A stretch of 64,000 nt of DNA from Actinacidiphila rubida (GTDB lineage: Bacteria > Actinomycetota > Actinomycetes > Streptomycetales > Streptomycetaceae). How positions within the stretch are numbered: the first letter of the stretch is position 1; every line of letters begins with the position of its first letter. The stretch spans positions 1-64,000 of the forward strand of contig NZ_FODD01000022.1 of assembly GCF_900110255.1 (NCBI RefSeq). Direction: 5' to 3'. Shown in pieces: positions 1 through 64,000 of the stretch. The position numbers and the translations under genes were made by a program. The notes under the pieces were generated by a model, which saw nothing but the letters and a program-made list of their open reading frames with translations, was not told the DNA's origin and did no database searches.

Positions 1-258
1 GGGGTGCCGGGGTCGTCCGGGCGGGGTCGTCTCGGCTGGGCGGGCGGGCGCACGGTCCGGTCGTCGAAACGGGCGCGCGGGCGACGGCCGTCCGGCGGGC
101 CGCCGGAGGGCGGCGTCCGAAACGCACGGAGTTGTGCACTGAGCAACGTACTGGCCCGCACCACCCCTACAGGGTGTGGTGATGCACACACCGGCGGCCA
201 CCGGTCTTGTGCGGTCCGCCATTGGCCCGGGGTGCCCCGATGGGACAGGATCGCCGGT
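1..258. other. Upstream region of bioB
   Basis: No gene is supported here. Two structures are visible: an imperfect palindrome GTTG-N9-CAAC at 131-147, and a hairpin with arms 159-167 and 172-181 around a 4-nt loop with one bulged base. Both lie 80-130 bp before bioB and could be an operator or leader structure controlling the biotin genes, but no BirA, BioR or BioQ consensus was recognised. Confidence 0.4.
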
Positions 259-1554
259 ATGGATCTGCTGACCACTCTCGTGGACAAGGGGCTGCGACGC
301 GAGCTGCCCACCAGGGACGAGGCGCTCGCCGTCCTGGCGACCTCCGACGACGAACTGATGGACGTGGTGGCCGCGGCGGGCCGGGTGCGCCGCCAGTGGT
401 TCGGCCGCCGGGTGAAGCTCAACTACCTGGTGAACCTCAAGTCCGGGCTGTGTCCGGAGGACTGCTCGTACTGCTCCCAGCGGCTCGGCTCCACCGCGGA
501 CATCCTCAAGTACACCTGGCTGAAGCCGGACGACGCCGCGGCCGCGGCACGCGCCGGGGTGGCGGGCGGCGCCAAGCGGGTCTGCCTGGTCGCCAGCGGG
601 CGCGGGCCGACGGACCGGGACGTCGATCGCGTCTCGCGGACCATCGCGGCGATCAAGGGCCAGAACGAGGACGTCGAGGTCTGCGCGTGCCTCGGACTGC
701 TCTCCGAGGGCCAGGCCGAGCGGCTGCGCACGGCCGGCGCGGACGCCTACAACCACAATCTCAACACCTCCGAGAGCACGTACGGGGACATCACCACCAC
801 GCACACGTACGCCGACCGGGTGGACACGGTGCGGCAGGCGCAGTCGGCCGGCATGTCCGCGTGCTCCGGCCTGATCGCGGGCATGGGCGAGACGGACGCC
901 GACCTGGTGGACGTGGTGTTCAGCCTGCGCGAGCTCGACCCGGACTCGGTGCCGGTCAACTTCCTGATCCCGTTCGAGGGCACGCCGCTGGCGAAGGAGT
1001 GGAACCTCACCCCGCAGCGCTGCCTGCGCATCCTGGCGATGGTGCGGTTCGTCTGCCCCGACGTGGAGGTCCGCCTCGCGGGCGGCCGCGAGGTCCACCT
1101 GCGGACGATGCAGCCGCTGGCGCTCCACCTGGTCAACTCGATCTTCCTGGGCGACTACCTCACCAGCGAGGGCCAGGCCGGGCAGGCCGACCTCGACATG
1201 ATCGCCGACGCGGGCTTCGAGGTGGAGGGCGCGGACACCACCACGCTCCCCCGGCACCGGGCGGCAGGCGCCGCCGGCTGCGGCTCGCACGAGGGCGGCT
1301 GCGGCGGCCACGACGGCGGATGCGGTGCCCACGAGGACGGCGCCGGTCCGTGTGCGGCCCCCGCCGCCGAGGCCGGACCCGCCGCCGCCGTTCCCACGGA
1401 GACGCTTCCCGCGGAGACCCTTCCCGCGGACGCCGGACCGGTTCCCGCACAGCCGGTGGGCGCGGACGCGGCCGGCGCGGCCGGCTCCGCCCGCACCGAC
1501 CTCGTCGCGGTACGCCGTCGCGGCGCGGGCACGGATCTGCCGCCCAATGCCTGA
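259..1554 (+). CDS. bioB: Biotin synthase BioB with Cys/His-rich C-terminal extension
   Basis: Radical-SAM enzyme that inserts sulfur into dethiobiotin, the last step of biotin synthesis, in the cytosol. The radical-SAM cysteines C65, C69 and C72 ([10 protein letters not shown]) bind the 4Fe-4S cluster; YNHNLNTSE and the AGGREVHLR region are typical BioB motifs. ATG 259 is chosen because AGGA at 247-250 lies in front and homology begins at this Met; the frame is open further upstream without resembling protein. The protein is 431 aa against about 346 in E. coli: residues from about 340 form a Gly/Cys/His repeat with [17 protein letters not shown], followed by an Ala/Pro tail repeating [11 protein letters not shown]. 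The stop overlaps the bioA start by 8 bp, so the two are probably translationally coupled. Confidence 0.95.
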
Positions 1555-2863
1555 CCCGCACCGCGAACCGCTCGGCCACCAGGCGCTGCTGGACCTGGAC
1601 CGGGAGCACGTGTGGCACCCCTACGGCCCGATGCCGGGCCGCCAGGAGCCGCTGGTCGTCGCGTCGGCCTCGGGGGTGCGGCTGAGCCTGGCCGCGCCCG
1701 CCGAGGGCCGCACCGAGCTGGTCGACGGCATGGCGTCCTGGTGGTCGGCGATCCACGGCTACCGCCATCCGGTCCTGGACGCCGCGGTGCGGTCCCAGGT
1801 GGACCGGATGAGCCATGTGATGTTCGGCGGGCTCACCCACGAGCCCGCGGTCCGGCTGGCCGCCCGGCTCGTGGAGATCACGCCGGAGCCGTTGCGGCAC
1901 GTCTTCCTCGCGGACTCCGGCTCGGTGTCGGTCGAGGTCGCGCTCAAGATGTGCCTGCAGTACTGGCGTTCGCTGGGCCGGCCGGAGAAGCACCGCCTGC
2001 TGACCTGGCGCGGCGGCTACCACGGCGACACCTGGCAGCCCATGGCGGTGTGCGACCCCGACGGCGGCATGCACCACCTGTGGTCGGGCGTGCTGCCGCG
2101 GCAGGTCTTCGCCGACGCCCCGCCGCCCGGCGCCGAGGCCGAACCCGACCCGGCGTACGCGGCGCACCTCGACGAGCTGATCGGGCGTCACGCGCACGAG
2201 CTCGCCGCGGTCGTCGTGGAGCCCGTGGTGCAGGGTGCGGGCGGCATGGCCTTCCACTCCCCCGCGTACCTGCGCGTGCTGCGCGAGGCGTGCGACGCGC
2301 ACGACGTGCTGCTGGTGTTCGACGAGATCGCCACCGGCTTCGGCCGGACCGGCGAGCTGTTCGCCGCGGAGCACGCGGGCGTGGCGCCCGACGTGATGTG
2401 CGTGGGCAAGGCGCTGACCGGCGGCTACCTGACGATGGCGGCGGCGTTGTGCACGTCCCGGGTCGCCGAGGGGATCTCCCGCGGCGAGGTCCCGGTGCTG
2501 GCGCACGGCCCCACGTTCATGGGCAACCCGCTGGCCGCCGCGGTCGCCGGCGCGTCGATCGACCTGCTGCTCGGCCAGGACTGGCGCCAGGAGGTCAAGC
2601 GGATCGAGACGGGGCTGCGCGACGGTCTGGCCGGCGCGGCCGAGCTGCCCGGGGTCCGCGACGTGCGGGTGCTCGGCGCCATAGGCGTCGTCCAGCTCGA
2701 CCACCCCGTGGACATGGCCGCCGCCACCAGGGCCGCGGTGGCCGCCGGCGTCTGGCTCCGCCCGTTCCGCGATCTCGTGTACACCATGCCGCCGTACGTG
2801 ACCGGTGACGAGGACGTGGCGCTGATCTGCGCGGGTGTCCGCGCCGCCGCCGAGGCCGGCTGA
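1547..2863 (+). CDS. bioA: Adenosylmethionine--8-amino-7-oxononanoate aminotransferase BioA
   Basis: PLP-dependent class III aminotransferase converting KAPA to DAPA with SAM as amino donor, the antepenultimate biotin step. 438 aa, normal length. Family motifs: HVWHPYGPM near the N-terminus, [33 protein letters not shown], and [10 protein letters not shown] with the PLP lysine at about K288. ATG 1547 starts 8 bp inside bioB, in the frame where homology begins ([18 protein letters not shown]). The gene is followed by a 19-bp perfect hairpin before bioD. Confidence 0.95.
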
Positions 2864-2875
2864 CGTCCTTCCCGG

Positions 2876-2921
2876 CGTCCACGGGGTCCCGCCGCGCCTG
2901 GCCGGCGGGACCCCGTGGACG
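2876..2921 (+). terminator. Strong hairpin between bioA and bioD
   Basis: Inverted repeat with a 19-bp perfect stem (2876-2894 and 2903-2921) and an 8-nt loop, beginning 12 bp after the bioA stop. No U-tract follows, as is common in actinomycetes. It should terminate or attenuate bioBA transcription, so bioD may be expressed at a different level or from its own promoter. Confidence 0.7.
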
Positions 2922-2998
2922 GCGGCGACGCGGCCGCCCGTAGCGTGGCCGTTCGGCGGGACAGGGCAGACCGAACCTTCGAGGAAAGGAGAGACCCC

Positions 2999-3727
2999 AT
3001 GGCCATCGTGGTCATCACCGGGACCGGGACCGAGGTGGGGAAGACCGTCGCGACCGCGGCGGTGGCGGCGGCGACGCTCGCCCAGGGGCTGAGCGTGGCC
3101 GTGCTGAAGCCGGCCCAGACCGGGGTCGCGGAGGAGGAGCCGGGGGACGCGGCCGAGGTGGCCCGCCTGGCGGGAGCGGTGACGGCGGTCGAGCTCGCCC
3201 GCTACCCGGAACCGCTGGCACCGGCGAGGGCGGCCGCACGGGCCCGCATGACGCCGGTGGGTCCCACCGAGATCGCGGAGGCCGCGGCGAAGCTGTCCGC
3301 GGTCCACGACGTGGTGCTCGTCGAGGGCGCGGGCGGGCTGCTCGTCCGCTACGACGAGGAGGGCCACACGCTCGCCGACGCGGCCGCGCTGATGCACGCC
3401 GGCGTGCTGCTCGTCGCGCCCGCGGGCCTCGGCACCCTCAACACCACGGCCCTGACGGCCGAGGCGCTGCGGGCGCGCAAGCTGACGTGCCTGGGCGTCA
3501 TCATCGGCAGCTGGGCGGCCGACCCCGGCCTCGCCGAGCGGTGCAACATCGCCGACCTGCCCGTGGCCGCGTCCGCGCCGCTCCTCGGCGCGCTTCCCGC
3601 GCAGGCGGGCGCCCTGGAACCCGAGGCCTTCCGCGAGGCCGCCCCGGCCTGGCTGGCCCCCCAACTCGGCGGCGTCTGGGACGCCTCCGCCTTCAGCCGC
3701 GTCTACGCCCCGGCCCCCCGCGCCTGA
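2999..3727 (+). CDS. bioD: Dethiobiotin synthetase BioD
   Basis: ATP-dependent carboxylase that closes the ureido ring of DAPA to give dethiobiotin, between the BioA and BioB steps. 242 aa, normal length. The N-terminal P-loop GTGTEVGKT spans residues 8-16; KPAQTG and VEGAGGLLV (residues about 103-111) are family motifs for substrate and Mg binding. ATG 2999 has an excellent ribosome site (AGGAAAGGAG at 2982-2991). It lies 135 bp after bioA beyond a strong hairpin. No bioF is visible in the window. Confidence 0.95.
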   Translation: MAIVVITGTGTEVGKTVATAAVAAATLAQGLSVAVLKPAQTGVAEEEPGDAAEVARLAGAVTAVELARYPEPLAPARAAARARMTPVGPTEIAEAAAKLSAVHDVVLVEGAGGLLVRYDEEGHTLADAAALMHAGVLLVAPAGLGTLNTTALTAEALRARKLTCLGVIIGSWAADPGLAERCNIADLPVAASAPLLGALPAQAGALEPEAFREAAPAWLAPQLGGVWDASAFSRVYAPAPRA

Positions 3728-3755
3728 CGTCTGACCCCTCCGGCGAGGCACGCCG

Positions 3756-3788
3756 CCGGGCCCCGCCGGTAAGACGGCGGCGGCCCGG
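3756..3788. terminator. Hairpin after bioD
   Basis: Stem of 7 plus 6 bp (3756-3768 with 3775-3788, one bulged base) around a 6-nt loop, 28 bp after the bioD stop. Probably a terminator for bioD, possibly bidirectional because the next gene is convergent. Confidence 0.55.
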
Positions 3789-3844
3789 GCCCGCGGCACT
3801 TTGACGCCGCCGGCCCAGCCGCCCCCCGACGAGCCGCGCCCGCA

Positions 3845-3872
3845 CCCCCGCGGCGCGGAGCCGCTTCGGGGG
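3845..3872 (-). terminator. Hairpin after the toxin gene
   Basis: GCGGC/GCCGC inner stem (3850-3854 and 3860-3864) with a C5/G5 outer stem (3845-3849 and 3868-3872), just downstream of the Fic-like toxin stop on the minus strand. Likely its terminator. Confidence 0.5.
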
Positions 3873-3882
3873 AGTTAGACCG

Positions 3883-4254
3883 TCACTGCGTCCAGCCGCG
3901 CAGCTCCTCGGCGATGCGGTCCACGCCGGCGTGGTCGGAGCTGACGAGGCGGGCGAGGTCCCGTACCTGTTCGGGTGTCGTGGTCACCTTCAGGCCGGAG
4001 GCCACCAGGTAGGCGTAGGCGACGGCGGTCGCGAACAAGGCGTTCGAGCGTTCCAGGGCGGGGACGTGGACCAGGAGCTGGAGCATCGCCGCGGCGCGCG
4101 CGGGCGCGTCGGCGTACACCGGGCGGCCGAAGATCTCCGCCTCGTGCCGGCCGACCGCGGCGACCAGCGCCCCCCAGTCGGTGACCTGGGGGTCCCCCGG
4201 GGTGTTGTGCTCGGCCACCATCAGCAGCCACGCGAGATCGATCCGCAGCGTCAA
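3883..4254 (-). CDS. Fic/Doc-like toxin of a toxin-antitoxin pair
   Basis: 123-aa protein resembling short actinomycete proteins called Fic-family toxin components. The segment HVPALERSNALFATAVAYAYL near residues 68-88 occupies the place of the Doc/Fic motif HPFxDGNKR and following helix, but the catalytic N-K/G-R part is not conserved, so AMP-transferase or kinase activity is doubtful. Start TTG 4254 shares TTGA with the antitoxin stop, a 4-nt overlap indicating coupling. Family naming comes from remembered similarity plus the small RHH partner upstream; a growth-inhibiting function is inferred. Confidence 0.7.
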   Translation of the reverse strand: MTLRIDLAWLLMVAEHNTPGDPQVTDWGALVAAVGRHEAEIFGRPVYADAPARAAAMLQLLVHVPALERSNALFATAVAYAYLVASGLKVTTTPEQVRDLARLVSSDHAGVDRIAEELRGWTQ

Positions 4255-4478
4255 CGGGCGCCGTCACCCCGGGCGTCGAACTCCTCGGTGAAGACGGCCT
4301 CGTAGGTCCTCATGAAGTCCGCGGCGGCCTGGACGAACGCCCGCCCGTTCTCCCCTTCGTCCTGCTGGACGAGTTCCTCGATGTAGCGGTTCACGCTGAT
4401 GCCGCGCTGCGAGGCGCGCTCGCGCGCCGTCTCCGCCGTGGCTTCGTCCACCCTCACGTTCAACTGGGTCTTCGCCAT
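4251..4478 (-). CDS. Ribbon-helix-helix antitoxin
   Basis: 75-aa protein beginning MAKTQLNVRVDEATAETARE, an RHH/Arc-type N-terminus (beta strand TQLNVRVD, then helix-turn-helix with RGISVNRYIEELV), followed by an acidic C-terminal half expected to bind the toxin. RHH antitoxins bind DNA as dimers and repress their own operon. It is the first gene of the pair and overlaps the toxin by 4 nt. Its promoter region contains paired CTAG half-sites. Confidence 0.8.
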   Translation of the reverse strand: MAKTQLNVRVDEATAETARERASQRGISVNRYIEELVQQDEGENGRAFVQAAADFMRTYEAVFTEEFDARGDGAR

Positions 4479-4514
4479 ACGACAAAGCTAGCGCCGAAAT
4501 GCTAGTAGCGGCAA
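4476..4514 (-). promoter_or_regulatory. Leaderless promoter with candidate RHH operator
   Basis: Reading on the minus strand: -35 TTGCCG (4514-4509), 18-bp spacer, -10 TAGCTT (4490-4485), then six bases and the ATG, placing the start of transcription at or next to the A of ATG. Two GCTAG half-sites (4487-4491 and 4501-4505) lie in the spacer and over the -10, where an RHH antitoxin would block RNA polymerase. Confidence 0.6.
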
Positions 4515-4578
4515 GGGCGCGCGTCTCGGATCGCGGAATTGCCGGAGGAGCGCACTCCGGTCCTGGTGGGATGCGGCC

Positions 4579-5007
4579 ATGAGCGATCTGCGCATCCGGC
4601 CCGCGGCCCCGGCCGACGCCGCCGCCGTCCTCGCCTTCTGGCGGGTGGCGGCCGAGGGCACCAGCATCAGCGACGACGAGGCGGGCGTCGCCCGGCTGAT
4701 CGGCACCGACCCCGGGGCCCTGCTGCTCGCCGAGCGGGACGGCACGCTGACCGGCACGGTCATCGCCGGGTTCGACGGCTGGCGCTGCCACCTGTACCGG
4801 CTGGCGGTCCATCCGTCGGCCCGCCGCCAGGGCGTGGCGACGGCGCTGCTGGCCGCGGCCGAGGAGCGGTTCACGGCGCTCGGCGGCCGCCGTGGCGACG
4901 CGATGGTGCTGGAGCGCAACGAGCGGGCGCAGCACGCCTGGCAGTCGGCCGGATACGCCCGCGAGGAGCAGTGGCGGCGCTGGACCAAGCCGCTGGCCAC
5001 GGGCTGA
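4579..5007 (+). CDS. GNAT family N-acetyltransferase
   Basis: 142-aa acetyl-CoA-dependent acetyltransferase with a single GNAT fold. Acetyl-CoA loop RRQGVATAL follows LYRLAVHPSA (motif A), and the C-terminal ERNERAQHAWQSAGYA matches motif B. The substrate cannot be told from sequence. Divergent from the toxin-antitoxin pair with 100 bp between the starts. Confidence 0.85.
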   Translation: MSDLRIRPAAPADAAAVLAFWRVAAEGTSISDDEAGVARLIGTDPGALLLAERDGTLTGTVIAGFDGWRCHLYRLAVHPSARRQGVATALLAAAEERFTALGGRRGDAMVLERNERAQHAWQSAGYAREEQWRRWTKPLATG

Positions 5008-5173
5008 GCCACGGACGGCGGCCCGAGCCACGGGGCCGAGGCGCGCGAGCCGGGTGGCGCCGAGCGGCGCCGGGCCGAGGACGGCGCGGCCGGGCCGCTC
5101 CGGTTCGCGGGAGCCCGCGCGTCTCCCGTGCGCCGCGGGCGGACTTGTCCGATCATGGGACCGAGGTGTCCCG

Positions 5174-6508
5174 ATGACCGAAGCGCTCCTCCTGGTGCCG
5201 GCCCTGCTGCTCACCTTCGCCTCCGGCGTGTTCGTCGCGGCGGAGTTCTCGCTGACCACGGTCGACCGCGGCGAGCTGCAACGGGCCGCGCAGCGGGAGG
5301 AGCGGGGGGCGTCGTCGGCGCTGGCGGCCGTGCGCACCCTGACGGTGCAGCTGTCGGGGGCGCAGCTCGGCATCACCGTGGCCGGCCTGATCATCGGCAT
5401 GCTCGCCCGCTCGTCGGTCGCCGGACTGCTGCACGGCCCGCTGCGCGCCGCGGGCCTTTCGCCGTCCGGCACGTCGTCCCTGGCCCTGGTCCTGGCGACC
5501 GTGCTGTCCACGATCGTGCTGATGGTCGCGGGCGAGCTGGTGCCCAAGAACTGGGCGATCGCCCGTCCGTTGCCGGTGGCGAAGGCGGTCGCCACCCCGC
5601 AGCGCGCGTTCACCACGGCGTTCGGCCCGCTCATCCACCATCTCAACAACACCGCCAACCGGGTGTTGCGCGGCCTCGGCCTGGAGCCCATCGAGGAACT
5701 GGCCTCGGCCCGGGGGCCGAAGGAGCTGGTCGCCCTCGCCCGGCACTCGGCGAAGGAGGGCGCGCTGGAGGCGGACACCGCCGAGCTCTTCGTCCGCACC
5801 CTGGCGCTCGGCGACCTGACCGCGGAGAACGTGATGACTCCCCGGGTGCAGGTCACCGCGCTCGAAGCGCGGGCGACCGCGGAGGACGTGGCCAACGCGA
5901 CCCGGGCCACCGGGCTGTCCCGCTTCCCGGTGTACCGGGAGAGCCTGGACCAGGTCGTGGGCACAGTACACATCAAGGACGTGCTGGCCGTCCCGGCCCG
6001 GCGGCGCCCCCGGCTCCAGGTCACCGAACTGCTGCGGGAGCCGCTGCTCGTACCGGAGTCGCTGACCGTCGACCGGTTGCTCGACCAGCTGTCGGGCCGC
6101 CGGACGATGGCGGTGGTGATCGACGAGTACGGCGGCACGGCGGGCGTGGTGACGCTGGAGGACATCGTCGAGGAGGTGGTCGGCGAGGTCCACGACGAGC
6201 ACGACCCGCAGGAGCTGCCCGACCTGCTCTTCCTGCGCACCGACCCCGACGGCCGGCGGATCTTCGACGCGGACGGCGCCACCCGGACCGAGGACCAGCT
6301 GGAGCGGATCGGACTGCGCGTGCCCGACGGCCCCTACGAGACGCTGGCGGGGCTGGTGGCGGCGCTGCTGGGCCGGATCCCGGAGCGCGGCGACCGCGTC
6401 GAGGTGGGCGGCTGGCAGATCGAGGTCACCGAGGCGCAGGGGCGGCGGGCCGCAAGGGCCCGCCTGGTGTCGCCGGCCCCCGGTGAGGGGGGCGGGCGCG
6501 CCGGATGA
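5174..6508 (+). CDS. CNNM/CBS-domain membrane protein (hemolysin C-like), first of pair
   Basis: 444-aa integral membrane protein. Order: N-terminal CNNM transmembrane domain (hydrophobic segments from residue 2 to about 145, including FVAAEFSLTTVDR and the signature GELVPKNWAIARP), a CBS pair (ENVMTPRVQV, FPVYRESLDQVVGTVHIKD, MAVVIDEYGGTAGVVTLEDI), and a C-terminal CorC/HlyC transporter-associated domain. Such proteins act in Mg/Co ion transport or its control. ATG 5174 is preceded by GAGG at 5163-5166. The stop overlaps the next gene by 4 nt. Confidence 0.9.
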   Translation: MTEALLLVPALLLTFASGVFVAAEFSLTTVDRGELQRAAQREERGASSALAAVRTLTVQLSGAQLGITVAGLIIGMLARSSVAGLLHGPLRAAGLSPSGTSSLALVLATVLSTIVLMVAGELVPKNWAIARPLPVAKAVATPQRAFTTAFGPLIHHLNNTANRVLRGLGLEPIEELASARGPKELVALARHSAKEGALEADTAELFVRTLALGDLTAENVMTPRVQVTALEARATAEDVANATRATGLSRFPVYRESLDQVVGTVHIKDVLAVPARRRPRLQVTELLREPLLVPESLTVDRLLDQLSGRRTMAVVIDEYGGTAGVVTLEDIVEEVVGEVHDEHDPQELPDLLFLRTDPDGRRIFDADGATRTEDQLERIGLRVPDGPYETLAGLVAALLGRIPERGDRVEVGGWQIEVTEAQGRRAARARLVSPAPGEGGGRAG

Positions 6509-7530
6509 CCGTCCTCCAGCTGCTCATCGGCCTTCTGTCGCTGGTCGTGAACGCCTTCTTCGTCGGGGGCGAGTTCGCGATGATCTCGGTCCGCCGGAGC
6601 CAGATCGAGCCGAAGTCCGACGCCGGGGACCGGCGGGCCGGGCCGGTGCTGTGGGGCCTGGAACACCTGGCGGCGCTGCTGGCCACCGCCCAGCTCGGCA
6701 TCACCGCCTGCACGCTGGTGCTGGGCATCGTCGCCGAGCCGGCCATCGCGCACCTGCTGGAGCCGCTGTTCCACGCCACGCATGTGCCGCACGGCGCGGT
6801 GCACCCGGCCTCGTTCGTGATCGCGCTGGTCGTGGCCACCTACCTGCACATGCTCGTCGGGGAGATGGTGCCGAAGAACGTGGTGCTGGCCGAGCCGGTG
6901 CGCTCGGCGATGCTGCTGGGGCCGCCGCTGGTGGCGCTGACCAGGGCGCTGCGGCCGCTGATCTTCGCGGTCAACGGGCTGGCCAACGCGGGGCTGCGGC
7001 TGCTGCGGGTGGAGCCGCGGTCCGAGGTGGAGTCGGTGTTCTCCGACGACGAGCTGTCGCGGATGGTCATCGACGCGGGCGCGGCCGGGCTCCTCGACGA
7101 GCGGGCGGCCGACCGGCTGCAGGACGCCCTGGAGCTGGGCCGGCGCCCGGTCGGGGAGATCGTGATGCCGCCGGACCGGGTGGTGCGGGCGCCGCTGGGC
7201 ATCACCCCGGAGGGCCTGGAGACGCTGGGGGCGCGGTCGGGGTTCTCGCGTTTCCCGGTCGCCGACGACGAGGGCCGGGTGCTGGGGTACCTGCACGTCA
7301 AGGACGCGCTGGACGCCGAGCCGCGGGACGCGCCGTTCCCCCGCTCGGCACTGCGGCACATCACCCGGGTCGGCGCGGCGACGCCGCTCGACGACGTCCT
7401 GACGGCGATGCGCGCCGGCCGCGCGCACCTGGCCGCGGTGGTCGACGACGAGGGCCGCGGCATGGGGCTGGTGACGATGGAGGACGTGCTCAAGGAACTG
7501 GTGGGGCGCCCGCCCGGCAGCCAGACGTGA
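6505..7530 (+). CDS. CNNM/CBS-domain membrane protein, second of pair
   Basis: 341-aa paralogue of the preceding gene: CNNM transmembrane domain (NAFFVGGEFAMISVRRSQIE, VGEMVPKNVVLAEP) and CBS pair (VGEIVMPPDRV, FPVADDEGRVLGYLHVKD, GLVTMEDVLKELVG), but lacking the C-terminal CorC domain. ATGA overlap shows coupling with the upstream gene. The two products may form a heteromeric ion transporter; this is inferred from gene pairing. Confidence 0.88.
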   Translation: MTVLQLLIGLLSLVVNAFFVGGEFAMISVRRSQIEPKSDAGDRRAGPVLWGLEHLAALLATAQLGITACTLVLGIVAEPAIAHLLEPLFHATHVPHGAVHPASFVIALVVATYLHMLVGEMVPKNVVLAEPVRSAMLLGPPLVALTRALRPLIFAVNGLANAGLRLLRVEPRSEVESVFSDDELSRMVIDAGAAGLLDERAADRLQDALELGRRPVGEIVMPPDRVVRAPLGITPEGLETLGARSGFSRFPVADDEGRVLGYLHVKDALDAEPRDAPFPRSALRHITRVGAATPLDDVLTAMRAGRAHLAAVVDDEGRGMGLVTMEDVLKELVGRPPGSQT

Positions 7531-7661
7531 CCGCGGCGGGCGCCGCGGGCACGCGGGCCCGGCACCCCGGTCGCCGACGCCCCCCGCTCGCGCGCTCCTG
7601 CCTCCCGCTCCTGGCCACCGGTTTCCGCACCGACCGAGCGGTCGCATAGGATCGCGGCGCC

Positions 7662-8480
7662 ATGGAGACGCCTGCCACTCACCCCAGTTACACCAGCTTC
7701 GTCGCGATCGGGGACTCCTTCACCGAGGGGATGTCCGACGTGCTCCCGGACGGCACCTACCGCGGCTGGGCCGACGTGCTCGCCGGCCGGCTCGCCGCAC
7801 GCAGTCCGGAGTTCCGGTACGCCAACCTCGCCGTGCGCGGCAAGCTGATCCAGCAGATCGCCGACGACCAGGTCGACGCCGCCGCGGCGATGAACGCCGA
7901 CCTCGTCACGCTGGTCGGCGGCCTCAACGACGTGCTGCGGCCCAAGTGCGACGTGGACGAGGTGTGCGCACGGCTGGAGAGCTCGGTGGCGCGGCTCGCG
8001 CCGTCGTGCCGGCAGCTGGTCCTGATGCGCAGCCCGGTCCGCCGCGGCCCGGTCGCCACCCGCGTCCAGCCGCGCATGGACCAGCTCTTCGACTTCGTCG
8101 ACGACCTCGGGCGGCGCCACGGCGCCCTGGTGGTCGACCTGTACGGCGCCCAGGTGCTGGGCGACTCGCGGATGTGGGCCGACGACCGGCTGCACCTGAC
8201 AGCGGAGGGCCACGAGCGGGTCGCCGAGGCCGTCTGGCAGCGCCTGGGCCTGCCCGCCGGGTCCGAGTGGACCGCGCCGCTGCCGCCCGCCGTCCGGGCC
8301 GGCTGGGGCGCCCGGCGCGGCGCCGACCTGCGCTTCACCCGCGAGCACCTGCTGCCGTGGATCGGCCGCCGTCTGACCGGCCGCTCCTCGGGCGACGGCC
8401 GCCCGCCCAAGCGCCCGTCGCTCGTCCCGTACGCCGGCGCGGGCACCGCGGTGGAAGCGGCCTCCGCCACCGAGGGCTGA
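7662..8480 (+). CDS. SGNH/GDSL-family hydrolase
   Basis: 272-aa esterase/lipase-type hydrolase. Block I FVAIGDSFTEGMSD (catalytic Ser about residue 17), block III GGLND, block V DRLHLTAEGH with the catalytic Asp and His. No signal peptide, so probably cytoplasmic. After about residue 210 a basic, Pro/Gly-rich tail follows. A TAGGAT hexamer lies 9 bp before the ATG, so the leader is very short. Confidence 0.85.
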   Translation: METPATHPSYTSFVAIGDSFTEGMSDVLPDGTYRGWADVLAGRLAARSPEFRYANLAVRGKLIQQIADDQVDAAAAMNADLVTLVGGLNDVLRPKCDVDEVCARLESSVARLAPSCRQLVLMRSPVRRGPVATRVQPRMDQLFDFVDDLGRRHGALVVDLYGAQVLGDSRMWADDRLHLTAEGHERVAEAVWQRLGLPAGSEWTAPLPPAVRAGWGARRGADLRFTREHLLPWIGRRLTGRSSGDGRPPKRPSLVPYAGAGTAVEAASATEG

Positions 8481-8527
8481 ACGGGGCGCCCGCGGCGGCG
8501 AGGCCGGGGACCTGGGACGACGGCGGG

Positions 8528-8544
8528 TAAACTCTGGTCACGTG
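8528..8544 (+). promoter_or_regulatory. Putative -10 of purB
   Basis: TAAACT at 8528-8533 ends 8 bp before the purB GTG, and no Shine-Dalgarno lies between, so the transcript should have little or no leader. Confidence 0.45.
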
Positions 8545-9975
8545 ACTGCCAAGCCGCGTATTCCGAACGTCCTCGCCGGCCGCTACGCCTCAGCGGAGCT
8601 CGCCGCCCTGTGGTCCCCCGAGCAGAAGGTGGTGCTGGAGCGCCGCCTGTGGCTGGCGGTGCTGAGGGCCCAGAAGGACCTCGGGATCGAGGTGCCGGAG
8701 CAGGCCCTCGCCGACTACGAGCGGGTGCTGGAGCAGGTCGACCTGGCCTCGATCGCCGAACGCGAGAAGGTCACCCGGCACGACGTGAAGGCGCGCATCG
8801 AGGAGTTCAACGCGCTCGCCGGTCACGAGCAGGTCCACAAGGGCATGACCTCCCGTGACCTCACGGAGAACGTGGAGCAGCTGCAGATCCGGCTGTCCCT
8901 GGAGCACGTGCGGGACCGCACGGTCGCGGTGCTCGTCCGGCTGGCCGCGCTCGCCTCGCAGTACGCGGAGCTGGTCATGGCCGGCCGCTCCCACAACGTG
9001 GCCGCGCAGGCCACGACGCTCGGCAAGCGCTTCGCTACGGCCGCGGACGAGCTGCTGGTGGCGTACGAGCGGGTCGAGGACCTGATCGGCCGCTACCCGC
9101 TGCGCGGCATCAAGGGCCCGGTCGGCACCTCGCAGGACATGCTGGACCTGCTCGGCGGCGACAGCGGCCGGCTGGCGGAGCTGGAGCACCGCATCGCCGA
9201 CCACCTCGGCTTCTCCCGGGCGTTCACGTCGGTCGGTCAGGTGTACCCGCGCTCCCTGGACTACGACGCGGTGACGGCGCTCGTGCAGCTCGCCGCCGCG
9301 CCCTCGTCGCTGGCCAAGACGATCCGGCTGATGGCCGGTCACGAGCTGGTCACCGAGGGCTTCAAGCCGGGCCAGGTCGGCTCGTCCGCGATGCCGCACA
9401 AGATGAACACGCGCTCCTGCGAGCGGGTCAACGGCCTGATGGTGGTGCTGCGCGGCTACGCCTCGATGACCGGCGAGCTGGCCGGCGACCAGTGGAACGA
9501 GGGCGACGTGTCCTGCTCGGTGGTGCGCCGCGTCGCGCTGCCGGACGCGTTCTTCGCCTTCGACGGGCTGCTGGAGACGTTCCTGACGGTGCTGGACGAG
9601 TTCGGCGCGTTCCCCGCGGTGGTCGCCCGCGAACTCGACCGCTACCTGCCGTTCCTGGCCACCACGAAGGTCCTGATGGGCGCGGTGCGGGCCGGTGTCG
9701 GCCGGGAGGTCGCGCACGAGGCCATCAAGGAGAACGCGGTCTCCGCGGCGCTGGCCATGCGTGAGCAGGGCACCGAGGGCAACGACCTGCTGGACCGGCT
9801 CGACGGGGACCGCCGGCTGCCGCTGGACCGGGCGGCCCTGGAGCGCCTGATGGGCGAGCCGATCTCGTTCACCGGTGCCGCGACCGGCCAGGTGGCCGAG
9901 GTCGTGCGCCGGGTCGAGGAGGTCGCCAAGTCCCGGCCGCAGGCCGCCGCGTACACCCCGGGGGCGATCCTCTGA
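8542..9975 (+). CDS. purB: Adenylosuccinate lyase PurB
   Basis: 477-aa fumarase/aspartase-superfamily enzyme that removes fumarate from SAICAR and adenylosuccinate in purine synthesis, active as a tetramer in the cytosol. Motifs: EVEK-type N-terminal region TRHDVKARIEEF, GMTSRDLTENVEQ, AGRSHNVAAQATTLGKR, and the signature loop GSSAMPHKMN around residues 282-291. GTG 8542 is chosen from the adjacent -10 hexamer and family start MTAKPRIPNVLAGRY. mug follows with almost no gap. Confidence 0.96.
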   Translation: MTAKPRIPNVLAGRYASAELAALWSPEQKVVLERRLWLAVLRAQKDLGIEVPEQALADYERVLEQVDLASIAEREKVTRHDVKARIEEFNALAGHEQVHKGMTSRDLTENVEQLQIRLSLEHVRDRTVAVLVRLAALASQYAELVMAGRSHNVAAQATTLGKRFATAADELLVAYERVEDLIGRYPLRGIKGPVGTSQDMLDLLGGDSGRLAELEHRIADHLGFSRAFTSVGQVYPRSLDYDAVTALVQLAAAPSSLAKTIRLMAGHELVTEGFKPGQVGSSAMPHKMNTRSCERVNGLMVVLRGYASMTGELAGDQWNEGDVSCSVVRRVALPDAFFAFDGLLETFLTVLDEFGAFPAVVARELDRYLPFLATTKVLMGAVRAGVGREVAHEAIKENAVSAALAMREQGTEGNDLLDRLDGDRRLPLDRAALERLMGEPISFTGAATGQVAEVVRRVEEVAKSRPQAAAYTPGAIL

Positions 9976-10019
9976 CGCCGGAGCAGCTCGCCGAGGCCCG
10001 CGGGCGCACCCTGCAGGAC

Positions 10020-10547
10020 GTGATCGCCGACGGGCTGCGGGTGCTGTTCTGCGGCATCAACCCCGGCCTGATGTCGGCCTGGACGGGGCACCACTTCGCC
10101 CGTCCGGGCAACCGGTTCTGGCCGGCGCTGCACGCGTCGGGTTTCACGCCGCGGCGTCTGGCGCCCGCGGAGGAGCAGGAGCTGCTGTCCCTGGGGGTGG
10201 GCATCACCAACGTCGCCACGCGGGCGACGGCCCGGGCGGACGAGCTCACCGCCGAGGAGCTGGTGGCCGGCGGCCGCCTGCTGACGGCCAAGGTCGAGCG
10301 GCGCGCGCCGGAGTGGCTGGCGGTACTGGGCGTGACCGCGTACCGCACCGCGTTCGGCGAGCGGCACGCGCAGGTGGGCCCGCAGGAGCGGATGATCGGC
10401 GGCACCCGGGTGTGGGTGCTGCCGAGCCCCAGCGGCCTCAACGCCCACTGGACGCCGGCCGCGCTGGCCGGGGAGTTCGGGCGGCTGCGGCAGGCGGCGT
10501 TCGGGGCGTCGGCGCCGCCGCCCGCCCCTCCGGCCACCGCCTCGTAA
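10020..10547 (+). CDS. mug: G/U mismatch-specific DNA glycosylase Mug
   Basis: Uracil-DNA-glycosylase-superfamily enzyme removing U or T from G mispairs. Motif 1 GINPGLMSAWTGHHFARPGNRFW carries the catalytic Asn; PSPSGLNAH near the C-terminus is motif 2. The GTG at 10020 is the first conventional start, but family-like sequence continues upstream in frame (TPEQLAEARGRTLQD) to CTG 9972, which overlaps the purB stop as CTGA and has GGGGG 8-12 bases before it. The true start may therefore be CTG 9972, giving about 191 aa. Cotranscribed with purB. Confidence 0.9.
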   Translation: MIADGLRVLFCGINPGLMSAWTGHHFARPGNRFWPALHASGFTPRRLAPAEEQELLSLGVGITNVATRATARADELTAEELVAGGRLLTAKVERRAPEWLAVLGVTAYRTAFGERHAQVGPQERMIGGTRVWVLPSPSGLNAHWTPAALAGEFGRLRQAAFGASAPPPAPPATAS

Positions 10548-10635
10548 GCCCCGGCCGCGACCCGTACGGCGCCGGGCCCCGCTCCTCGGCGCGGGACCGC
10601 CCGGCGCGTCTCCGGCCGGTCCGCGGCGCGGGAGG

Positions 10636-11094
10636 TCAGGCGGGTTCGCCGGCGTCGGGCAGCGCGTCCCGCTCCCCCACCGCGAGCACGAGCTGGAAGG
10701 GGAGTTCACGGTCGCCCTGCCCCACGCCGAGGCCTATCCACCGGTCGTCGACCGTCCAGCCGTAGACCTCGGAGACGTAGCCGCACAGCAGGTCCAGCGG
10801 GGGCGGCACGCTCCCGCCCTCCTCCATGCGCACCAGGTACGGGTAGAGGTCGATCGGCCGGGGTTCGCCCCAGCGCTGCGCGAGCAGTTCGATCAGTGCC
10901 TGGCAGGCGGCCTCGAAGTCGTCGGCCACCGCCTCCCAGGGGCCGAGGTCCCCGTCGTGGAAGTCGTCGCTGACGGCGAGGTCCGCGAGGTGGTAGCCGG
11001 GGCCGCTCTCCACGGCGGTGGAGGTGACCCGCTGCGCCGGGAACTCCAGGGCGCGCAACCGGTCCACCTCGGCGAGCTGGGCAGCAAGATCCAT
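10636..11094 (-). CDS. Conserved hypothetical protein
   Basis: 152-aa acidic soluble protein with no recognised motif. It has a helical N-terminus (MDLAAQLAEVDRLRALEFP), an aromatic middle with DLYPYLVRMEEGG and a WTVDDRWIGLGVGQ strand region. Looks like a small cytoplasmic streptomycete protein of unknown function. Divergent from the ROK regulator gene. Coding is supported by normal codon bias and start placement only. Confidence 0.65.
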   Translation of the reverse strand: MDLAAQLAEVDRLRALEFPAQRVTSTAVESGPGYHLADLAVSDDFHDGDLGPWEAVADDFEAACQALIELLAQRWGEPRPIDLYPYLVRMEEGGSVPPPLDLLCGYVSEVYGWTVDDRWIGLGVGQGDRELPFQLVLAVGERDALPDAGEPA

Positions 11095-11116
11095 GTGTCC
11101 AGTAAAGCCCGCACCT

Positions 11117-11138
11117 CTGACAATTGGCAGCCCGTCAG
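11117..11138. promoter_or_regulatory. Inverted repeat in divergent promoter
   Basis: CTGAC (11117-11121) and GTCAG (11134-11138) flank a 12-bp centre including AATTGG, upstream of the hypothetical gene on the left and about 110 bp before the ROK gene. A candidate operator, possibly for the ROK protein itself. Confidence 0.35.
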
Positions 11139-11246
11139 CAAACCACCTGTCCAGACGTCACGCAACCGGTACCCGACGGCACTCGCCGCGCGGCCCCGCG
11201 CCGGGTACGATCCGCCACACACAGGTACAGGCTGGGAGGACGGACC

Positions 11247-12404
11247 TTGGGGCGACTCACCGGCGGGGACCCGTCCCTGCTCAGGCGGATCAACTCCGCG
11301 GTCGTCCTCCACGCGCTGCGCGGGGCGCAGGCTCCCACGCTCACCGAACTGGTGCACAGCACCGGGCTCTCCCGGCCCACCGTCGAGGGCGTGATCGAGG
11401 GCCTGGCCGAGTCGGACCTGGTGGTCGAGGTGGCCCCGGAGGCCGCCGACGCGCGCAAGCAGGGCCGTCCGGCCCGCCGCTTCCGCTTCCACGCCGAGGC
11501 CGGCCATCTGCTCGGCATCGAGATCGGCGCCCACCAGGTGCGCGTGGTGCTGGCCGACCTGGGCGGCGAGGTCCTCGGCTCGCACAGCCGCGAGGTCCCG
11601 GAGTCCGCGTCCGCCGACGACCGTCTGGAGCGGGTCCGCGGCACCGTCGCCGAGCTGCTGCGGAAGGCCGGCGTGGCGCGCAGCACCCTGTGGGCGGTGG
11701 GCGTCGGCAGCCCGGGCATCGTCGAGGCGCACGGAGAGGTGCGGCTGGGCACCGCGCTGCCGGGCTGGACGGGGCTGCCGCTCGGCGAGCGCCTGCAGCG
11801 CTCGTTCCGCTGCCCGGTGCTGGTGGAGAACGACGCGAACGTGGCGGCGGTCGCCGAGCACTGGAAGGGTGCCGCGGTCGGCACCGACGACGTGGTGTTC
11901 GTGCTGGCCGGGCTGAGCCCCGGGGCGGGCTCGCTGATCGGCGGCCGGCTGCACCGCGGGTTCGGCGGCGCGGCCGGCGAGATCGGGGCCCTGCACCTGC
12001 TGGGCCGCGAGGTGACGCCCGAGCATCTGCTGTCGACCACCGGCACTCCGCTGCACCCGCTAGACGAGGCGGCGGTGGAGCGGGTGTTCGCCCTGGCCCG
12101 GGAGGGCGACGCGCAGGCCAAGGACGCCGTCGAGCGGTTCCTGCGGCGCCTCGTGCACGACGTGGCGGCGCTGATCCTGGCGATCGACCCGGAGCTGGTG
12201 GTGATCGGCGGCTGGGCGGCCGGCCTGGACGGGGTGCTGGAGCCGCTGCGCACCGAACTGGAGCGGTACTGCCTGCGGCCGCCGAAGGTGGTGCTGTCGG
12301 CGCTGGGCCAGGCGGCCATCGCGACGGGGGCGCTGCGGCTGGCGCTGGACCACGTCGAGGAGCAGCTGTTCGCCGTCGAGCAGACGGCCCTGTCGCGCCA
12401 CTGA
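11247..12404 (+). CDS. ROK family transcriptional regulator
   Basis: 385-aa protein: N-terminal winged HTH (LTELVHSTGLSRPTVEGVIEGL, residues about 30-52), then a ROK sugar-kinase-like domain with GIEIGAHQVRVVLADLGG, ENDANVAAVAEH and GFGGAAGEIG. The usual ROK zinc motif CxCGxxGC is absent (LHLLGREVTPEHL instead), typical of regulator-type ROK proteins without kinase activity. TTG 11247 is chosen because GGGAGGA at 11234-11240 sits 6 bp ahead and the N-terminus becomes MGRLTGGDPSLLRRIN. Ligand unknown, probably a sugar or sugar phosphate. Confidence 0.9.
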   Translation: MGRLTGGDPSLLRRINSAVVLHALRGAQAPTLTELVHSTGLSRPTVEGVIEGLAESDLVVEVAPEAADARKQGRPARRFRFHAEAGHLLGIEIGAHQVRVVLADLGGEVLGSHSREVPESASADDRLERVRGTVAELLRKAGVARSTLWAVGVGSPGIVEAHGEVRLGTALPGWTGLPLGERLQRSFRCPVLVENDANVAAVAEHWKGAAVGTDDVVFVLAGLSPGAGSLIGGRLHRGFGGAAGEIGALHLLGREVTPEHLLSTTGTPLHPLDEAAVERVFALAREGDAQAKDAVERFLRRLVHDVAALILAIDPELVVIGGWAAGLDGVLEPLRTELERYCLRPPKVVLSALGQAAIATGALRLALDHVEEQLFAVEQTALSRH

Positions 12405-12570
12405 GCGGCCTGCCGCCGGATGGGCCCGAGGCGGTCAGCGCCGCGGCGCCCTGAGGTCACACGGGCGACCGGCCTGCTTGCGGACGCGCGACCGCCCTGC
12501 CTCCCCCGAGGAGGCGGGGCGGTGCGGCGGTCGGGGTACGGCGGTCGGGGTACGGTCGGCGGGCCGGGGC

Positions 12571-13332
12571 TCAGGAGGCCCGGCGGCCCTCCGCCTGGTG
12601 GTGGGTGACCTCGACGGTGCCGGAGTCGCCGAACGTCAGCCGGCAGGTGTCGGCACGGTAGGTGGCGACCGACGCGGCGGCGACCCGGCCGCCGGCGAAG
12701 TAGCGGCTGGTGACGACGAGGACGGGCGCGCCCGGCAGGCGGTCGAGGTGCTTGGCGTCCTCCGCGCGGGCGGAGCCGAGCTCGACGGCGCGGTCCTCGC
12801 CGTCCAGTTCCAGGGTGTGCAGCTCGCGCAGCACCGCGGGGGCGTGGCTCGCCGGGGTGAGCATCGGCGACAGGCCGGGCACCGACGCGGCGGGCACGTA
12901 GAGCAGCTCGGTGGCGACCGGCTGGCCCTGCATCACGCGCTCGCGGTGGATGGTGTGCACGGCCTCGTCGGCCGCGGTGCCCAGCACCGCGGCGATCGGC
13001 GCGGGGGCGACGGCCTCGACGCAGCCGATGGTGTGCCATGCGTCACGTCCGGCGCCGGGCCAGACGTTGGCGGAGGGCCCGACCGCGACGCCCATGCGCG
13101 GGGGCGCGACGGTGGTCCCGACGCCGCGTCGACGCTGCAGCCGGCCCTCCAGCTCGAGTTGTTCGAGCGCCTGGCGCAGCGTGGCGCGGGCGACTCCGAA
13201 CCGGGCGGCGAGGTCGCGCTCGTTGGGCAGGATCTCGCCGACTTCGAACTCCGAGTCGAGGGCGTCGATCAGCACGGTCTTCAGGTGCCAGTACTTCGGC
13301 TCCTGCACCGCTTCGAGCTGCGTGGTCCCCAC
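12571..13332 (-). CDS. GntR family (HutC/DasR-type) transcriptional regulator
   Basis: 253 aa. N-terminal winged HTH (PKYWHLKTVL, then LPNERDLAARFGVARATLRQALEQLELEG) followed by a UTRA ligand-binding domain (residues about 90-240; THHQ near the end). Architecture matches HutC-subfamily regulators such as DasR, which sense amino sugars or other small ligands. GTG start at 13332. It diverges from an SDR gene across 267 bp containing two inverted repeats, one close to the DasR-type site. Probably autoregulatory and controls the SDR. Confidence 0.88.
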   Translation of the reverse strand: MGTTQLEAVQEPKYWHLKTVLIDALDSEFEVGEILPNERDLAARFGVARATLRQALEQLELEGRLQRRRGVGTTVAPPRMGVAVGPSANVWPGAGRDAWHTIGCVEAVAPAPIAAVLGTAADEAVHTIHRERVMQGQPVATELLYVPAASVPGLSPMLTPASHAPAVLRELHTLELDGEDRAVELGSARAEDAKHLDRLPGAPVLVVTSRYFAGGRVAAASVATYRADTCRLTFGDSGTVEVTHHQAEGRRAS

Positions 13333-13424
13333 CCTGTCCTCGCAATCGCCGTGATCCGCGGCCCTGCGGCGCCGCGCCGCCGACCCGCTTGTCCAACCTT
13401 GTTTAGGAACCCCTATTTATTAAA

Positions 13425-13445
13425 GGTCCTTGCACTACTGGGACC
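13425..13445. promoter_or_regulatory. Inverted repeat GGTCC-N11-GGACC
   Basis: GGTCC at 13425-13429 and GGACC at 13441-13445 flank 11 bp next to an A/T-rich stretch (13401-13424) in the promoter region of the GntR gene. GGTC/GACC half-sites are the type bound by HutC-family regulators. Confidence 0.4.
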
Positions 13446-13464
13446 ATAGAGCGCCCGGCCGAAC

Positions 13465-13478
13465 TTGGTCAAGACCAA
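13465..13478. promoter_or_regulatory. dre-like operator TTGGTCAAGACCAA
   Basis: Perfect 6-bp-arm palindrome around a 2-bp centre. Its core TGGTCAAGACCA differs at one base from the DasR core TGGTCTAGACCA. Located between the divergent GntR regulator and SDR genes, so the likely binding site of that regulator or of DasR. Confidence 0.55.
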
Positions 13479-13599
13479 TCCTCGTTTCCCGCCCATGCCC
13501 GCCGGAACCGGATACATGAGACGTTCATGCAGTGTTGACGGGGTGCTGCGCTAGCGTTCGTGATCTCTGTGGGACATGAACAGCGGGAGGGGAAGGCCA

Positions 13600-14346
13600 A
13601 TGGAGCAGGTCACCGTGGTGACGGGCGGCAGTCGGGGGATCGGTGCCGCCGTGGCGGTGCGGCTGGCCGCCGACGGGCACCACGTGGCCATCGGCTTCGA
13701 ACGGGCGCGGGACGCGGCGGAGGACGTCGCCCGAGCGGTCCGCGAGGCGGGCGGCCGGGCACTGGTGCACCAGGTGGACACCAGCGACGAGCAGCAGGTC
13801 GACACGTTCTTCGACGCGGTGCGCGAGGGACTCGGCCCGGTCACCGGCCTGGTCAACAACGCCGGCGTCACCGGCCCGCTCGGCCGGCTCGCCGAGACGC
13901 CCGTCGAGACGGTCCGCCGGGTGATCGACGTCAACGTGATGGGCGCGATCATCTGCGCGCGCCGCGCGGTGCGCGAGATGTCCACCGCGTACGGGGGGAA
14001 GGGAGGCGCCATCGTGAACGTCTCCTCGGGCGGCGCGACGCTGGGCAGCCCCGGCGAGTACGTGCACTACGCGGCGAGCAAGGCCGCCGTGGACACGCTG
14101 ACGCTGGGCCTGGCCAAGGAGCTGGCGCAGGAGGGTGTGCGGGTCAACTCCGTGCAGCCCGGCATGATCGTGACCGGCATCCACGCCGCGATGGGCGACC
14201 CCGAGCGGCCCTGGCGCAATCCGGACCGCATTCCGATGCGCCGCCCCGGCGAGCCCGACGAGGTGGCCGGCGCGATCGCGTGGCTGCTGTCCCCCGAGGC
14301 CTCGTACACCACGGGCGCGGTGCTGCGGGTGGCCGGCGGGCTGTGA
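13600..14346 (+). CDS. SDR family NAD(P)-dependent oxidoreductase
   Basis: 248-aa classical short-chain dehydrogenase. Cofactor motif TGGSRGIG (residues 8-15), NNAG at about 86-89, catalytic Ser in VNVSSGG, YxxxK as YAASK, then NSVQPGMI. The R following the cofactor region (FERARD) suggests NADP preference. ATG 13600 follows GGGAGGGGA at 13585-13593. Divergent from the GntR gene and probably under its control. Substrate unknown. Confidence 0.9.
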   Translation: MEQVTVVTGGSRGIGAAVAVRLAADGHHVAIGFERARDAAEDVARAVREAGGRALVHQVDTSDEQQVDTFFDAVREGLGPVTGLVNNAGVTGPLGRLAETPVETVRRVIDVNVMGAIICARRAVREMSTAYGGKGGAIVNVSSGGATLGSPGEYVHYAASKAAVDTLTLGLAKELAQEGVRVNSVQPGMIVTGIHAAMGDPERPWRNPDRIPMRRPGEPDEVAGAIAWLLSPEASYTTGAVLRVAGGL

Positions 14347-14526
14347 ACCGCCGTGCGGCGGGATCGGCACGGGCATTGACGTGACCATGGCCGAAACCCG
14401 ACGGTGATACGGGGTAACGCCGCGGAAACCCGCGGACGCCCCGGCGCGGGCACAATCCGTGTGCCCCGCCCGCCAGTTCACCGTCGGCCTGCCCCGCGGG
14501 CAGGCCCGCACAGCCTGAGGAGCACG

Positions 14527-15987
14527 ATGTCCGGACCCACCGTGGACACCGCGAAGCCGACGTCCCTGCCGCCACCGTCCGGCAGTGCGCTGGACCGCTG
14601 GTTCCGTATATCCGAACGGGGTTCCACCCCGGGCCGCGAGGTCCGCGGCGGGCTGGCCACGTTCTTCACGATGGCCTACATCCTGGTGCTCAACCCGATC
14701 ATCCTCGGCAGCGCCGTGGACCGGTCGGGGCACCACCTCTCGTCGGCCCAACTGGTCACCGCCACCGCGCTGGTCGCGGCCGTGATGACCGCCGTGATGG
14801 GCCTGGGCGGCAACCTGCCGCTGGCCATCGCGGCGGGCCTGGGCCTCAACGCGGTGGTGGCCTTCCAGCTCGCCCCGCGGATGAGCTGGCCGGACGCCAT
14901 GGGCCTGGTGGTCCTGGAGGGCCTGCTGATCTGCGTGCTGGTGGCCACCGGGCTGCGCGAGGCGATCATGAACGCCATCCCGCAGGCGATCAAACAGGCG
15001 ATCAGCGTGGGCATCGGCCTGTTCATCGCGTTCATCGGCTTCATCGACGCGGGCTTCGCCAGCCGCATCCCCGACGCGGCCAAGACGACCGTGCCCGTGC
15101 AGCTGGGCGGTTCGGGCACGCTGTCGGGCTGGCCGGTGCTGGTGTTCTGCCTGGGTGTGCTGCTGACCGTGGCGCTGGTGGCGCGGCGGGTCAAGGGCGC
15201 GATCCTGATCAGCATCGTGGTCATGACGGTGGTGGCGATCATCGTCAACGAGGTCGCGGACGTCCCGGCGGCAGCCTGGGGCCTGACCGTGCCGAAGATG
15301 CCCCACGACGTGGTGGCGAGCCCCGACTTCGGGCTCCTCGGGCACTTCAGCCTGTTCGGCGGCTTCGCCCACGCGGGCGTGGTGACCGCCGCCCTGTTCG
15401 TCTTCACCCTGGTGCTGTCGGACTTCTTCGACGCGATGGGCACGATCGTCGGCATCTCGAACGAGGCCGGGCTGCTGGACGAGCAGGGCCGGGTGCCGAA
15501 CATCGGGCGTGTGCTGTTCATCGACGGCGCCGCGGCCGTTGCCGGCGGTGCCGCGTCGTGCTCCTCCAACACCGCGTACGTCGAGTCCGCGGCCGGAGTC
15601 GGGGAGGGTGCCCGCACGGGCCTGGCCAGCGTGGTGACGGGCGCGCTCTTCGCGGTGACGCTGTTCCTGGCGCCGCTGGCCGCGGTGGTGCCCTCGCAGG
15701 CGGCGGCGCCCGCGCTCGTCGCGGTCGGCTTCCTGCTCATGGCACAGGTCAGGAACATCGACTGGACGCAGTACGACATCGCCATCCCGGCGTTCCTCAC
15801 CATCGCCGTGATGCCGTTCACCTACAGCATCACCAACGGCATCGGCGCCGGGTTCCTGTCGTTCGTCGCCATCAAGGCGGCGCTCGGCAAGTGGCGTGAC
15901 GTGCACCCGCTGGTGTGGGGCGTCTCGGTCTGCTTCGTGGCGTACTTCGCGATCGACCCGCTGCAACAACTGCTCGGCGCCAAGTAA
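14527..15987 (+). CDS. NCS2 family purine permease (AzgA/PbuG-like)
   Basis: 486-aa inner-membrane transporter for adenine, guanine or hypoxanthine by proton symport. About a dozen hydrophobic segments. Signatures: REVRGGLATFFTMAYILVLNP at the start, GLGLNAVVAF, DFFDAMGTIVG, and SSNTAYVESAAGVGEGARTG. ATG 14527 follows GAGGAG at 14517-14522. It is a monocistronic unit ending at two hairpins. Confidence 0.93.
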   Translation: MSGPTVDTAKPTSLPPPSGSALDRWFRISERGSTPGREVRGGLATFFTMAYILVLNPIILGSAVDRSGHHLSSAQLVTATALVAAVMTAVMGLGGNLPLAIAAGLGLNAVVAFQLAPRMSWPDAMGLVVLEGLLICVLVATGLREAIMNAIPQAIKQAISVGIGLFIAFIGFIDAGFASRIPDAAKTTVPVQLGGSGTLSGWPVLVFCLGVLLTVALVARRVKGAILISIVVMTVVAIIVNEVADVPAAAWGLTVPKMPHDVVASPDFGLLGHFSLFGGFAHAGVVTAALFVFTLVLSDFFDAMGTIVGISNEAGLLDEQGRVPNIGRVLFIDGAAAVAGGAASCSSNTAYVESAAGVGEGARTGLASVVTGALFAVTLFLAPLAAVVPSQAAAPALVAVGFLLMAQVRNIDWTQYDIAIPAFLTIAVMPFTYSITNGIGAGFLSFVAIKAALGKWRDVHPLVWGVSVCFVAYFAIDPLQQLLGAK

Positions 15988-16033
15988 CGGCAGCGGTCCC
16001 CGCGGAGGCCGCCCGGCGTCCGCGGGAGGAGGG

Positions 16034-16049
16034 GCGCCTTCGCAGGCGC
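16034..16049 (+). terminator. Small hairpin after NCS2 permease
   Basis: GCGCCT/AGGCGC stem with a 4-nt loop 46 bp after the permease stop, nested in a larger GGGGCGCC (16031-16038)/GGCGCCCC (16073-16080) pairing. Confidence 0.4.
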
Positions 16050-16075
16050 GCCGCCGCGCCGCCGCGCGGTGCGGC

Positions 16076-16108
16076 GCCCCGACCGGGACGGGGGCGCCCG
16101 GTCGGGGC
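16076..16108. terminator. 12-bp perfect hairpin between convergent genes
   Basis: Arms 16076-16087 and 16097-16108 pair perfectly around a 9-nt loop, between the NCS2 permease and the convergent TPR gene. Likely terminator. The rest of the 276-bp gap holds no gene. Confidence 0.6.
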
Positions 16109-16263
16109 TGCTGGCCGGACCGGTGGCGCGCACCGGCCCGTACTGTCACAACTCCCCCCAACCCGGCGGAGTTCCCGGTGCACGGGAGGGAATTCTCCGG
16201 GCCGGGGGCGGTGCCGGGGCACCGGCGCCCGCCGCCGCTTCCAGGGGCGGGCGCCGGGCCAGG

Positions 16264-19200
16264 TCAGACGGGGTCCCGCGCTGGGAGGTGGGCGATGAGG
16301 TCGGCGGCCTCGCGGCGGCAGGAGTCCGCCTCGGGGCTGTCGGCGCCCTCGTACTCGGCGGCGGCCGCCTCGGCGCTCGTGCGGGCGTCGCGCAGCCGGT
16401 CGAGCGCGGCCTCCAGCCGTGCGGCCAGCAGCAGCGCGGCCGCCCGGTCGTCGCGCCCGGCCGTGCCGAGCGGCGCGAGGATGCCGGTGGCCCGGCCGAC
16501 CAGATCGAGCGCCTCCTCGTAGGCGGCCCTGGGGTCCTCCTCGGGCGCGGTGCGGACGACGATCTCCGCCGTCTGCCGGTAGGTGTCGGCCAGGGCCACG
16601 CCGAGGTGCCGCGCCCGTGGGCCCTCGCCGGCCGCCTCCAGCGCCTCGCGGACGCTCACCAGCGCCCCGGTCATGTAGGCGTGTGCGGCGGGCAGCCCGC
16701 CGCGGCCCTCGTTCAGCTCCAGCCAGGCGCGGGCCCGCAGGGTCCTGACGACCGCGAGGGCGGCCTCCGGCGGCTCGCCGGAGCCGGGCGGCTGCGGCAC
16801 GTCGGCCACGGTCCGCCACAGTTCCTCGGCGCGGGCGTAGGCCCGCACGGCCTCGTCGTAGCGGCCGGCGCGGTTGAGCGCGTCGGCGGCGAGGTTGGCG
16901 AGCATCGCGTGGTCGTGCGGGTCGTCCCAGCCCTCGGCGACGCGAGCCGCCAGCAGGAACTGCTCGGCCGCCTCGCGGGGCTCGTCCAGATCGAGGTGGC
17001 ACTCGGCCAGCCACCACCGCGCCTGGACGTACTCGCCCTCGTCGTGGGCGAGTTCCAGGTCGGGCATGACCGACTCCAGCACCGACGCGGCCTCCGCGGC
17101 GCGGCCGAGGCGGCGCAGGGCGCCGCCGAGCCGCAGCCGGGCGCTGGCCCCCAGGCCCTCGCTGTCGCCGGCGTCGTCGGCCCACTGCGCGGCCTCGAGC
17201 GACTGCCGCACCACGGCCTCGTCCCGGCCGAGCGCGGCGTACCCCTGCGTGGCGATCATGTGGAGGTGGGCGCGGTGCGGCGGTTCGAGGACCTCGCCGC
17301 CGTCGTCGAGCGCGGCGAGCGCCCAGCGGGCGGCGCCGGCCGGGTCGTCCCGCCTCAGGCACAGCTCGGCGAGAGCGGCCTCCGGCTCGACGGCGTACCA
17401 GGGCTGCCCGGCCTCCAGGTGCAGCGCGGCGGCACGGGTGAGCAGGGACACGGCCTCGGAGCTGTCACCGCGCCCGGCCGCCAGGCGGCCGAGCAGGATG
17501 GTGGCGTCGGCCAGCCGTCCCGCCACGCCGGGTTCACCGCGGTGCCGTTCGCCCAGCTCCATCGCGTCCCGGGCCTGCGAGGCGACGGCCACCAGGGTCT
17601 CGGCCCGCCGCGCGGGGTCGCCGGCCCGCTGCAGCAGGATGCGGCAGCGCATCAGCAGCGCGCCGAGGTGCTGCCTGGGCGTGGCCCGGTCGAGGCCCAC
17701 CAGCGTGTCCAGTCGCGCGCACTGCTCGTCCGCCGTGTGCAGCGCCTCCTCGACGGCTCCGGTCATCGCGTGGGCGTAGGCGGCCCGGATGCGGCAGGCC
17801 GCGGCCTCGCCGTGCTCGCCCGCCGCCTCGAACTGCGCGGCGGCCTCGCGGAACAGGGCGGCGGAGCGCTCGGGTTCGCCGATCACGGCCATCGCCGCGT
17901 GGTCGGTGATCTCGGCGCGCGCCAGGGCGTCCGGTACCTGGCGGGTGCGTTCGGCGGCGGTCCGCACGGCTGTCCAGGCCGCGTGGGCGCGCGGGTGCCC
18001 GGCGTCGCTCAGCCGCCGGGCCTCGGCGACGAGCGCGGGCACGTCGTCGGGCGCGGGGGCGCCGGGAGCGGCGGGGTCGGGAGCGGCGGGGTCGGGATAC
18101 CCGGCGGCACCGGGACGGGCGGCGTGGGCGGTCGCGGTGCCGGGGGCGCCGTCGGCCGGCTCGGGCGTGCCGTGCGCGGTGCCGTCGAGGGCGGCGGGGC
18201 CGGGCAGCGGCGCGGCGCGCAGGCCGAGCGGGAGCCGTGCGGTGAACGGCTGCTGGGCCAGGCGGGCCCGCACGGACGCGGAGACGGCGGTGCTGCCGTT
18301 GCGCGCGTCGAACCGCCCGGCCAGGTCGAGGGCCTGGCCGGCGGCGTGCTCGTGCAGTCGGGTGGCGGTCCAGGGCTCGGCGCCGGGGCCCGGCACGGGC
18401 TGGTCGCCGTGGCCGAGAGCGGTGACGCGGCCGGCGAGCAGGGCGGCGGCGGCCAGGTAGTCCATGAGGCTGTCGGGGTCGCCGGTGGCCGTGAAGTGCT
18501 CGGGGTGGGCCGCGAGGATCTCCAGGCCGCGCGGCTCGTTGCCGGTGAGGGCGCAGAACTCCACGTGCCGGGCGACGCACGACCGCATGCTGTCCATGGA
18601 CCGCACCATGCGGTAGCCGCGGACGTGGTGGGCGCGGGCGGTGTCGGTGCGGCCGAGCCGCAGCAGCGGCAGGAGCGACGAGCCGAGGGCGGCGTGCGGC
18701 TCGTGCGCGCACCGGAGTTCGCCGTCCAGCACCGGCCGCCAGCTGGCCAGCGCCTCCTCGTCGCGGCCCTCGTCGGCGTGCCAGCAGCCCCGCAGGTGGA
18801 GTTCGCAGGCCAGGCAGTCGCTCATCTCGTCGCGGTCCGCGGACTGCCATGCGGCGAAGGCGTGTTCGGCGCGCGCGGTGTCCCCGATGTGCCGGGCGAT
18901 CCGGAACTCGCCCTGGTGGACGGCGCGCTGGGAGTGGCCGGCGAGGATGTACCGCTGCTCCATCTCCGTCTGCCACTTCTCGATGGCGGCGAGCGGGATG
19001 TGCGGTTGGTCCAGCATGCCGCTGGACACCCACTTGAAGTACCAGTGCAGGCTGTGGGCGGCGAACTCGTCGAAGTCCGCCGGGTTCTCGTCCCACATCC
19101 GCAGTGCCTTGGCGAACGGCACGAACTTCTTGTCGGACTCGGAGCTGTAGTTGTAGGCGGTGAGGAGGTTGAACAGGGCCTCGACGAGCAGCGGCCGGTC

Positions 19201-19326
19201 GCCGGTGCGCTCGGCCTCCTCGGCGAGCTGCTCGGCGTGGGCGTTGCGGGCCGGCCCCTCGGCCTCGGCCCGGTTGTCCTCCAGGGCCTCGCGGATGGCG
19301 TCGGCGGTGCGGGTGTGCGTGGTCAT
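16264..19326 (-). CDS. Large tetratricopeptide-repeat protein, partner of Hsp90-like protein
   Basis: 1020-aa soluble protein, almost wholly helical and Ala/Glu/Leu-rich, with many degenerate TPR-like pairs (for example GDTARAEHAFAAWQSADRDE and LNRAGRYDEAVRAYARAEEL). A Pro/Ala/Gly-rich linker around residues 365-425 separates two repeat blocks. No enzyme motif was seen. ATG 19326 overlaps the stop of the Hsp90-like gene by 4 nt, so the two are made together. TPR proteins are the usual co-chaperones of Hsp90 in eukaryotes, which makes a chaperone/co-chaperone role plausible but unproved. Confidence 0.85.
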   Translation of the reverse strand: MTTHTRTADAIREALEDNRAEAEGPARNAHAEQLAEEAERTGDRPLLVEALFNLLTAYNYSSESDKKFVPFAKALRMWDENPADFDEFAAHSLHWYFKWVSSGMLDQPHIPLAAIEKWQTEMEQRYILAGHSQRAVHQGEFRIARHIGDTARAEHAFAAWQSADRDEMSDCLACELHLRGCWHADEGRDEEALASWRPVLDGELRCAHEPHAALGSSLLPLLRLGRTDTARAHHVRGYRMVRSMDSMRSCVARHVEFCALTGNEPRGLEILAAHPEHFTATGDPDSLMDYLAAAALLAGRVTALGHGDQPVPGPGAEPWTATRLHEHAAGQALDLAGRFDARNGSTAVSASVRARLAQQPFTARLPLGLRAAPLPGPAALDGTAHGTPEPADGAPGTATAHAARPGAAGYPDPAAPDPAAPGAPAPDDVPALVAEARRLSDAGHPRAHAAWTAVRTAAERTRQVPDALARAEITDHAAMAVIGEPERSAALFREAAAQFEAAGEHGEAAACRIRAAYAHAMTGAVEEALHTADEQCARLDTLVGLDRATPRQHLGALLMRCRILLQRAGDPARRAETLVAVASQARDAMELGERHRGEPGVAGRLADATILLGRLAAGRGDSSEAVSLLTRAAALHLEAGQPWYAVEPEAALAELCLRRDDPAGAARWALAALDDGGEVLEPPHRAHLHMIATQGYAALGRDEAVVRQSLEAAQWADDAGDSEGLGASARLRLGGALRRLGRAAEAASVLESVMPDLELAHDEGEYVQARWWLAECHLDLDEPREAAEQFLLAARVAEGWDDPHDHAMLANLAADALNRAGRYDEAVRAYARAEELWRTVADVPQPPGSGEPPEAALAVVRTLRARAWLELNEGRGGLPAAHAYMTGALVSVREALEAAGEGPRARHLGVALADTYRQTAEIVVRTAPEEDPRAAYEEALDLVGRATGILAPLGTAGRDDRAAALLLAARLEAALDRLRDARTSAEAAAAEYEGADSPEADSCRREAADLIAHLPARDPV

Positions 19327-21134
19327 CGGCCCTCCCCCTGGCCGGCGTGCGGATGGGTGGCCCACCGGAGCAGGTCGAGGAACGACCGGTTCAGCAGGGC
19401 GGAGTCGGCGGGGCGCAGCGGCCGTTGGGACATCAGGAGCGCCTGTCCGTAGAGCGCCTCGACGGCGGTGCCGACGAGTTCGCGGCTGGGCAGGGCGCTG
19501 ATGGTGCGCACCAGCGGGTTGGCGTGGTTGAGGACGAGGCGGGCGCGCGGCGCGCCCCCGCGCAGGCTGCCTAGGATGCCGGCCCACAGGTCGTCGGCCT
19601 GGTCCTGCTCGTCCTCGCGGGCCCGCTCGTGCCGGGCGGCCCGGTCGTCCAGGTGCAGCGCGGGCACGGACACCGGGTGGAAGGTGCGCAGTGCCACGTC
19701 GCAGCCGAGCGGTTCGAGGGTGCCGCGGGCGGCGCTGAGGAAACCGGCCAGCACGAGTTCGGTGTCCGGGTCGACGGTGTCCAGGTGCGCGGTGACGGTG
19801 TCCGCGTCGAGCTCGGCGACGGGGGTGCCGGGCCGCACCCGCGGCAGCTGCTCGACGAGTTCGGCGTCGTAGGTGTAGCCGCCGTTGACCACGCCCAGTC
19901 CCTGGGCGCCGGCGATCGCGGCGACCTGCCGGAACTCCTCGACGGTGCGCGTGAAGTGGACGGTGGGGTGGCGCAGGGCGAACTCCTCCAGCGACATCCG
20001 GCCGTCGGTCGTCTCGAAGGGGAGCCAGGGCAGCATCACCCGCAGCAGGTCCGGGTCGTGCCGGGCGAGGGTCTTCACGCCCAGGTGGTGCACGGCCAGG
20101 AACCGGGCCAGGCGGTCCGGGTCGGCGGCGGCCAGGTCGGTCATCCAGCCGCGTATCCGGTCGCCGAGGGCGTCGCGGACGGCGGCGAGGGTGTCGTCCT
20201 CGTACAGCGTCTCGCGTGAGGCGGTGGGGCGCAGGGTGTCGGTGTCGATGACGCAGCGGACGAAGAACGCCCAGTCCGGCAGGAGTTCGTCGGCCCGCTC
20301 GGAGAGCAGCATGCCCTTGAGGTGGACCCGGTGGCCGCCGCGCTGGGCGGGGCTGACCGCCCCGGGCAGCACGAAGGCCACGCCCCGGACGCCGGCCGCC
20401 GGCACGTCGAGGTCGACGGCGTCCAGCGGTGTGAACCCGAAGCGCTCCCGGCAGTAGCGGGCCAGGTCGGCCTGCCGGGCGGCCGGGATGGGCTGCCTGC
20501 GCTCCCACACCGGCGGCCGGTCGGTGACCGCTACCCCGTCCACCCGGACGTCGTACGGCAGCAGCGACCCGAAGTCCCGTGCCAGGGCGGCCACCCGCTC
20601 GGGCCCGAACCACTCCTCGGTGCCGGGCCGCGCGGTGAGGTGGACGGTGGTGCCCGGTTCCTCGCGCGGATGGTCCGGCAGCGTCCGCACGCGGTAGGAG
20701 CCGTCGTCGTGGGCGGTCCACTCGACGGTCGGGGCGTCCGGCGTGCGGGCGGAACGGCTGACCACCCGGACGGTGCCGGCGACGACGAAGCAGGCGAGCA
20801 GCCCGATGCCGAACTGGCCGAGGAATCCGCTGCGGACGCTTTCCAGCGTCTGCCGCTTCGAGCTGCGCCCGATGGTGGCGAGCAGTTCGTGCACCTCGGG
20901 CTCGGTGAGCCCGATGCCGCTGTCCTCCACTGTCAACGCACCGGGGGCGGTCCGCAGATGGACCCGGCCGGGGGCGTCGGGATCGCCGGCTCTGCGCGCG
21001 GTGACCGCGTCGACGCCGTTCTGCAGCAGTTCCCGCAGATAGACCTTCGGGCTGGAGTAGAGGTGGTGGGAGAGCAGGTCCACCAGACCGCGCAGGTCGA
21101 CCTGGAAGGTGTGCGGTGTCTGTTCTGCAGTCAT
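19323..21134 (-). CDS. Hsp90 (HtpG)-family protein
   Basis: 603 aa, GHKL ATPase fold. N-box YLRELLQNGVDAV (E35, N39, D42), G1 box VEDSGIGLTE (D71, G73), IGRSSKRQTL, then GQFGIGLLACFVVAG (glycine lid). The middle domain keeps HLKGMLLSE, LLPDWAFFVRCVIDTD and ASRETLYED (the catalytic-loop Arg in SRE). The C-terminal dimerisation region is short and divergent, so overall shorter than E. coli HtpG (624 aa). ATG 21134 matches the family start; the frame is open upstream but proline-rich. Candidate -10 TACGAT at 21213-21208 on the minus strand. First gene of a two-gene operon with the TPR protein. Confidence 0.88.
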   Translation of the reverse strand: MTAEQTPHTFQVDLRGLVDLLSHHLYSSPKVYLRELLQNGVDAVTARRAGDPDAPGRVHLRTAPGALTVEDSGIGLTEPEVHELLATIGRSSKRQTLESVRSGFLGQFGIGLLACFVVAGTVRVVSRSARTPDAPTVEWTAHDDGSYRVRTLPDHPREEPGTTVHLTARPGTEEWFGPERVAALARDFGSLLPYDVRVDGVAVTDRPPVWERRQPIPAARQADLARYCRERFGFTPLDAVDLDVPAAGVRGVAFVLPGAVSPAQRGGHRVHLKGMLLSERADELLPDWAFFVRCVIDTDTLRPTASRETLYEDDTLAAVRDALGDRIRGWMTDLAAADPDRLARFLAVHHLGVKTLARHDPDLLRVMLPWLPFETTDGRMSLEEFALRHPTVHFTRTVEEFRQVAAIAGAQGLGVVNGGYTYDAELVEQLPRVRPGTPVAELDADTVTAHLDTVDPDTELVLAGFLSAARGTLEPLGCDVALRTFHPVSVPALHLDDRAARHERAREDEQDQADDLWAGILGSLRGGAPRARLVLNHANPLVRTISALPSRELVGTAVEALYGQALLMSQRPLRPADSALLNRSFLDLLRWATHPHAGQGEGR

Positions 21135-21344
21135 CTCGCGGCGCCGGCGGGTGCGGGGATACGGCGCGGGGTCGGGCGGCGGGGGCCGCGGCGGTCGGGG
21201 TCGGGCCATCGTAGGCGCCTGGGACCGCTGTTGACCATGGCGCCGCATGGGACGGCGGCCGATCGGCGGGAGAAGGGGCATAGAGGTTGAAAGCGTAAGT
21301 TAACCGAAAAGCCCGGTCCTTTACCGCGTGGTCATGGCGCGTTC

Positions 21345-21354
21345 GTGATCACGC
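21345..21354. promoter_or_regulatory. CGTGATCACG palindrome
   Basis: Perfect 10-bp palindrome 25 bp before the ACT-GNAT gene start, in the gap shared with the divergent Hsp90-like operon. A possible operator; no known consensus was recognised. Confidence 0.3.
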
Positions 21355-21379
21355 AACACGCCTTCGTCATCGTACGTGT

Positions 21380-22828
21380 ATGCCTCACACGTCAGCTGCG
21401 CACTCCCGTTCCCGCCACCGTCGCTGGGGTCGCGACCTCGTGGAGGTCGCCGCGGTGTTCACGGCGATGGCGGCCGCCGACTTCTCGGCCGACCTCGTCG
21501 GGCACGGCCCCGACGGCCGCATGCTGCTGACCGCCTCGGCGGCGGCGCTGCTCTCCGCGGCCGGCGTGCACACCTGGTGGGCGCACCGCGGCCGCCACCC
21601 CTCGGCCGACGCCGCCGACGCCGCGACCGGCGCCACCGCCGCCACCGGCATGGCCGCGGGCGCCGCGACGTCCCCCGTCACCGGGTCCGCCGAATCCGCC
21701 GGGCAGGCCCCCGGGCCGGGGGACCGGCCCGCGGACGGTCAGTCCGCGCTCTGGCGGATGCGGACCACCGTCGCCGACGCGCCGGGCAGCCTGGGCCGCG
21801 TGTGCACGGCCCTCGCCGCCAGCCGGGTCGACATCGTCACCCTGCAGACGCATCCGCTGGCGGAGGGCACCGTCGACGAGTTCCTGCTGCGCGCTCCTGC
21901 GGCACTGCCCGCCGCCGCGCTGGTGCTGACCGTCGCGGACGCCGGCGGCCGCGACACCTGGCTGGAGCGGGCGGACGCCCACGACATGGTGGACGCGCCG
22001 ACGCGGATGCTCACCCTGGCCACCCGCACCGCGCTGGACGCGGCCGAACTTCCGCTGGCCCTGCGCCAGTTGTTCGGCCGCTGTACCATCAGGTCCACTC
22101 CGGCCACGCCCGGGGCGGAGCCGGCGGAGGACGCGCTGGAATCGACCGAGATGCGGCTGCGGGACCCCTCGGGCGGCACCATCACCGTGCGGCGGGACTA
22201 CCTGCCGTTCACTCCCACCGAGTTCGCCCGGGCCCGCGCCCTGGTCGAGCTGGACGCCCGGCTCGGCGTGCGGATGCCCGGCGGTGTCAACGTCGTCACG
22301 CTCCCCGGGGGCAACGAGATCACCGTGCGCCGCGCGGGGCCCGAGGACCGGGCTGCCGCCCTCGCGATGCACGACCGCTGCTCCCCCGCCACCCTGGCCA
22401 TGCGCTACCACGGCCCGGCAGCCGACGCCGACCGCTACCTGACCCACCTGCTGGGCCCGCGGTTCGGCCGCTCGCTCGCCGTGGAGACGGCCTCCGGACG
22501 GCTGGTGGCGCTCGGCCACCTCCTCTGGGATGGCGACGAGAACGAGGTGGCGCTCCTCGTCGAGGACGCCTGGCAGCGTCGCGGCATCGGCGGCGCGCTG
22601 CTGCGGCGCCTCGTCGAACTGGCTGCCGAGGCCGGGCGGGAGTCGGTGTACGCGGTCACCCAGGCGGGCAACACCGGGATGGTCGCGGCGATGCGCGAGC
22701 TGGGGCTTCCGCTGGACTACCAGGTCGAGGACGCCACGCTGGTGATCACCGCGTCGCTGCCCACGGCGGAGGGCGCCGACGCCCCGTCGGTCGACGCCCT
22801 CCCGTGGGTCACGAGCCGCCGGCGCTGA
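21380..22828 (+). CDS. ACT-domain / GNAT acetyltransferase fusion protein
   Basis: 482 aa. The N-terminal 50 residues contain two hydrophobic stretches (VEVAAVFTAMAAADF and LLTASAAALLSAAGVHTWWA) that could be membrane-embedded. Residues about 115-190 look like an ACT ligand-binding domain (MRTTVADAPGSLGRVCTALA, then VDIVTLQTHPLAEGTVDEFL). Residues about 310-470 are a GNAT domain with the acetyl-CoA loop QRRGIGGALLRRLVELA and CSPATLAMRYHG, as in Pat/PatZ-like acetyltransferases. An ACT domain linked to GNAT suggests acetylation controlled by an amino acid. The 3' end overlaps the convergent PLP-enzyme gene by 20 bp. Confidence 0.82.
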   Translation: MPHTSAAHSRSRHRRWGRDLVEVAAVFTAMAAADFSADLVGHGPDGRMLLTASAAALLSAAGVHTWWAHRGRHPSADAADAATGATAATGMAAGAATSPVTGSAESAGQAPGPGDRPADGQSALWRMRTTVADAPGSLGRVCTALAASRVDIVTLQTHPLAEGTVDEFLLRAPAALPAAALVLTVADAGGRDTWLERADAHDMVDAPTRMLTLATRTALDAAELPLALRQLFGRCTIRSTPATPGAEPAEDALESTEMRLRDPSGGTITVRRDYLPFTPTEFARARALVELDARLGVRMPGGVNVVTLPGGNEITVRRAGPEDRAAALAMHDRCSPATLAMRYHGPAADADRYLTHLLGPRFGRSLAVETASGRLVALGHLLWDGDENEVALLVEDAWQRRGIGGALLRRLVELAAEAGRESVYAVTQAGNTGMVAAMRELGLPLDYQVEDATLVITASLPTAEGADAPSVDALPWVTSRRR

Positions 22829-24041
22829 CCTGCCCTGCGGTGCGGCGCCCGTCCGTGGCCGCACGTGGATCCGGGGCGACGTCCCGGGTGGCCGCGGCGA
22901 GCGCCGCGTCCAGGTCGTGCCACAGGTCCTCGACGTCCTCCAGACCCACCGACATCCGCAGCAGCCGGTCGCCGATCCCGCCGCGGTGCCGGTCCTCGGC
23001 GCCGACGATGCGGTGGCTGATCGAGGCCGGGTGCTGGATGAGCGAGTCCACGCTGCCCAGGCTCACCGCGGGCGTGACCAGGCGCACCGCACCGATCACC
23101 GCGTGCGGGTCGCCCCGCACCTCGAAGGCGATCATCGCGCCCCCGATCCGGGGGTAGTGGACGGCGCCGACGCGCGGGTCCGCGGCCAGCCGCGCGGCCA
23201 GCTCCGCGGCCGTCGCGGAGGCCGCCCGCATCCGCACCGGAAGCGTCGACAGGCCGCGCAGCAGCAGGTAGCCGGCCAGCGGGTGCAGCACGCCGCCGGT
23301 GGCGAAGCGCACCTGGCGCAGTTTCCGGGCGAACTCCTCGTCGCAGGCGACCACGCCGCCCAGCACGTCGCCGTGCCCGCCCAGGTACTTCGTGGCGCTG
23401 TGCAGCACGATGCGGGCGCCGGCCGCGGCGGGCCGCTGCAGCACGGGCGTGGCGAAGGTGTTGTCGGCGAGCAGCGGCACCGTCCCGCAGGAGTGCGCCA
23501 CGGCCCGCAGGTCGATCTCGGCGAGGGTGGGGTTGGCCGGGGTCTCGACCATCACCAGGCCGGTGTCGGGACGGATCGCGTCGGCGATGCCCGCCGGGTC
23601 GGTCCAGGTGACCTCGGTGCCGAGCAGCCCGCCGGTCAGCAGGTGGTCGCTGCACCCGTAGAGCGGGCGGACGGCGACGACGTGCCGCAGGCCCTCGGCC
23701 GACCTGACCAGCAGGCAGGCGCTGAGGGCGGCCATGCCGCTGGCGAAGGCGACGGCCGCCTCGGTGCCCTCCAGGCGGGCGAGCGCGGTCTCGAAGCGTG
23801 CGGTGGTCGGGTTGTCGAGCCGGCCGTACACGGGCGGCCCGTCCGGCTGGGCGCCGGTCGCCGCGAAGGCGTCGATCCTGGCCGCCTCGCCGCGGCTGTC
23901 GTGCGAGGGGTAGGTGGTCGACAGGTCCAGCGGTACGGCGTGCACGCCCAGGTCCGCGAGGTCCTCGCGTCCGGCGTGCACCGCCTCGGTGGCCAGGGCC
24001 CGTTCGGGGCCCGGCGGGGTGGCGCGCGGGTGCGTCTGCAT
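22809..24041 (-). CDS. Cys/Met-metabolism PLP enzyme (trans-sulfuration family)
   Basis: 410-aa cystathionine gamma-synthase/methionine gamma-lyase-type enzyme. Motifs: YGRLDNPTTARFETALARLEG, FASGMAALSA, VRPLYGCSDHLL, VETPANPTL, LADNTFATP, and SATKYLGGHGDVLGGVV with the PLP lysine. SVGLEDVEDLWHDLDAAL closes the fold. ATG 24041. Sequence alone does not separate synthase from lyase. The divergent Lrp-type regulator 60 bp away resembles the mdeR-mdeA arrangement of Pseudomonas, favouring a catabolic lyase. Confidence 0.88.
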   Translation of the reverse strand: MQTHPRATPPGPERALATEAVHAGREDLADLGVHAVPLDLSTTYPSHDSRGEAARIDAFAATGAQPDGPPVYGRLDNPTTARFETALARLEGTEAAVAFASGMAALSACLLVRSAEGLRHVVAVRPLYGCSDHLLTGGLLGTEVTWTDPAGIADAIRPDTGLVMVETPANPTLAEIDLRAVAHSCGTVPLLADNTFATPVLQRPAAAGARIVLHSATKYLGGHGDVLGGVVACDEEFARKLRQVRFATGGVLHPLAGYLLLRGLSTLPVRMRAASATAAELAARLAADPRVGAVHYPRIGGAMIAFEVRGDPHAVIGAVRLVTPAVSLGSVDSLIQHPASISHRIVGAEDRHRGGIGDRLLRMSVGLEDVEDLWHDLDAALAAATRDVAPDPRAATDGRRTAGQVSAGGS

Positions 24042-24089
24042 GGTGACCAGGCTGAACGGGCGTCGGCGGGTGCGGCGCGAGGGCCGTGC

Positions 24090-24104
24090 TACGTTCGGCC
24101 GATG
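24090..24104 (+). promoter_or_regulatory. -10 for leaderless Lrp regulator
   Basis: TACGTT (24090-24095) is followed by exactly six bases and the ATG at 24102, the layout of leaderless actinomycete genes. Confidence 0.45.
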
Positions 24105-24575
24105 ACCGATTCCGTCGCTCTGGATCCGGTGGATCTGCACATACTCCGCCTGCTGCAGAACGATGCCCGGACGACGTACCGGGATCTCGCCGAGGCGGTC
24201 GGCGTGGCCCCGTCGACCTGCCTGGACCGGGTGGCCCGGCTCCGCCGCAGCGGGGTGATCCTCGGGCACGAGCTGCGGCTGGATCCGGCCAGGCTCGGCC
24301 GCGGGCTGCAGGCGCTGCTGCTGGTGCAGGTGCGGCCGCACCGCAGGGACCTGGTCGGCCCGTTCGTGGACCGGGTCCGGGAGCTGCCGGAGTCGCGGGC
24401 GCTGTTCCATCTGACCGGGCCCGACGACTTCCTGGTGCACGTCGCCGTGGCCGGAACCGCGGACCTGCAGCGACTGGTGCTGGACGAGTTCACCGCGCGG
24501 CCCGAGGTGGCCCGGGTGGAGACCCGGCTGATCTTCCAGCAGTGGGAGTGCGGCCCGCTGCTGCCGCCGGCGTGA
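24102..24575 (+). CDS. Lrp/AsnC family transcriptional regulator
   Basis: 157 aa. N-terminal HTH (LDPVDLHILRLLQNDARTTY, then VAPSTCLDRVARLRRSG), C-terminal RAM/ligand domain (LLLVQVRPHRRDLV, LFHLTGPDDFLVHVAV). Octameric regulators of this family respond to amino acids. It is divergent from the trans-sulfuration enzyme and most likely controls it. A DUF885 gene follows downstream on the same strand with its own likely promoter. Confidence 0.92.
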   Translation: MTDSVALDPVDLHILRLLQNDARTTYRDLAEAVGVAPSTCLDRVARLRRSGVILGHELRLDPARLGRGLQALLLVQVRPHRRDLVGPFVDRVRELPESRALFHLTGPDDFLVHVAVAGTADLQRLVLDEFTARPEVARVETRLIFQQWECGPLLPPA

Positions 24576-24630
24576 CGGTCGTCGATATTTCGCGTGACGC
24601 GTAAGGAACCTTGCAGTTTTTGGTGGTGAC

Positions 24631-24642
24631 GAGGGGCCCCTC
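24631..24642. promoter_or_regulatory. GAGGGGCCCCTC palindrome before DUF885 gene
   Basis: Perfect 12-bp palindrome just upstream of a CAGGAT -10-like hexamer (24650-24655) that ends 7 bp before ATG 24663. Between a possible -35 (GGTGAC 24625-24630) and the -10, it is well placed as an operator. Confidence 0.4.
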
Positions 24643-24662
24643 GGCGTACCAGGATGGGCCGC

Positions 24663-26351
24663 ATGGCCACTACCAGCAGCAGCCCGCTGCCCCGCGAGGT
24701 CGCCGACGGCTACGTCGACGCACTCCTCGAACTCGACCCGCTCCTCGGCACCTACCTCGGCGCGCCCGGAAGTGCCCGCCGCCTGCCGGACTTCTCCCCG
24801 GCCGGCGCGGACGCGCTCGCCGCGCTGGCCCGCGCCACCCTCGACGGGCTCACCGAGGCCGAGGCACGGCCGGGGGCGCAGAGCGACGCCGAGCGACGCT
24901 GCGCCCGGCTGCTGCGCGAGCGCCTGACCGCGGAACTCGCCGTGCACGGCGCGCACGAGCACCTGCGCGCCGTCAGCAACATCCACTCCCCCGCGCACTC
25001 GGTCCGCGAGGCGTTCACGCTGATGCCCGGCGAGACCGCCGAGGACTTCGCCGACATCGCCGCGCGTCTGCACGCCGTCCCCGCCGCACTGGACGGCTAC
25101 CGCGCCTCCCTGGCCGAGGGCCTGTCCCGGAACCTGCCGGCCGGCCCGCGCCAGGTGGAGACCGTCATCGGCCAGCTGACCGAGTGGATCGGCGACGGCG
25201 AGAGCGGCAGCTGGTTCGCCGGGCTCGTCGCCGACGGCCCGCAGGAGCAGCGCGCCGAGCTGGACGCCGCGGCCGCCGAGGCCACCGCCGCGTTCGGCGC
25301 GCTGCGCGACTGGCTCCGGGACACCTACGCACCGGCCGTCGCGGGGGCGCCCGACACCGTGGGTCGCGAGCGTTACGCGCTGTGGACCCGGCTGTGGAAC
25401 GGCACCGACCTGGACATGGACGAGGCGTACGCGTACGGCTGGTCGGAGTTCCACCGCCTGTACGCCGAGATGGTCGCCGAGGCCGGGAAGATCCTGCCGG
25501 ACGCGACCCCGTGGGAGGTGCTCAGGCACCTGGACGGGCACGGCCAGGCGATCGAGGGTGTCGACGAGGTCCAGACCTGGCTGCAGGGCCTGATGGACGA
25601 GGCCATCGAGGCCCTGGACGGCACCCACTTCGAGCTGGCGGACCGCGTCAAGCGCGTGGAGTCCCGGATCGCCCCGCCCGGCGGCGCCGCGGCCCCGTAC
25701 TACACCGCGCCCTCCGAGGACTTCAGCCGCCCCGGGCGGACCTGGCTGCCCACGATGGGCAAGACCCGCTTCCCGCTCTTCGACCTGGTGTCCACCTGGT
25801 ACCACGAGGGCGTCCCGGGCCACCACCTGCAGCTCGCGCAGTGGGCGCACGTCGCGGAGAGCCTGTCCCGCTACCAGGCGACGGTCGGCATGGTCAGCGC
25901 GAACGCCGAGGGCTGGGCCCTGTACGCGGAGCGGCTGATGGACGAGCTGGGCTTCCTCACCGACCCCGAGCGCCGGCTGGGTTACCTGGACGCGCAGATG
26001 ATGCGCGCCAACCGCGTCATCGTCGACATCGGCATGCACCTCCAGCTGGAGATCCCGGCGGACTCCCCGTTCCACCCCGGCGAGCGCTGGACGCCGGAGC
26101 TGGGCCGAGAGTTCTTCGGCATGCACAGCGGCCGTCCGGCGGCCTTCGTCGACAGCGAGCTGATCCGCTACCTGGGCATGCCCGGCCAGGCGATCGGCTA
26201 CAAGCTGGGCGAGCGCGCCTGGCTGACCGGCCGGGCCGCGGCCCGCGCCGCCCGCGGCGACGCGTTCGACGCGAAGGCGTGGCACATGGCCGCGCTGTCG
26301 CTGGGCAGCCTCGGCCTGGACGACCTCGTCGCGGAGATCTCCGCGCTGTGA
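24663..26351 (+). CDS. DUF885 family protein (putative metallopeptidase)
   Basis: 562 aa. DUF885 proteins are predicted zinc carboxypeptidase-like enzymes. HEGVPGHHLQ (about residues 382-391) is the family's metal motif; NAEGWALYAERLMDELG carries the downstream acidic residue. No signal peptide is seen, so cytoplasmic. ATG 24663 is preferred over ATG 24654 because a CAGGAT hexamer ends 7 bp before it; either is possible. Substrate unknown. Confidence 0.88.
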   Translation: MATTSSSPLPREVADGYVDALLELDPLLGTYLGAPGSARRLPDFSPAGADALAALARATLDGLTEAEARPGAQSDAERRCARLLRERLTAELAVHGAHEHLRAVSNIHSPAHSVREAFTLMPGETAEDFADIAARLHAVPAALDGYRASLAEGLSRNLPAGPRQVETVIGQLTEWIGDGESGSWFAGLVADGPQEQRAELDAAAAEATAAFGALRDWLRDTYAPAVAGAPDTVGRERYALWTRLWNGTDLDMDEAYAYGWSEFHRLYAEMVAEAGKILPDATPWEVLRHLDGHGQAIEGVDEVQTWLQGLMDEAIEALDGTHFELADRVKRVESRIAPPGGAAAPYYTAPSEDFSRPGRTWLPTMGKTRFPLFDLVSTWYHEGVPGHHLQLAQWAHVAESLSRYQATVGMVSANAEGWALYAERLMDELGFLTDPERRLGYLDAQMMRANRVIVDIGMHLQLEIPADSPFHPGERWTPELGREFFGMHSGRPAAFVDSELIRYLGMPGQAIGYKLGERAWLTGRAAARAARGDAFDAKAWHMAALSLGSLGLDDLVAEISAL

Positions 26352-26512
26352 GGTGCGCGTGAGGCACCCGTGAGGCGCCCCTGAGGTGTCCTCGCGGCGC
26401 CCCTGCGGGTCCGGGCCGAATCCGCCCGGACCCGCAGGAACCGGCCGCGGCGGCCGACCGTTACCCTGCTGCCCCGGCCTCCGCCGGATCCCGCGACGAA
26501 AAGGCGGTACGC

Positions 26513-27037
26513 ATGACCCTGCACTCTTCCCACGACGGCGGACGGCTGGTGCTGACGCAGGGCCGGCTGACCCTGCGCGAGCAACTGCCGGACGACGCCG
26601 CCCAGTTGGCGGACGGCAAGCCCGCGTCGCTGGTGTGGATCGACGGGGTGCCGGGCGACGGGACGTCCCGCGCGGCCTCGATGACGGTGGCCGCGGCCAA
26701 GGCCGGCGTGTACCAGCCGGGTTGGGGCCTGTTCGCGGTCATACGCACGGAGGACGGCGTGGCCGTGGGCGGCACGGGCTTCCACGGCCCGCCGGACCAC
26801 GGTTCGGTGGAGATCGGCTACGACCTGTCGGAGTCCGCCCGCGGCGAGGGCTGGGCCACCGACGCCGCCCGCGCGCTGAGCGAGTGGGCGCTGGCGCAGC
26901 CCGAGGTGATGGTCGTGCTGGCCACCACCGAACCGGAGAACGTCGCGTCGCAGGCCGTCCTGGAACGCGTGGGCTTCACCCGTGTCGCCGACCGCGGCGA
27001 GCTGTGGGCGTACGAGCTGACGTCCCCGCCCGCGTAG
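26513..27037 (+). CDS. GNAT family N-acetyltransferase (RimJ/RimL-like)
   Basis: 174 aa. Acetyl-CoA site ESARGEGWATDAARALSEWA; conserved VEIGYDLSE before it and TEPENVASQAVLERVGF after it, typical of the RimJ/L subgroup acting on protein N-termini or small molecules. Stands alone, convergent with the rhodanese gene. Confidence 0.87.
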   Translation: MTLHSSHDGGRLVLTQGRLTLREQLPDDAAQLADGKPASLVWIDGVPGDGTSRAASMTVAAAKAGVYQPGWGLFAVIRTEDGVAVGGTGFHGPPDHGSVEIGYDLSESARGEGWATDAARALSEWALAQPEVMVVLATTEPENVASQAVLERVGFTRVADRGELWAYELTSPPA

Positions 27038-27050
27038 GGCCAATCCGTTC

Positions 27051-27090
27051 CCGGCCGGCTCGCGGAGGCGGGCAGCCTCCGGGCCGGCCC
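27051..27090. terminator. Hairpin between convergent GNAT and rhodanese genes
   Basis: CGGAGGC (27063-27069)/GCCTCCG (27075-27081) inner stem with a 5-nt loop, flanked by CCGGCC/GGCCGG outer arms. Suited to end transcription from both sides. Confidence 0.55.
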
Positions 27091-27098
27091 GCGGCGGG

Positions 27099-27665
27099 TC
27101 AGCAGCCGCAGTCGACGGCGCCGACCGCGCAGGTGGCGCCGTCGGGGGCCGCGGGCGCCGACGGCGCGGTCAGCGGGTCGGCGTCGCGCCGCGCTGGGCC
27201 TCCGGCGGTCGCGTAACCGAAGCCCTCACGGATCCAGTACTCCATGCCGCCGAGCATCTCCTTGACCTGGTATCCGTCGGTCGCGAGCGCGAACGCGGCG
27301 CGGGTGGCGCCGTTGCAGCCGGGGCCCCAGCAGTACACGACGACCGGCCGGGCGCGGTCGAGCAGCAGGTCCGCCCGCTCCGGGATGAGTGCGGTGGGCA
27401 GGTGGACCGCGCCGGGGATGTGCCCCTGGTCCCAGGAGGCGGTGCTCCGGGTGTCCACGAGCGTGAACCCCGGGTCGCCGCCCGCCGCCAGGGCCGCCGC
27501 GACGTCCGAGACGTCGGCGTGGAAGGCCAGACTCGCGGCGAAGTACGCGGCGGCGTCGGCGGGCGCGGCCGGCGGGACGCGCAGCACGGCGTTCGGGACG
27601 GCGGCCGGGCCGGTGTGCGGGGCGGAGAGCGCGAGGTGCGGCTGTGCAGCCGGGGCTGGTGTCAT
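27099..27665 (-). CDS. Rhodanese-like domain protein
   Basis: 188 aa with one rhodanese domain: VDTRSTASWDQGHIPGAVHLP (residues 70-90) and active-site loop YCWGPGCNGATRAA with catalytic C112. About 45 residues of Ala/Pro-rich sequence precede it, and the protein ends CAVGAVDCGC, a small cysteine cluster. It probably carries or transfers sulfane sulfur. ATG 27665. Divergent from an Lrp/AsnC regulator 94 bp away, its likely controller. Confidence 0.88.
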   Translation of the reverse strand: MTPAPAAQPHLALSAPHTGPAAVPNAVLRVPPAAPADAAAYFAASLAFHADVSDVAAALAAGGDPGFTLVDTRSTASWDQGHIPGAVHLPTALIPERADLLLDRARPVVVYCWGPGCNGATRAAFALATDGYQVKEMLGGMEYWIREGFGYATAGGPARRDADPLTAPSAPAAPDGATCAVGAVDCGC

Positions 27666-27759
27666 GACCGCAAATCTACGACCGCCGGAGACGCCTCTGA
27701 AGTGCTGATCCACGGCCTCCCGCTTGCCCGGCCGGGGAATCCCCTGCTATCCATCGGCG

Positions 27760-28206
27760 ATGACCACGATTTCCCTCGACGCGACCGACTGGCGCCTCCT
27801 GGAGGCGCTGCAGCGCGACGGACGGGCCAGCTACGCCGAGCTGGCCCGTGCCGTCTCGATGTCTGCGAGCGCGGTGACCGAGCGCGTGCGGCGGCTGGAG
27901 GAGGCGGGCGTGATCACCGGGTACGCGGCCGTCATCGACCACGAGCGGATCGGGCTGCCCGTGCTGGCCCTGGTCCGGCTGCGCTACCCCCACGGCAACT
28001 ACAAGCCGTTCCACGACCTGCTGGCGTCGACGCCGGAGGTCCTGGAGGCGCACCACGTCACCGGCGACGACTGCTTCGTGCTGAAGGTGGCGGCGCGCTC
28101 GATGCGGCACCTGGAGGAGGTCACCGGCCGCATCGCGGGCCTGGGGTCGGTCACCACGAGCGTGGTGTACTCCTCGCCGCTGGAGCGGCGGCCGCTGGTG
28201 CTGTGA
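27760..28206 (+). CDS. Lrp/AsnC family transcriptional regulator
   Basis: 148 aa. HTH LDATDWRLLEALQRDGRASY then SMSASAVTERVRRLEEAG; ligand domain VTGDDCFVLKVAARSM with the family Gly-Asp. ATG 27760 is preceded by TATCCA and six bases, so possibly leaderless. Divergent from the rhodanese gene, which it may control in response to an amino acid such as cysteine (inference). Confidence 0.92.
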   Translation: MTTISLDATDWRLLEALQRDGRASYAELARAVSMSASAVTERVRRLEEAGVITGYAAVIDHERIGLPVLALVRLRYPHGNYKPFHDLLASTPEVLEAHHVTGDDCFVLKVAARSMRHLEEVTGRIAGLGSVTTSVVYSSPLERRPLVL

Positions 28207-28258
28207 ACGGCTGCCGCCCACAGCACCGGCGGACACCCGTGCGCCGCGCGGACGGCCC

Positions 28259-29941
28259 TCAGCTCGTGGGGAGTTCGACGCCCTGCGGATGGTGGAAGAC
28301 GTTCCGCGGGTCGTACGTCTTCTTGACCCGCTGCAGCTTCGCGTAGTTGTCCTTGTAGTACAGCGCCGACCACGGCACGTCGGAGGTGTTGTACACCGGG
28401 TCGCTCAGGTCGATGTCGCAGTAGTTGACGTACGCGCCGTCGGTCACGGCGTCGGGCACCGGGACGCCGCCGGTCGCGGAGTAGACGCTCCGGTAGAACT
28501 CGCGGATCCAGCCGAGCGAGGCGGCCTCGTCCGCCGGGTCCGTCCACCAGATCGACCAGGCGGCCTTGTACGCGGCGCCGCGGTGGGGCCAGGCGGTGGC
28601 GTCGGCGGCGAGCGCGTTGACCCGGCCGCCCAGCGAGCTGAGCTGCACGTTGGCGGTGGTGTTGCTGAAGTCGTCGCGGGTCAGCTGCGCGTAGAACGCG
28701 TCGACGTGCTCGGCGGGCAGCGCGGTCCGGTAGTACGCGGACTTGTTGTCGCTCTTCAGACTCGGGTCGTTGAGCGTCGGGTTGGTGGTGCTGGCGTACC
28801 GCGCGGCCTGGAACCAGGGCATCCTGCGCGGGGCGGCGAGGTCGGGCAGCGCCGCCATCTCGCCCATGTGCGCCGTCATCGCCTCGTGCGCGACGTCCAC
28901 TCCGTCGGTCACGTAGGCCACGAAGTCGTCGAGCACCTTCTCCGCGTCCGGGACCGTGGCGTCCATCTGGGCCACCAGGCCGATGTAGCCGCTGGACTTG
29001 TGGTTCAGCCACAGGGCGCTGAACAGGTGGTCGTTGACGCTGCCGGGCGCGAGGTTGTCGGCGTGCCAGGCGCCCCAGTTGGTGACGATGCGGGAGAACT
29101 GGTCCTTGGTCAGGGAGGCCCACGGCCACTGCACGGCGAGCAGCAGCACCTCGGCCGGGGGCTGCGGCAGCAGCTCGGCCGGGTCCGTGCCGACGGCGCC
29201 CGGGCTGCGGAACCAGAAGCGGGTGATGACACCGAAGTTGCCGCCGCCACCGCCGGTGTGGGCCCACCACAGGTCGCGGTGGGGGTCGTTCGGCTCGCGG
29301 GTGGCCTGGATGACCTTCGCCGTGCCGCCCGCGGTCACGCAGACCACCTCGACGGCGTACACGTGGTCGATGACCAGGCCGAACTGGCGGCAGAGCAGCC
29401 CCCATCCGCCGCCGCTCACGTGCCCGCCGACACCGACCTGGAAGCAGATGCCCGCCGGAATGGTCACGCCCCACGACCGGTACAGGCGCTCGTACACGTT
29501 GAGCAGCTGCGAACCGGCCTCGACGCACACGGCGTTCTTCGCGGCGTCGTAGGAGACCTGGTCCATCTTGCTCATGTCGAGGATGACGTCGACGTCGGAG
29601 TTGTAGACCCAGTCCTCGTGACAGTGGCCGCCGCTGCGCACCGTGAGGCGCTTGCCCGCGTTCACCGCGCTCTGGACGACCGACTGGACCTGCGCGGTCG
29701 TGTCGGCCAGGCACACCCGCTCGGGCGATCCGACCCAGCGCTGGTTGTAACCCCGCACCATGTCCGGGTAGCGCTTGTCGTCCGGCGTCACCGTCGAGAT
29801 CGGCTCCGCGGTGGTCGCCGTGTCGGCGGCGGCCGCGTCCGGCAGGGCGAGCCCGGTACCGGTCAGGAGCGCCGCCCCTCCGGCGACCGCGCCCCCGGCG
29901 AGGAACTTCCGCCTGCCGATGCCTTCAGTGTCTCGTGCCAT
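28259..29941 (-). CDS. Tat-exported FAD-linked oxidase, BBE type
   Basis: 560 aa. The N-terminus has a twin-arginine signal, RRKFLAGGAVAGGAALLTG, so it is exported folded. FAD-binding PCMH domain: VRSGGHCHEDWV with the His that binds FAD, and ICFQVGVGGHVSGGGWG, whose Cys could give a second covalent link as in berberine-bridge-like oxidases. The C-terminal BBE segment YKDNYAKLQRVKKTYDPRNV is complete. Such enzymes oxidise sugars or alkaloid-like compounds to give H2O2. ATG 29941. Monocistronic. Confidence 0.92.
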   Translation of the reverse strand: MARDTEGIGRRKFLAGGAVAGGAALLTGTGLALPDAAAADTATTAEPISTVTPDDKRYPDMVRGYNQRWVGSPERVCLADTTAQVQSVVQSAVNAGKRLTVRSGGHCHEDWVYNSDVDVILDMSKMDQVSYDAAKNAVCVEAGSQLLNVYERLYRSWGVTIPAGICFQVGVGGHVSGGGWGLLCRQFGLVIDHVYAVEVVCVTAGGTAKVIQATREPNDPHRDLWWAHTGGGGGNFGVITRFWFRSPGAVGTDPAELLPQPPAEVLLLAVQWPWASLTKDQFSRIVTNWGAWHADNLAPGSVNDHLFSALWLNHKSSGYIGLVAQMDATVPDAEKVLDDFVAYVTDGVDVAHEAMTAHMGEMAALPDLAAPRRMPWFQAARYASTTNPTLNDPSLKSDNKSAYYRTALPAEHVDAFYAQLTRDDFSNTTANVQLSSLGGRVNALAADATAWPHRGAAYKAAWSIWWTDPADEAASLGWIREFYRSVYSATGGVPVPDAVTDGAYVNYCDIDLSDPVYNTSDVPWSALYYKDNYAKLQRVKKTYDPRNVFHHPQGVELPTS

Positions 29942-30087
29942 CGTCCCAACCCCCTCGTGCTGACGAGCCCACGGCGGAAGCGCCGAAGTCCTCGGGAATC
30001 ATGGCCCGGAGGGTGCCAGGGCCGGTTAGGAGGACGCTCCGGCTCCGCTCGAGGAACGGTGGATTCCAGCCGGTCGCCCGCCGTCCC

Positions 30088-30144
30088 GCGACGCGCGCGG
30101 GCCGCACGGCTGCGCGAGCGCGCGACGCGCGCGGGCCACACGGC
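30088..30144. repeat. 23-bp direct repeat pair
   Basis: GCGACGCGCGCGGGCC followed by (G/A)CACGGC occurs at 30088-30110 and 30122-30144 with one mismatch, period 34 bp. Confidence 0.7.
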
Positions 30145-30182
30145 CCTCGGCGCCGAAGCGCTCCACGGCGCGGAGCTCCGAG

Positions 30183-30230
30183 CGCTCGGCGCACGGCACC
30201 CACGGGTTCAGGCCGCTCAGCGCACGGCAC
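30183..30230. repeat. 17-bp direct repeat pair
   Basis: CGCTC(G/A)GCGCACGGCAC occurs at 30183-30199 and 30214-30230, period 31 bp, one mismatch. Adjacent to the 23-bp pair with a similar period. Confidence 0.65.
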
Positions 30231-30289
30231 GAGTGCTCACCGCTCAGCCCGCGCCACACTCCACGCGCAGGCCGCAGGCCCCTGGCCGC

Positions 30290-33200
30290 TCAGCGTGCGG
30301 CGCGCTCGCGGGGCGTGGTGCGCAGCCGGATCGTCGAGCCGTCCCGGCCCTTGTCGACGCGGAGTTGGACGGGGACGCGGTGCCGCAGGTCGGCGACGTG
30401 GCTGACGATACCGACGGCGCGGTCGCGTTCGCGCAGCCCGTCCAGGACGTCCAGCACCTCGTCGAGGGTCTGGTCGTCGAGGCTGCCGAAGCCCTCGTCG
30501 ATGAAGAGGGTGTCCAGCCGGGTGCCGCCGGACTCGTCCGTCACCACGTCGGCCAGGCCGAGCGCGAGGGCCAGCGAGGCGAAGAACGTCTCGCCGCCGG
30601 AGAGGGTCGAGGTGTCGCGCTCGGTGCCGGTCCACGCGTCCACGACGACCAGGCCGAGGCCGGAGCGGGCACGGCCGCCGCCGCGGGCGTCGGAGTGCGC
30701 GAGGGTGTAGCGGCCCGCGGACATGCGCTGGAGCCGCACCCCGGCCGCCGCGGCGACCTGTTCGAGGCGGGCGGCCAGCACGTACGTCTCCAGGCCCATC
30801 CGGTAGCGGTTGTCCGCCGAGGTGCCGGCGGCCAGCTCGGCCAGCCGCCGGACGCGCTCGAACGCGGCGCGGGCCGGGGCCAGTTCGCGGATGCGGGACG
30901 CCGCCGCCGTGCTCAGCCGGTCCAGTTCGGCGCAGCGGCTCCGCGCGGCGGACGAGACCGCCGCCGCGTGCTGCAGCCGGCGGTTCGCCGCGTCCAGGGC
31001 GGCCTGGGCGGCGCCTGGGTCGGCCGGGGGGCGGGCGGCGGCCGCCGCGGGCTCGGGCGCGGCGAGTTCGGCGTCGAGCGCGGCCTCTTCCTTCGCCCAT
31101 GCCTCGGTCTGCCGCTCCGCGTCCCAGAGCCGGGGCGGCGGCAGCAGCGCCGCGGCCGCCTCGCCGGGCGTCGCGAATCCCGCGCGGGCGGCGGCCTCGG
31201 CCAGCGACGTGCCGGCCTCGGCGAGCCGGGCTTCCGCGTCGCCGCGTTCCCTGACCGCCCGCTCGGCACGTTCCAGCAGGGAGACGCGGTCGGACAGCGC
31301 GGCACGGCGGGCGGCCACCGTGGGGTACCCGGCGCGGGCCTCGGCGAGATGGCGGCTCAACCGCTCGTGCTGCTCGTCGAGTTCCTCCCGCCGGGAGGTG
31401 CGGGCGGCGCTGCGGCTCACGGCTTCCTGCTGCCGTGCGGCCCGCTCGTCGTGCTCGGCCTCGGCCCGGGCGAGCGCGGCCCGGGCCACCGGGGCGTCAG
31501 CGGCCAGCGCACCCGCAGCGGCGTGGTCAGCCGCGGACTCCTTGTGCACGGCGACGAGTTCGGGGAGCGGCAGGTCGCCGGCCGCGGTCGCGGCCGCCTC
31601 GCGGGCGGCCGCCAACCGCCCGGCGGCGTCGCGCGCCTGGTCGTAACGGGCGCTGTCCGCCTGGAAGTCCGCGTACGCCGCGTCCTCGTCGGCCCGGCTG
31701 ACCTGCTGGGCGGCGGGCTGCGCGGGGTCGGGGTGGTGCTCCGCGCCGCACACCCGGCAGGGCGCGCCGTCGACCAGGCCGGCCGCCAGCTCGGCGGCGA
31801 TGCCGCTGATGCGGGCCTCCCTCAGGTCCTGCCACCTCTCGCGCGAGGTGGCGGCGCGGTCGCGGGCGTCGCGCGCGTCCTCGTCCGCGGCGGCCATCTG
31901 GCGGGTGTGACGGTCGCGTTCGGCGGCGGCGTCGACGCGCCGCTTGGCGGCCTCCACCTCGGCGGCCAGCGTGGCGGCGCGGGCCGCGCCCTCCATGGCG
32001 GCGTCGACCCGGGTCTGCAGCGCGGCCCTGCGCGGCGGCCATTGGTCGAGCCACTCGCGGGCCTCGCGGACGAGGTCGTCGTCCGCGGCCTCCTCGCGCT
32101 CCAGGCGGTCCCGCCGCCCGGCGATCTCGGCCAGGCGCGCCTCCCCCTCGACGGCCGCGCCCAACTCCCCCACGACGCCGCGCAGTTCGCGCGCCTGCCC
32201 GCCGTACGTCTCGGGGTCCGCGAACCGGTCCCGCGCGCCGTCCGCTTCGCCGCGGCCGGACGCGGCCGCACCGTTCGCGCCCTCCTGCGACGCGCCATCG
32301 GGACGGCCCGAGGCGACGTCCCGCCCGTCGCCGCGGAAGGCCGGGCGCTCGGTGCGGGACTTCCCGGCAGGCGTGTCCGCGCCCCGCGCCGCAGGGCGCG
32401 TGCCGGAGGGTGCACCCGCGGACGGATCCTGCACTGCCCCGCCGCTCCGGGCCCGGTCCTGCGCCGGCCCGGACAGCGCCTCCGCCCCGCGGTGCGGTGC
32501 GGCGTGCGCGGCCGGTTCCTCGCCCACCCGGAGCGACGTGCGGGCGTGCGGCAGCGCGGAGGCGGCGCGGGCCGCCCGGCCGGCGTCCGGGTCGGGCGCG
32601 GTTCGGGCCGCGGGCAGGGCGGGGGCCAACGGGTCGACGGAGGAGGCCAGTTCGGCGAGTACGTCGGCTTCGAGGGCGGCGGCCTCGCGCTGCTGGGTGG
32701 CGGCCTTGTCACGGAGGGCCAGCGCGGGTTCGACCGTGGCGGCACGGTGGGCGCGGGCCAGGGCGGCCCGGGCGTGGTCGCGGGCCGGGCGCTGTCCGGC
32801 CAGGACGGCCGCGCGGTCGGCCGCTTCCCGGTGGCGGCGCTGGAGGGCATGCAGGTCGCGGGCCTCGGTGTGGGCCGCGGCGGCCAGGGCGTGCGCGGCC
32901 TCGGCGTGGGCCGCCGCGGACGCCGCGATCGTCACCCGCTCGCGCGCGTCGCAGCGCAGTCGGGCGGCCCACTCCAGCAGGGCCGCCGGGGTGTCGAAGG
33001 TGCCGTCGTCCGTGGTGCCGTCGTCCGTGGTGCCGCCGTCCGCGCCGTGCCCGGCCGCTTGGCGCAGGGCGGCACCGAGCTGGCGCAACTCCTCGTCACT
33101 GCGGGTGAGTTGCTGGCCGGTCTCCTGCCGGCGGTCTCGCAGCCACGACTCGACGGAGGTGAAGCGGCGGGTGTCGAAGAGGCGTCCGAGCAGCGCGCCG

Positions 33201-33712
33201 CGCTCGGCGGCGCCGGCGCGCAGGAACGTCGCGAACTCGCCCTGGGGCAGCAGCACCACCTGGCAGAACTGCTCGCAGCTCATGCCGAGCAGCTGCTTGA
33301 TCTCCTCGCCGGTCTCCTGGTGCGAGGTGGAGAGCCCCCGCCACTGACCGCCGTCCAGCTCGCGCAGCAGCGTGACGGGCTTGTCCATGGTGGTGCCGCT
33401 ACCGCGCTTCTTGGCGCGCGGTTGCTCGGGGCGGCGGGTGATCTCCAGCCGCCGCCCGCTCACGGTGAGTTCGAGCACCACCTCGGTGGGCGTGCCCGGA
33501 GCGGCGTGGTCGCTGCGCAGCCGGTTGGCCGGACGGGCGCCCGGAACCTGGCCGTAGAGGGCGAAGCACACGGCGTCGAGCACGGAGGTCTTGCCGGCGC
33601 CGGTGGGGCCGTGCAGCAGGAACAGGCCCGCCGCGGACAGCTCGTCGAAGTCGACGTTCTGGGTCCCGGCGAACGGGCCGAAGGCGCTGATCTCCAGGCG
33701 GTGCAACCGCAT
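30290..33712 (-). CDS. sbcC: Exonuclease subunit SbcC (Rad50-like SMC ATPase)
   Basis: 1140 aa. With SbcD it forms the Mre11-Rad50-type nuclease that opens hairpins and trims DNA ends. N-terminal Walker A HGPTGAGKTS (residues about 34-43), Q-loop VVLLPQGEFATFLRAG, long coiled-coil arms, zinc hook CRVC near residue 650, then C-terminal signature TLSGGETFFASLALAL and Walker B DTLFIDEGFGSLD. About residues 394-499, in the first arm, are replaced by a Gly/Ala/Ser/Arg-rich disordered stretch, unusual for SbcC. ATG 33712 shares one base with the sbcD stop. Confidence 0.95.
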   Translation of the reverse strand: MRLHRLEISAFGPFAGTQNVDFDELSAAGLFLLHGPTGAGKTSVLDAVCFALYGQVPGARPANRLRSDHAAPGTPTEVVLELTVSGRRLEITRRPEQPRAKKRGSGTTMDKPVTLLRELDGGQWRGLSTSHQETGEEIKQLLGMSCEQFCQVVLLPQGEFATFLRAGAAERGALLGRLFDTRRFTSVESWLRDRRQETGQQLTRSDEELRQLGAALRQAAGHGADGGTTDDGTTDDGTFDTPAALLEWAARLRCDARERVTIAASAAAHAEAAHALAAAAHTEARDLHALQRRHREAADRAAVLAGQRPARDHARAALARAHRAATVEPALALRDKAATQQREAAALEADVLAELASSVDPLAPALPAARTAPDPDAGRAARAASALPHARTSLRVGEEPAAHAAPHRGAEALSGPAQDRARSGGAVQDPSAGAPSGTRPAARGADTPAGKSRTERPAFRGDGRDVASGRPDGASQEGANGAAASGRGEADGARDRFADPETYGGQARELRGVVGELGAAVEGEARLAEIAGRRDRLEREEAADDDLVREAREWLDQWPPRRAALQTRVDAAMEGAARAATLAAEVEAAKRRVDAAAERDRHTRQMAAADEDARDARDRAATSRERWQDLREARISGIAAELAAGLVDGAPCRVCGAEHHPDPAQPAAQQVSRADEDAAYADFQADSARYDQARDAAGRLAAAREAAATAAGDLPLPELVAVHKESAADHAAAGALAADAPVARAALARAEAEHDERAARQQEAVSRSAARTSRREELDEQHERLSRHLAEARAGYPTVAARRAALSDRVSLLERAERAVRERGDAEARLAEAGTSLAEAAARAGFATPGEAAAALLPPPRLWDAERQTEAWAKEEAALDAELAAPEPAAAAARPPADPGAAQAALDAANRRLQHAAAVSSAARSRCAELDRLSTAAASRIRELAPARAAFERVRRLAELAAGTSADNRYRMGLETYVLAARLEQVAAAAGVRLQRMSAGRYTLAHSDARGGGRARSGLGLVVVDAWTGTERDTSTLSGGETFFASLALALGLADVVTDESGGTRLDTLFIDEGFGSLDDQTLDEVLDVLDGLRERDRAVGIVSHVADLRHRVPVQLRVDKGRDGSTIRLRTTPRERAAR
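33005..33034. repeat. 15-bp tandem repeat inside sbcC
   Basis: Two exact copies of GTCGTCCGTGGTGCC plus a degenerate third, encoding repeated TTDDG in the coiled-coil arm. Confidence 0.6.
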
Positions 33713-34872
33713 CAGCGGGCCTCCTTCCGTGCCGCGTCGGCGCCGACCGCGTCGAACGCGTCCTGCAGCAGGGCGCTCTCGTCCGCGTCGGGCCCTTCGC
33801 CGCGCACATGGGCGACGAAGTCCTCGGCGATCTGCCGGTCGGTGCGGCCCCGCAGCCGTTCCGCGTAGGAGGCGAGCCGGTCCTCGTCGGTGCGCTCGGG
33901 CTCGAACGCGAGGCTGATCACGTGGGGGAACCGGGCGGCCAGTGCCGCCATCGGTTCGTGGGGGCGGGCGGGATCGGTGAGTGTCGCCTCGACCCAGGAG
34001 TCCGTGTGCCGCTCCAGCGCGGGGTCGGCCAGCAGGTCGGCGATCCGGCCGCGCAACCGGGCCAGCGGGCGCGGCACGGGCGTGTCGACGCGTTCGGCCT
34101 CGACGGCCCCGTCGGCGTCCAGGGTGACCAGCCACATGCTCTTGCGGTGGTGCTCCTCGGAGAAGGAGTACGCCAGCGGCGAGCCGGAGTAGCGGACGCG
34201 GTCGTCGACCGTCTGGCACCCGTGCAGGTGGCCGAGGGCGACGTAGTCGACGCCGTCGAAGAGTTCGGCGGGCACGGCGGCCACACCGCCCGCGGTGATG
34301 TCCCGCTCACTGTCGCAGGCGGCCCCGCCGGTGACGAAGGCGTGCGCCATCACGACACTCCGGGTCCCCGGGGGCCGGGCGGCCAGGTCGGCCCGCACCC
34401 GGTCCATGGCGGCGCCGAGCACCGCGGTGTGGTCGGCGCGCTCGGCGCCGAACTCCTCGCGGACCAGCACCGGTTCGAGGTAGGGGAGGCCATAGAGGGC
34501 GACGTCGCCGTGCGCGTCGGACAGCACGACGGGCCGGTGGCAGGTCGCCGGGTCGGTGCGCAGGTGGATGCCGGCCCGGTCGATGAGGCCGGCGCCGACG
34601 CCGAGCCGCCGCGCCGAGTCGTGGTTGCCGGAGATCATCACCGTGGGGACGCCGAGGTCGGCGAGCCGGTGCAGGGCGTCGTCGAACAGCTCGACCGCGG
34701 CGAGCGGGGGCACGGCCCGGTCGTAGACGTCCCCGGCCACGAGGACCGCGTCGACCGCCGTGGCGCGGACGGTGGCGACGAGGTGGTCGAGGAAGGCGCG
34801 CTGCGCGTCGAGCAGGCTCACCCGGTGGAAGGACCGCCCGAGGTGCCAGTCCGAGGTGTGCAGGAAGCGCAT
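33712..34872 (-). CDS. sbcD: Exonuclease subunit SbcD (Mre11-like nuclease)
   Basis: 386 aa. Calcineurin-like phosphoesterase with Mn-binding motifs HTSDWHLG (residues 5-12), VAGDVYD, SGNHDS and GHLHG. Capping domain at the C-terminus. Supplies the nuclease activity of the SbcCD complex. First gene of the sbcDC operon; its stop overlaps the sbcC ATG by one base. Diverges from the ArsR-SRPBCC gene. Confidence 0.95.
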   Translation of the reverse strand: MRFLHTSDWHLGRSFHRVSLLDAQRAFLDHLVATVRATAVDAVLVAGDVYDRAVPPLAAVELFDDALHRLADLGVPTVMISGNHDSARRLGVGAGLIDRAGIHLRTDPATCHRPVVLSDAHGDVALYGLPYLEPVLVREEFGAERADHTAVLGAAMDRVRADLAARPPGTRSVVMAHAFVTGGAACDSERDITAGGVAAVPAELFDGVDYVALGHLHGCQTVDDRVRYSGSPLAYSFSEEHHRKSMWLVTLDADGAVEAERVDTPVPRPLARLRGRIADLLADPALERHTDSWVEATLTDPARPHEPMAALAARFPHVISLAFEPERTDEDRLASYAERLRGRTDRQIAEDFVAHVRGEGPDADESALLQDAFDAVGADAARKEAR

Positions 34873-34965
34873 GATCCCCAGAGACTAGCGCCCCGTGGGG
34901 CCCAGCCGTGCGGGGACCCGGGAGAGTCACCCGGGAGTGGCCGCCGCGCCGCTGGAGCACGGCGT

Positions 34966-35002
34966 TTGACAATAGGCAGGTAAACGCCTGCATAATTGAA
35001 CC
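34966..35002 (+). promoter_or_regulatory. Promoter and candidate operator of the ArsR-SRPBCC gene
   Basis: -35 TTGACA (34966-34971), 19-bp spacer, -10 CATAAT (34991-34996) with an upstream TG, then six bases and GTG 35003: a leaderless arrangement. The inverted repeat GCAGG-TAAACG-CCTGC sits in the spacer, between near-symmetric CAAT/AATTG flanks, where ArsR dimers would repress. Confidence 0.65.
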
Positions 35003-35812
35003 GTGAGCCTCGAAGCGCGGGAGATGGACGCGGTGTTCAAGGCGCTGGCCGACCCCACCCGGCGGTTGCTGCTGGACCGGCTGCGCGAGCACAACGGGCA
35101 GACCCTGCGGGAGCTGTGCGACCGGCTCGGCATGGCCCGCCAGTCGGCCACCCAGCACCTCGACGTCCTCGCCGGCGCCAACCTGGTGACCGTCGTACGG
35201 CGCGGGCGCGAACGGCTCCACTACCTCAACCCGGTCCCGGTCCAGGAGATCGGCGAACGCTGGATCGCGGGGTTCGACCAGCCCCGCCTGCACCTGCTCA
35301 GTGCCATCAAGAACCAGGCGGAGGAGTACGCCATGACCGATGCGACCACGTCAGTGCCGGACTACGTCTACGTCACCTACATCCGCGCGAGCCCCGAACA
35401 GGTGTGGCAGGCCCTGACGGACGCCGACCTCACGGCCCGCTTCTGGGGGCACCGCAACCTCTCCGACTGGCAGCCCGGCTCACGCTGGGAGCACCACCGG
35501 GCCGACGACTCGGGCGTCGTCGACGGCATCGGCACGGTGCTCGCCGCCGAGCCCCCCACCCGCCTGTCCCTCACCTTCGAGGACCGGCCGGAGGCCGAGC
35601 TCCAGCGGGAGCCGTCGGTCGTCACGTTCCTCGTCGAGCCGTACCAGGACATCGTCCGGCTCACCGTCACCCACGAGAAGCTGCCCAACGTGGACATGTT
35701 CCACGGCATCTCGCAGGGCTGGCCCGCGGTGCTGGCCAACCTCAAGTCCCTGCTGGAGACGGGCGAGGTGCTGCCGCAGGCACCGTGGGAGATGTCGTCC
35801 GCGCACTCGTGA
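35003..35812 (+). CDS. ArsR-type regulator fused to SRPBCC domain
   Basis: 269 aa. Residues 1-90: ArsR winged HTH (MDAVFKALADPTRRLLLDRL, LGMARQSATQHLDVLAGANLV) with no obvious metal cysteines. Residues about 115-255: SRPBCC/AHSA1-like hydrophobic ligand domain (YVTYIRASPEQVWQALTDAD, ARFWGHRNLSDWQPGSRWEH, GWPAVLANLKSLLETG). In many genomes these are separate neighbouring genes; here they form one frame. Likely autoregulated from the operator-containing promoter. The ligand is unknown. A DinB-like gene follows 44 bp downstream. Confidence 0.88.
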   Translation: MSLEAREMDAVFKALADPTRRLLLDRLREHNGQTLRELCDRLGMARQSATQHLDVLAGANLVTVVRRGRERLHYLNPVPVQEIGERWIAGFDQPRLHLLSAIKNQAEEYAMTDATTSVPDYVYVTYIRASPEQVWQALTDADLTARFWGHRNLSDWQPGSRWEHHRADDSGVVDGIGTVLAAEPPTRLSLTFEDRPEAELQREPSVVTFLVEPYQDIVRLTVTHEKLPNVDMFHGISQGWPAVLANLKSLLETGEVLPQAPWEMSSAHS

Positions 35813-35856
35813 GCCGGGACCCGCGAACCCCGGGCACTCCGCACGAAAGGAAGCCG

Positions 35857-36366
35857 ATGATGGACACCGCACCGCTCGCGGGCGCGTACCGGACGCTGCT
35901 GGAGGCCGCCAGGGCGGTGGCCGCGGCCGGAGGGCCCGCTCCCGTCCCACCGGACGGCGAATGGGACGCCGACCGCATCCTGGCGCACGTCGCCGTCCTC
36001 ACCGCGATCACGCTCGAGACCGTCTCGACGGTCGCCTCGGGGGGCAACGCCGGCTACGACAACCGACGGGCGCTCGACGAGTGGAACCTCGGCCGGACGA
36101 TCGAACGGGCCGGTGGCGGCCCGGGACTCCGCGAGCGCCTCGGTCACCAGGCCGACGCCCTGTGCTCGCTCAGCCGCCCGCTCGCCGAGGCCGAACTGGA
36201 CACCCAGGTACCGACGTTGCTCCTCTCCCACGGCGCCCTGATACTCGACCGGCCGATGTCGCTGCGCGACCTCCTCACCGGCCTCGCCGGTGTCGAACTC
36301 CCCGGCCACACCGACCAGTTGCTTGCTCTCCTGCCGCGGAAGGCAGGCGCACGCGCGGCGGGGTGA
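35857..36366 (+). CDS. DinB-like / mycothiol-dependent maleylpyruvate-isomerase-type protein
   Basis: 169-aa helical protein; WDADRILAHVAVLTAI resembles the helix carrying a metal His in DinB/MDMPI four-helix bundles, and a later LSHGALILDRPMSLRDLL could supply another. ATG 35857 follows GAAAGGAAG. Cotranscribed with the ArsR-SRPBCC gene, so probably part of the same response. Family assignment is tentative. Confidence 0.6.
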   Translation: MMDTAPLAGAYRTLLEAARAVAAAGGPAPVPPDGEWDADRILAHVAVLTAITLETVSTVASGGNAGYDNRRALDEWNLGRTIERAGGGPGLRERLGHQADALCSLSRPLAEAELDTQVPTLLLSHGALILDRPMSLRDLLTGLAGVELPGHTDQLLALLPRKAGARAAG

Positions 36367-36382
36367 GCGCCCGGCCCGGCCG

Positions 36383-36396
36383 CGTCACCGGTGACG
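36383..36396. terminator. CGTCACCGGTGACG palindrome between convergent genes
   Basis: 14-bp perfect palindrome between the DinB-like and YigZ genes, both of which end here. Possible bidirectional terminator core. Confidence 0.35.
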
Positions 36397-36434
36397 GCGC
36401 GCGGCGTCGCGGCCTCACGGCGGGAGGGGCGGGC

Positions 36435-37076
36435 TCAGGAACCGGACGGCCGGACGTCGACGTAGGCGGTGCCCTCGACGACGCACCCGGCCGTCCCGGA
36501 CGTGCTGTCCGCGAGCCACGAGCGGAACGCGGGCACCTCGCTCTCGGGAACGCCCAGCCGCAGGGTGACCTCCGCGCCGTACGCGACGTCGCGGACGGTG
36601 TGGCCCGCCGCCCGCAGGTCGTTCTCCAGGCGCCCCGCCCGCTGGTGGTCCGCGGTCACGGTGACCAGCGCGAGGCGGCGCCGCTCGATGGTGCCGACCT
36701 CGTCGAGCGCCGCGGACACCGCGCCCCCGTACGCCCGGGCGAGGCCGCCCGCGCCGAGCTGGACACCCCCGTAGTAGCGGGTGACGACGGCGACCGTGTC
36801 CCGGACCTCGCGCCCGAGCAGCACCTGGAGCATGGGCGTGCCCGCGGTGCCGCCGGGCTCGCCGTCGTCGCTCGCGCGGTGCAGTCGGCCGTCCGGCCCG
36901 ATGACGTAGGCGAAGCAGTTGTGGCTGGCCGTCGCGTGCTCCTTGCGGACGGCGCGCACGAACTCCTGGGCCTCCTCCTCGCCCGCGGCGGGTGCCACCG
37001 CGCACAGGAAACGCGAGCGCTTGATCTCGCTCTCGTGGACGCCCGCGCGCGCCACCGTCAGATACCGGTCGACCAT
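36435..37076 (-). CDS. YigZ family protein (IMPACT-type UPF0029)
   Basis: 213 aa. N-terminal IMPACT domain with IKRSRFLCAV, ASHNCFAYVIG, DDGEPGGTAGTPML and VTRYYGGVQLGAGGL; C-terminal DUF1949 ferredoxin-like domain. Bacterial members may act on stalled ribosomes or nucleic acid, but the role is not settled. Single gene with ATG 37076. Confidence 0.9.
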   Translation of the reverse strand: MVDRYLTVARAGVHESEIKRSRFLCAVAPAAGEEEAQEFVRAVRKEHATASHNCFAYVIGPDGRLHRASDDGEPGGTAGTPMLQVLLGREVRDTVAVVTRYYGGVQLGAGGLARAYGGAVSAALDEVGTIERRRLALVTVTADHQRAGRLENDLRAAGHTVRDVAYGAEVTLRLGVPESEVPAFRSWLADSTSGTAGCVVEGTAYVDVRPSGS

Positions 37077-37195
37077 CCGTTCAGCCTAACGCCCGGGGAA
37101 TGGCCGGCCACCGGGCGGCGTTTTCGCAGGCAGGAGCAGTGAGCAAGGACGACGGCGCGGCCCGTGCGGGCCGCGGTACACGGCTGGAGGACGGC

Positions 37196-37666
37196 GTGGC
37201 GGACGTGAGCAGCAGTGGGGACGGCGCGGGCGGCACGGAGCACGAGGGCGTGCACGGCGCCGGCCATGAGCAGGACGTGGTGCGCAGGATCCTGACGGAG
37301 ACCGGCGACACCTGGGCGGTGGTGGGGCTGAGCGGGAACACGCGCCGGGCCGCGTACGGAGTCGCGGCCGTGCTCCAGCGCTACGGGAAGCGCGTCGTGC
37401 CGGTGCACCCCAAGGCCGAGACGGTGCACGGCGAGCAGGGCTACGCCTCGCTCGCCGACATCCCGTTCCCCGTCGACGTGGTGGACGTCTTCGTCAACTC
37501 CGACCTGGCCGGCGCTGTCGCGGACGAGGCCGTGGCGATCGGCGCGAAGGCCGTCTGGTTCCAGCTCGGCGTCGAGGACGAGGCCGCCTACGCGCGGACG
37601 CGGTCCGCCGGCCTGGACATGGTGATGGACCGCTGCCCGGCCATCGAGATACCCCTGCTCGGCTGA
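37196..37666 (+). CDS. CoA-binding (Rossmann-fold) protein
   Basis: About 156 aa. YccU-like CoA-binding domain: TWAVVGLSGNTRRAAYGVA, YGKRVVPVHPKAETVHGE, VDVFVNSDLAG, AKAVWFQLGV, MDRCPAIEIP. Small cytosolic proteins of unknown function. GTG 37196 is chosen because GGAGG at 37186-37190 lies 5 bp ahead; the open frame extends to 37100. The first 35 residues are Gly/Ser/His-rich and not family-like, so the start is uncertain. Confidence 0.8.
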   Translation: MADVSSSGDGAGGTEHEGVHGAGHEQDVVRRILTETGDTWAVVGLSGNTRRAAYGVAAVLQRYGKRVVPVHPKAETVHGEQGYASLADIPFPVDVVDVFVNSDLAGAVADEAVAIGAKAVWFQLGVEDEAAYARTRSAGLDMVMDRCPAIEIPLLG

Positions 37667-37676
37667 GGAGCCGCCG

Positions 37677-38207
37677 TCACGTGCCGAGGCCGTCGAGGAC
37701 CACGGCGCCGGGCAGTTCGGCGAGCGCCTTGCCGGGCACGATGAGCTTGCCGCGGCGGCGGCCGCTGCCGATGACCAGGTAGGGCGCGGCCGCCACGGCG
37801 GTGTCGACGAGCAGCGGCCACGCGGCGGGCAGCCCGACGGGGGTGATGCCGCCGTACGCCATGCCGGTCTCCCCCACCGCGGTGTCCATCGAGGCGAACG
37901 AGGCCTTGCGGGCGCCGAGGTGACGGCGCACGGCATTGTTGACGTCGACCCGCGTCGTGGAGAGGACCAGGCAGGCGGCGAGCGTGACGTCCTGGCCGCG
38001 CTTGCCGGCGACCACCACGCAGTTCGCGGACTGCTCCAGCAGTTCCTGGCCGTAGGCGACGACGAAGTCGGCGGTGTCGGCCTTGTCGGGGTCGGTGTCC
38101 ACGAAGACCATGTCGGCGGTCACCGCCGCGGCGACGGGCGGCGGGAGCAGCTCGCGGGCCTCGGTGGCGGGCCGGGCGTCCTCGAAGTGGCCGATGGGTG
38201 CGCGCAT
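37677..38207 (-). CDS. YbaK/EbsC-type aminoacyl-tRNA deacylase
   Basis: 176 aa. YbaK/ProX fold that hydrolyses mischarged tRNAs: QSANCVVVAGKRG, VDVNNAVRRHLGARKASFAS with the conserved catalytic-region Lys, ETGMAYGGITPVGLP with the G-x-x-P-x-G signature, and IGSGRRRGKL. Trans-editing of Cys- or Ala-tRNA(Pro) is the usual role. Convergent with the CoA-binding gene, 10 bp apart. Confidence 0.88.
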   Translation of the reverse strand: MRAPIGHFEDARPATEARELLPPPVAAAVTADMVFVDTDPDKADTADFVVAYGQELLEQSANCVVVAGKRGQDVTLAACLVLSTTRVDVNNAVRRHLGARKASFASMDTAVGETGMAYGGITPVGLPAAWPLLVDTAVAAAPYLVIGSGRRRGKLIVPGKALAELPGAVVLDGLGT

Positions 38208-38251
38208 GTCCGGAACCTAGCAAAGTCCGCGGGCGCGAAGACGGCCCGGGC

Positions 38252-39148
38252 TCAACCGCGGTCCTCCAGCGCCTCCTCGCGCGTGCCGGCGGGAGGCTCC
38301 TGCTGCGGTGCGGGCAGCATGCCGGGGCCGGGCTCGGGTGCGGGGCCCGCGTCCGCGGCGGGTGCGGCGCCCGCGAGCACCTCGCCGAGCCGCTCGCCGA
38401 ACTGCTCGTCCAACGCGGCGAGCGCGACGAGCTGTTCGGGGGTGACGTGCTCGGGAATGGGCATCGGCGCCGGGGTGCGCAGCGGCGGCTGCCAGCCGGT
38501 CTCCGGCTCCCACCGGCGGACGACGCGGGCCGGCGCACCGGCGACCACGGCGAAGTCGGGCACCTCGCCGCGGACCACCGCGCCCGCCGCCACCACCACG
38601 TTCCTGCCGAGCCGGGCGCCGGGCAGGATCACGCACCCGGAGCCGAGCCAGCTGCCGGAGCCGATCTCGACGGGGGCGGTGCGCGGCCACTGCTTGCCGA
38701 CGGGCTGGGCGGTGTCGTCGTAGGAGTGGTTGTCGCTGGTGACGTAGATGTACGGGCCGCAGTAGACGTCGTCGCCGAACACGACGGGCACGGAGGCCAC
38801 GACGTGGCTGCCTCGACCGAGCACCACACCGTTGCCGAGCCGCAGGATCGGTTCGGGTCCGAGGTCGAGCCCGGGCATCATCCCGGCGGTCAGGGTGACC
38901 TGCTCGCCGATGATGCAGTGGTCGCCGAGGTGGATCCAGGGCTCGCCGAAGACCGTGCCCTGAGGGAAGGCCAGCCGGGTCCCGTGTCCGATCGCGCCGA
39001 AGCGGTACGGGCCGGGGCGCGCCGCGGTGACCGCGCCGGCGTTCTGCAGCCGCCGCCAGCCGGCGTGCACGAGGCGTGAGGTCGCACGGCGGCGCCAGGC
39101 GGCCGCCTGGGCGAGCGTGGAAAAGAACACGTTCTCGTTCTCGGGCAC
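38252..39148 (-). CDS. Acyltransferase with left-handed beta-helix
   Basis: 298 aa. Hexapeptide repeats in the middle: LGDHCIIGEQVTL, LGNGVVLGRGSHVVASV, FGDDVYCGPYIYVTSDNHSY and PVEIGSGSWLGSGCVILPGA, then GAVVRGEVPDFAVVAGAPARVVR, as in CysE/LacA/WbbJ-type O-acetyltransferases. The last 70 residues are Pro/Ala-rich. GTG 39148 chosen because VPENENVFFSTLAQ starts the family-like part and a TATACG hexamer lies just upstream. Substrate unknown, perhaps a cell-surface glycan. Confidence 0.85.
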   Translation of the reverse strand: MPENENVFFSTLAQAAAWRRRATSRLVHAGWRRLQNAGAVTAARPGPYRFGAIGHGTRLAFPQGTVFGEPWIHLGDHCIIGEQVTLTAGMMPGLDLGPEPILRLGNGVVLGRGSHVVASVPVVFGDDVYCGPYIYVTSDNHSYDDTAQPVGKQWPRTAPVEIGSGSWLGSGCVILPGARLGRNVVVAAGAVVRGEVPDFAVVAGAPARVVRRWEPETGWQPPLRTPAPMPIPEHVTPEQLVALAALDEQFGERLGEVLAGAAPAADAGPAPEPGPGMLPAPQQEPPAGTREEALEDRG

Positions 39149-39153
39149 GAGGC

Positions 39154-39167
39154 CACCGTATACGGTG
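39154..39167. promoter_or_regulatory. CACCGTATACGGTG palindrome in divergent promoter
   Basis: Perfect 14-bp palindrome 6 bp before the acyltransferase GTG and about 100 bp before the carbonic-anhydrase-like gene. It overlaps a TATACG -10-like hexamer on the minus strand, so a bound protein would block that promoter. Confidence 0.5.
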
Positions 39168-39268
39168 CCGGGAGCGCGGCGGCCGCATCGCCGTGCCGGG
39201 CGCGGTGTGCCCTGCGGCACACCCCCGCCGGGCGGGACAGGACGAGACCTCGGGACAGGACGGTGGCC

Positions 39269-39889
39269 ATGACGGACGCGGCGGACCAGGCGGCGGAACC
39301 GGCTCCCGGGCAGGCGGGCAGCGTGGCGGCGCAGGGCCGCATCCCGGCCAGGACGACGCCGGGCAGCGCCCTGGTCGCGGCCGTCGCGAGCCGCACCCCC
39401 GCGATCGACCCGGCCGCCTTCACCGCGCCGACCTCCGTGGTCCTGGGCGACGTGACGCTCGCGGCGGGCGCGAGCGTCTGGTACCACGCGGTGCTGCGCG
39501 GGGACTGCGAGTCCCTCAGCATCGGCCCGGGCTCCAACATCCAGGACAACTGCACCGTGCACGCCGATCCCGGGTTCCCCGTGGTGGTCGGCGCGGGCGT
39601 GTCCGTCGGCCACAACGCGGTGCTGCACGGGTGCGTCGTCGAGGACGGCGTCCTGGTGGGCATGGGTGCGACGGTGCTCAACGGCGCCACGATCGGAGCC
39701 GGCTCCCTGGTGGCGGCGGCGGCACTGGTGCCGCAGGGCATGACGGTGCCGCCCGGATCGCTGGTGGCCGGGGTGCCGGCGAAGGTCCGCCGTCTGCTCA
39801 CCGACGAGGAGCGGGCCGGTGTCGCCCTCAACGCCGAGCACTACGTGGCGCTGGCCGCGGTGCATCGTGAGGCGCTGGGGCAGGACTGA
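39269..39889 (+). CDS. Gamma-carbonic-anhydrase-like hexapeptide protein
   Basis: 206 aa; CamH/YrdA-type left-handed beta-helix: VLGDVTLAAGASVWYHAVLRGD, IGPGSNIQDNCTVHADPG, VSVGHNAVLHGCVVEDGVLVGMGA. The three zinc-type histidines are present (CTVHAD, VGHNAVLHG). Predicted metal enzyme, possibly carbonic anhydrase. ATG 39269 preferred to GTG 39263 since GGGACAGGA ends at 39260. Divergent from the other hexapeptide-repeat gene. Confidence 0.88.
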   Translation: MTDAADQAAEPAPGQAGSVAAQGRIPARTTPGSALVAAVASRTPAIDPAAFTAPTSVVLGDVTLAAGASVWYHAVLRGDCESLSIGPGSNIQDNCTVHADPGFPVVVGAGVSVGHNAVLHGCVVEDGVLVGMGATVLNGATIGAGSLVAAAALVPQGMTVPPGSLVAGVPAKVRRLLTDEERAGVALNAEHYVALAAVHREALGQD

Positions 39890-39926
39890 CGGCGCGTGCG
39901 GCGCGTGCCACGCCCGGCGCGGGAGG

Positions 39927-40589
39927 TCACTCCCCGGCCGGCGCCGCCACGACTTCCTGCTCGGCGGCCGCGGCCGCTTCCAGTTCCGCGTGCGCCTTGG
40001 CCGCGCGCCGCTTCACGAACACCATGGTGCCGATGCCGAAGACGATCGCTATGGCCAGGCCGACGTAGCCGAAGCGCTTCAGCCACGGCTCGGCGACGAT
40101 GCCGACGTAGTAGATGATCGCGGTGATCCCGCCGGCCCAGACGACGCCGCCGAGCGCGTTGGCGATCAGGAACTTGTGGTACGGCATGCGCAGGACGCCG
40201 GCCAGCGGGCCGGCGAAGATCCGCAGCAGCGCGACGAACCGGCCGAAGAACACCGCCCACATGCCCCAGCGCTGGAACGACCGTTCGGCCACGCCGATCT
40301 GGGCGGGTGAGAAGTGCCGGGGGAATCTGCGGCCGAGCCGGTCCAGCAGCGGCTGTCCGCCGCGATGGCCGATGGAGTAGCCGATCGAGTCGCCGCCGAC
40401 GGCGCCGATGATGGCGGCGAGGCCCACCAGCCACGGGTTGACGTGGCCCTGCGAGGACAGCAGAGCCGCGGTCATCAGCACGATCTCACCGGGCAGCGGA
40501 ATGCCCAGGCTCTCGACGCCGACCACCAGGCCCACCATCAGGTAGACGGCGACCGGCGGGATGCCGTCGAGCCAGTCCTGGACGTGCAC
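39927..40589 (-). CDS. DedA family membrane protein
   Basis: 220 aa, several membrane segments. Signatures: VESLGIPLPGEIVLMTAALL (re-entrant region), GGDSIGYSIGHRGGQPLL, FGRFVALLRIFAGPLAGVLRMPYHKFL and GGVVWAGGI. DedA proteins recycle undecaprenyl phosphate or scramble lipids. GTG 40589 with GGGGAGGGG upstream. The C-terminal 30 residues are Ala/Glu-rich and cytoplasmic. Confidence 0.93.
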   Translation of the reverse strand: MHVQDWLDGIPPVAVYLMVGLVVGVESLGIPLPGEIVLMTAALLSSQGHVNPWLVGLAAIIGAVGGDSIGYSIGHRGGQPLLDRLGRRFPRHFSPAQIGVAERSFQRWGMWAVFFGRFVALLRIFAGPLAGVLRMPYHKFLIANALGGVVWAGGITAIIYYVGIVAEPWLKRFGYVGLAIAIVFGIGTMVFVKRRAAKAHAELEAAAAAEQEVVAAPAGE

Positions 40590-40661
40590 AGCCGGTCCCC
40601 TCCCCGCGACGACGATCAGGTGTGCGCCCCTCGCGCACCCCGTCGAAGCCTAACCGAAGCA

Positions 40662-40679
40662 CCGGACAAACCCGTCCGG
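40662..40679 (-). terminator. Hairpin after thioesterase gene
   Basis: CCGGAC/GTCCGG stem with a 6-nt loop, 29 bp past the thioesterase stop on the minus strand. It overlaps the promoter region of the DedA gene. Confidence 0.5.
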
Positions 40680-40707
40680 CCGGCACATCCCTCCGGCCGC
40701 CGTGACC

Positions 40708-41160
40708 TCAGCCGTTGGGGCGCAGCGTCCAGACGATCGTCATGTGCGAGGTCTCGGCACCGTCCTCGCGGCGCACGGAGACCTCCACCGGGAACTCGGG
40801 GCGCTGACCGGCGTCGAGCTCCGCGAGGACCTCCGCGACGGGCCGGGCCAGCTCCGCGGTGGCGGTGACCGGGCCCTTGGCGAGCTTGGTCCACGCCAGC
40901 TCGCACCGCACCGGCAGCGGGACCGCGCGGCCGAGCTGGTCGCCGAACGCGGCGAGGACGACGGCACCGCTGGCCGACTCGGCCAGCGTGAACATGGCGC
41001 CGGCGTGCGGACCGCCCACGTGGTTGCGGTACTCCGGCTGGTCGGGCAGCACGACCACGGCGCGCTCCGCGGTGGTCTCCGTGTACTGGAGGTTGAGGGT
41101 GCGGGCCATCGGCACGGTGGCCGCCATCATCTCGCCTACGGAGGGCATCGTCTCGGACAT
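40708..41160 (-). CDS. Hotdog-fold thioesterase (DUF4442/PaaI-like)
   Basis: 150 aa. Single hotdog domain with QPEYRNHVGGPHAGAMFTLAESASG, whose N-H-x-G and A-G-A-M segment match the PaaI/DUF4442 active-site helix. Likely hydrolyses an acyl-CoA; substrate unknown. On the minus strand TAACCT (41172-41167) is followed by exactly six bases and the ATG, indicating a leaderless mRNA. Divergent from the Pro-rich membrane protein gene. Confidence 0.85.
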   Translation of the reverse strand: MSETMPSVGEMMAATVPMARTLNLQYTETTAERAVVVLPDQPEYRNHVGGPHAGAMFTLAESASGAVVLAAFGDQLGRAVPLPVRCELAWTKLAKGPVTATAELARPVAEVLAELDAGQRPEFPVEVSVRREDGAETSHMTIVWTLRPNG

Positions 41161-41232
41161 GCCTGGAGGTTACCAGCCAGTAGCTGAATCCGGCATGGAA
41201 CCGCGGCCCCCGCTCCCCTAGTGTTTCCAGCC

Positions 41233-42399
41233 ATGTGGCCAGGAGACCAGCAGTCCGGGGGACAGCAGCACCCGCAGGGCTCACCGACACCCCCTCAGCA
41301 ACCGCCCGGCGGCTACGGGCAGCCGAACCCGTACGCCCAGCCCGTGCCGCCGCCTCCCTCGCAGCCCGCGGGATACCCGCAGCAGGGACAGCCTCCGGCG
41401 CCGCAGCCCGGCCAGCAGCCGCCGTACGCGGCACCCACCCAGCCCTACGGCACGCCGGCGCCCTCGCCGTACGCCCAGCCCGGGTACCAGCAGCAGGGCG
41501 GCGGCTACCCCACGCCGCAGCAGTGGGGTCCCCCGGTTCCGGGCGGGCCCGGGGGGCAGCCGCCGAAGAACCGCAACAACCTCACGATCGCCATCGCCGT
41601 GACGGCCGCCGTCGCGGTGATCGCCGCGGTCGTGGTGGGCGCGGTGTACCTCACCGGCGGGGACAAGAAGAACAGCGCCCAGGACGACAAGTCCCCGACG
41701 CCGACGGCCACGGCCACCGCCTCGACGCCCACTGCCACGCCGACGCCGACCGGCACCGGCGGTGACGCGGGGGGCGGCGGCGACAACCCGCGCGGGGCGC
41801 CCGTGGACGTCGAGCCGGTCATACCGGGTTGGAAGGTCGTCGAACGCGACCAGCGCAACGTGCTGTTCGACGTCCCGCCGGACTGGAACGTCGGCAGCCA
41901 GGGCATGACCATCGGCTTCTCGGACAAGACCGGCAACCCCGCCGTGGCCATGAGCGGCCCGGCGTACTACAAGCACGACTTCTGCTCGTCGGGCAGCAGC
42001 ACCTTCGACCGCGGGGCGGCGGGCACCAAGGGCGCCAACGGGGCGACCAGCGTGCGCAACGCCGCCGAGGTGCAGGCCACGGCCTGGGCGTACTGGGCCT
42101 ACCAGACCGACGGCAAGGGCACCTTCTCCAAGGTGCTGGACAGCAAGGCCTTCCACAACGCGCACGGGATCTCCGGCTGGCAGGCCCGGGCCACCGCGAC
42201 GAACGTCCCGGTGCCGACCAAGTGCGCGTCCCCTGCCGGTGAGGCCTTCACCGTCGCCTGGCTGGACCCGACGCAGTCCGACCCGACCAAGAAGCTCGTG
42301 GTCTGGGTGCTGTACGCCGACCGCGGCGTGCCCGACGCGCTGGCCCAGTCGACGATCGACAAGATCAAGAGCAGCATCCGCCTGATCAAGACGAAGTAG
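41233..42399 (+). CDS. Pro/Gln/Gly-rich single-pass membrane protein
   Basis: 388 aa. Residues 1-115 are a cytoplasmic Pro/Gln/Tyr/Gly-rich region (GYGQPNPYAQP-type repeats), then one transmembrane helix LTIAIAVTAAVAVIAAVVVGAVYL, a Thr/Pro/Ala linker (TPTATATASTPTATPTP), and an extracytoplasmic domain of about 200 residues with two Cys (DFCSSGSS, PTKCASPAGE) that may pair. Unknown function; actinomycete surface proteins of this layout are common. ATG 41233 has TAGTGT 8 bp upstream. Confidence 0.8.
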   Translation: MWPGDQQSGGQQHPQGSPTPPQQPPGGYGQPNPYAQPVPPPPSQPAGYPQQGQPPAPQPGQQPPYAAPTQPYGTPAPSPYAQPGYQQQGGGYPTPQQWGPPVPGGPGGQPPKNRNNLTIAIAVTAAVAVIAAVVVGAVYLTGGDKKNSAQDDKSPTPTATATASTPTATPTPTGTGGDAGGGGDNPRGAPVDVEPVIPGWKVVERDQRNVLFDVPPDWNVGSQGMTIGFSDKTGNPAVAMSGPAYYKHDFCSSGSSTFDRGAAGTKGANGATSVRNAAEVQATAWAYWAYQTDGKGTFSKVLDSKAFHNAHGISGWQARATATNVPVPTKCASPAGEAFTVAWLDPTQSDPTKKLVVWVLYADRGVPDALAQSTIDKIKSSIRLIKTK

Positions 42400-42416
42400 G
42401 CGCGGCCGGCTCCCGG

Positions 42417-42454
42417 CGGCGTGCGCGCGGGTGCCAGGGCCCGCGCGCACGCCG
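42417..42454 (+). terminator. 15-bp hairpin after membrane protein gene
   Basis: Perfect stem 42417-42431 with 42440-42454, 8-nt loop, 17 bp past the stop. Downstream, GGGACGCCGG occurs three times (42470, 42486, 42526) in front of the MFS gene. Confidence 0.65.
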
Positions 42455-42588
42455 GAACCCGAGGGGGCGGGGACGCCGGTGAGCCGGGACGCCGGCAAGC
42501 GCAGTGGCCGGTAGCGGGAGACGCGGGGACGCCGGGCCGCGGGGAAAACGCCTTGCGTCCCCGCGGGTCGCTCCGCGACAGTGCCCCC

Positions 42589-43914
42589 ATGACCAGCGCC
42601 CCCTCACGCCACACCGCACGCGGGCCGCTGAGCCGCATGCCCACCTGGGCGAACCGCAACTTCCAGCTCCTCGTCTCCGCGTCGTTCATCAGCGGCCTGG
42701 GCAACTCCGGGGCGACCATCGCCGCCGCATACGCGGTGATCGACGACGGCGGCAGCGCGACCGACGTCGGCGTCGTGGCCGCCGCGCGCACGCTGGCGAT
42801 GGTGGTCTTCCTGCTGATCGGCGGAGCGGTCGCGGACCGCATTCCGCGGCAGCGGGTCATGGTCGCCGCCAACGGCCTCAACGCCCTGTCGCAGGGCCTG
42901 TTCGCGCTGACGGTCCTGACCGGTCACCCGCAGCTGTGGCAGATGGCCGCGCTGACCGCGGCCGGCGGCACGGCGCAGGCGTTCTTCTCCCCCGCCTCGC
43001 AGGGCCTGGTGATGACGACCGTCGATCCCGCGCACGCGGGCAAGGCGTTCTCGGTGTTCCGGCTCGCGACCAACGGCGCGAACATCGGCGGCGCGGCGCT
43101 CGGCGGCGCGCTCATCGCGGCCGTCGGCCCCGGGTGGGTGCTGGCCGTCGACGCGGTCGGCTTCGTGGTGGCGGGCGCGCTGCGCGCCCTGATGTCGGTC
43201 GAGGAGGCGGCCCGGGCGGAGACGGGCGGGATCGTGCGGGATCTGCGCGAGGGCTGGCGCGAGTTCGTCTCGCGGTCCTGGCTGTGGGGCATCGTCGTGC
43301 AGTTCTCGATCGTCAACGCCATGACGACCGCGGGCGAGGCCGTCTACGGTCCCCTGGTCGCCCGCGACCATCTCGGCGGGGCCGGACCCTGGGGTCTGGC
43401 CCTGGCCGCGGGCGGGGCCGGCACGGTCGCCGGCGGGCTGCTGATGATGCGCTGGCGACCGCGGCGCATCCTCCTCACCGGCACCCTCGGGGTCTTCCCG
43501 CTGGCCCTGCCGCTGGTCGCGCTGGCCCTCGCGCTGCCGCTGTGGGCACTCGTGCTGACCATGCTCGCCTCGGGCGTGGCCATCGAGGTGTTCGGCGTCG
43601 GCTGGATGCTCGCCCTGCACCAGGAGATCCCGGAGGACAAGATGTCCCGGGTCTCCGCGTACGACTGGCTCGGCTCGATCGCGGTCATGCCGCTCGGCCT
43701 CGCGCTGGCCGGCCCCGCCGCCGCGGCGTTCGGCCGCACCGAGTCCCTGTGGGGCTCGGCGGTGCTGGTCGTCGCGCTGACCGCGGCCGTCCTCGTGCTG
43801 CCGGACGTGCGCCGTCTGGAGCGCGCGAACACCGTGCCGGATTCGGGCGGCGACGACGCCGGGCACGGACAGGCCGCGCCGCTTCAGCCCGCGGTGCCGC
43901 TCAGCCCACAGTGA
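42589..43914 (+). CDS. MFS transporter
   Basis: 441 aa with about 12 transmembrane helices. Starts NRNFQLLVSASFISGLGNSGATIAAAYAVID; loop GGAVADRIPRQRVMVAAN is motif A. Similar to MFS_3/MdtH-like exporters of unknown substrate. ATG 42589; no clear ribosome site. Its 3' end overlaps the convergent methyltransferase-like gene by 14 bp. Confidence 0.9.
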   Translation: MTSAPSRHTARGPLSRMPTWANRNFQLLVSASFISGLGNSGATIAAAYAVIDDGGSATDVGVVAAARTLAMVVFLLIGGAVADRIPRQRVMVAANGLNALSQGLFALTVLTGHPQLWQMAALTAAGGTAQAFFSPASQGLVMTTVDPAHAGKAFSVFRLATNGANIGGAALGGALIAAVGPGWVLAVDAVGFVVAGALRALMSVEEAARAETGGIVRDLREGWREFVSRSWLWGIVVQFSIVNAMTTAGEAVYGPLVARDHLGGAGPWGLALAAGGAGTVAGGLLMMRWRPRRILLTGTLGVFPLALPLVALALALPLWALVLTMLASGVAIEVFGVGWMLALHQEIPEDKMSRVSAYDWLGSIAVMPLGLALAGPAAAAFGRTESLWGSAVLVVALTAAVLVLPDVRRLERANTVPDSGGDDAGHGQAAPLQPAVPLSPQ

Positions 43915-44779
43915 AGGCGCCGTCCGGCGGTTCCGGCGAAGGCACCGCGTCGGCGTCGCCGACCGGCCTGCCCACGAGGTCCGACAGCGCCGGGCCGGCG
44001 AGCACCCGCGCCGGGAACGGGTCGGCGGCGCACAGCCTGCTCAGCGCGTGCAGCGGCAGCGGACGGCGCGAGGCGGCCAGCACGGCGTTGCCGTAGCGCC
44101 GCCCCCGCAGCACGCCGGGCTCGGCGAGCAGGCACAGGTACGCGTCCGGTCCGCCGAACGCCTCACGCACGGTGGCGAGTTGGCCGCCCAGGAAGGCGAA
44201 CGGGGCGGCGTCGGCGAGATTCGCCACGTAGAGGCCGCCGGGGCGCAGCACCCGGGCCGCCTCCCGCGCGAACTCCACGGACGTCAGGTGCGCGGGCACG
44301 CGGGAGCCGCCGAACACGTCGGCGACGATCAGGTCCGCGCTTGCCGCCGGGGCGTCCGCGAGCCAGGCACGGGCGTCGGCGGTGTGCACGGTGGTGCCCT
44401 CTCCGGCCGGCGGCAGGTACTCGGCGACCAGCGCGGCGAGCCCCCGGTCCGCCTCCACGACCTGCTGCCACGAGCCCGGCCGCTCGTGCGCGAGCCAGCG
44501 TGGCAGGGTCAGCCCGCCGCCTCCGAGGTGCACGGCGTCCACCGGCCCCTCGGGAAGGGCGCTCGTGATCGCGTTCGCGATGCGCCGCACGTACTCGAAC
44601 TCCAGGTTTCCGGGGTCGGCCAGGTCCACGTAGGACTGCGGCGCGCCGTCGACCGTGAGCAGCCAGGCCAGCGGCCGGTCCACGTCCGGCAGCAGCCGCG
44701 CCTCCCCCAGGTCGACCGTCCGGCCCACCGGTACGGCCTCGGCCCAGTCCTCCGCCGCCACCCTGCCCGTTCCGTGCAT
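43901..44779 (-). CDS. Spermidine-synthase-like methyltransferase-fold protein
   Basis: 292 aa from ATG 44779 (the frame also opens at GTG 44818). Rossmann fold: VDAVHLGGGGLTLPRWLAHE is the SAM-type glycine motif, VVEADRGLAALVAEYLP, HTADARAWLADAP, and LIVADVFGGSRVPAHLTSVEF in place of the DAF motif. Resembles polyamine aminopropyltransferase-like proteins lacking the full active site, so the reaction is uncertain. Downstream of the EF-Tu3-like gene on the same strand but separated by a strong terminator. Confidence 0.82.
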   Translation of the reverse strand: MHGTGRVAAEDWAEAVPVGRTVDLGEARLLPDVDRPLAWLLTVDGAPQSYVDLADPGNLEFEYVRRIANAITSALPEGPVDAVHLGGGGLTLPRWLAHERPGSWQQVVEADRGLAALVAEYLPPAGEGTTVHTADARAWLADAPAASADLIVADVFGGSRVPAHLTSVEFAREAARVLRPGGLYVANLADAAPFAFLGGQLATVREAFGGPDAYLCLLAEPGVLRGRRYGNAVLAASRRPLPLHALSRLCAADPFPARVLAGPALSDLVGRPVGDADAVPSPEPPDGAFTVG

Positions 44780-44842
44780 CCCCCCATTCTCCCCCGCGGC
44801 GCCGCCCCTCTCGGCCACGCCTCCGGCCGGCCGGGGAACGCC

Positions 44843-44878
44843 GGTCGTGGTCCCGTACCCGGGTACGGGACCACGACC
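44843..44878 (-). terminator. 36-bp perfect palindrome after the EF-Tu3 gene
   Basis: Perfect palindrome centred between 44860 and 44861, 13 bp past the EF-Tu3 stop. As RNA it gives a hairpin of about 16 bp with a CCGG tip. Very likely the terminator of that gene. Confidence 0.75.
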
Positions 44879-44891
44879 CCCGGTGGCGCGC

Positions 44892-46070
<1,179 letters not shown>

Positions 46071-46129
46071 GGGAAGGCTCTTCCTCGGGAAACGGGAGTG
46101 GCGCGATGGCCGGGACCCCTGGCGGGACC

Positions 46130-46175
46130 GACCCTCCCCCTGCGGGGTCCGCCGGTCGTCTGTCCGGGGAGGGTC
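46130..46175 (-). promoter_or_regulatory. Hairpin between leader ORF and EF-Tu3 gene
   Basis: GGGGAGGGTC (46166-46175) and GACCCTCCCC (46130-46139) form a 10-bp perfect stem with a 26-nt loop. The upstream arm, in minus-strand order, contains the leader ORF stop codon, so a ribosome at the end of the leader would block pairing. Candidate attenuator. Confidence 0.5.
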
Positions 46176-46275
46176 AGCGTCGCGCGCCGTCGAAGAAGGC
46201 GTTCCGGGCGTTCCGGGCAGCCTTCTGCGCGGCCGCGGCTGCGGCGGCGTCTGCGAGGAAGGCGATCCGGAACAT
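46174..46275 (-). CDS. Ala-rich 33-aa leader peptide ORF
   Basis: Starts ATG 46275 and ends TGA 46174-46176. The product [20 protein letters not shown], then [13 protein letters not shown], has 14 alanines, seven of them consecutive. No good Shine-Dalgarno is visible, and another ATG lies 11 bp upstream in a different frame, so expression is uncertain. Its placement, 103 bp before the EF-Tu3 start and ending inside a hairpin arm, suggests a regulatory leader. Confidence 0.4.
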
Positions 46276-46476
46276 GAGGCGATCATGGCGTCCGGACGCG
46301 CCGGCCGTCCAACGGTTTATCCCCGGCCACCTGTTCGGTTCGCGCTGATCCGGGACCGTTCAGGCTGTTCGGGCCGATCAGGTCGCTTCGAGCCGGTTCG
46401 AGCCGGCCAGGGCGCCGCGTCGGCCGGTCCGGGGGTTGGCAGTGCAGCCGCCGCCCTGACGTCATCTCGTGGTGAT
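46276..46476. other. Divergent promoter region of EF-Tu3 and MFS genes
   Basis: No gene supported. TAAACC on the minus strand (about 46319-46314) is a possible -10 for the EF-Tu3 transcript. A tandem TTCGAGCCGG repeat lies near 46387. Confidence 0.35.
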
Positions 46477-46533
46477 GTGCCGGAACCACCGGCGTGCGAG
46501 AATTTGTTCCGCGAGTGAACTTAGGCACTCGCG
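46477..46533 (+). promoter_or_regulatory. Short ORF and hairpin before MFS exporter gene
   Basis: GTG 46477 opens a 13-codon ORF (MPEPPACENLFRE) ending TGA 46516-46518 inside the hairpin CGCGAGTG (46510-46517)/CACTCGCG (46526-46533). Either a translational attenuator or an operator palindrome for the exporter gene 40 bp downstream. Confidence 0.4.
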
Positions 46534-46572
46534 CTCCGCTCCCGCCTCCGTCCCCACAGATGAGGAACCTTC

Positions 46573-47784
46573 ATGCCCTTGGCCATCCTGGCCCTGGCGG
46601 TCAGCGCCTTCGGCATCGGCACCACCGAGTTCGTGATGATGGGACTGCTGCCCGACGTCGCGCACAATCTCGGCACGTCGGTGCCGACCGCCGGCTATCT
46701 CGTCTCCGCCTACGCCCTCGGCGTCGTGGTCGGCGCGCCGCTGCTCACCGCACTCGGCGCGCGGATCCCCCGCAAGCGGATGCTCCTGCTGCTGATGGGC
46801 CTGTTCACCGTCGGCAACCTGGCGTCGGCCCTGGCCCCCGGCTACGCCACGCTGCTGGCCGGACGCTTCCTCGCCGGGCTCCCGCACGGCGCGTTCTTCG
46901 GCGTCGGCGCCGTCGTCGCCTCCCGCCTGGTCGCCGAGGACCGCAGGGCGCGGGCGGTCGCCGCGATGTTCCTCGGCCTGACCGTCGCCAACATCGTCGG
47001 CGTCCCCGCCGCGACCTTGCTCGGGCAGCACCTGGGCTGGCGGGCCACCTTCGTGGTGGTGTCCGTGATCGGCCTGCTGGCGCTCGGCGCGCTCGCGGCC
47101 CTGGTGCCGCACCTGCCCGCCGAGGAGCACACGGGCATCACCCACGAACTGCGCGCGCTGCGCGAGCCGCAGGTGCTGCTCGGCCTGCTCACCGCGGTCT
47201 TCGGCTTCGCCGGGGTGTTCGCCGTCTACAGCTACCTGGCCTCGATGATGACCGAGGTCACCGGCTTCGCGGAGTCCTCGGTCACTCTGCTCCTGGCCCT
47301 GTTCGGCATCGGCATGACGCTGGGCGCGCTGGCCGCCGGGCCGCTCACCGACCGGGCGCTGCGGCCCACGCTCTACGGGTCGCTCGCCGCCCTCGCCGTG
47401 GTGCTGGTCGGCTTCCACTACGCGGCCGGCTCCAAGGTCGCGGCGCCGATCGCGGTGGTCGTCCTTGGCGCGGTCGGCTTCCTGACCACCACCCCGCTCC
47501 AGATGCTGGTGATGAACAAGGCGCGGCGGGCGCCCACCCTGGCCTCCGCGTCCAACCACTCCGCCTTCAACCTCGCCAATGCGGGCGGCGCGTGGCTGGG
47601 CGGCGCGGCCATCGCCGCCGGCTGGGGCTGGACGTCACCCGCGCTCGTCGGTTCCGTGCTGGCCGTGGTCGGCCTGGCGATCGCGGTGACCGCGGGCGTT
47701 CTGGACCGCCGCGCCCCGCAGACCGCGTCGGCGGTCGTCGCCACGAGTACGCGCAAGGCGCACGAAGGGGTCGCGGCCGAATAG
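46573..47784 (+). CDS. MFS drug exporter (CmlR/AraJ-like DHA1)
   Basis: 403 aa, 12 transmembrane helices. The N-terminus LAILALAVSAFGIGTTEFVMMGLLPDVA and FLAGLPHGAFFGVGAVVAS closely resemble the streptomycete chloramphenicol exporter type (CmlR) and AraJ-like DHA1 transporters; LGARIPRKRMLLLLMGLF is motif A. ATG 46573 follows GAGGA at 46562-46566. Probably exports a drug; substrate not known. Divergent from the EF-Tu3 gene, with a short ORF and hairpin upstream. Confidence 0.9.
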   Translation: MPLAILALAVSAFGIGTTEFVMMGLLPDVAHNLGTSVPTAGYLVSAYALGVVVGAPLLTALGARIPRKRMLLLLMGLFTVGNLASALAPGYATLLAGRFLAGLPHGAFFGVGAVVASRLVAEDRRARAVAAMFLGLTVANIVGVPAATLLGQHLGWRATFVVVSVIGLLALGALAALVPHLPAEEHTGITHELRALREPQVLLGLLTAVFGFAGVFAVYSYLASMMTEVTGFAESSVTLLLALFGIGMTLGALAAGPLTDRALRPTLYGSLAALAVVLVGFHYAAGSKVAAPIAVVVLGAVGFLTTTPLQMLVMNKARRAPTLASASNHSAFNLANAGGAWLGGAAIAAGWGWTSPALVGSVLAVVGLAIAVTAGVLDRRAPQTASAVVATSTRKAHEGVAAE

Positions 47785-48117
47785 TCCTGCCGGACGAGCG
47801 ACGGCGGAAGCGGTGACGCAGGGCGGCGACGGGGCGGCGGGGCCGGCGGCGCGCGGGCTGGCCGGCCGGCTGGCCGGCTGGCGGACAGTCGGGCACCGGA
47901 ACGGTCTCGCCAGGCCGTGACGCGGGATCGCGACGCGGGGTGTGACACGGATCGCAACGCGGGACCGCGACCCGGATCGTGACGTCCGGCAGGGGCCCGG
48001 ATCGTGACGCCCGGCAGGCGCCCGTACCGCGCGGGCGACCGCCGGGGCTGCGGCGCGTGAGGCCTTCGCGGCCGCCGGCCCGGGTGCGCGGGGCGGGGCA
48101 ACGGGCGTCCGCTCGGT
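47785..48117. repeat. Intergenic region with degenerate tandem repeats
   Basis: No gene. 47857-47884 repeats GGCTGGCC words. From 47918 a 12-13-bp unit like CGCGGGATCGCGA recurs in degraded form. 47971-48020 is two copies of a 25-bp unit starting CCCGGATCGTGACG, differing at two positions, with a partial third copy. Confidence 0.65.
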
Positions 48118-48132
48118 TAGGCTCGACCCGTG
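48118..48132 (+). promoter_or_regulatory. -10 for leaderless VTT-domain gene
   Basis: TAGGCT (48118-48123) is followed by exactly six bases and GTG 48130; no ribosome site is present. Confidence 0.5.
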
Positions 48133-48885
48133 CCGTCTCGCCTTTCGCCGCCGCTCCCGGGCGCCATACGCCGCCGTACGTCCGGCAGTTGGCGGCGCGT
48201 CCTGAGCTCGCCGTGGACGCGGTTCGCCGTGCTGCTCGCACTGCTCGCCGCGGCCGTCGCGGGTGCGGCGCTGCTCGAACCGCAGCGGCTGCTCACCCAC
48301 GGATGGCCGCTGGGCACCTCGGGGATCACGGCCGCCGTGGTGTTCGCCGTCGCCTACGCGGTGGCCACCGTGGCGTTCGTGCCGCGCCCGCTGCTCAACG
48401 CCGCGGCCGGCGCGCTCTACGGCATCCACGCGGGTCTGCCCGCCGCGATCGCCGGCACGGTCCTGGGCGCGGGACTGGCCTTCGTGCTCGGGCGTTTCCT
48501 GGGGCGCGACGCGCTGCGCCCGCTGCTGCGCGGGCGGCTGGTGCTGTCGGCGGACCGCCAGTTGAGCCTGCACGGCTTCCGCAGCACCCTCGCGCTGCGG
48601 CTGTTCCCGGGCGTGCCGTTCGCCGCCGCGAACTACGCGGCGGCGATCTCCCGCGTACGGCTGCTGCCGTTCCTCACCGCGACCGCCGTGGGCTCCGCGG
48701 CCAACACGGCCGCCTATGTGGTGGCCGGCAGCCGGGCCGCCTCCCCCACCTCGCCAGTCTTCCTGCTGGCGGTCGGCTTCATCGGCCTGACCGGGGTGGC
48801 CGCGGCGGCGGTGGCCCATCGCCGCCGCGGGACCGGGGTCAGTCCGGAAGAGTCTCCGGCCACTCCTCCAGCGGAATCCGCTTGA
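48130..48885 (+). CDS. VTT-domain (TVP38/TMEM64-type) membrane protein
   Basis: 251 aa with about five or six membrane segments. The VTT/SNARE-associated signatures are VAFVPRPLLNAAAGALYG, GTVLGAGLAFVLGRFLGRD and LRLFPGVPFAAANYAAAISRVRLLPFL, with the F-x(P)-G-x-P core. Distant relative of DedA; suggested lipid scramblase. The gene runs 47 bp into the convergent flavin reductase gene. Confidence 0.88.
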   Translation: MPSRLSPPLPGAIRRRTSGSWRRVLSSPWTRFAVLLALLAAAVAGAALLEPQRLLTHGWPLGTSGITAAVVFAVAYAVATVAFVPRPLLNAAAGALYGIHAGLPAAIAGTVLGAGLAFVLGRFLGRDALRPLLRGRLVLSADRQLSLHGFRSTLALRLFPGVPFAAANYAAAISRVRLLPFLTATAVGSAANTAAYVVAGSRAASPTSPVFLLAVGFIGLTGVAAAAVAHRRRGTGVSPEESPATPPAESA

Positions 48886-49456
48886 TCTCCAGGATCTCGC
48901 CGACGGTCCCCCACTCGTCCTTGCCGAGCCGCGCGAGCGGCCGCAGCTGACGCACGTCGGGGTGCTCGCCGTCGAGGACGGCAGCGGACACCGCCGCATG
49001 CACGACCCGCCCGAACACCACCGTGGAGTCGCCCAGCCTCATGGTGCTGTGCAGTTCGCACTCCAGCGCCACCGGCGACGCCGCGACCCGCGGCGGCTTC
49101 ACCCGCAGGCTCGGCTCGCGCGCGATGCCCACCGCGTCGAACTCGCTCACCCCGCGCGGGAACGCCGTCGCGGTCGCGTTGATCTGCTCGAACAGGTGCT
49201 CCGGCGCGAAGTTCACGACGAACTCCCCGGTCTCCTCCACGTTGCGCACCGAGTCCTTGCGCCCCACGGACGTGAACTGCACGATCGGCGGGCTGACGCA
49301 GGACACGGAGAAGAAGCTGTGCGGGGCGAGGTTGTCACAACAGTGGTCTCGGCTGGTCGTGGACACCCACGCGATCGGCCGGGGCACGACGACCGAGGTC
49401 AGCAGCTTGTAGAACCCGCGGCGATCCATCTGCTCAGGGTCGAAATCGATGCGCAT
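48839..49456 (-). CDS. Flavin reductase family protein (FMN-binding)
   Basis: 205 aa. Flavin-reductase-like split barrel: RRGFYKLLTSVVVPRPIAWVS at the start, HSFFSVSCVSPPIVQFTSV, VVNFAPEHLFEQINATA. Binds FMN and probably reduces or uses it; partner unknown. ATG 49456 (MRIDFDPEQMDRR). The first about 44 codons and the upstream DNA are duplicated at 60.4-60.6 kb, where the gene is broken. The 3' end overlaps the VTT gene by 47 bp. Confidence 0.92.
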   Translation of the reverse strand: MRIDFDPEQMDRRGFYKLLTSVVVPRPIAWVSTTSRDHCCDNLAPHSFFSVSCVSPPIVQFTSVGRKDSVRNVEETGEFVVNFAPEHLFEQINATATAFPRGVSEFDAVGIAREPSLRVKPPRVAASPVALECELHSTMRLGDSTVVFGRVVHAAVSAAVLDGEHPDVRQLRPLARLGKDEWGTVGEILEIKRIPLEEWPETLPD

Positions 49457-49515
49457 GGGGCCCAGTATCCCCACCCGCATCCCACCCATAGCAAGGGATC
49501 CCGGCTGGGCCAAAC
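49323..49515. repeat. Left copy of long direct repeat
   Basis: 49323-49482 matches 60377-60536 at a constant offset of 11,054 bp with about four mismatches, covering the 5' end of the flavin reductase and its upstream DNA. Similarity then weakens but CAAGGGATCCCGG recurs (about 49492-49504). A further identical 24-mer lies at 49564-49587 (right copy 60648-60671). Confidence 0.9.
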
Positions 49516-49533
49516 CCAGCACGTCCGCAGACA

Positions 49534-50091
49534 GTGCCCGGCATCGGACAGCACGACGACCGGGAGAACGACACCTCGGCGTTCAAGAAGCGGAAGGTGG
49601 TCCGGCCGGACGGCTCCGTCGACTGGGTGGTCATCCGCCCGAAGTTCCGCGAGTTGCTGTCCGACCTCGCCGCCGGCGTCACGGCCGATGTGGGCAGGGC
49701 TCTGCTCATGGCCGTGCTGATCGAGGTCGGGAACGCCTGGCAGAACGGCATCCCCCCGCGGGGGCTGGCGATCGGCGGAGCCGGCACGTTCGTCTGCGGA
49801 CTGCTGATGTTCGAAGGCCTTGAACGGCGGGACCGGCGTCGACGGGCCGGCAGGTCAGGTCCGCCCACGCCGCTCCCGCCGGGAGTCCTGGGGTCCGCAC
49901 GCCCGGCAACGTCACTCAGGGGGCCAGCGTTCGTGTGTGGACGTGGGCGTCGAGGGGATAGTCGGGGGGTGCCGCGGGCAGGGTCGAGGTCAGGGCGTAG
50001 CCGCATCTTTCTGCGACGCGGCATGAGCCCACGTTGTCCAGCTGGTGGAGGAGTTCGAGGCGCGTCAGACCGCGATCGGAGAAGGTGGTGA
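49534..50091 (+). CDS. Hypothetical membrane protein, probably altered at both ends
   Basis: GTG 49534 opens 185 codons. Residues 11-90 look real: RENDTSAFKKRKVVRPDGSV, then VTADVGRALLMAVLIEVGNA and GLAIGGAGTFVCGLLMFEGLE, two likely membrane segments. Beyond about residue 100 the sequence is Arg/Pro/Gly-rich and overlaps the GNAT gene antisense for 176 bp. The right-hand repeat preserves a different N-terminus for the same ENDTSAFK segment, so this copy is probably rearranged at its 5' end. Confidence 0.4.
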   Translation: MPGIGQHDDRENDTSAFKKRKVVRPDGSVDWVVIRPKFRELLSDLAAGVTADVGRALLMAVLIEVGNAWQNGIPPRGLAIGGAGTFVCGLLMFEGLERRDRRRRAGRSGPPTPLPPGVLGSARPATSLRGPAFVCGRGRRGDSRGVPRAGSRSGRSRIFLRRGMSPRCPAGGGVRGASDRDRRRW

Positions 50092-50491
50092 ACGCCCAGT
50101 CGGTCAATGCGTGGAGTGCTCGTGACGCGACTCCCCGGCCGCGCGAGTACGCCGCCGTCCAGTAGCCGACCTCGGCGAACGTGGCACCGGGCCGGAGGCC
50201 TTTGAGCACCACGTGTCCGGCCAGTCGGCCCTCCCCATCACCGTTGCCCGTTTCGGTCTCGACTACGGCGAACGCGAAGTGCTCCCCCGTCTCCCATCCC
50301 AGTTGGTGCTGCTCGACCCACCGCGCCCCACCGGCCTCGTCCTCCACCGCTGAACTCAGCCAGTGGCGCATCGCCTCATCCTGATACAGCGCCACCAGGT
50401 GGACTGCGTCCCCGGGGCGCCAGGGGCGCAGTACGAGCGCGGGCGCCCAGGGCGTGGCGTCGGCCGTCAGCGTTACGGCGATCTTGTCCAT
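49916..50491 (-). CDS. GNAT family N-acetyltransferase
   Basis: 191 aa, RimJ/RimL-like. LVLRPWRPGDAVHLVALYQD at the N-terminus, FAEVGYWTAAYSRGRGVASRALHALTDWAF for acetyl-CoA binding, LLHQLDNVGSCRVAERCGY at the C-terminus. ATG 50491. Precursor of the island block on the minus strand; substrate unknown. Confidence 0.87.
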   Translation of the reverse strand: MDKIAVTLTADATPWAPALVLRPWRPGDAVHLVALYQDEAMRHWLSSAVEDEAGGARWVEQHQLGWETGEHFAFAVVETETGNGDGEGRLAGHVVLKGLRPGATFAEVGYWTAAYSRGRGVASRALHALTDWAFTTFSDRGLTRLELLHQLDNVGSCRVAERCGYALTSTLPAAPPDYPLDAHVHTRTLAP

Positions 50492-50507
50492 CGGCCGAGA
50501 ATATCTT

Positions 50508-51290
50508 TCAGGTCCGCTCGTTCGTGCGGTGACGGCGACGGTCCGGACATGCTGAGGTGTCCAACGGCTTCGAGGCTGTCGGGTGCCACCATCGGCGGGA
50601 GGCCAGGGCGGCCAGACCGGCGCCGGTCGCGTTGACGAGGACGTCGTCGACGGAGGACACCCGGTCCAGGCTCAGGACGTACTGCGCGGTCTCGACGAGC
50701 GTCGAGCAGGCCGCCCCGAGTGCCAGAATGCGCGGCAGCGACGCGAGATGTGCGAAGCGCAGTGGGGCGAAGAAGCCGAGCGCCGCGAAGACCAGCAGGT
50801 TGCCGACGATCTGGACGGTGGCCGTTCCGGGGCCGGCCGCGATGATTGAGATGAGGTCCCGCAGCGGCACCAGGTTCACCCGGCGCGGGGCGGCGCCGGC
50901 CTCGCCGCCGGGCAGCATCGTCATCCACACCCACGGCACCGTCCCATAGACCATGCCGACCTCGGCCAGGGACCGCTGCCAGGCCAGCGTGGTACCGATG
51001 CCGCTTCGCGAACGGGCCAGCGCCCACACCACGAGTGCGGCCAACGGCAGCGCGGCCAGGGTGAGGAACGCGACGCCGTTGAACGTGCCGAGCCAGGCGT
51101 GGGCCCCCGTCGCGCCGCGTGTCCCCGTCGCATCGGCCACCCCTGTCGCATCGTGCTGCCGCGCGCCGGACGCCGTGAGCGGCCGCTGAAGGACGAACGC
51201 GGCGAGCGTCAGCACGAGGACGGCCGGAACGGCGAGCACGGCCGTGCGCGCACGGCTCCTGCGTGCGGACGGTGAGGCGGTGTGGTCCAT
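50508..51290 (-). CDS. VanZ-family membrane protein
   Basis: 260 aa, about five membrane helices. VanZ-like core: VNLVPLRDLISII, QIVGNLLVFAALGFFAPLRF, ALGAACSTLVETAQYVL and SSVDDVLVNATGAGLAALA. The ETxQ and D-D-x-x-x-N residues are conserved in the family. VanZ proteins can give low-level teicoplanin resistance; here the role is unknown. ATG 51290 chosen over the open frame to 51380 because the hydrophilic start MDHTASPSARRS fits and TATTCA lies 8 bp upstream. Confidence 0.85.
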   Translation of the reverse strand: MDHTASPSARRSRARTAVLAVPAVLVLTLAAFVLQRPLTASGARQHDATGVADATGTRGATGAHAWLGTFNGVAFLTLAALPLAALVVWALARSRSGIGTTLAWQRSLAEVGMVYGTVPWVWMTMLPGGEAGAAPRRVNLVPLRDLISIIAAGPGTATVQIVGNLLVFAALGFFAPLRFAHLASLPRILALGAACSTLVETAQYVLSLDRVSSVDDVLVNATGAGLAALASRRWWHPTASKPLDTSACPDRRRHRTNERT

Positions 51291-51581
51291 GTCCCAACTG
51301 AATACGGCAGACGGGCGCGTTGGCGGGCCCGATTGTCGAAACGCCCGCGATCGGGCGATTCCGGATCCGCGATTCCCCACGTGGACGTCCTCAGGTCCCG
51401 GTAGAGCAACGCCAGCGGCTCGCCCGGGTCCGGTGAGGGGGCCGACGAGTCTGTTGAGAGGGGTCGGTCGGCCCTACCGAGGCAGGCGACCTACGGCTTG
51501 ACTGGGATCGGGGCCAATCCCCGGCGGTGGACCGCCGCCTTGCGCCGCGGCCTCCGGGACCCTCGGAAAGGCAGGCACTCC

Positions 51582-51863
51582 ATGAAACAGAAGACCGGGG
51601 CGACGGCCGGCCACACCAGGACATGGACTCTGCGACTCGACATCTTCGAGAGGGACGAGGACACCACCGCGGTGAACGCGGTCCTCGACACCGGCGACAA
51701 CACACTCGTCAGCCGGACCACGGCCCACCGCAACCCGGGCGACCCGCCGGTCCCCGAGATCGGCGACGAGTACGCGGCCGGCCGTGCGCTGATGGCGCTC
51801 GGCAGACAACTCGTGGACGCCGGGGCTGCGGACGCTGATGTCAACGCGCGCGGTGCGTCCTGA
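51582..51863 (+). CDS. DUF1876 (dsRBD-like) protein
   Basis: 93 aa. TRTWTLRLDIFERDEDTTAVNAVLDTGDN, then PEIGDEYAAGRALMALGRQLVDAGAAD match the small DUF1876 family, frequent beside universal stress proteins in actinomycete dormancy-type clusters. ATG 51582 after GGAAAGGCAGG. Upstream, GGGAT-N8-ATCCC and TTGACT near 51497-51525 may be regulatory. The only plus-strand gene in the stress block. Confidence 0.82.
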   Translation: MKQKTGATAGHTRTWTLRLDIFERDEDTTAVNAVLDTGDNTLVSRTTAHRNPGDPPVPEIGDEYAAGRALMALGRQLVDAGAADADVNARGAS

Positions 51864-51882
51864 ACCCGCGGGCAGGGGCTGG

Positions 51883-52779
51883 TCAGGTCGATGTGTCGAC
51901 TGCCCCGCGACGGACGACGGCCACAGGACAGTGGGCGTGATGGACAACGGCGTGGCCGACCGATCCGAGCAGGAGTCCGGTGAAGCCGCCACGTCCCCGG
52001 GCGCCGACCACAAGCAGCTGCGCGTCCCGGCTCTCGGCGACCAGGGTCTTACGCGTGGCGGCACGGATCGACAACTGCTCGACCGGTACCTGCGGATATC
52101 TTGTGGCACAGCCCGCGAGCGCCTCGGCGAGTAGACGTTCCTCGTCCTCGGCAAGTCTGCCTGGCTCGTAGGCGTACGGGGCTCTCGGATCCTGGGGCGG
52201 CTGCGGCACGGGAACGTTCCAGGGGGTCCAGGCGTGGAGTGCCCGCAGGGTTGTTCCCCGCAGTGCGGCCTCGTCGAAAGCGAACGCGACCGCGTCCCGG
52301 GCAGCCGGGGAGCCGTCGACCCCCACAAGTACCGGGCCCGTCGCCCGCGGACCGTCGCGAACGACCAGCACGGGACAGTGTGCATGGGCCGCCAGGCCGA
52401 CGCCCGTCGAGCCCACCAGCAGCCCGGAGAAGGCTCCGGTGCCTCGGGACCCGACGACGACGAGCTGCGCGTCGCGCGACTGGTCGACCAGGACCCGCAG
52501 CGCGCCGCCCACGATGACATGCGTAGCGACGCTCACTTGCGGGGCAACAGCCCGAGCGTGCTCGGCCGCCTGGGACAGCAGAGTGCCGGCCGCATTCTGG
52601 ATCTCGGTGTCGCTGAAGGCCGGCGTCGTTCCGCCCGGCCGGAAGTGCACCTCCGGCCACGTGAAGGCGTGCACGACCCGCAGGTCCGCATCGCGCCATG
52701 CGGCCTCACGGGCGGCGGCCGCCACAGCCTCCGAGCTCTCGGCGGAACCGTCCGTGCCGACCACCACGAGACCGCTCAC
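51883..52779 (-). CDS. Universal stress protein, two USP domains
   Basis: 298 aa. Two tandem USP folds, each with a starting VVVGTDGSAES or VLVGVDGSPAA and an ATP-type G-x2-G-x9-G(S/T) motif: VVGSRGTGAFSGLLVGSTG and VVGARGRGGFTGLLLGSVG. Likely ATP-binding stress sensor or effector, as in DosR-type regulons. GTG 52779 with GGAGG upstream. Next USP gene lies 140 bp away on the same strand. Confidence 0.92.
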   Translation of the reverse strand: MSGLVVVGTDGSAESSEAVAAAAREAAWRDADLRVVHAFTWPEVHFRPGGTTPAFSDTEIQNAAGTLLSQAAEHARAVAPQVSVATHVIVGGALRVLVDQSRDAQLVVVGSRGTGAFSGLLVGSTGVGLAAHAHCPVLVVRDGPRATGPVLVGVDGSPAARDAVAFAFDEAALRGTTLRALHAWTPWNVPVPQPPQDPRAPYAYEPGRLAEDEERLLAEALAGCATRYPQVPVEQLSIRAATRKTLVAESRDAQLLVVGARGRGGFTGLLLGSVGHAVVHHAHCPVAVVRRGAVDTST

Positions 52780-52919
52780 CGTGCCTCCTGCCTTAGTCTC
52801 CTCCCCAGGTTCGCCTCGCCACTGCGATGGCGCCACCCAAGCATCCCGGATCGCCTGATCTCCGCTGCATGCTGCGACAACCCTGTACCCGGGCGCATGT
52901 GGTGCGTCGCGTGACCGTG

Positions 52920-53786
52920 TCAGTCGTGAGGAACCACGACGACGGGGGCCGTGACGTGGTGAAGTACGTCGTGGGTCACGGGGCCGATGCGCATCCCGAG
53001 GACGGGACGGTGCACTTTGCGGCCGACGACGACCATGGCGGCACCCGCCGCTGCTGCTGCCAGCTTCCCGCCCGCGGCGCCCCGGGCGGTCTCCTGAAGA
53101 ACGCGAAGGTGCGGAAACCTTTGCTCCCAAGGGCGGACAGCGTCGGCCAATGCCTTCTCCTCCCGAGCCGCGATCGTGCCGTCAGCGTCCACGAGACGAA
53201 CGGTTTGAGGGTCGTACCGGACATCAGACCTCAGATTCCACGTGTGCACGGCGCGCACCGCGGCCTTCCTCCGGTCCGCAGGGGTGAAGGCGAATCGGAG
53301 CAGAGGCTGGGACGGATGATCCAGGTCCTGCAGTCCGACAATCACGTCGCCTTCTGCTTGTCCGTTCTCACTGCGTGCGTCAGCCCGCACCATCACCACA
53401 GGGCATCCGGCCCGTGCCAGGATCTGCAGTCCGATGGAGCCGAGCAGGAAACCTGCGATGGCACTGTGCCCACAAGATCCGAGGACCAGCATCTCGGCCT
53501 TCTCGCTGCCTGCCAGCAGCACCGCGTCCGCGGGCGCCATGGGCATTTCCGAGGCGACCATCACCTCCGGGTAGCCGGATTGCAGAGCGGCTCGGGCGTC
53601 GCGAACTGTGCGTTCCGCCCGGCTCCTCGCCCCTATGTCGAGCGGTGCGGGAAGCTGGGGGTGCCATCCCCAGGCGTGGACCAGATGAACCGGAAACCCG
53701 CCGCGCAGCGCCTCCTCGGCGGCCCAGCGGGCGGCGGCCCTACACTCCGCGGAGCCATCCACACCGACGACGATGGGACGAGCCAT
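52920..53786 (-). CDS. Universal stress protein, two USP domains
   Basis: 288 aa. N-terminal domain IVVGVDGSAECRAAARWAAEEA with VLGSCGHSAIAGFLLGSIG (ATP motif with Cys and Ser replacing the usual residues); C-terminal domain has VIVGLQDLDH and VVVGRKVHRPVLGMRIG, a weaker ATP motif. ATG 53786 is chosen for GGAGG at 53792-53796; ATG 53801 is also possible. Confidence 0.9.
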   Translation of the reverse strand: MARPIVVGVDGSAECRAAARWAAEEALRGGFPVHLVHAWGWHPQLPAPLDIGARSRAERTVRDARAALQSGYPEVMVASEMPMAPADAVLLAGSEKAEMLVLGSCGHSAIAGFLLGSIGLQILARAGCPVVMVRADARSENGQAEGDVIVGLQDLDHPSQPLLRFAFTPADRRKAAVRAVHTWNLRSDVRYDPQTVRLVDADGTIAAREEKALADAVRPWEQRFPHLRVLQETARGAAGGKLAAAAAGAAMVVVGRKVHRPVLGMRIGPVTHDVLHHVTAPVVVVPHD

Positions 53787-53940
53787 GGGCCCCTCCGGCA
53801 TGAGTCCGAACCTCTTCCGATCGATATCAGCCTGACCCCGCTGCGTCCGGCGCGCCAGCGTTGAGCGTCTTCAGGCACCTCCTGTGGCCAGGATGCCGAC
53901 GGACGGAATGCCGAGGCGGCACGCCCGCCACTTTGTGCGC

Positions 53941-56604
53941 TCAACCCCCTGTGCCCTGGCTGCCCCGCAGACTCCGGTGCCCTGCTGCCAGTCCCACCGC
54001 GAAGGCGACTGCTGCCGGCAGCAGTTCGTAGCCGTTGAGAGGCTCGGTCTCGAGAAGTGTGCGGAGCGCCGGCACGTAGAGTGCGGCGACCCCCAGGGCG
54101 GCCGAGACGGCCACAGCGACGGGAAGGAAGGGATTCTCCCTGGTGCGCCACTGTTCGCGGAGGCCGAAGCACAGCCCGAGCTGCGCGGTCAACAAGGTCA
54201 GGAACAGCATGCTCTGCCAGGGAAGGCCGCCTTGTCGCTCGGCCCAGACCCCCGCTGCCAGACTCATCGCGGTGATCAGAGCGCCGAAGGCCAGGACCCG
54301 GTTCCACAGACCGCCACCGAGTACGTGCTGCTGCGGAGGGCGCGGCGGGCGTTCCATGGCGCCGAGCGAAGCCGGCTCCGCACCCATCGCGACACCCGTC
54401 AGTCCGTGGGTCAGAAGGTTGATCCACAGGATCTGTCCGGCGCGCAGTGGCAGGGCCAGGCCCATCAGCGGCCCCAGCAGCATGACGGCGATCTCCGCCG
54501 CGCCTCCTGACAGTCCGTAGAGGAGGAAGCGGCGGATGTTGTCGTAGATGCGCCGTCCCTCCTTCACGGCAGTCATCACCGTTGCCACGTCGTCATCGGC
54601 CAGGACCAGGTCGGCAGCCTGCCGCGCGACCTCCGTGCCCCGGTGCCCCATGGCCACCCCGATGTCGGCCTGACGCAAGGCGGGACCGTCGTTGACCCCG
54701 TCGCCCGTCATGGCCGTGACGCCGCCCTCGGCCCGCCATGCCTGGACGATTTCCAACTTCTGCGCCGGGCTGGTGCGGGCGAAGACCCGCACTCGGGTCA
54801 GGTCCGCGATCTCGCCGGCCTCGAGTTGTCCGCCCGTGACGACGTTCCCGTCGGTGAGGTCCTCCACGTCGCCGGAGCCGGCCGTGCGCAGGCGGGGGGC
54901 GCCCTGCTCCAGTTCGGGGAGCAGGCCGAGGCGACGCGCGATCGCGGCGGCGGTCGCGGGATGGTCACCGGTGATCAGGACGGTCGTGATGCCGGCCCTG
55001 CGGCAGGCCGCCAAGGTGACGGCAGCGGATGATTTGGGCGGATCGCTCATGGCCACCAGACCCAGCAGGGCCAGTCCCGCCTCGGCGGCCGGCGGATCGG
55101 CGGGCGGCTGCGCTCGTGTCGCCGCGGCAACCGCCAGCACTCGGTAGCCGCCCTCCGCGAGGCGCGCGGCTTCATCGCGGGCCACGGCCAGCGACTGCGG
55201 CGTCGCCGCCACGACACCGGGGCGCAGCACGGCCTCGGGCGCCCCCTTGAGGGCGATCTGAACGTCCCCCGCAGGTGTGCGGTGGAACGTACTCATCCTG
55301 CGACGCGCGCTGTCGAACGGCATCTCGCCGATCCGGGGGAACTCGTGAACGAGTCGCCCGAGGTCGATCCCCGCTTTGCCGGCGGCCGTCAGAAGGGCTG
55401 CCTCGGTCGGGTCCCCGAGCGCCGCCCAGGCACCACCCGGTTCGGTCGGCGCCTCAAGTGTGGCGTCATTGCACAGGGCCGCGGCCACCAGGACGGCTCG
55501 CACCGCCTCTCCGGCTTGGGCCTCGTGAACTCCCTGGTGCAGGCGCACTTCTCCTTCGGGGCCGTAACCCGTACCGGTGATCGCAGCCCGGCCGTAAGGG
55601 GTCCACACCTCCTCGACGACCATCACGCCTTCGGTCAGAGTGCCCGTCTTGTCGGTGGCCAGCATCGTCACCGAGCCGAGCGTCTCCACTGCCGACAACC
55701 GGCGCACGATGGCATGGCGCGCGGCCATGCGTCCCGCGCCCAGGGCCAGGCTGAGCGTCACGACGGCCGGCAGCGACTCAGGAACGGCTGCCACGGCAAG
55801 GCTGACCGCGGTCACCGCCATGACCTCCAGACTCTGGCCCCTGGCCAGGCCGAGAAGCAGGACCACCAGGCACAAGCCGATGGTGACCAGTGCCAGGACG
55901 CGGCCCAGCCCGGCCAGGTGGCGTTGCAGCGGGGTGGGCTCGACCTTCGATTCGAGCAGGGCGGCGATCTGTCCCAGGGTGCTCGACGCGCCGGTCGCCG
56001 TGACCTCGGCTACCGCGCGGCCGTGGACGGTGACCGTTCCGGCGCGCAATTGCCGGTCCTGGCCCCCTTCCCCCGCTCCCTTCGCCGACTTCTCCACGGG
56101 CACCGACTCTCCGGTCACGGCCGACTCGTCGACGAGCAAGGCAGAGGACTCCAGCAGTGTGGCGTCCGCGGGAACGATGTCCCCCTCTCCGAGGAGCACC
56201 ACATCGCCGGGTACGACCGTCTTGGCCGGCACCTGCTGCTCGGCACCGTCCCGCCGGACGCGGGCGCCCGGAGCGGAGATGGCCGTCAGCGCCTCAACCG
56301 CCTGGTCCGCCCGCACTTCCTGCGTGACACCGACCGCCGTGTTGACCACCACGACGAAGCCGATCACGACCGCGTCCGGGTGGTCGCCGATGGCCACGGT
56401 GAGAACCAGTGCCGCGAGGAGGACGAGGATCAGTGGATCACGCAGCTGCGCCGCGGTGCGGGACCACACTGGGGTCCGTCGCACGCTGCCGACCTGGTTC
56501 GGCCCGTACTCGGACAGTCTCCTAGCGGCCTCTGAGCGCGTGAGCCCGGGCCCGGTCCGGCCGTCGGACGGCGAAGACGGCGAAGACGGCGACCTGTCAG
56601 TCAC
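53941..56604 (-). CDS. P-type cation-transporting ATPase (P2A, Ca2+-type)
   Basis: 887 aa. Order: N-terminal cation domain ([18 protein letters not shown]), actuator loop with TGES, transmembrane [20 protein letters not shown], phosphorylation site DKTGTLTEG (Asp about residue 318), nucleotide-binding KGAPEAVL, hinge [21 protein letters not shown], then C-terminal helices. The PESLP motif and GxNxV start are of the SERCA/PMR1 type, so Ca2+ or Mn2+ export is likely. GTG 56604; its first residues [11 protein letters not shown] reflect a 9-bp tandem repeat. Lies beside USP genes as in dormancy-type clusters. Confidence 0.93.
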
Positions 56605-56913
56605 GACTCGCGATCCGCATCCGTCGTACCGGCCGTAGGCGATGCGAGGCTTCCCGCTTCGGCCGTGTCCCACGGGCTCCGTTCTGTCCGAGGCGGTGGC
56701 CTCTGCGTGCCCCGTCGCCAGTGGTCCAGAGCATTCCGGCCTCCCGTGCGTACCGGCCCGCCCCTGCGAAGCTACAGCAGCCCGGCTCCGGCAGCGTGGC
56801 GACCGCCGTACGCCGAACGCGTGATGCACCGCGGCCGCCAGGCGAAGGCCGTCGCTCTGCCCTTGCCCAGGGAGTGTGTCCAGGGGCGATGCCTGCCACT
56901 GCGTGACGCTGCC
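56605..56913. other. Gap between ATPase and DMT transporter genes
   Basis: 309 bp without a supported gene on either strand. It must hold the promoter of the ATPase gene, but no convincing -35/-10 pair was seen. Confidence 0.35.
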
Positions 56914-57771
56914 TCAGGGCGTCCGGGCCAGGGGCGACAGGGCCAGAACCACGATCCCCAGTACCGCGACGCCGGCCGCGACGGCTTGAGTGAGGACAGC
57001 CGGTGGCGAGGCGGCGAGGCGCTCGTCGAACACCGCGACGCCGATCAGCACGGCACCGATGGGCTCGACCGTGTCGATGATGGGGAGGCTGACCGCCAGG
57101 GATCCCGCCTGAAAGGAACTTTGCGAAAGCACCAGCGCCGCGATGCCGACCCCGACCATCGCGTACGGCTCCCAGTGCCCCAAGACGTTGACGCCGACCG
57201 CGCGGATCCTGCCGGTGGTGCTCTTGGTCAGGCTGTCCAGCAGGGAGAAGAGCGCGGCGGCGCTCATCGCGTACAGAGCACTCCGGACTTTGCCGCCCGT
57301 ACGGAGGCCGACCGCCGCCAGCACGCCGACCAGCCCGCCGACGCACAGGAACGCCGGCAGCCAGGACTCCAGCGCGGGGACCGGTGTACCCGCGGACCCT
57401 GGTGGGAGCACGGCAAGGAACGCCGCTACCCCGCCCGCCGTGCAGACGATCCCGATCCACTCGGCGACGGTCAGGCGCTCCTGGCGTCGCCAGGCCAGGA
57501 GCGGCAGGGCGAAGACGAGATCGGTGGCGGCGACGGGTTGCACCAGCACCAGGGGGCCGAAAGCGAGAGCAGCACCCTGCATCACGAAGGAGAAGACCGT
57601 CAGACCCATCCCGGCCAGCCACAACGGCTGGCGAGCCAGATGGAGAATCAGGGCGGGCCGCAGAGACTCGCCAACGGGCGCCCTGCTGGCCGCGTACTGC
57701 TGAGCCACCGACGCAACGCCGAAGCACATCGCGGAGAGCAGCGCGGCCACGACGGCGATGGCAGTGCTCAT
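56914..57771 (-). CDS. DMT superfamily transporter
   Basis: 285 aa with about nine or ten hydrophobic helices, beginning MSTAIAVVAALLSAMCFGVASVAQQ. Internal PVAATDLVFALPLLAW and LPIIDTVEPIGAVLIGVAVFDERL are typical of EamA/NIPA-like exporters. Substrate unknown. ATG 57771 chosen over the open frame to 57816. Confidence 0.85.
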   Translation of the reverse strand: MSTAIAVVAALLSAMCFGVASVAQQYAASRAPVGESLRPALILHLARQPLWLAGMGLTVFSFVMQGAALAFGPLVLVQPVAATDLVFALPLLAWRRQERLTVAEWIGIVCTAGGVAAFLAVLPPGSAGTPVPALESWLPAFLCVGGLVGVLAAVGLRTGGKVRSALYAMSAAALFSLLDSLTKSTTGRIRAVGVNVLGHWEPYAMVGVGIAALVLSQSSFQAGSLAVSLPIIDTVEPIGAVLIGVAVFDERLAASPPAVLTQAVAAGVAVLGIVVLALSPLARTP

Positions 57772-58009
57772 CCGGCCAGCATCAGCCGACGGCCCATGAA
57801 TGCCGGCCGCCGACACGCCAGCTCACCTGAACAGGGCAGCCGCGCCGCGCAGCGCCCACCGAACAGGGAGAATCCGGCCCTGGTCGCCCCTCCAAGGGCG
57901 CCGTCAACGGGACGGACTACGTGCCGACGGGGTTGGCCCTGCACCAGGACGAGGGCGCCGCGAACGTCGAAGTCTGTGTCGTCGGCGCTGTCGACCGGGC
58001 GGGGACGGA
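57772..58009. other. Gap before the 96-aa gene
   Basis: 238 bp. A minus-strand frame gives DDTDFDVRGALVLVQGQ, which might be remnant coding sequence but matches nothing recognised. Confidence 0.25.
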
Positions 58010-58300
58010 TCAGGTTGTCTCCCCCATGTGGGGCGCGGTGGCGGAACCGCCGGACTGTGCGGCCTCCACCATGCGCTGGTGGATGTCGCGGGCCTGCCGC
58101 TCGGTCGCGGCGGAGACGGGGCTGCCCGTGACGGTGAACCAGTCGGTGGCACCTGTGTACTGCACGGAAAGTACCGCCTGGCCGTCGACCCAGGTCGTGT
58201 GGAGGGTGAGGTCGCCATGGACAGGGCCGATCTCCACGGTGTCGACCCCGCCGGTCCCGCTGAGGATGCCCTGAGTGGTCCAGGCCGTCCAATCACGCAT
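58010..58300 (-). CDS. Hypothetical protein, 96 aa
   Basis: Starts MRDWTAWTTQGILSGTGGVD and contains LTLHTTWVDGQAVLSVQYTGATDW, a beta-rich segment, then a helical end. No family recognised. ATG 58300 has an excellent GGAGGTG at about 58312-58306 (minus strand), and an A/T-rich promoter-like region (58360-58400) lies upstream, supporting expression. Small stress-cluster protein by context. Confidence 0.65.
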   Translation of the reverse strand: MRDWTAWTTQGILSGTGGVDTVEIGPVHGDLTLHTTWVDGQAVLSVQYTGATDWFTVTGSPVSAATERQARDIHQRMVEAAQSGGSATAPHMGETT

Positions 58301-58600
58301 CGGCCACCTCCGGGGAGCGGGTTCCCGCTGGTTGGAGCCGTCTTTACACTCTTAGGAAATGCCCTACATCCGGTATTTTATATCTGTTTGTCTCGAGCGG
58401 GTGCTGAGGCGGAGACAAGGTCGATTCCGGTGCTGCCGTGACGCCGCCCGCCGCGACCGGAGCAGGCGCAGTCATCGCGGCTTTGCGGCCGCACGGAGCC
58501 ATTCGGCCAGCGCCCCGGCCCGCGCGGCAGGGCCGGTGGCCGTCATGGCCCCTCAGCGCTGTCCTGGTGGGTCCCAGCAGGGCCGGGGCAAACGCCCGGT
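58301..58600. other. A/T-rich promoter region and non-coding gap
   Basis: About 58365-58395 is unusually A/T-rich for this genome, with TATAAAAT on the minus strand, a strong -10-like sequence upstream of the 96-aa gene. The remainder, up to the DUF2231 stop, holds only very short frames. Confidence 0.4.
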
Positions 58601-59098
58601 TCACCGCCCTTGCCAGACCGCTTTGGCTCCGGAATCGCCGATCCGGTACACCTGCACCACTGCCCCCGCCCCCACCACCAGGGCCAGCACCACTGACACC
58701 GCACGCAATGCCGTCGCCTTCGAGGCGACGTGATCCATCCACGTGCCGGCCCGGTCGGCATGGTTCGGGACCAATCGGCGAAACAGCCCGCGGTGCGCCA
58801 CCCACAGCACCATCGAGACGACGAAGATGCCGATGCTCCAGGGCAGCAGTCCGTCCCCCATCTCCGTATGACGCTCCACCGCCGCGGTCTCCGGCACCTG
58901 CTCCTGCAGCCACTCACCAGCCTGCGTCGCCAAGGGCACGGACACCAGCGCGGCCAGAGCCAGCAGCGGCAGCGCGACCCCGGCCCTGCGCATCACGGCG
59001 GGCCATGCCGCGCACAGCAGGAGCACCAGTGCCGACAGCGGGACCAGCACCACCACAGCGTGCACCCACAGCGGGTGCGCCGGGATTCCATTGATCAT
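58601..59098 (-). CDS. DUF2231 family membrane protein
   Basis: 165 aa, four membrane segments. MINGIPAHPLWVHAVVVLVPLSALV is the family start, with the conserved P-x-H-P/L-x-V-H. GDGLLPWSIGIFVVSMVLW follows. ATG 59098. DUF2231 proteins may bind heme or metal; unknown function here. Last clearly intact gene before the degraded right end of the block. Confidence 0.85.
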   Translation of the reverse strand: MINGIPAHPLWVHAVVVLVPLSALVLLLCAAWPAVMRRAGVALPLLALAALVSVPLATQAGEWLQEQVPETAAVERHTEMGDGLLPWSIGIFVVSMVLWVAHRGLFRRLVPNHADRAGTWMDHVASKATALRAVSVVLALVVGAGAVVQVYRIGDSGAKAVWQGR

Positions 59099-59146
59099 TG
59101 CCGACCCCGCTGCTGTTCCAGGTCTCACGCGCCTACCGTCAACGTA

Positions 59147-59797
59147 ATGGGGACCGGCCCGAGCGAACCGCAGCACACGCCCGGCCTACCCGGATCCAGC
59201 AACCACCAGGCAAGCCAGACCGGTGGCACCCTCGCCCGATGTGCAGCCTCCGGGGCCCGTACCGTGGTCGTGGTCTGCACGGACGGCAGCCGGGGTCACG
59301 GCCCTGACGATGCTCCCGGCGTCCCCCGTGCTGATCGAGCCGCCCAGATTGCCGCCAGACGCTCCCGCGAACTCGGCCGAGCGAGGGCCGCCTTGGGCAT
59401 CACCGATCGCGTCGAACTGGGTTACCCGGACTCCGGCACGTCCCCGTCCGCCGCCGATTCAGACGTGTTCAGCAGTCGCCCCGGCGAACCCGTCATCCGC
59501 CGACTCGAAGTACTCATGGGTCAGTACGAGCCCGATGTCGTCGTCACCTACCCCCCGAATGGCCTGACGTTTCATCCAGACCACACGAGAGTCAGGCAGA
59601 TGCGAACGACCTGCTGCGAGTACTCAGGGTCCCGGGAGGCGATACGCCTGTCGAGGAATATATTCGAGTTGTCCCGCCCTGGCCAGGCGGCAGGCGTGAA
59701 GATGATCTTTTCGTCAGAAGGTTCAACTCTGATGAAAAAAAGCCCGCCTCGAGCTTACTCAGGGGGTTGCCAATCCATAAAGCGAGGTCAGTCGTGA
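59147..59797 (+). pseudogene. Degraded PIG-L-type deacetylase
   Basis: The middle keeps family sequence: SQTGGTLARCAASGARTVVV, CTDGSRG and VVTYPPNGLTFHPDHTRV, as in LmbE/PIG-L zinc deacetylases (MshB, Mca relatives). The N-terminal HPDDE metal motif is missing; in its place another frame shows only YPDP-like remains. After HPDHT the frame runs into unrelated, A/T-richer DNA. Considered non-functional. Confidence 0.7.
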
Positions 59798-59800
59798 TGG
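59655..59800. other. A/T-rich patch
   Basis: Contains AATATATTCG and GATGAAAAAAAGC, markedly lower in GC than surroundings. One plus-strand frame reads PVEEYIRVVPPWPGGRREDD, possibly a fragment of foreign coding sequence. Confidence 0.45.
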
Positions 59801-59809
59801 AGAGCCCAG

Positions 59810-60119
59810 TTGTGCTCCGGCCAGGCCATCACCGTCGTCGGTGGCGCCAACTCCGCCGGGCAGGCGGCCTTGTTCCTGGCCTCATGTGGTTGCGACGTCA
59901 CGTTGGCCGTCCGGGGCAGCGACGTCACGGCAGGCATGTCGTCCTATCTCATCGACCGACTTCGCGCTGATCCGCGCGTGACCGTCCGCCCTTCCACTGA
60001 GGTGACCGAACTGCACGGAGGCGAACGGCTCCAGCGAATCACGCAGAGTGGCCGCCGCTGTTGGAGAGGGAGCGAGCGCCGTCCACTCCGTACACGCTGC
60101 TATTGCGACGAACCTCTGA
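59810..60119 (+). pseudogene. Fragment of thioredoxin-reductase-like flavoprotein
   Basis: LCSGQAITVVGGANSAGQAA, then LFLASCGCDVTLAVRGSD and RADPRVTVRPSTEVTELHGGE are the NADPH-binding half of a TrxB-like enzyme. The FAD domain upstream is missing. The normal C-terminus VAAAVGEGASAVHSVHAAIA appears in another frame at 60048-60119, so a deletion and frameshift removed about 100 residues between. Non-functional remnant. Confidence 0.75.
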
Positions 60120-60345
60120 TTGCCGCCGAAAGGGCAGCGAACGTGACTGACCAGGACGGTGAAGAATGCCCGGCTGCCGAGCAGACCGACGTTGGCTCAT
60201 TGCTGAGGGCGTCGACGACGTCAGCGACTGCCGCGAGACACTCCGCCAAGCCCTCACCAACTGACAGATCCGCCTGATCACGCGTGGTCCGGCGAGGAAC
60301 CGACGACGCTTTGGAACAAGGGCCGGGCCGGAGCTGCATTCGCGA

Positions 60346-60510
60346 TCACCGGTACCGCTGTCCGCCGAACGTCGCTGGGGAGAGGTTGTCACAACAGTGG
60401 TCTCGGCTGGTCGTGGACACCCACGCGATCGGCCGGGGCACGACGACCGAGGTCAGCAGCTTGTAGAACGCGCGGCGATCCATCTGCTCAGGGTCGAAAT
60501 CGATGCGCAT
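60346..60510 (-). pseudogene. 5' fragment of flavin reductase gene
   Basis: Duplicated start of the gene at 48839-49456: MRIDFDPEQMDRR and the following residues through DHCCDNL are nearly identical, then the frame passes into unrelated sequence at about 60377. Only about 44 of 205 codons remain. Confidence 0.88.
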
Positions 60511-60570
60511 AGGGCGCAGTATCCCCACCCGCGTCGCGGCCCCTGGCAAGGGATCCCGGTCTGGAGCCGG
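60377..60570. repeat. Right copy of long direct repeat
   Basis: See the left copy at 49323. 60377-60536 is almost identical; a diverged stretch with a one-base length change follows to CAAGGGATCCCGG at about 60547-60559. Confidence 0.9.
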
Positions 60571-60572
60571 GC

Positions 60573-60890
60573 GTGGATAGCCAGCAGCAGGACGCGGAGG
60601 ACACCCGCGCCCGCCTGGGCTGGGACCCCTTCACCAAGCTGTACCGCGAGAACGACACCTCGGCGTTCAAGGCTGTGGATCTCCAGCATCGCCCTGCTCC
60701 TTGGCCTGGAGTACAGCACGGAAGCCGAACGCACCCGGGCCCACGAGGGCGGCCAGCCCCTCGGCGCAGAGCCCTACGTCGGGCCGCGCGACGACCCCAA
60801 CCCCTGGCTCGTCGGCCCGACCACGGCTACGGGGGCCTGGCCCCGAATGCGGCGCGTCCGCAGTGTACTGGCGCGGGTCATCAATGCCTC
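60573..60890 (+). pseudogene. Broken copy of hypothetical gene
   Basis: ATG 60573 begins MDSQQQDAEDTRARLGWDPF, then LYRENDTSAFK, sharing an identical 24-mer with the gene at 49534. It then shifts frame: SIALLLGLEYSTEAERTRAH, then GAEPYVGPRDDPNPWLVG appears in a different reading frame. This looks like the original N-terminus joined to another remnant. Confidence 0.55.
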
Positions 60891-61272
60891 GCTTTCGAAC
60901 AGAGAAGGTACGCCCCAATCGGAATTCCGGAAGTGGGCATATCCCAGCGCCTGCGCTACCAACTCCTGCAACTCAGCATCGGGCGCATCTCGCCACCGGG
61001 CGGCGAAGAGGCGGCCCGCTTGTCGCCGTCCACATCCAACGTCGGGCCCTCAAAGCCAGCTTGACGAAGGACATGGAGGAACCCTGCGATAGCAGGCGCT
61101 GCGCCACCGACGCTCTCGACCCCGCCGAGAAACGCCCTGATCAGCTTGTGAGACACAGTTGGAGCGCTTCACCTGCAGAATGCTACGTTCGAGGCGTTCA
61201 TGCGTGACCCGTCCGTCTTGAGCAAGGACGCCGGGCCGGCACGCCGGACCGCGGCACCGATGCGGGAACGGG
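60891..61272. other. Degenerate region before STAND gene
   Basis: No intact gene. Short frames only. TACGTT near 61182 could be a -10 for the downstream regulator. Confidence 0.35.
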
Positions 61273-63537
61273 ATGGGAGTGGGAGTGGAGCGCAGCACGC
61301 TCGGCCCGCTGCTGCGCGAGGCGCGGCAGCGTTCGCTGCTGACGCTGGAGGGCCTGGCCGAGGCGTCCGGGGTGAGCGTACGGGCGATCAGCGACATGGA
61401 GCGCGGCAAGCGGATGCCGCGCCAGTCGACGCTGAACGAGTTGCTGGACGCCCTGGAACTCGGCGAGGACGAGCGGCGGCGGGTGGTGCAGGCGTCCGCC
61501 CGGCGTACAGTGCGCGCCCCGCAGCAACTGCCGCCCGACCTGGCGGTCTTCCGCGGCCGCGAGCGGGCGCTGGCGTCCGCGCGGGCTTTCAGCTCACTGG
61601 TGGCCGGGCAGGTCGTGGTGTGCGTGATCGGGGGCATGGCGGGGGTCGGCAAGACCGCGCTGGCCGTGCACTGGGCGCACCAGGTGGCCGACCGCTTCCC
61701 TGACGGCCAGCTGTACGTCAACCTGCGCGGATTCGAGGACTCGGGCGAGCCGCTGGACCCGGGCGAGGCGCTCGGCGGTTTCCTGACGGCGCTGGGGGTG
61801 CCCAGCAGCGACATCCCCCGGCACACGGACCAGCGCGGCGCGCTGTTCCGGGAGCACACCGCCTTCCGCCGGCTGGTCGTGGTGCTGGACAACGCGCGCG
61901 ACGCCGAGCAGGTCCGGCCGCTGCTGCCGGCGTCCGTCGGCTGCCTGACCCTCGTCACCTCCCGCAACCAGCTCTCCGGGCTGGCCGCCACCGAGGGCGC
62001 CTCACTGATCGGCCTGGACACCTGGACGCCGGCCGAGGCCCTGGCCGGCCTGGCGGCCCGAGTCGGCGAGCAGCGGTGCGCGGCGGAGCCCGAGGCGGCC
62101 GCCGAACTCGTCGAGCTGTGCGGCCACCTGCCGCTCGCGGTGGCCATCGTCGGCGCGCAGCTCACCACCACGCCGGGGATGCCGCTGCGGGTCGGCCTGC
62201 GCGAGCTGCGCGCGTCCCGACCGCGGCTGGACGCGCTGGCGGCCGGGGACCGGCGGGTCGACGTGCGTGCCGTCTTCTCCTGGTCGTACCGCGCGCTCAC
62301 GCCGGAGACCCAGCGGTTCTTCCGGTATCTGAGCGCCCACCCCGGCCCCGCGCTGTCCGCCGAGGCCACCGCCTGCCTGGCGGACGTGGCGATGGCCACC
62401 GCGCGGCGCCACCTGCGCGAGCTGACCTCGACCAGCCTGCTGTCCCGCGACGCCGACGGCCGCTACGTGCTGCACGACCTCGTCCGCGCCTACGCCACCG
62501 AGCTCACGGAGCGGGAGGGCGACGACCGCGTGGGCGCCGAGATGCGGCTGCTGGACTACCTGCGGCACAACGCCCACGCCGGCAACCGCTTCGTGTGGGA
62601 CTACCCGTCCGGGCTGCCGGACGTCCCCGTGCCGGGGGTGGTGTCCGTCGCGATCGACAACCGCGACGACGCCCTGGAGTGGTACCGCCAGGAGGAGGCG
62701 ACAGCGGCCGCCGCGCTGCGTTCCCTGGAGGGCCCGCAGCTGCTGCGCCGCCGCGTCGACCTGGCCCTGGAGTGGACGCGGTACAACAGAATGGCGGGCC
62801 GCTGGGCGGAGGAGATCGCCGGGCAGCGCCTCGCACTCGACGCGGCACTCGCCCTGGACGACCCGGAATCCATCACCAGCGTCTGCTACGAGTTGGCACG
62901 AGCGTTGACGCTGGCCGGCGGACCGGGCCCCACGGATGAGGCTGACGAAGTGGTCGACCTGATGCTCGCTCACCTGCACCGGCTCCCTCCGGAACGGCAG
63001 GCCGGTATCGAGGAGAGCGCCTGCATCGTGCGTGACCGGCAAGGTCGCCCCGCGGAGGCCCTGCAGCACGCGCGGAACTCGCTCGCCATCGCCCGCGCGC
63101 TGGGACAGCCCGCCGAGGTCGCCCGCGGGCTCAGCGCCACCGCCTGGTTCCTGGCGCAGCTCGGCGAGCACGAGGAGGCCGTGGCGATGTGCGAGGAGGC
63201 CGTCCCGATCCTGCGGGACCTCGGGGACCGCGGCCCGGAGGCAGGGGCCTGGGACACCCTCGGGTACGCCCGGCAGCGCCTGGGCGACCTCGACACCGCG
63301 ATCGCGAACTACCGCACGTCCCTGGAGATCTGCGAGGAGATCCAGCTCGACTTCAATCGCGGCGACGTGCTCGACCACCTTGCGTCCGCCCTGCTGGAAC
63401 GCGGGGACGTCGAGCAGGCCCGCGCGACCTGGACCGAGGCCGCCGAGCTCTTCACCTCGCTCCGTGTGACGCGGGTCGCGGACATCCGGGCGAAAATCGA
63501 CTCGCTGCAGTCGTCAGAGGTCCTCACAGCGGATTAG
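61273..63537 (+). CDS. XRE-NB-ARC-TPR STAND regulator
   Basis: 754 aa. Residues 8-70: XRE-type HTH (LREARQRSLLTLEGLAEASG, VSVRAISDMERGKRMP). Residues about 95-370: NB-ARC ATPase with Walker A GGMAGVGKTAL (120-130), Walker B-like LVVVLDNARD, sensor TSRNQ and GHLPLAVAI. A winged-helix follows, then about 250 residues of TPR-like repeats (GLSATAWFLAQLGEHEEAVA, LGYARQRLGDLDTAIANYRT). AfsR-like STAND proteins switch transcription on signal binding; the TPRs should sense the ligand. ATG 61273 or GTG 61285. Confidence 0.9.
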   Translation: MGVGVERSTLGPLLREARQRSLLTLEGLAEASGVSVRAISDMERGKRMPRQSTLNELLDALELGEDERRRVVQASARRTVRAPQQLPPDLAVFRGRERALASARAFSSLVAGQVVVCVIGGMAGVGKTALAVHWAHQVADRFPDGQLYVNLRGFEDSGEPLDPGEALGGFLTALGVPSSDIPRHTDQRGALFREHTAFRRLVVVLDNARDAEQVRPLLPASVGCLTLVTSRNQLSGLAATEGASLIGLDTWTPAEALAGLAARVGEQRCAAEPEAAAELVELCGHLPLAVAIVGAQLTTTPGMPLRVGLRELRASRPRLDALAAGDRRVDVRAVFSWSYRALTPETQRFFRYLSAHPGPALSAEATACLADVAMATARRHLRELTSTSLLSRDADGRYVLHDLVRAYATELTEREGDDRVGAEMRLLDYLRHNAHAGNRFVWDYPSGLPDVPVPGVVSVAIDNRDDALEWYRQEEATAAAALRSLEGPQLLRRRVDLALEWTRYNRMAGRWAEEIAGQRLALDAALALDDPESITSVCYELARALTLAGGPGPTDEADEVVDLMLAHLHRLPPERQAGIEESACIVRDRQGRPAEALQHARNSLAIARALGQPAEVARGLSATAWFLAQLGEHEEAVAMCEEAVPILRDLGDRGPEAGAWDTLGYARQRLGDLDTAIANYRTSLEICEEIQLDFNRGDVLDHLASALLERGDVEQARATWTEAAELFTSLRVTRVADIRAKIDSLQSSEVLTAD

Positions 63538-63597
63538 CAGCACGTGGAGGGCTCAGCCCAGCGAACGGGACTGTCCAGGACGTCTCCGACGCCGTGA

Positions 63598-63945
63598 TCA
63601 CACCAGCCACGACAGGATCGTCCCACCGTGGTTCCCCCCGAGTTCGCGACTCTCGGACCTCCTGCCCAACTCCCCGGTGCCCTGGGAGAACTCAGATGAC
63701 AGCGGCCAGGTGGAATTCCCCACGTACGCGAACGCGGCGCGCAACTCGTCCATCGTGTCCCAGTCCAGCTCGGCGACCATGTAGTACGGGCAGTGGCCGC
63801 CAGCGGCGGCCAGGTCCCGGCCGACCGTATACCGGCGAAGCCCCGGCAGGCGTCGCGCGAGCGGGATGTGGACCTCGCGGTAGTGCTGCTCGAACCGTTC
63901 GGGGTTCGTGGGCGTCCCGTACAGAGCGACGAAGCGTACCGTCAT
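63598..63945 (-). CDS. EthD family protein with abnormal C-terminus
   Basis: 115 aa. Residues 1-75 (MTVRFVALYGTPTNPERFEQ, HYREVHIPLARRLPGLRRYT, AELDWDTMDELRAAFA) match EthD-type dimeric alpha/beta-barrel proteins. The expected C-terminal strand and helix are replaced by an unrelated Ser/Gly-rich tail, suggesting a frameshift near 63720. Start overlaps the stop of an upstream partial gene by ATGA. Confidence 0.75.
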   Translation of the reverse strand: MTVRFVALYGTPTNPERFEQHYREVHIPLARRLPGLRRYTVGRDLAAAGGHCPYYMVAELDWDTMDELRAAFAYVGNSTWPLSSEFSQGTGELGRRSESRELGGNHGGTILSWLV

Positions 63946-64000
63946 CGGGCAGCCCTCCCGTACCGGGTGAGGACGACGGGACCGACGTGGGCGACATCCA
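63942..64000 (-). CDS. 3' end of a gene running off the window
   Basis: The minus strand reads DVAHVGPVVLTRYGRAAR then TGA (63942-63944), sharing ATGA with the EthD-family start. The coupled overlap supports a real upstream gene in the same operon. Too short to identify. Confidence 0.4.
   Translation of the reverse strand, partial: DVAHVGPVVLTRYGRAAR

Follow-up and report, generated by a model that had tools for sequence, protein, structure and literature searches.

An alanine-rich leader ORF ending inside a conserved pseudoknot upstream of tuf3, a probable ribosome-gated control element of a backup EF-Tu in Streptomycetaceae

Several described leader systems of Actinobacteria share part of their architecture with the region upstream of tuf3, and the nearest among them, as far as the accessible portion of its description goes, is the LEU element of leuA (PMC1262725). 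Both combine a leader peptide rich in a single amino acid with a conserved pseudoknot, and neither is a classical attenuator. In the LEU element it is the codon run that base-pairs with the Shine-Dalgarno sequence, whereas the tuf3 element carries the leader stop codon within a pseudoknot stem, and the two further differ in the gene (tuf3), the amino acid (alanine) and the presence of a WblC-type promoter. The combination of leuA with a run of leucine codons by which a LEU element is recognised is also lacking, since, chance matches aside, what follows the loci described here is an EF-Tu gene or an EF-Tu-like frame. A second relative is the uORF attenuator of whiB7/wblC, likewise a uORF in a gene linked to WblC/WhiB7, and wblC is said to respond to inhibition of translation (PMC11550727, available part). 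The leader peptides of S. lividans (leuL, trpL, thrL, metL, ilvL, alaL; PMC8079986) are similar in that several are leaderless, they are biased in amino-acid composition, and some have hairpins without a U-tract; unlike these, tuf3 is not among the eight listed, the string 'tuf' is absent from the main text of that paper, and its accessible text does not mention a pseudoknot. Finally, the leaderless polycysteine short ORFs of mycobacteria, known here by title, are also rich in one amino acid and called attenuators, but are responsive to cysteine. A description of the tuf3 leader element was not found in the searchable literature, within which papers naming tuf3 and subscription papers were covered in part, and this is no proof of absence.

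The window analysed here is a stretch of 64,000 nt from Actinacidiphila rubida (NCBI RefSeq assembly GCF_900110255.1, contig NZ_FODD01000022.1, positions 1 to 64,000). An initial annotation, made from the letters alone, had proposed a 33-codon ORF with 14 Ala codons, seven of them consecutive, whose stop codon lies inside one arm of a 10-bp hairpin about 60 nt upstream of an EF-Tu start codon. Reading of the minus strand confirmed the ORF and its composition, the position of the TGA within the arm, and the distance to the ATG (Table 1). The downstream gene product (P0002) is an EF-Tu, scoring 560.9 bits against an NCBIfam EF-Tu equivalog cut-off of 522.4, and shares 61% identity with the genome's other EF-Tu. 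Matches to this EF-Tu3 (E up to 1e-165) occur in 25 of 35 genomes of the window genus and in 181 of 297 genomes of its family. In the accessible part of PMC12309360, whose reference list includes titles by van Wezel (1995) and Olsthoorn-Tieleman (2007), tuf3 is described as expressed under stress only and EF-Tu3 as GE2270A-resistant. For S. coelicolor, tuf3 (SCO1321) has been reported as bound and activated by WblC (PMC7157823, seen in part), in a paper whose main text does not contain the word 'leader'.

Table 1. Features of the tuf3 locus, in positions of the 64,000-nt window
Feature	Position	Strand	Remark
WblC-type box, degenerate (GATAAAC), and -35-like TTGGAC	46307..46321	-	ATAAAC aligns with GAAAAC of relatives
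-10-like box CATGAT	46282..46287	-	6 nt upstream of leader ATG
Ala-rich leader ORF, 33 codons	46275..46174	-	TGA 46176-46174 within pseudoknot stem; in frame at 118/118 loci
Hairpin PL within leader ORF, GCCGC AGCC GCGGC	46232..46245	-	codons 11-15 of window leader
S1 5' arm GACCCUCCCC	46166..46175	-	overlaps leader stop codon; 10 bp, all Watson-Crick
S1 3' arm GGGGAGGGUC	46130..46139	-	partner of 46166-46175
S2 5' arm GGACCCC	46144..46150	-	within S1 loop; partner 46113-46119
S2 3' arm GGGGUCC	46113..46119	-	closes H-type pseudoknot
tuf3 (EF-Tu3, 392 aa)	44892..46070	-	start ATG at 46070

Two neighbouring genes were recorded in passing. On the same strand, 3' of tuf3, lies a spermidine-synthase-like gene (43901-44818). 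Upstream lies a divergent MFS gene (46573-47784), whose top NCBIfam match, Cmx/CmrA, reaches 326.5 bits, below the cut-off of 400. At 46490-46530, between tuf3 and this MFS gene, a motif resembling TAAGTTCAC..GCGGAACAAAT may serve the MFS gene as an operator; with up to three substitutions it is found at 12 of the 118 loci compared below, all in the window genus.

Of 123 tuf3 upstream regions obtained for comparison, 118 are distinct, and these cover 118 of the 181 matching genomes. A strict pattern recovered leader and stem in 72 of the 123, while the other 51, when printed, had the same layout with variant stems; a looser pattern captured 117 distinct regions, to which L084 was added by hand. 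The check first suggested for this locus, conservation upstream of tuf3 in other streptomycetes, thus has a clear outcome, leader and hairpin both being present in all 118 distinct regions. Leader lengths take 29 distinct values between 29 and 81 codons by a start rule of our own, the start-finding patterns having mis-called some starts (e.g., L026, L043 and L115), and in every leader the frame stays open from the ATG to a TGA that overlaps the stem. Conservation is seen at the N-terminus (MFRYAF and variants) and at the C-terminus, which reads (D/G)GAR(S/R) in most loci, with a variable segment between them. An open frame by itself was rejected as evidence, because the same span is free of stops in the second frame at 114 of 118 loci and in the third at 78 of 118. 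A chance ORF is nevertheless ruled out by the presence of the leader at 118 of 118 loci read together with a frame-specific codon bias, and the comparison indicates that leader and stem are real features, beyond chance. A frame that is not conserved, or a stem lacking compensatory changes, had been named in advance as grounds for abandoning the idea; instead the frame is kept and compensatory stem changes are seen.

The codon bias concerns alanine. Ala content of the leaders ranges from 24 to 56% (median 38%), and in the variable segment (110 distinct) 815 of 1853 codons (44%) encode Ala in frame, as against 55 and 51 of 1743 (3%) in the other two frames. A replicate set from named genomes (65 leaders located in 70 loci, among the matches listed, whose species may overlap those of the first set) gave 443 of 1070 in frame versus 22 and 25 of 1005 out of frame. 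Codon choice is distinctive too, GCA making up 529 of 1795 leader Ala codons versus 31 of 2463 in 56 tuf3 genes. These counts argue that Ala codons in the leader are under frame-specific selection, although the run of seven is not itself conserved. In two other families the proportion of Ala is lower, with 7 of 34 codons in a leader of family f20 (L177) and 7 of 28 in one of family f19 (L213). This weaker enrichment means that Ala sensing cannot be universal, and it may be confined to the window family and some of its relatives. The conserved C-terminus of the leader, (D/G)G(A/V)xx-stop, is likewise a feature of which Ala sensing gives no account.

The fate of the seven-Ala run is tied to a small hairpin, PL, formed within the leader ORF. 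One partner of its closing pair, X-X', is a first codon position and the other a second, which makes any change to the pair non-synonymous. At the 117 loci where PL could be located (L124, with three extra loop bases, being the one of 118 that was not), 111 closing pairs are formed, as T-A in 63, C-G in 30, A-T in 14, G-C in 2 and T-G in 2, and six are unpaired, among which two G-G cases may be misplaced windows. All four Watson-Crick types therefore occur, each change altering the protein, under a search pattern that fixes the inner pairs and leaves X and X' free. Counting distinct sites, 26 of 29 are paired, versus a mean of 14.5 and a maximum of 22 over 10,000 shuffles, which ignore kinship; T-A and C-G closing pairs are each found in more than one genus. 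On this pattern PL is kept by paired substitutions that change amino acids, a case in which the protein sequence follows an RNA base pair. The run in the window is the G-C version of PL, whereas relatives of the same genus with A-T read DATAAAVA, and others read SAVADA or PAVAGA. The run is thus present as originally described, yet as one outcome of PL pairing it accompanies an RNA hairpin and is not conserved in its own right.

The absence of a clear ribosome site for the leader had been counted against it at the outset, and a Shine-Dalgarno sequence is indeed not seen upstream of the window leader. At 118 of 118 loci, however, the ATG chosen as leader start is preceded at 6 or 7 nt by a -10-like nAnnnT, and putative leaderless translation from such a start would account for the missing site. 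This arrangement agrees with what is expected of a leaderless mRNA, namely a -10 box 4-9 nt before the start and no Shine-Dalgarno sequence; at several loci an additional ATG in the same frame overlaps the -10. The distance from the -10 to the transcription start averages 6.3 nt in S. lividans, where leaderless transcripts make up 17% of the total (PMC8079986, available part). Further upstream, GAAAWY occurs between -55 and -30 of the leader ATG at 88 of 118 tuf3 loci versus 3 of 590 background 25-mers; it is missing at 30 of 118, and the window's own WblC-type box has no match to it. GAAAWY is given in PMC7157823 (accessible part) as the WblC motif, 3 nt before the -35, as compared with a gap of 2 nt between GAAAWY and TTCGAC in the loci described here. 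Since S. coelicolor is absent both from the loci read and from the matches listed, the link to the S. coelicolor WblC data rests on conservation across the group.

Folded as a single sequence the region is unexceptional (z -1.62, with 14 of 200 shuffles folding equally well), and because it does only modestly better than shuffles, the element was tested by comparison instead. A set of 113 distinct rows has 99.7% of its cells paired in stem S1, which corresponds to the 10-bp hairpin, and two of the pairs have changed on both sides; in 24 sequences drawn from four families, three pairs show both-side changes. The loop of S1 contains the 5' arm of a second stem, S2, whose 3' arm lies 10-13 nt downstream of S1. 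Its seven pairs hold at all 116 loci placed, two of them with both-side changes, while at 78 of 116 an eighth pair, on the outside, is not formed; this count drops L021 and L128 as misfits to the pattern (L128 with one broken pair by eye), and the pattern itself restricts the letters seen. Between families the sequence of S2 differs, reading GAGCCCC:GGGGCUC in f20, GGUGACCCG:CGGGUCACC at most f19 loci and GAACCG:CGGUUC in f3. The longest Watson-Crick helix that each locus forms with its own tail was compared with those of cross-family swaps and of shuffled tails. Three loci stand apart in this comparison: L226, misplaced by the pattern, was scored against pairing, L229 was left out, and L234 is ambiguous. 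In the window family (f1) a helix of at least 7 bp is found at 98 of 118 loci, versus 566 of 5900 swaps and 137 of 2940 shuffled tails; in f19 a helix of at least 8 bp at 16 of 21 loci versus 17 of 1050 swaps; in f20 7 bp at 6 of 6 loci versus 18 of 300 swaps; and in f3 6 bp at 2 of 2 loci versus 24 of 100 swaps at 6 bp or more. S2 accordingly behaves, in these alignments, as a stem that changes sequence between families while staying complementary. Two crossing stems, a joint of 3-4 nt and a third loop of 10-13 nt together make an H-type pseudoknot, in which S1 and S2 would form simultaneously. The hairpin of the initial annotation therefore exists and is conserved, not as a standalone structure but as one stem of this pseudoknot.

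Across the 118 sequences there is almost no variation at several letters of the loops and linkers, as would suit a pseudoknot acting as the binding site of a protein such as EF-Tu or a ribosomal factor, with translation of the leader being secondary; protein binding has also been proposed for the LEU element (PMC1262725, available part). Such a role is highly improbable in view of the change in S2 sequence between families, the overlap of stop and stem kept at 118 of 118 loci, and the frame-specific selection of Ala codons, which requires translation. Programmed frameshifting or readthrough at the pseudoknot was set aside by eye, since in the window no slippery heptamer precedes the stem and no spacer separates the stop from it.

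The geometry was originally likened to attenuation, and the in-frame leader, the stop within the stem, the compensatory changes and the selection of Ala codons all bear out the likeness, whereas a U-tract terminator was not found. In classical transcription attenuation, the structure or an alternative hairpin would terminate transcription before tuf3 unless a ribosome stalled at the Ala codons. There are precedents for this in S. lividans, where leaderless leader peptides are found ahead of genes for aminoacyl-tRNA synthetases and for biosynthesis and a U-tract terminator is lacking in some cases (PMC8079986), and in the regulator wblC, described as under uORF attenuation (PMC11550727), in the accessible parts of both papers. 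However, terminator-like sites number zero between positions 45400 and 48000 of the window, and in the stretches from S2 to tuf3 TTTT occurs at 0 of 118 loci and five T in eight bases at 7 of 118. By contrast, locus L196 of the same genome, which we take to be its wblC from the AT-hook RGRPRK, has by eye a uORF of about 118 codons with AGGAGG in front of it and a hairpin with a T-rich tract, while at the tuf3 leader neither a Shine-Dalgarno-led uORF nor a U-tract terminator is seen. The promoter box of L196, GAAAAATAGTTTGCG, resembles that of tuf3, also by eye and without a GAAAWY match. Classical attenuation is thus an unlikely account, and the want of a U-tract terminator of the kind seen at wblC brings in U-less or Rho-dependent termination, translational control and RNA stability as candidates.

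Translational control would have the pseudoknot and a base stem, pairing the last leader codons with sequence by the tuf3 Shine-Dalgarno, limit 30S access until a ribosome on the leader relieves it. The leuA LEU element offers a parallel in its leader peptide, pseudoknot and base stem with the Shine-Dalgarno sequence (PMC1262725, accessible part), and at many loci of genus g9 the leader-end CGAAGC complements a GCUUCG just 5' of the tuf3 Shine-Dalgarno (by eye, uncounted). No complement of this type was seen by eye at loci of genera g3 and g14 or in the window, which leaves the base stem a candidate at part of the loci, and the spacing between S2 and the start differs greatly from locus to locus. 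Translational control of this kind is decidedly unlikely. Sequestration of the Shine-Dalgarno at a fixed distance is excluded by the spacing between S2 and tuf3, with a median of 38 and a maximum of 136 nt (the minimum, 14, comes from a mis-called GTG in L043 and is about 32 nt by eye).

Outside the window the element is recognisable well beyond its genus. Rfam 15 gave no covariance-model match at E up to 5 (window positions 45900-46600), and a covariance model built on S1 scored a single convincing copy in the window genome at 66.3 bits, the next reaching 23.3 with E 0.5. At the thresholds used, and with fast search filters that may lose weak copies, 116 of 147 genomes at the level of the order have one match each, 32 of 296 match at the level of the class, again once per listed genome, and 15 of 396 match a broader model at the level of the phylum. 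Two class-level matches (L183 and L184) proved to be chance on inspection, with no EF-Tu downstream, and four phylum-level matches at 26-30 bits were taken as chance, not read individually. In f20, 6 of 35 genomes match, with EF-Tu downstream at 6 of 6 loci; in f19, 22 of 120 genomes (15 of 68 genera), with EF-Tu downstream at 20 of 22 loci; and at the level of the order L166 and L167 precede an EF-Tu gene of family f3, so that the element lies upstream of EF-Tu genes in three further families. In named genomes at least 120 stretches match, and among the 80 listed 70 have an EF-Tu within 330 nt; five of the ten other listed loci were read, and EF-Tu follows at L237 and L298, an EF-Tu-like start at L251 and L292, and neither at L240. 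The matches listed with EF-Tu include two Nocardia loci, one Kibdelosporangium and S. scabiei.

Some of these copies are of interest in themselves. Three order-level loci (L163, L164 and L165, of genomes G145, G073 and G268, which have no listed EF-Tu3 match) carry a degenerate copy of leader and pseudoknot in front of short EF-Tu-like frames, about 200-250 codons long and similar to the N-terminal portion of EF-Tu, which may represent a tuf3 in decay or in reduced form. By eye, a gene similar to the spermidine-synthase-like one also lies 3' of these frames, and the pairing may be conserved. The leader and pseudoknot of the Nocardia loci (L247 and L257) closely resemble their counterparts in genera g3 and g14, and tuf3 could have been transferred horizontally together with its leader.

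On balance, the region upstream of tuf3 is probably a ribosome-gated cis-regulatory RNA of a drug-resistant backup EF-Tu. Transcription from the WblC-type promoter would start at the leader ATG or 1-2 nt off, and the leader would be translated leaderless; the ribosome would traverse PL and a stretch rich in Ala codons, among them GCA, which tuf3 itself seldom uses, and terminate at the UGA lying in S1, the first stem of the pseudoknot. A ribosome has a footprint on its mRNA, and one terminating at a stop codon should open a stem that overlaps it. Given the constant overlap of stop and S1, a terminating ribosome should cover the 5' arm of S1 and open the pseudoknot, and a ribosome slowed upstream, by low Ala-tRNA, poor EF-Tu function or a drug, should leave it folded. 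Expression of EF-Tu3 would be permitted in the folded state, with an output in transcription or in translation. The direction of this switch is suggested by the stress-only expression of tuf3 and the GE2270A resistance of EF-Tu3 (PMC12309360, accessible part), which favour slow translation of the leader as the permissive condition.

What the ribosome would report on in this ribosome-gated element may be EF-Tu itself, a reading that we advance tentatively and as the lesser possibility. The Ala- and GCA-rich leaderless ORF would read the supply of EF-Tu ternary complex, and upon inhibition or starvation of the housekeeping EF-Tu, the pseudoknot with its embedded stop would fold and the drug-resistant EF-Tu3 would be turned on. 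If true, the cell would be monitoring an elongation factor and replacing it. The tuf3 element is in any case a well-bounded RNA element with a stop codon built into a pseudoknot, and it could explain how a resistant spare EF-Tu is kept quiet until need arises in actinomycetes, some of which make antibiotics directed at EF-Tu.
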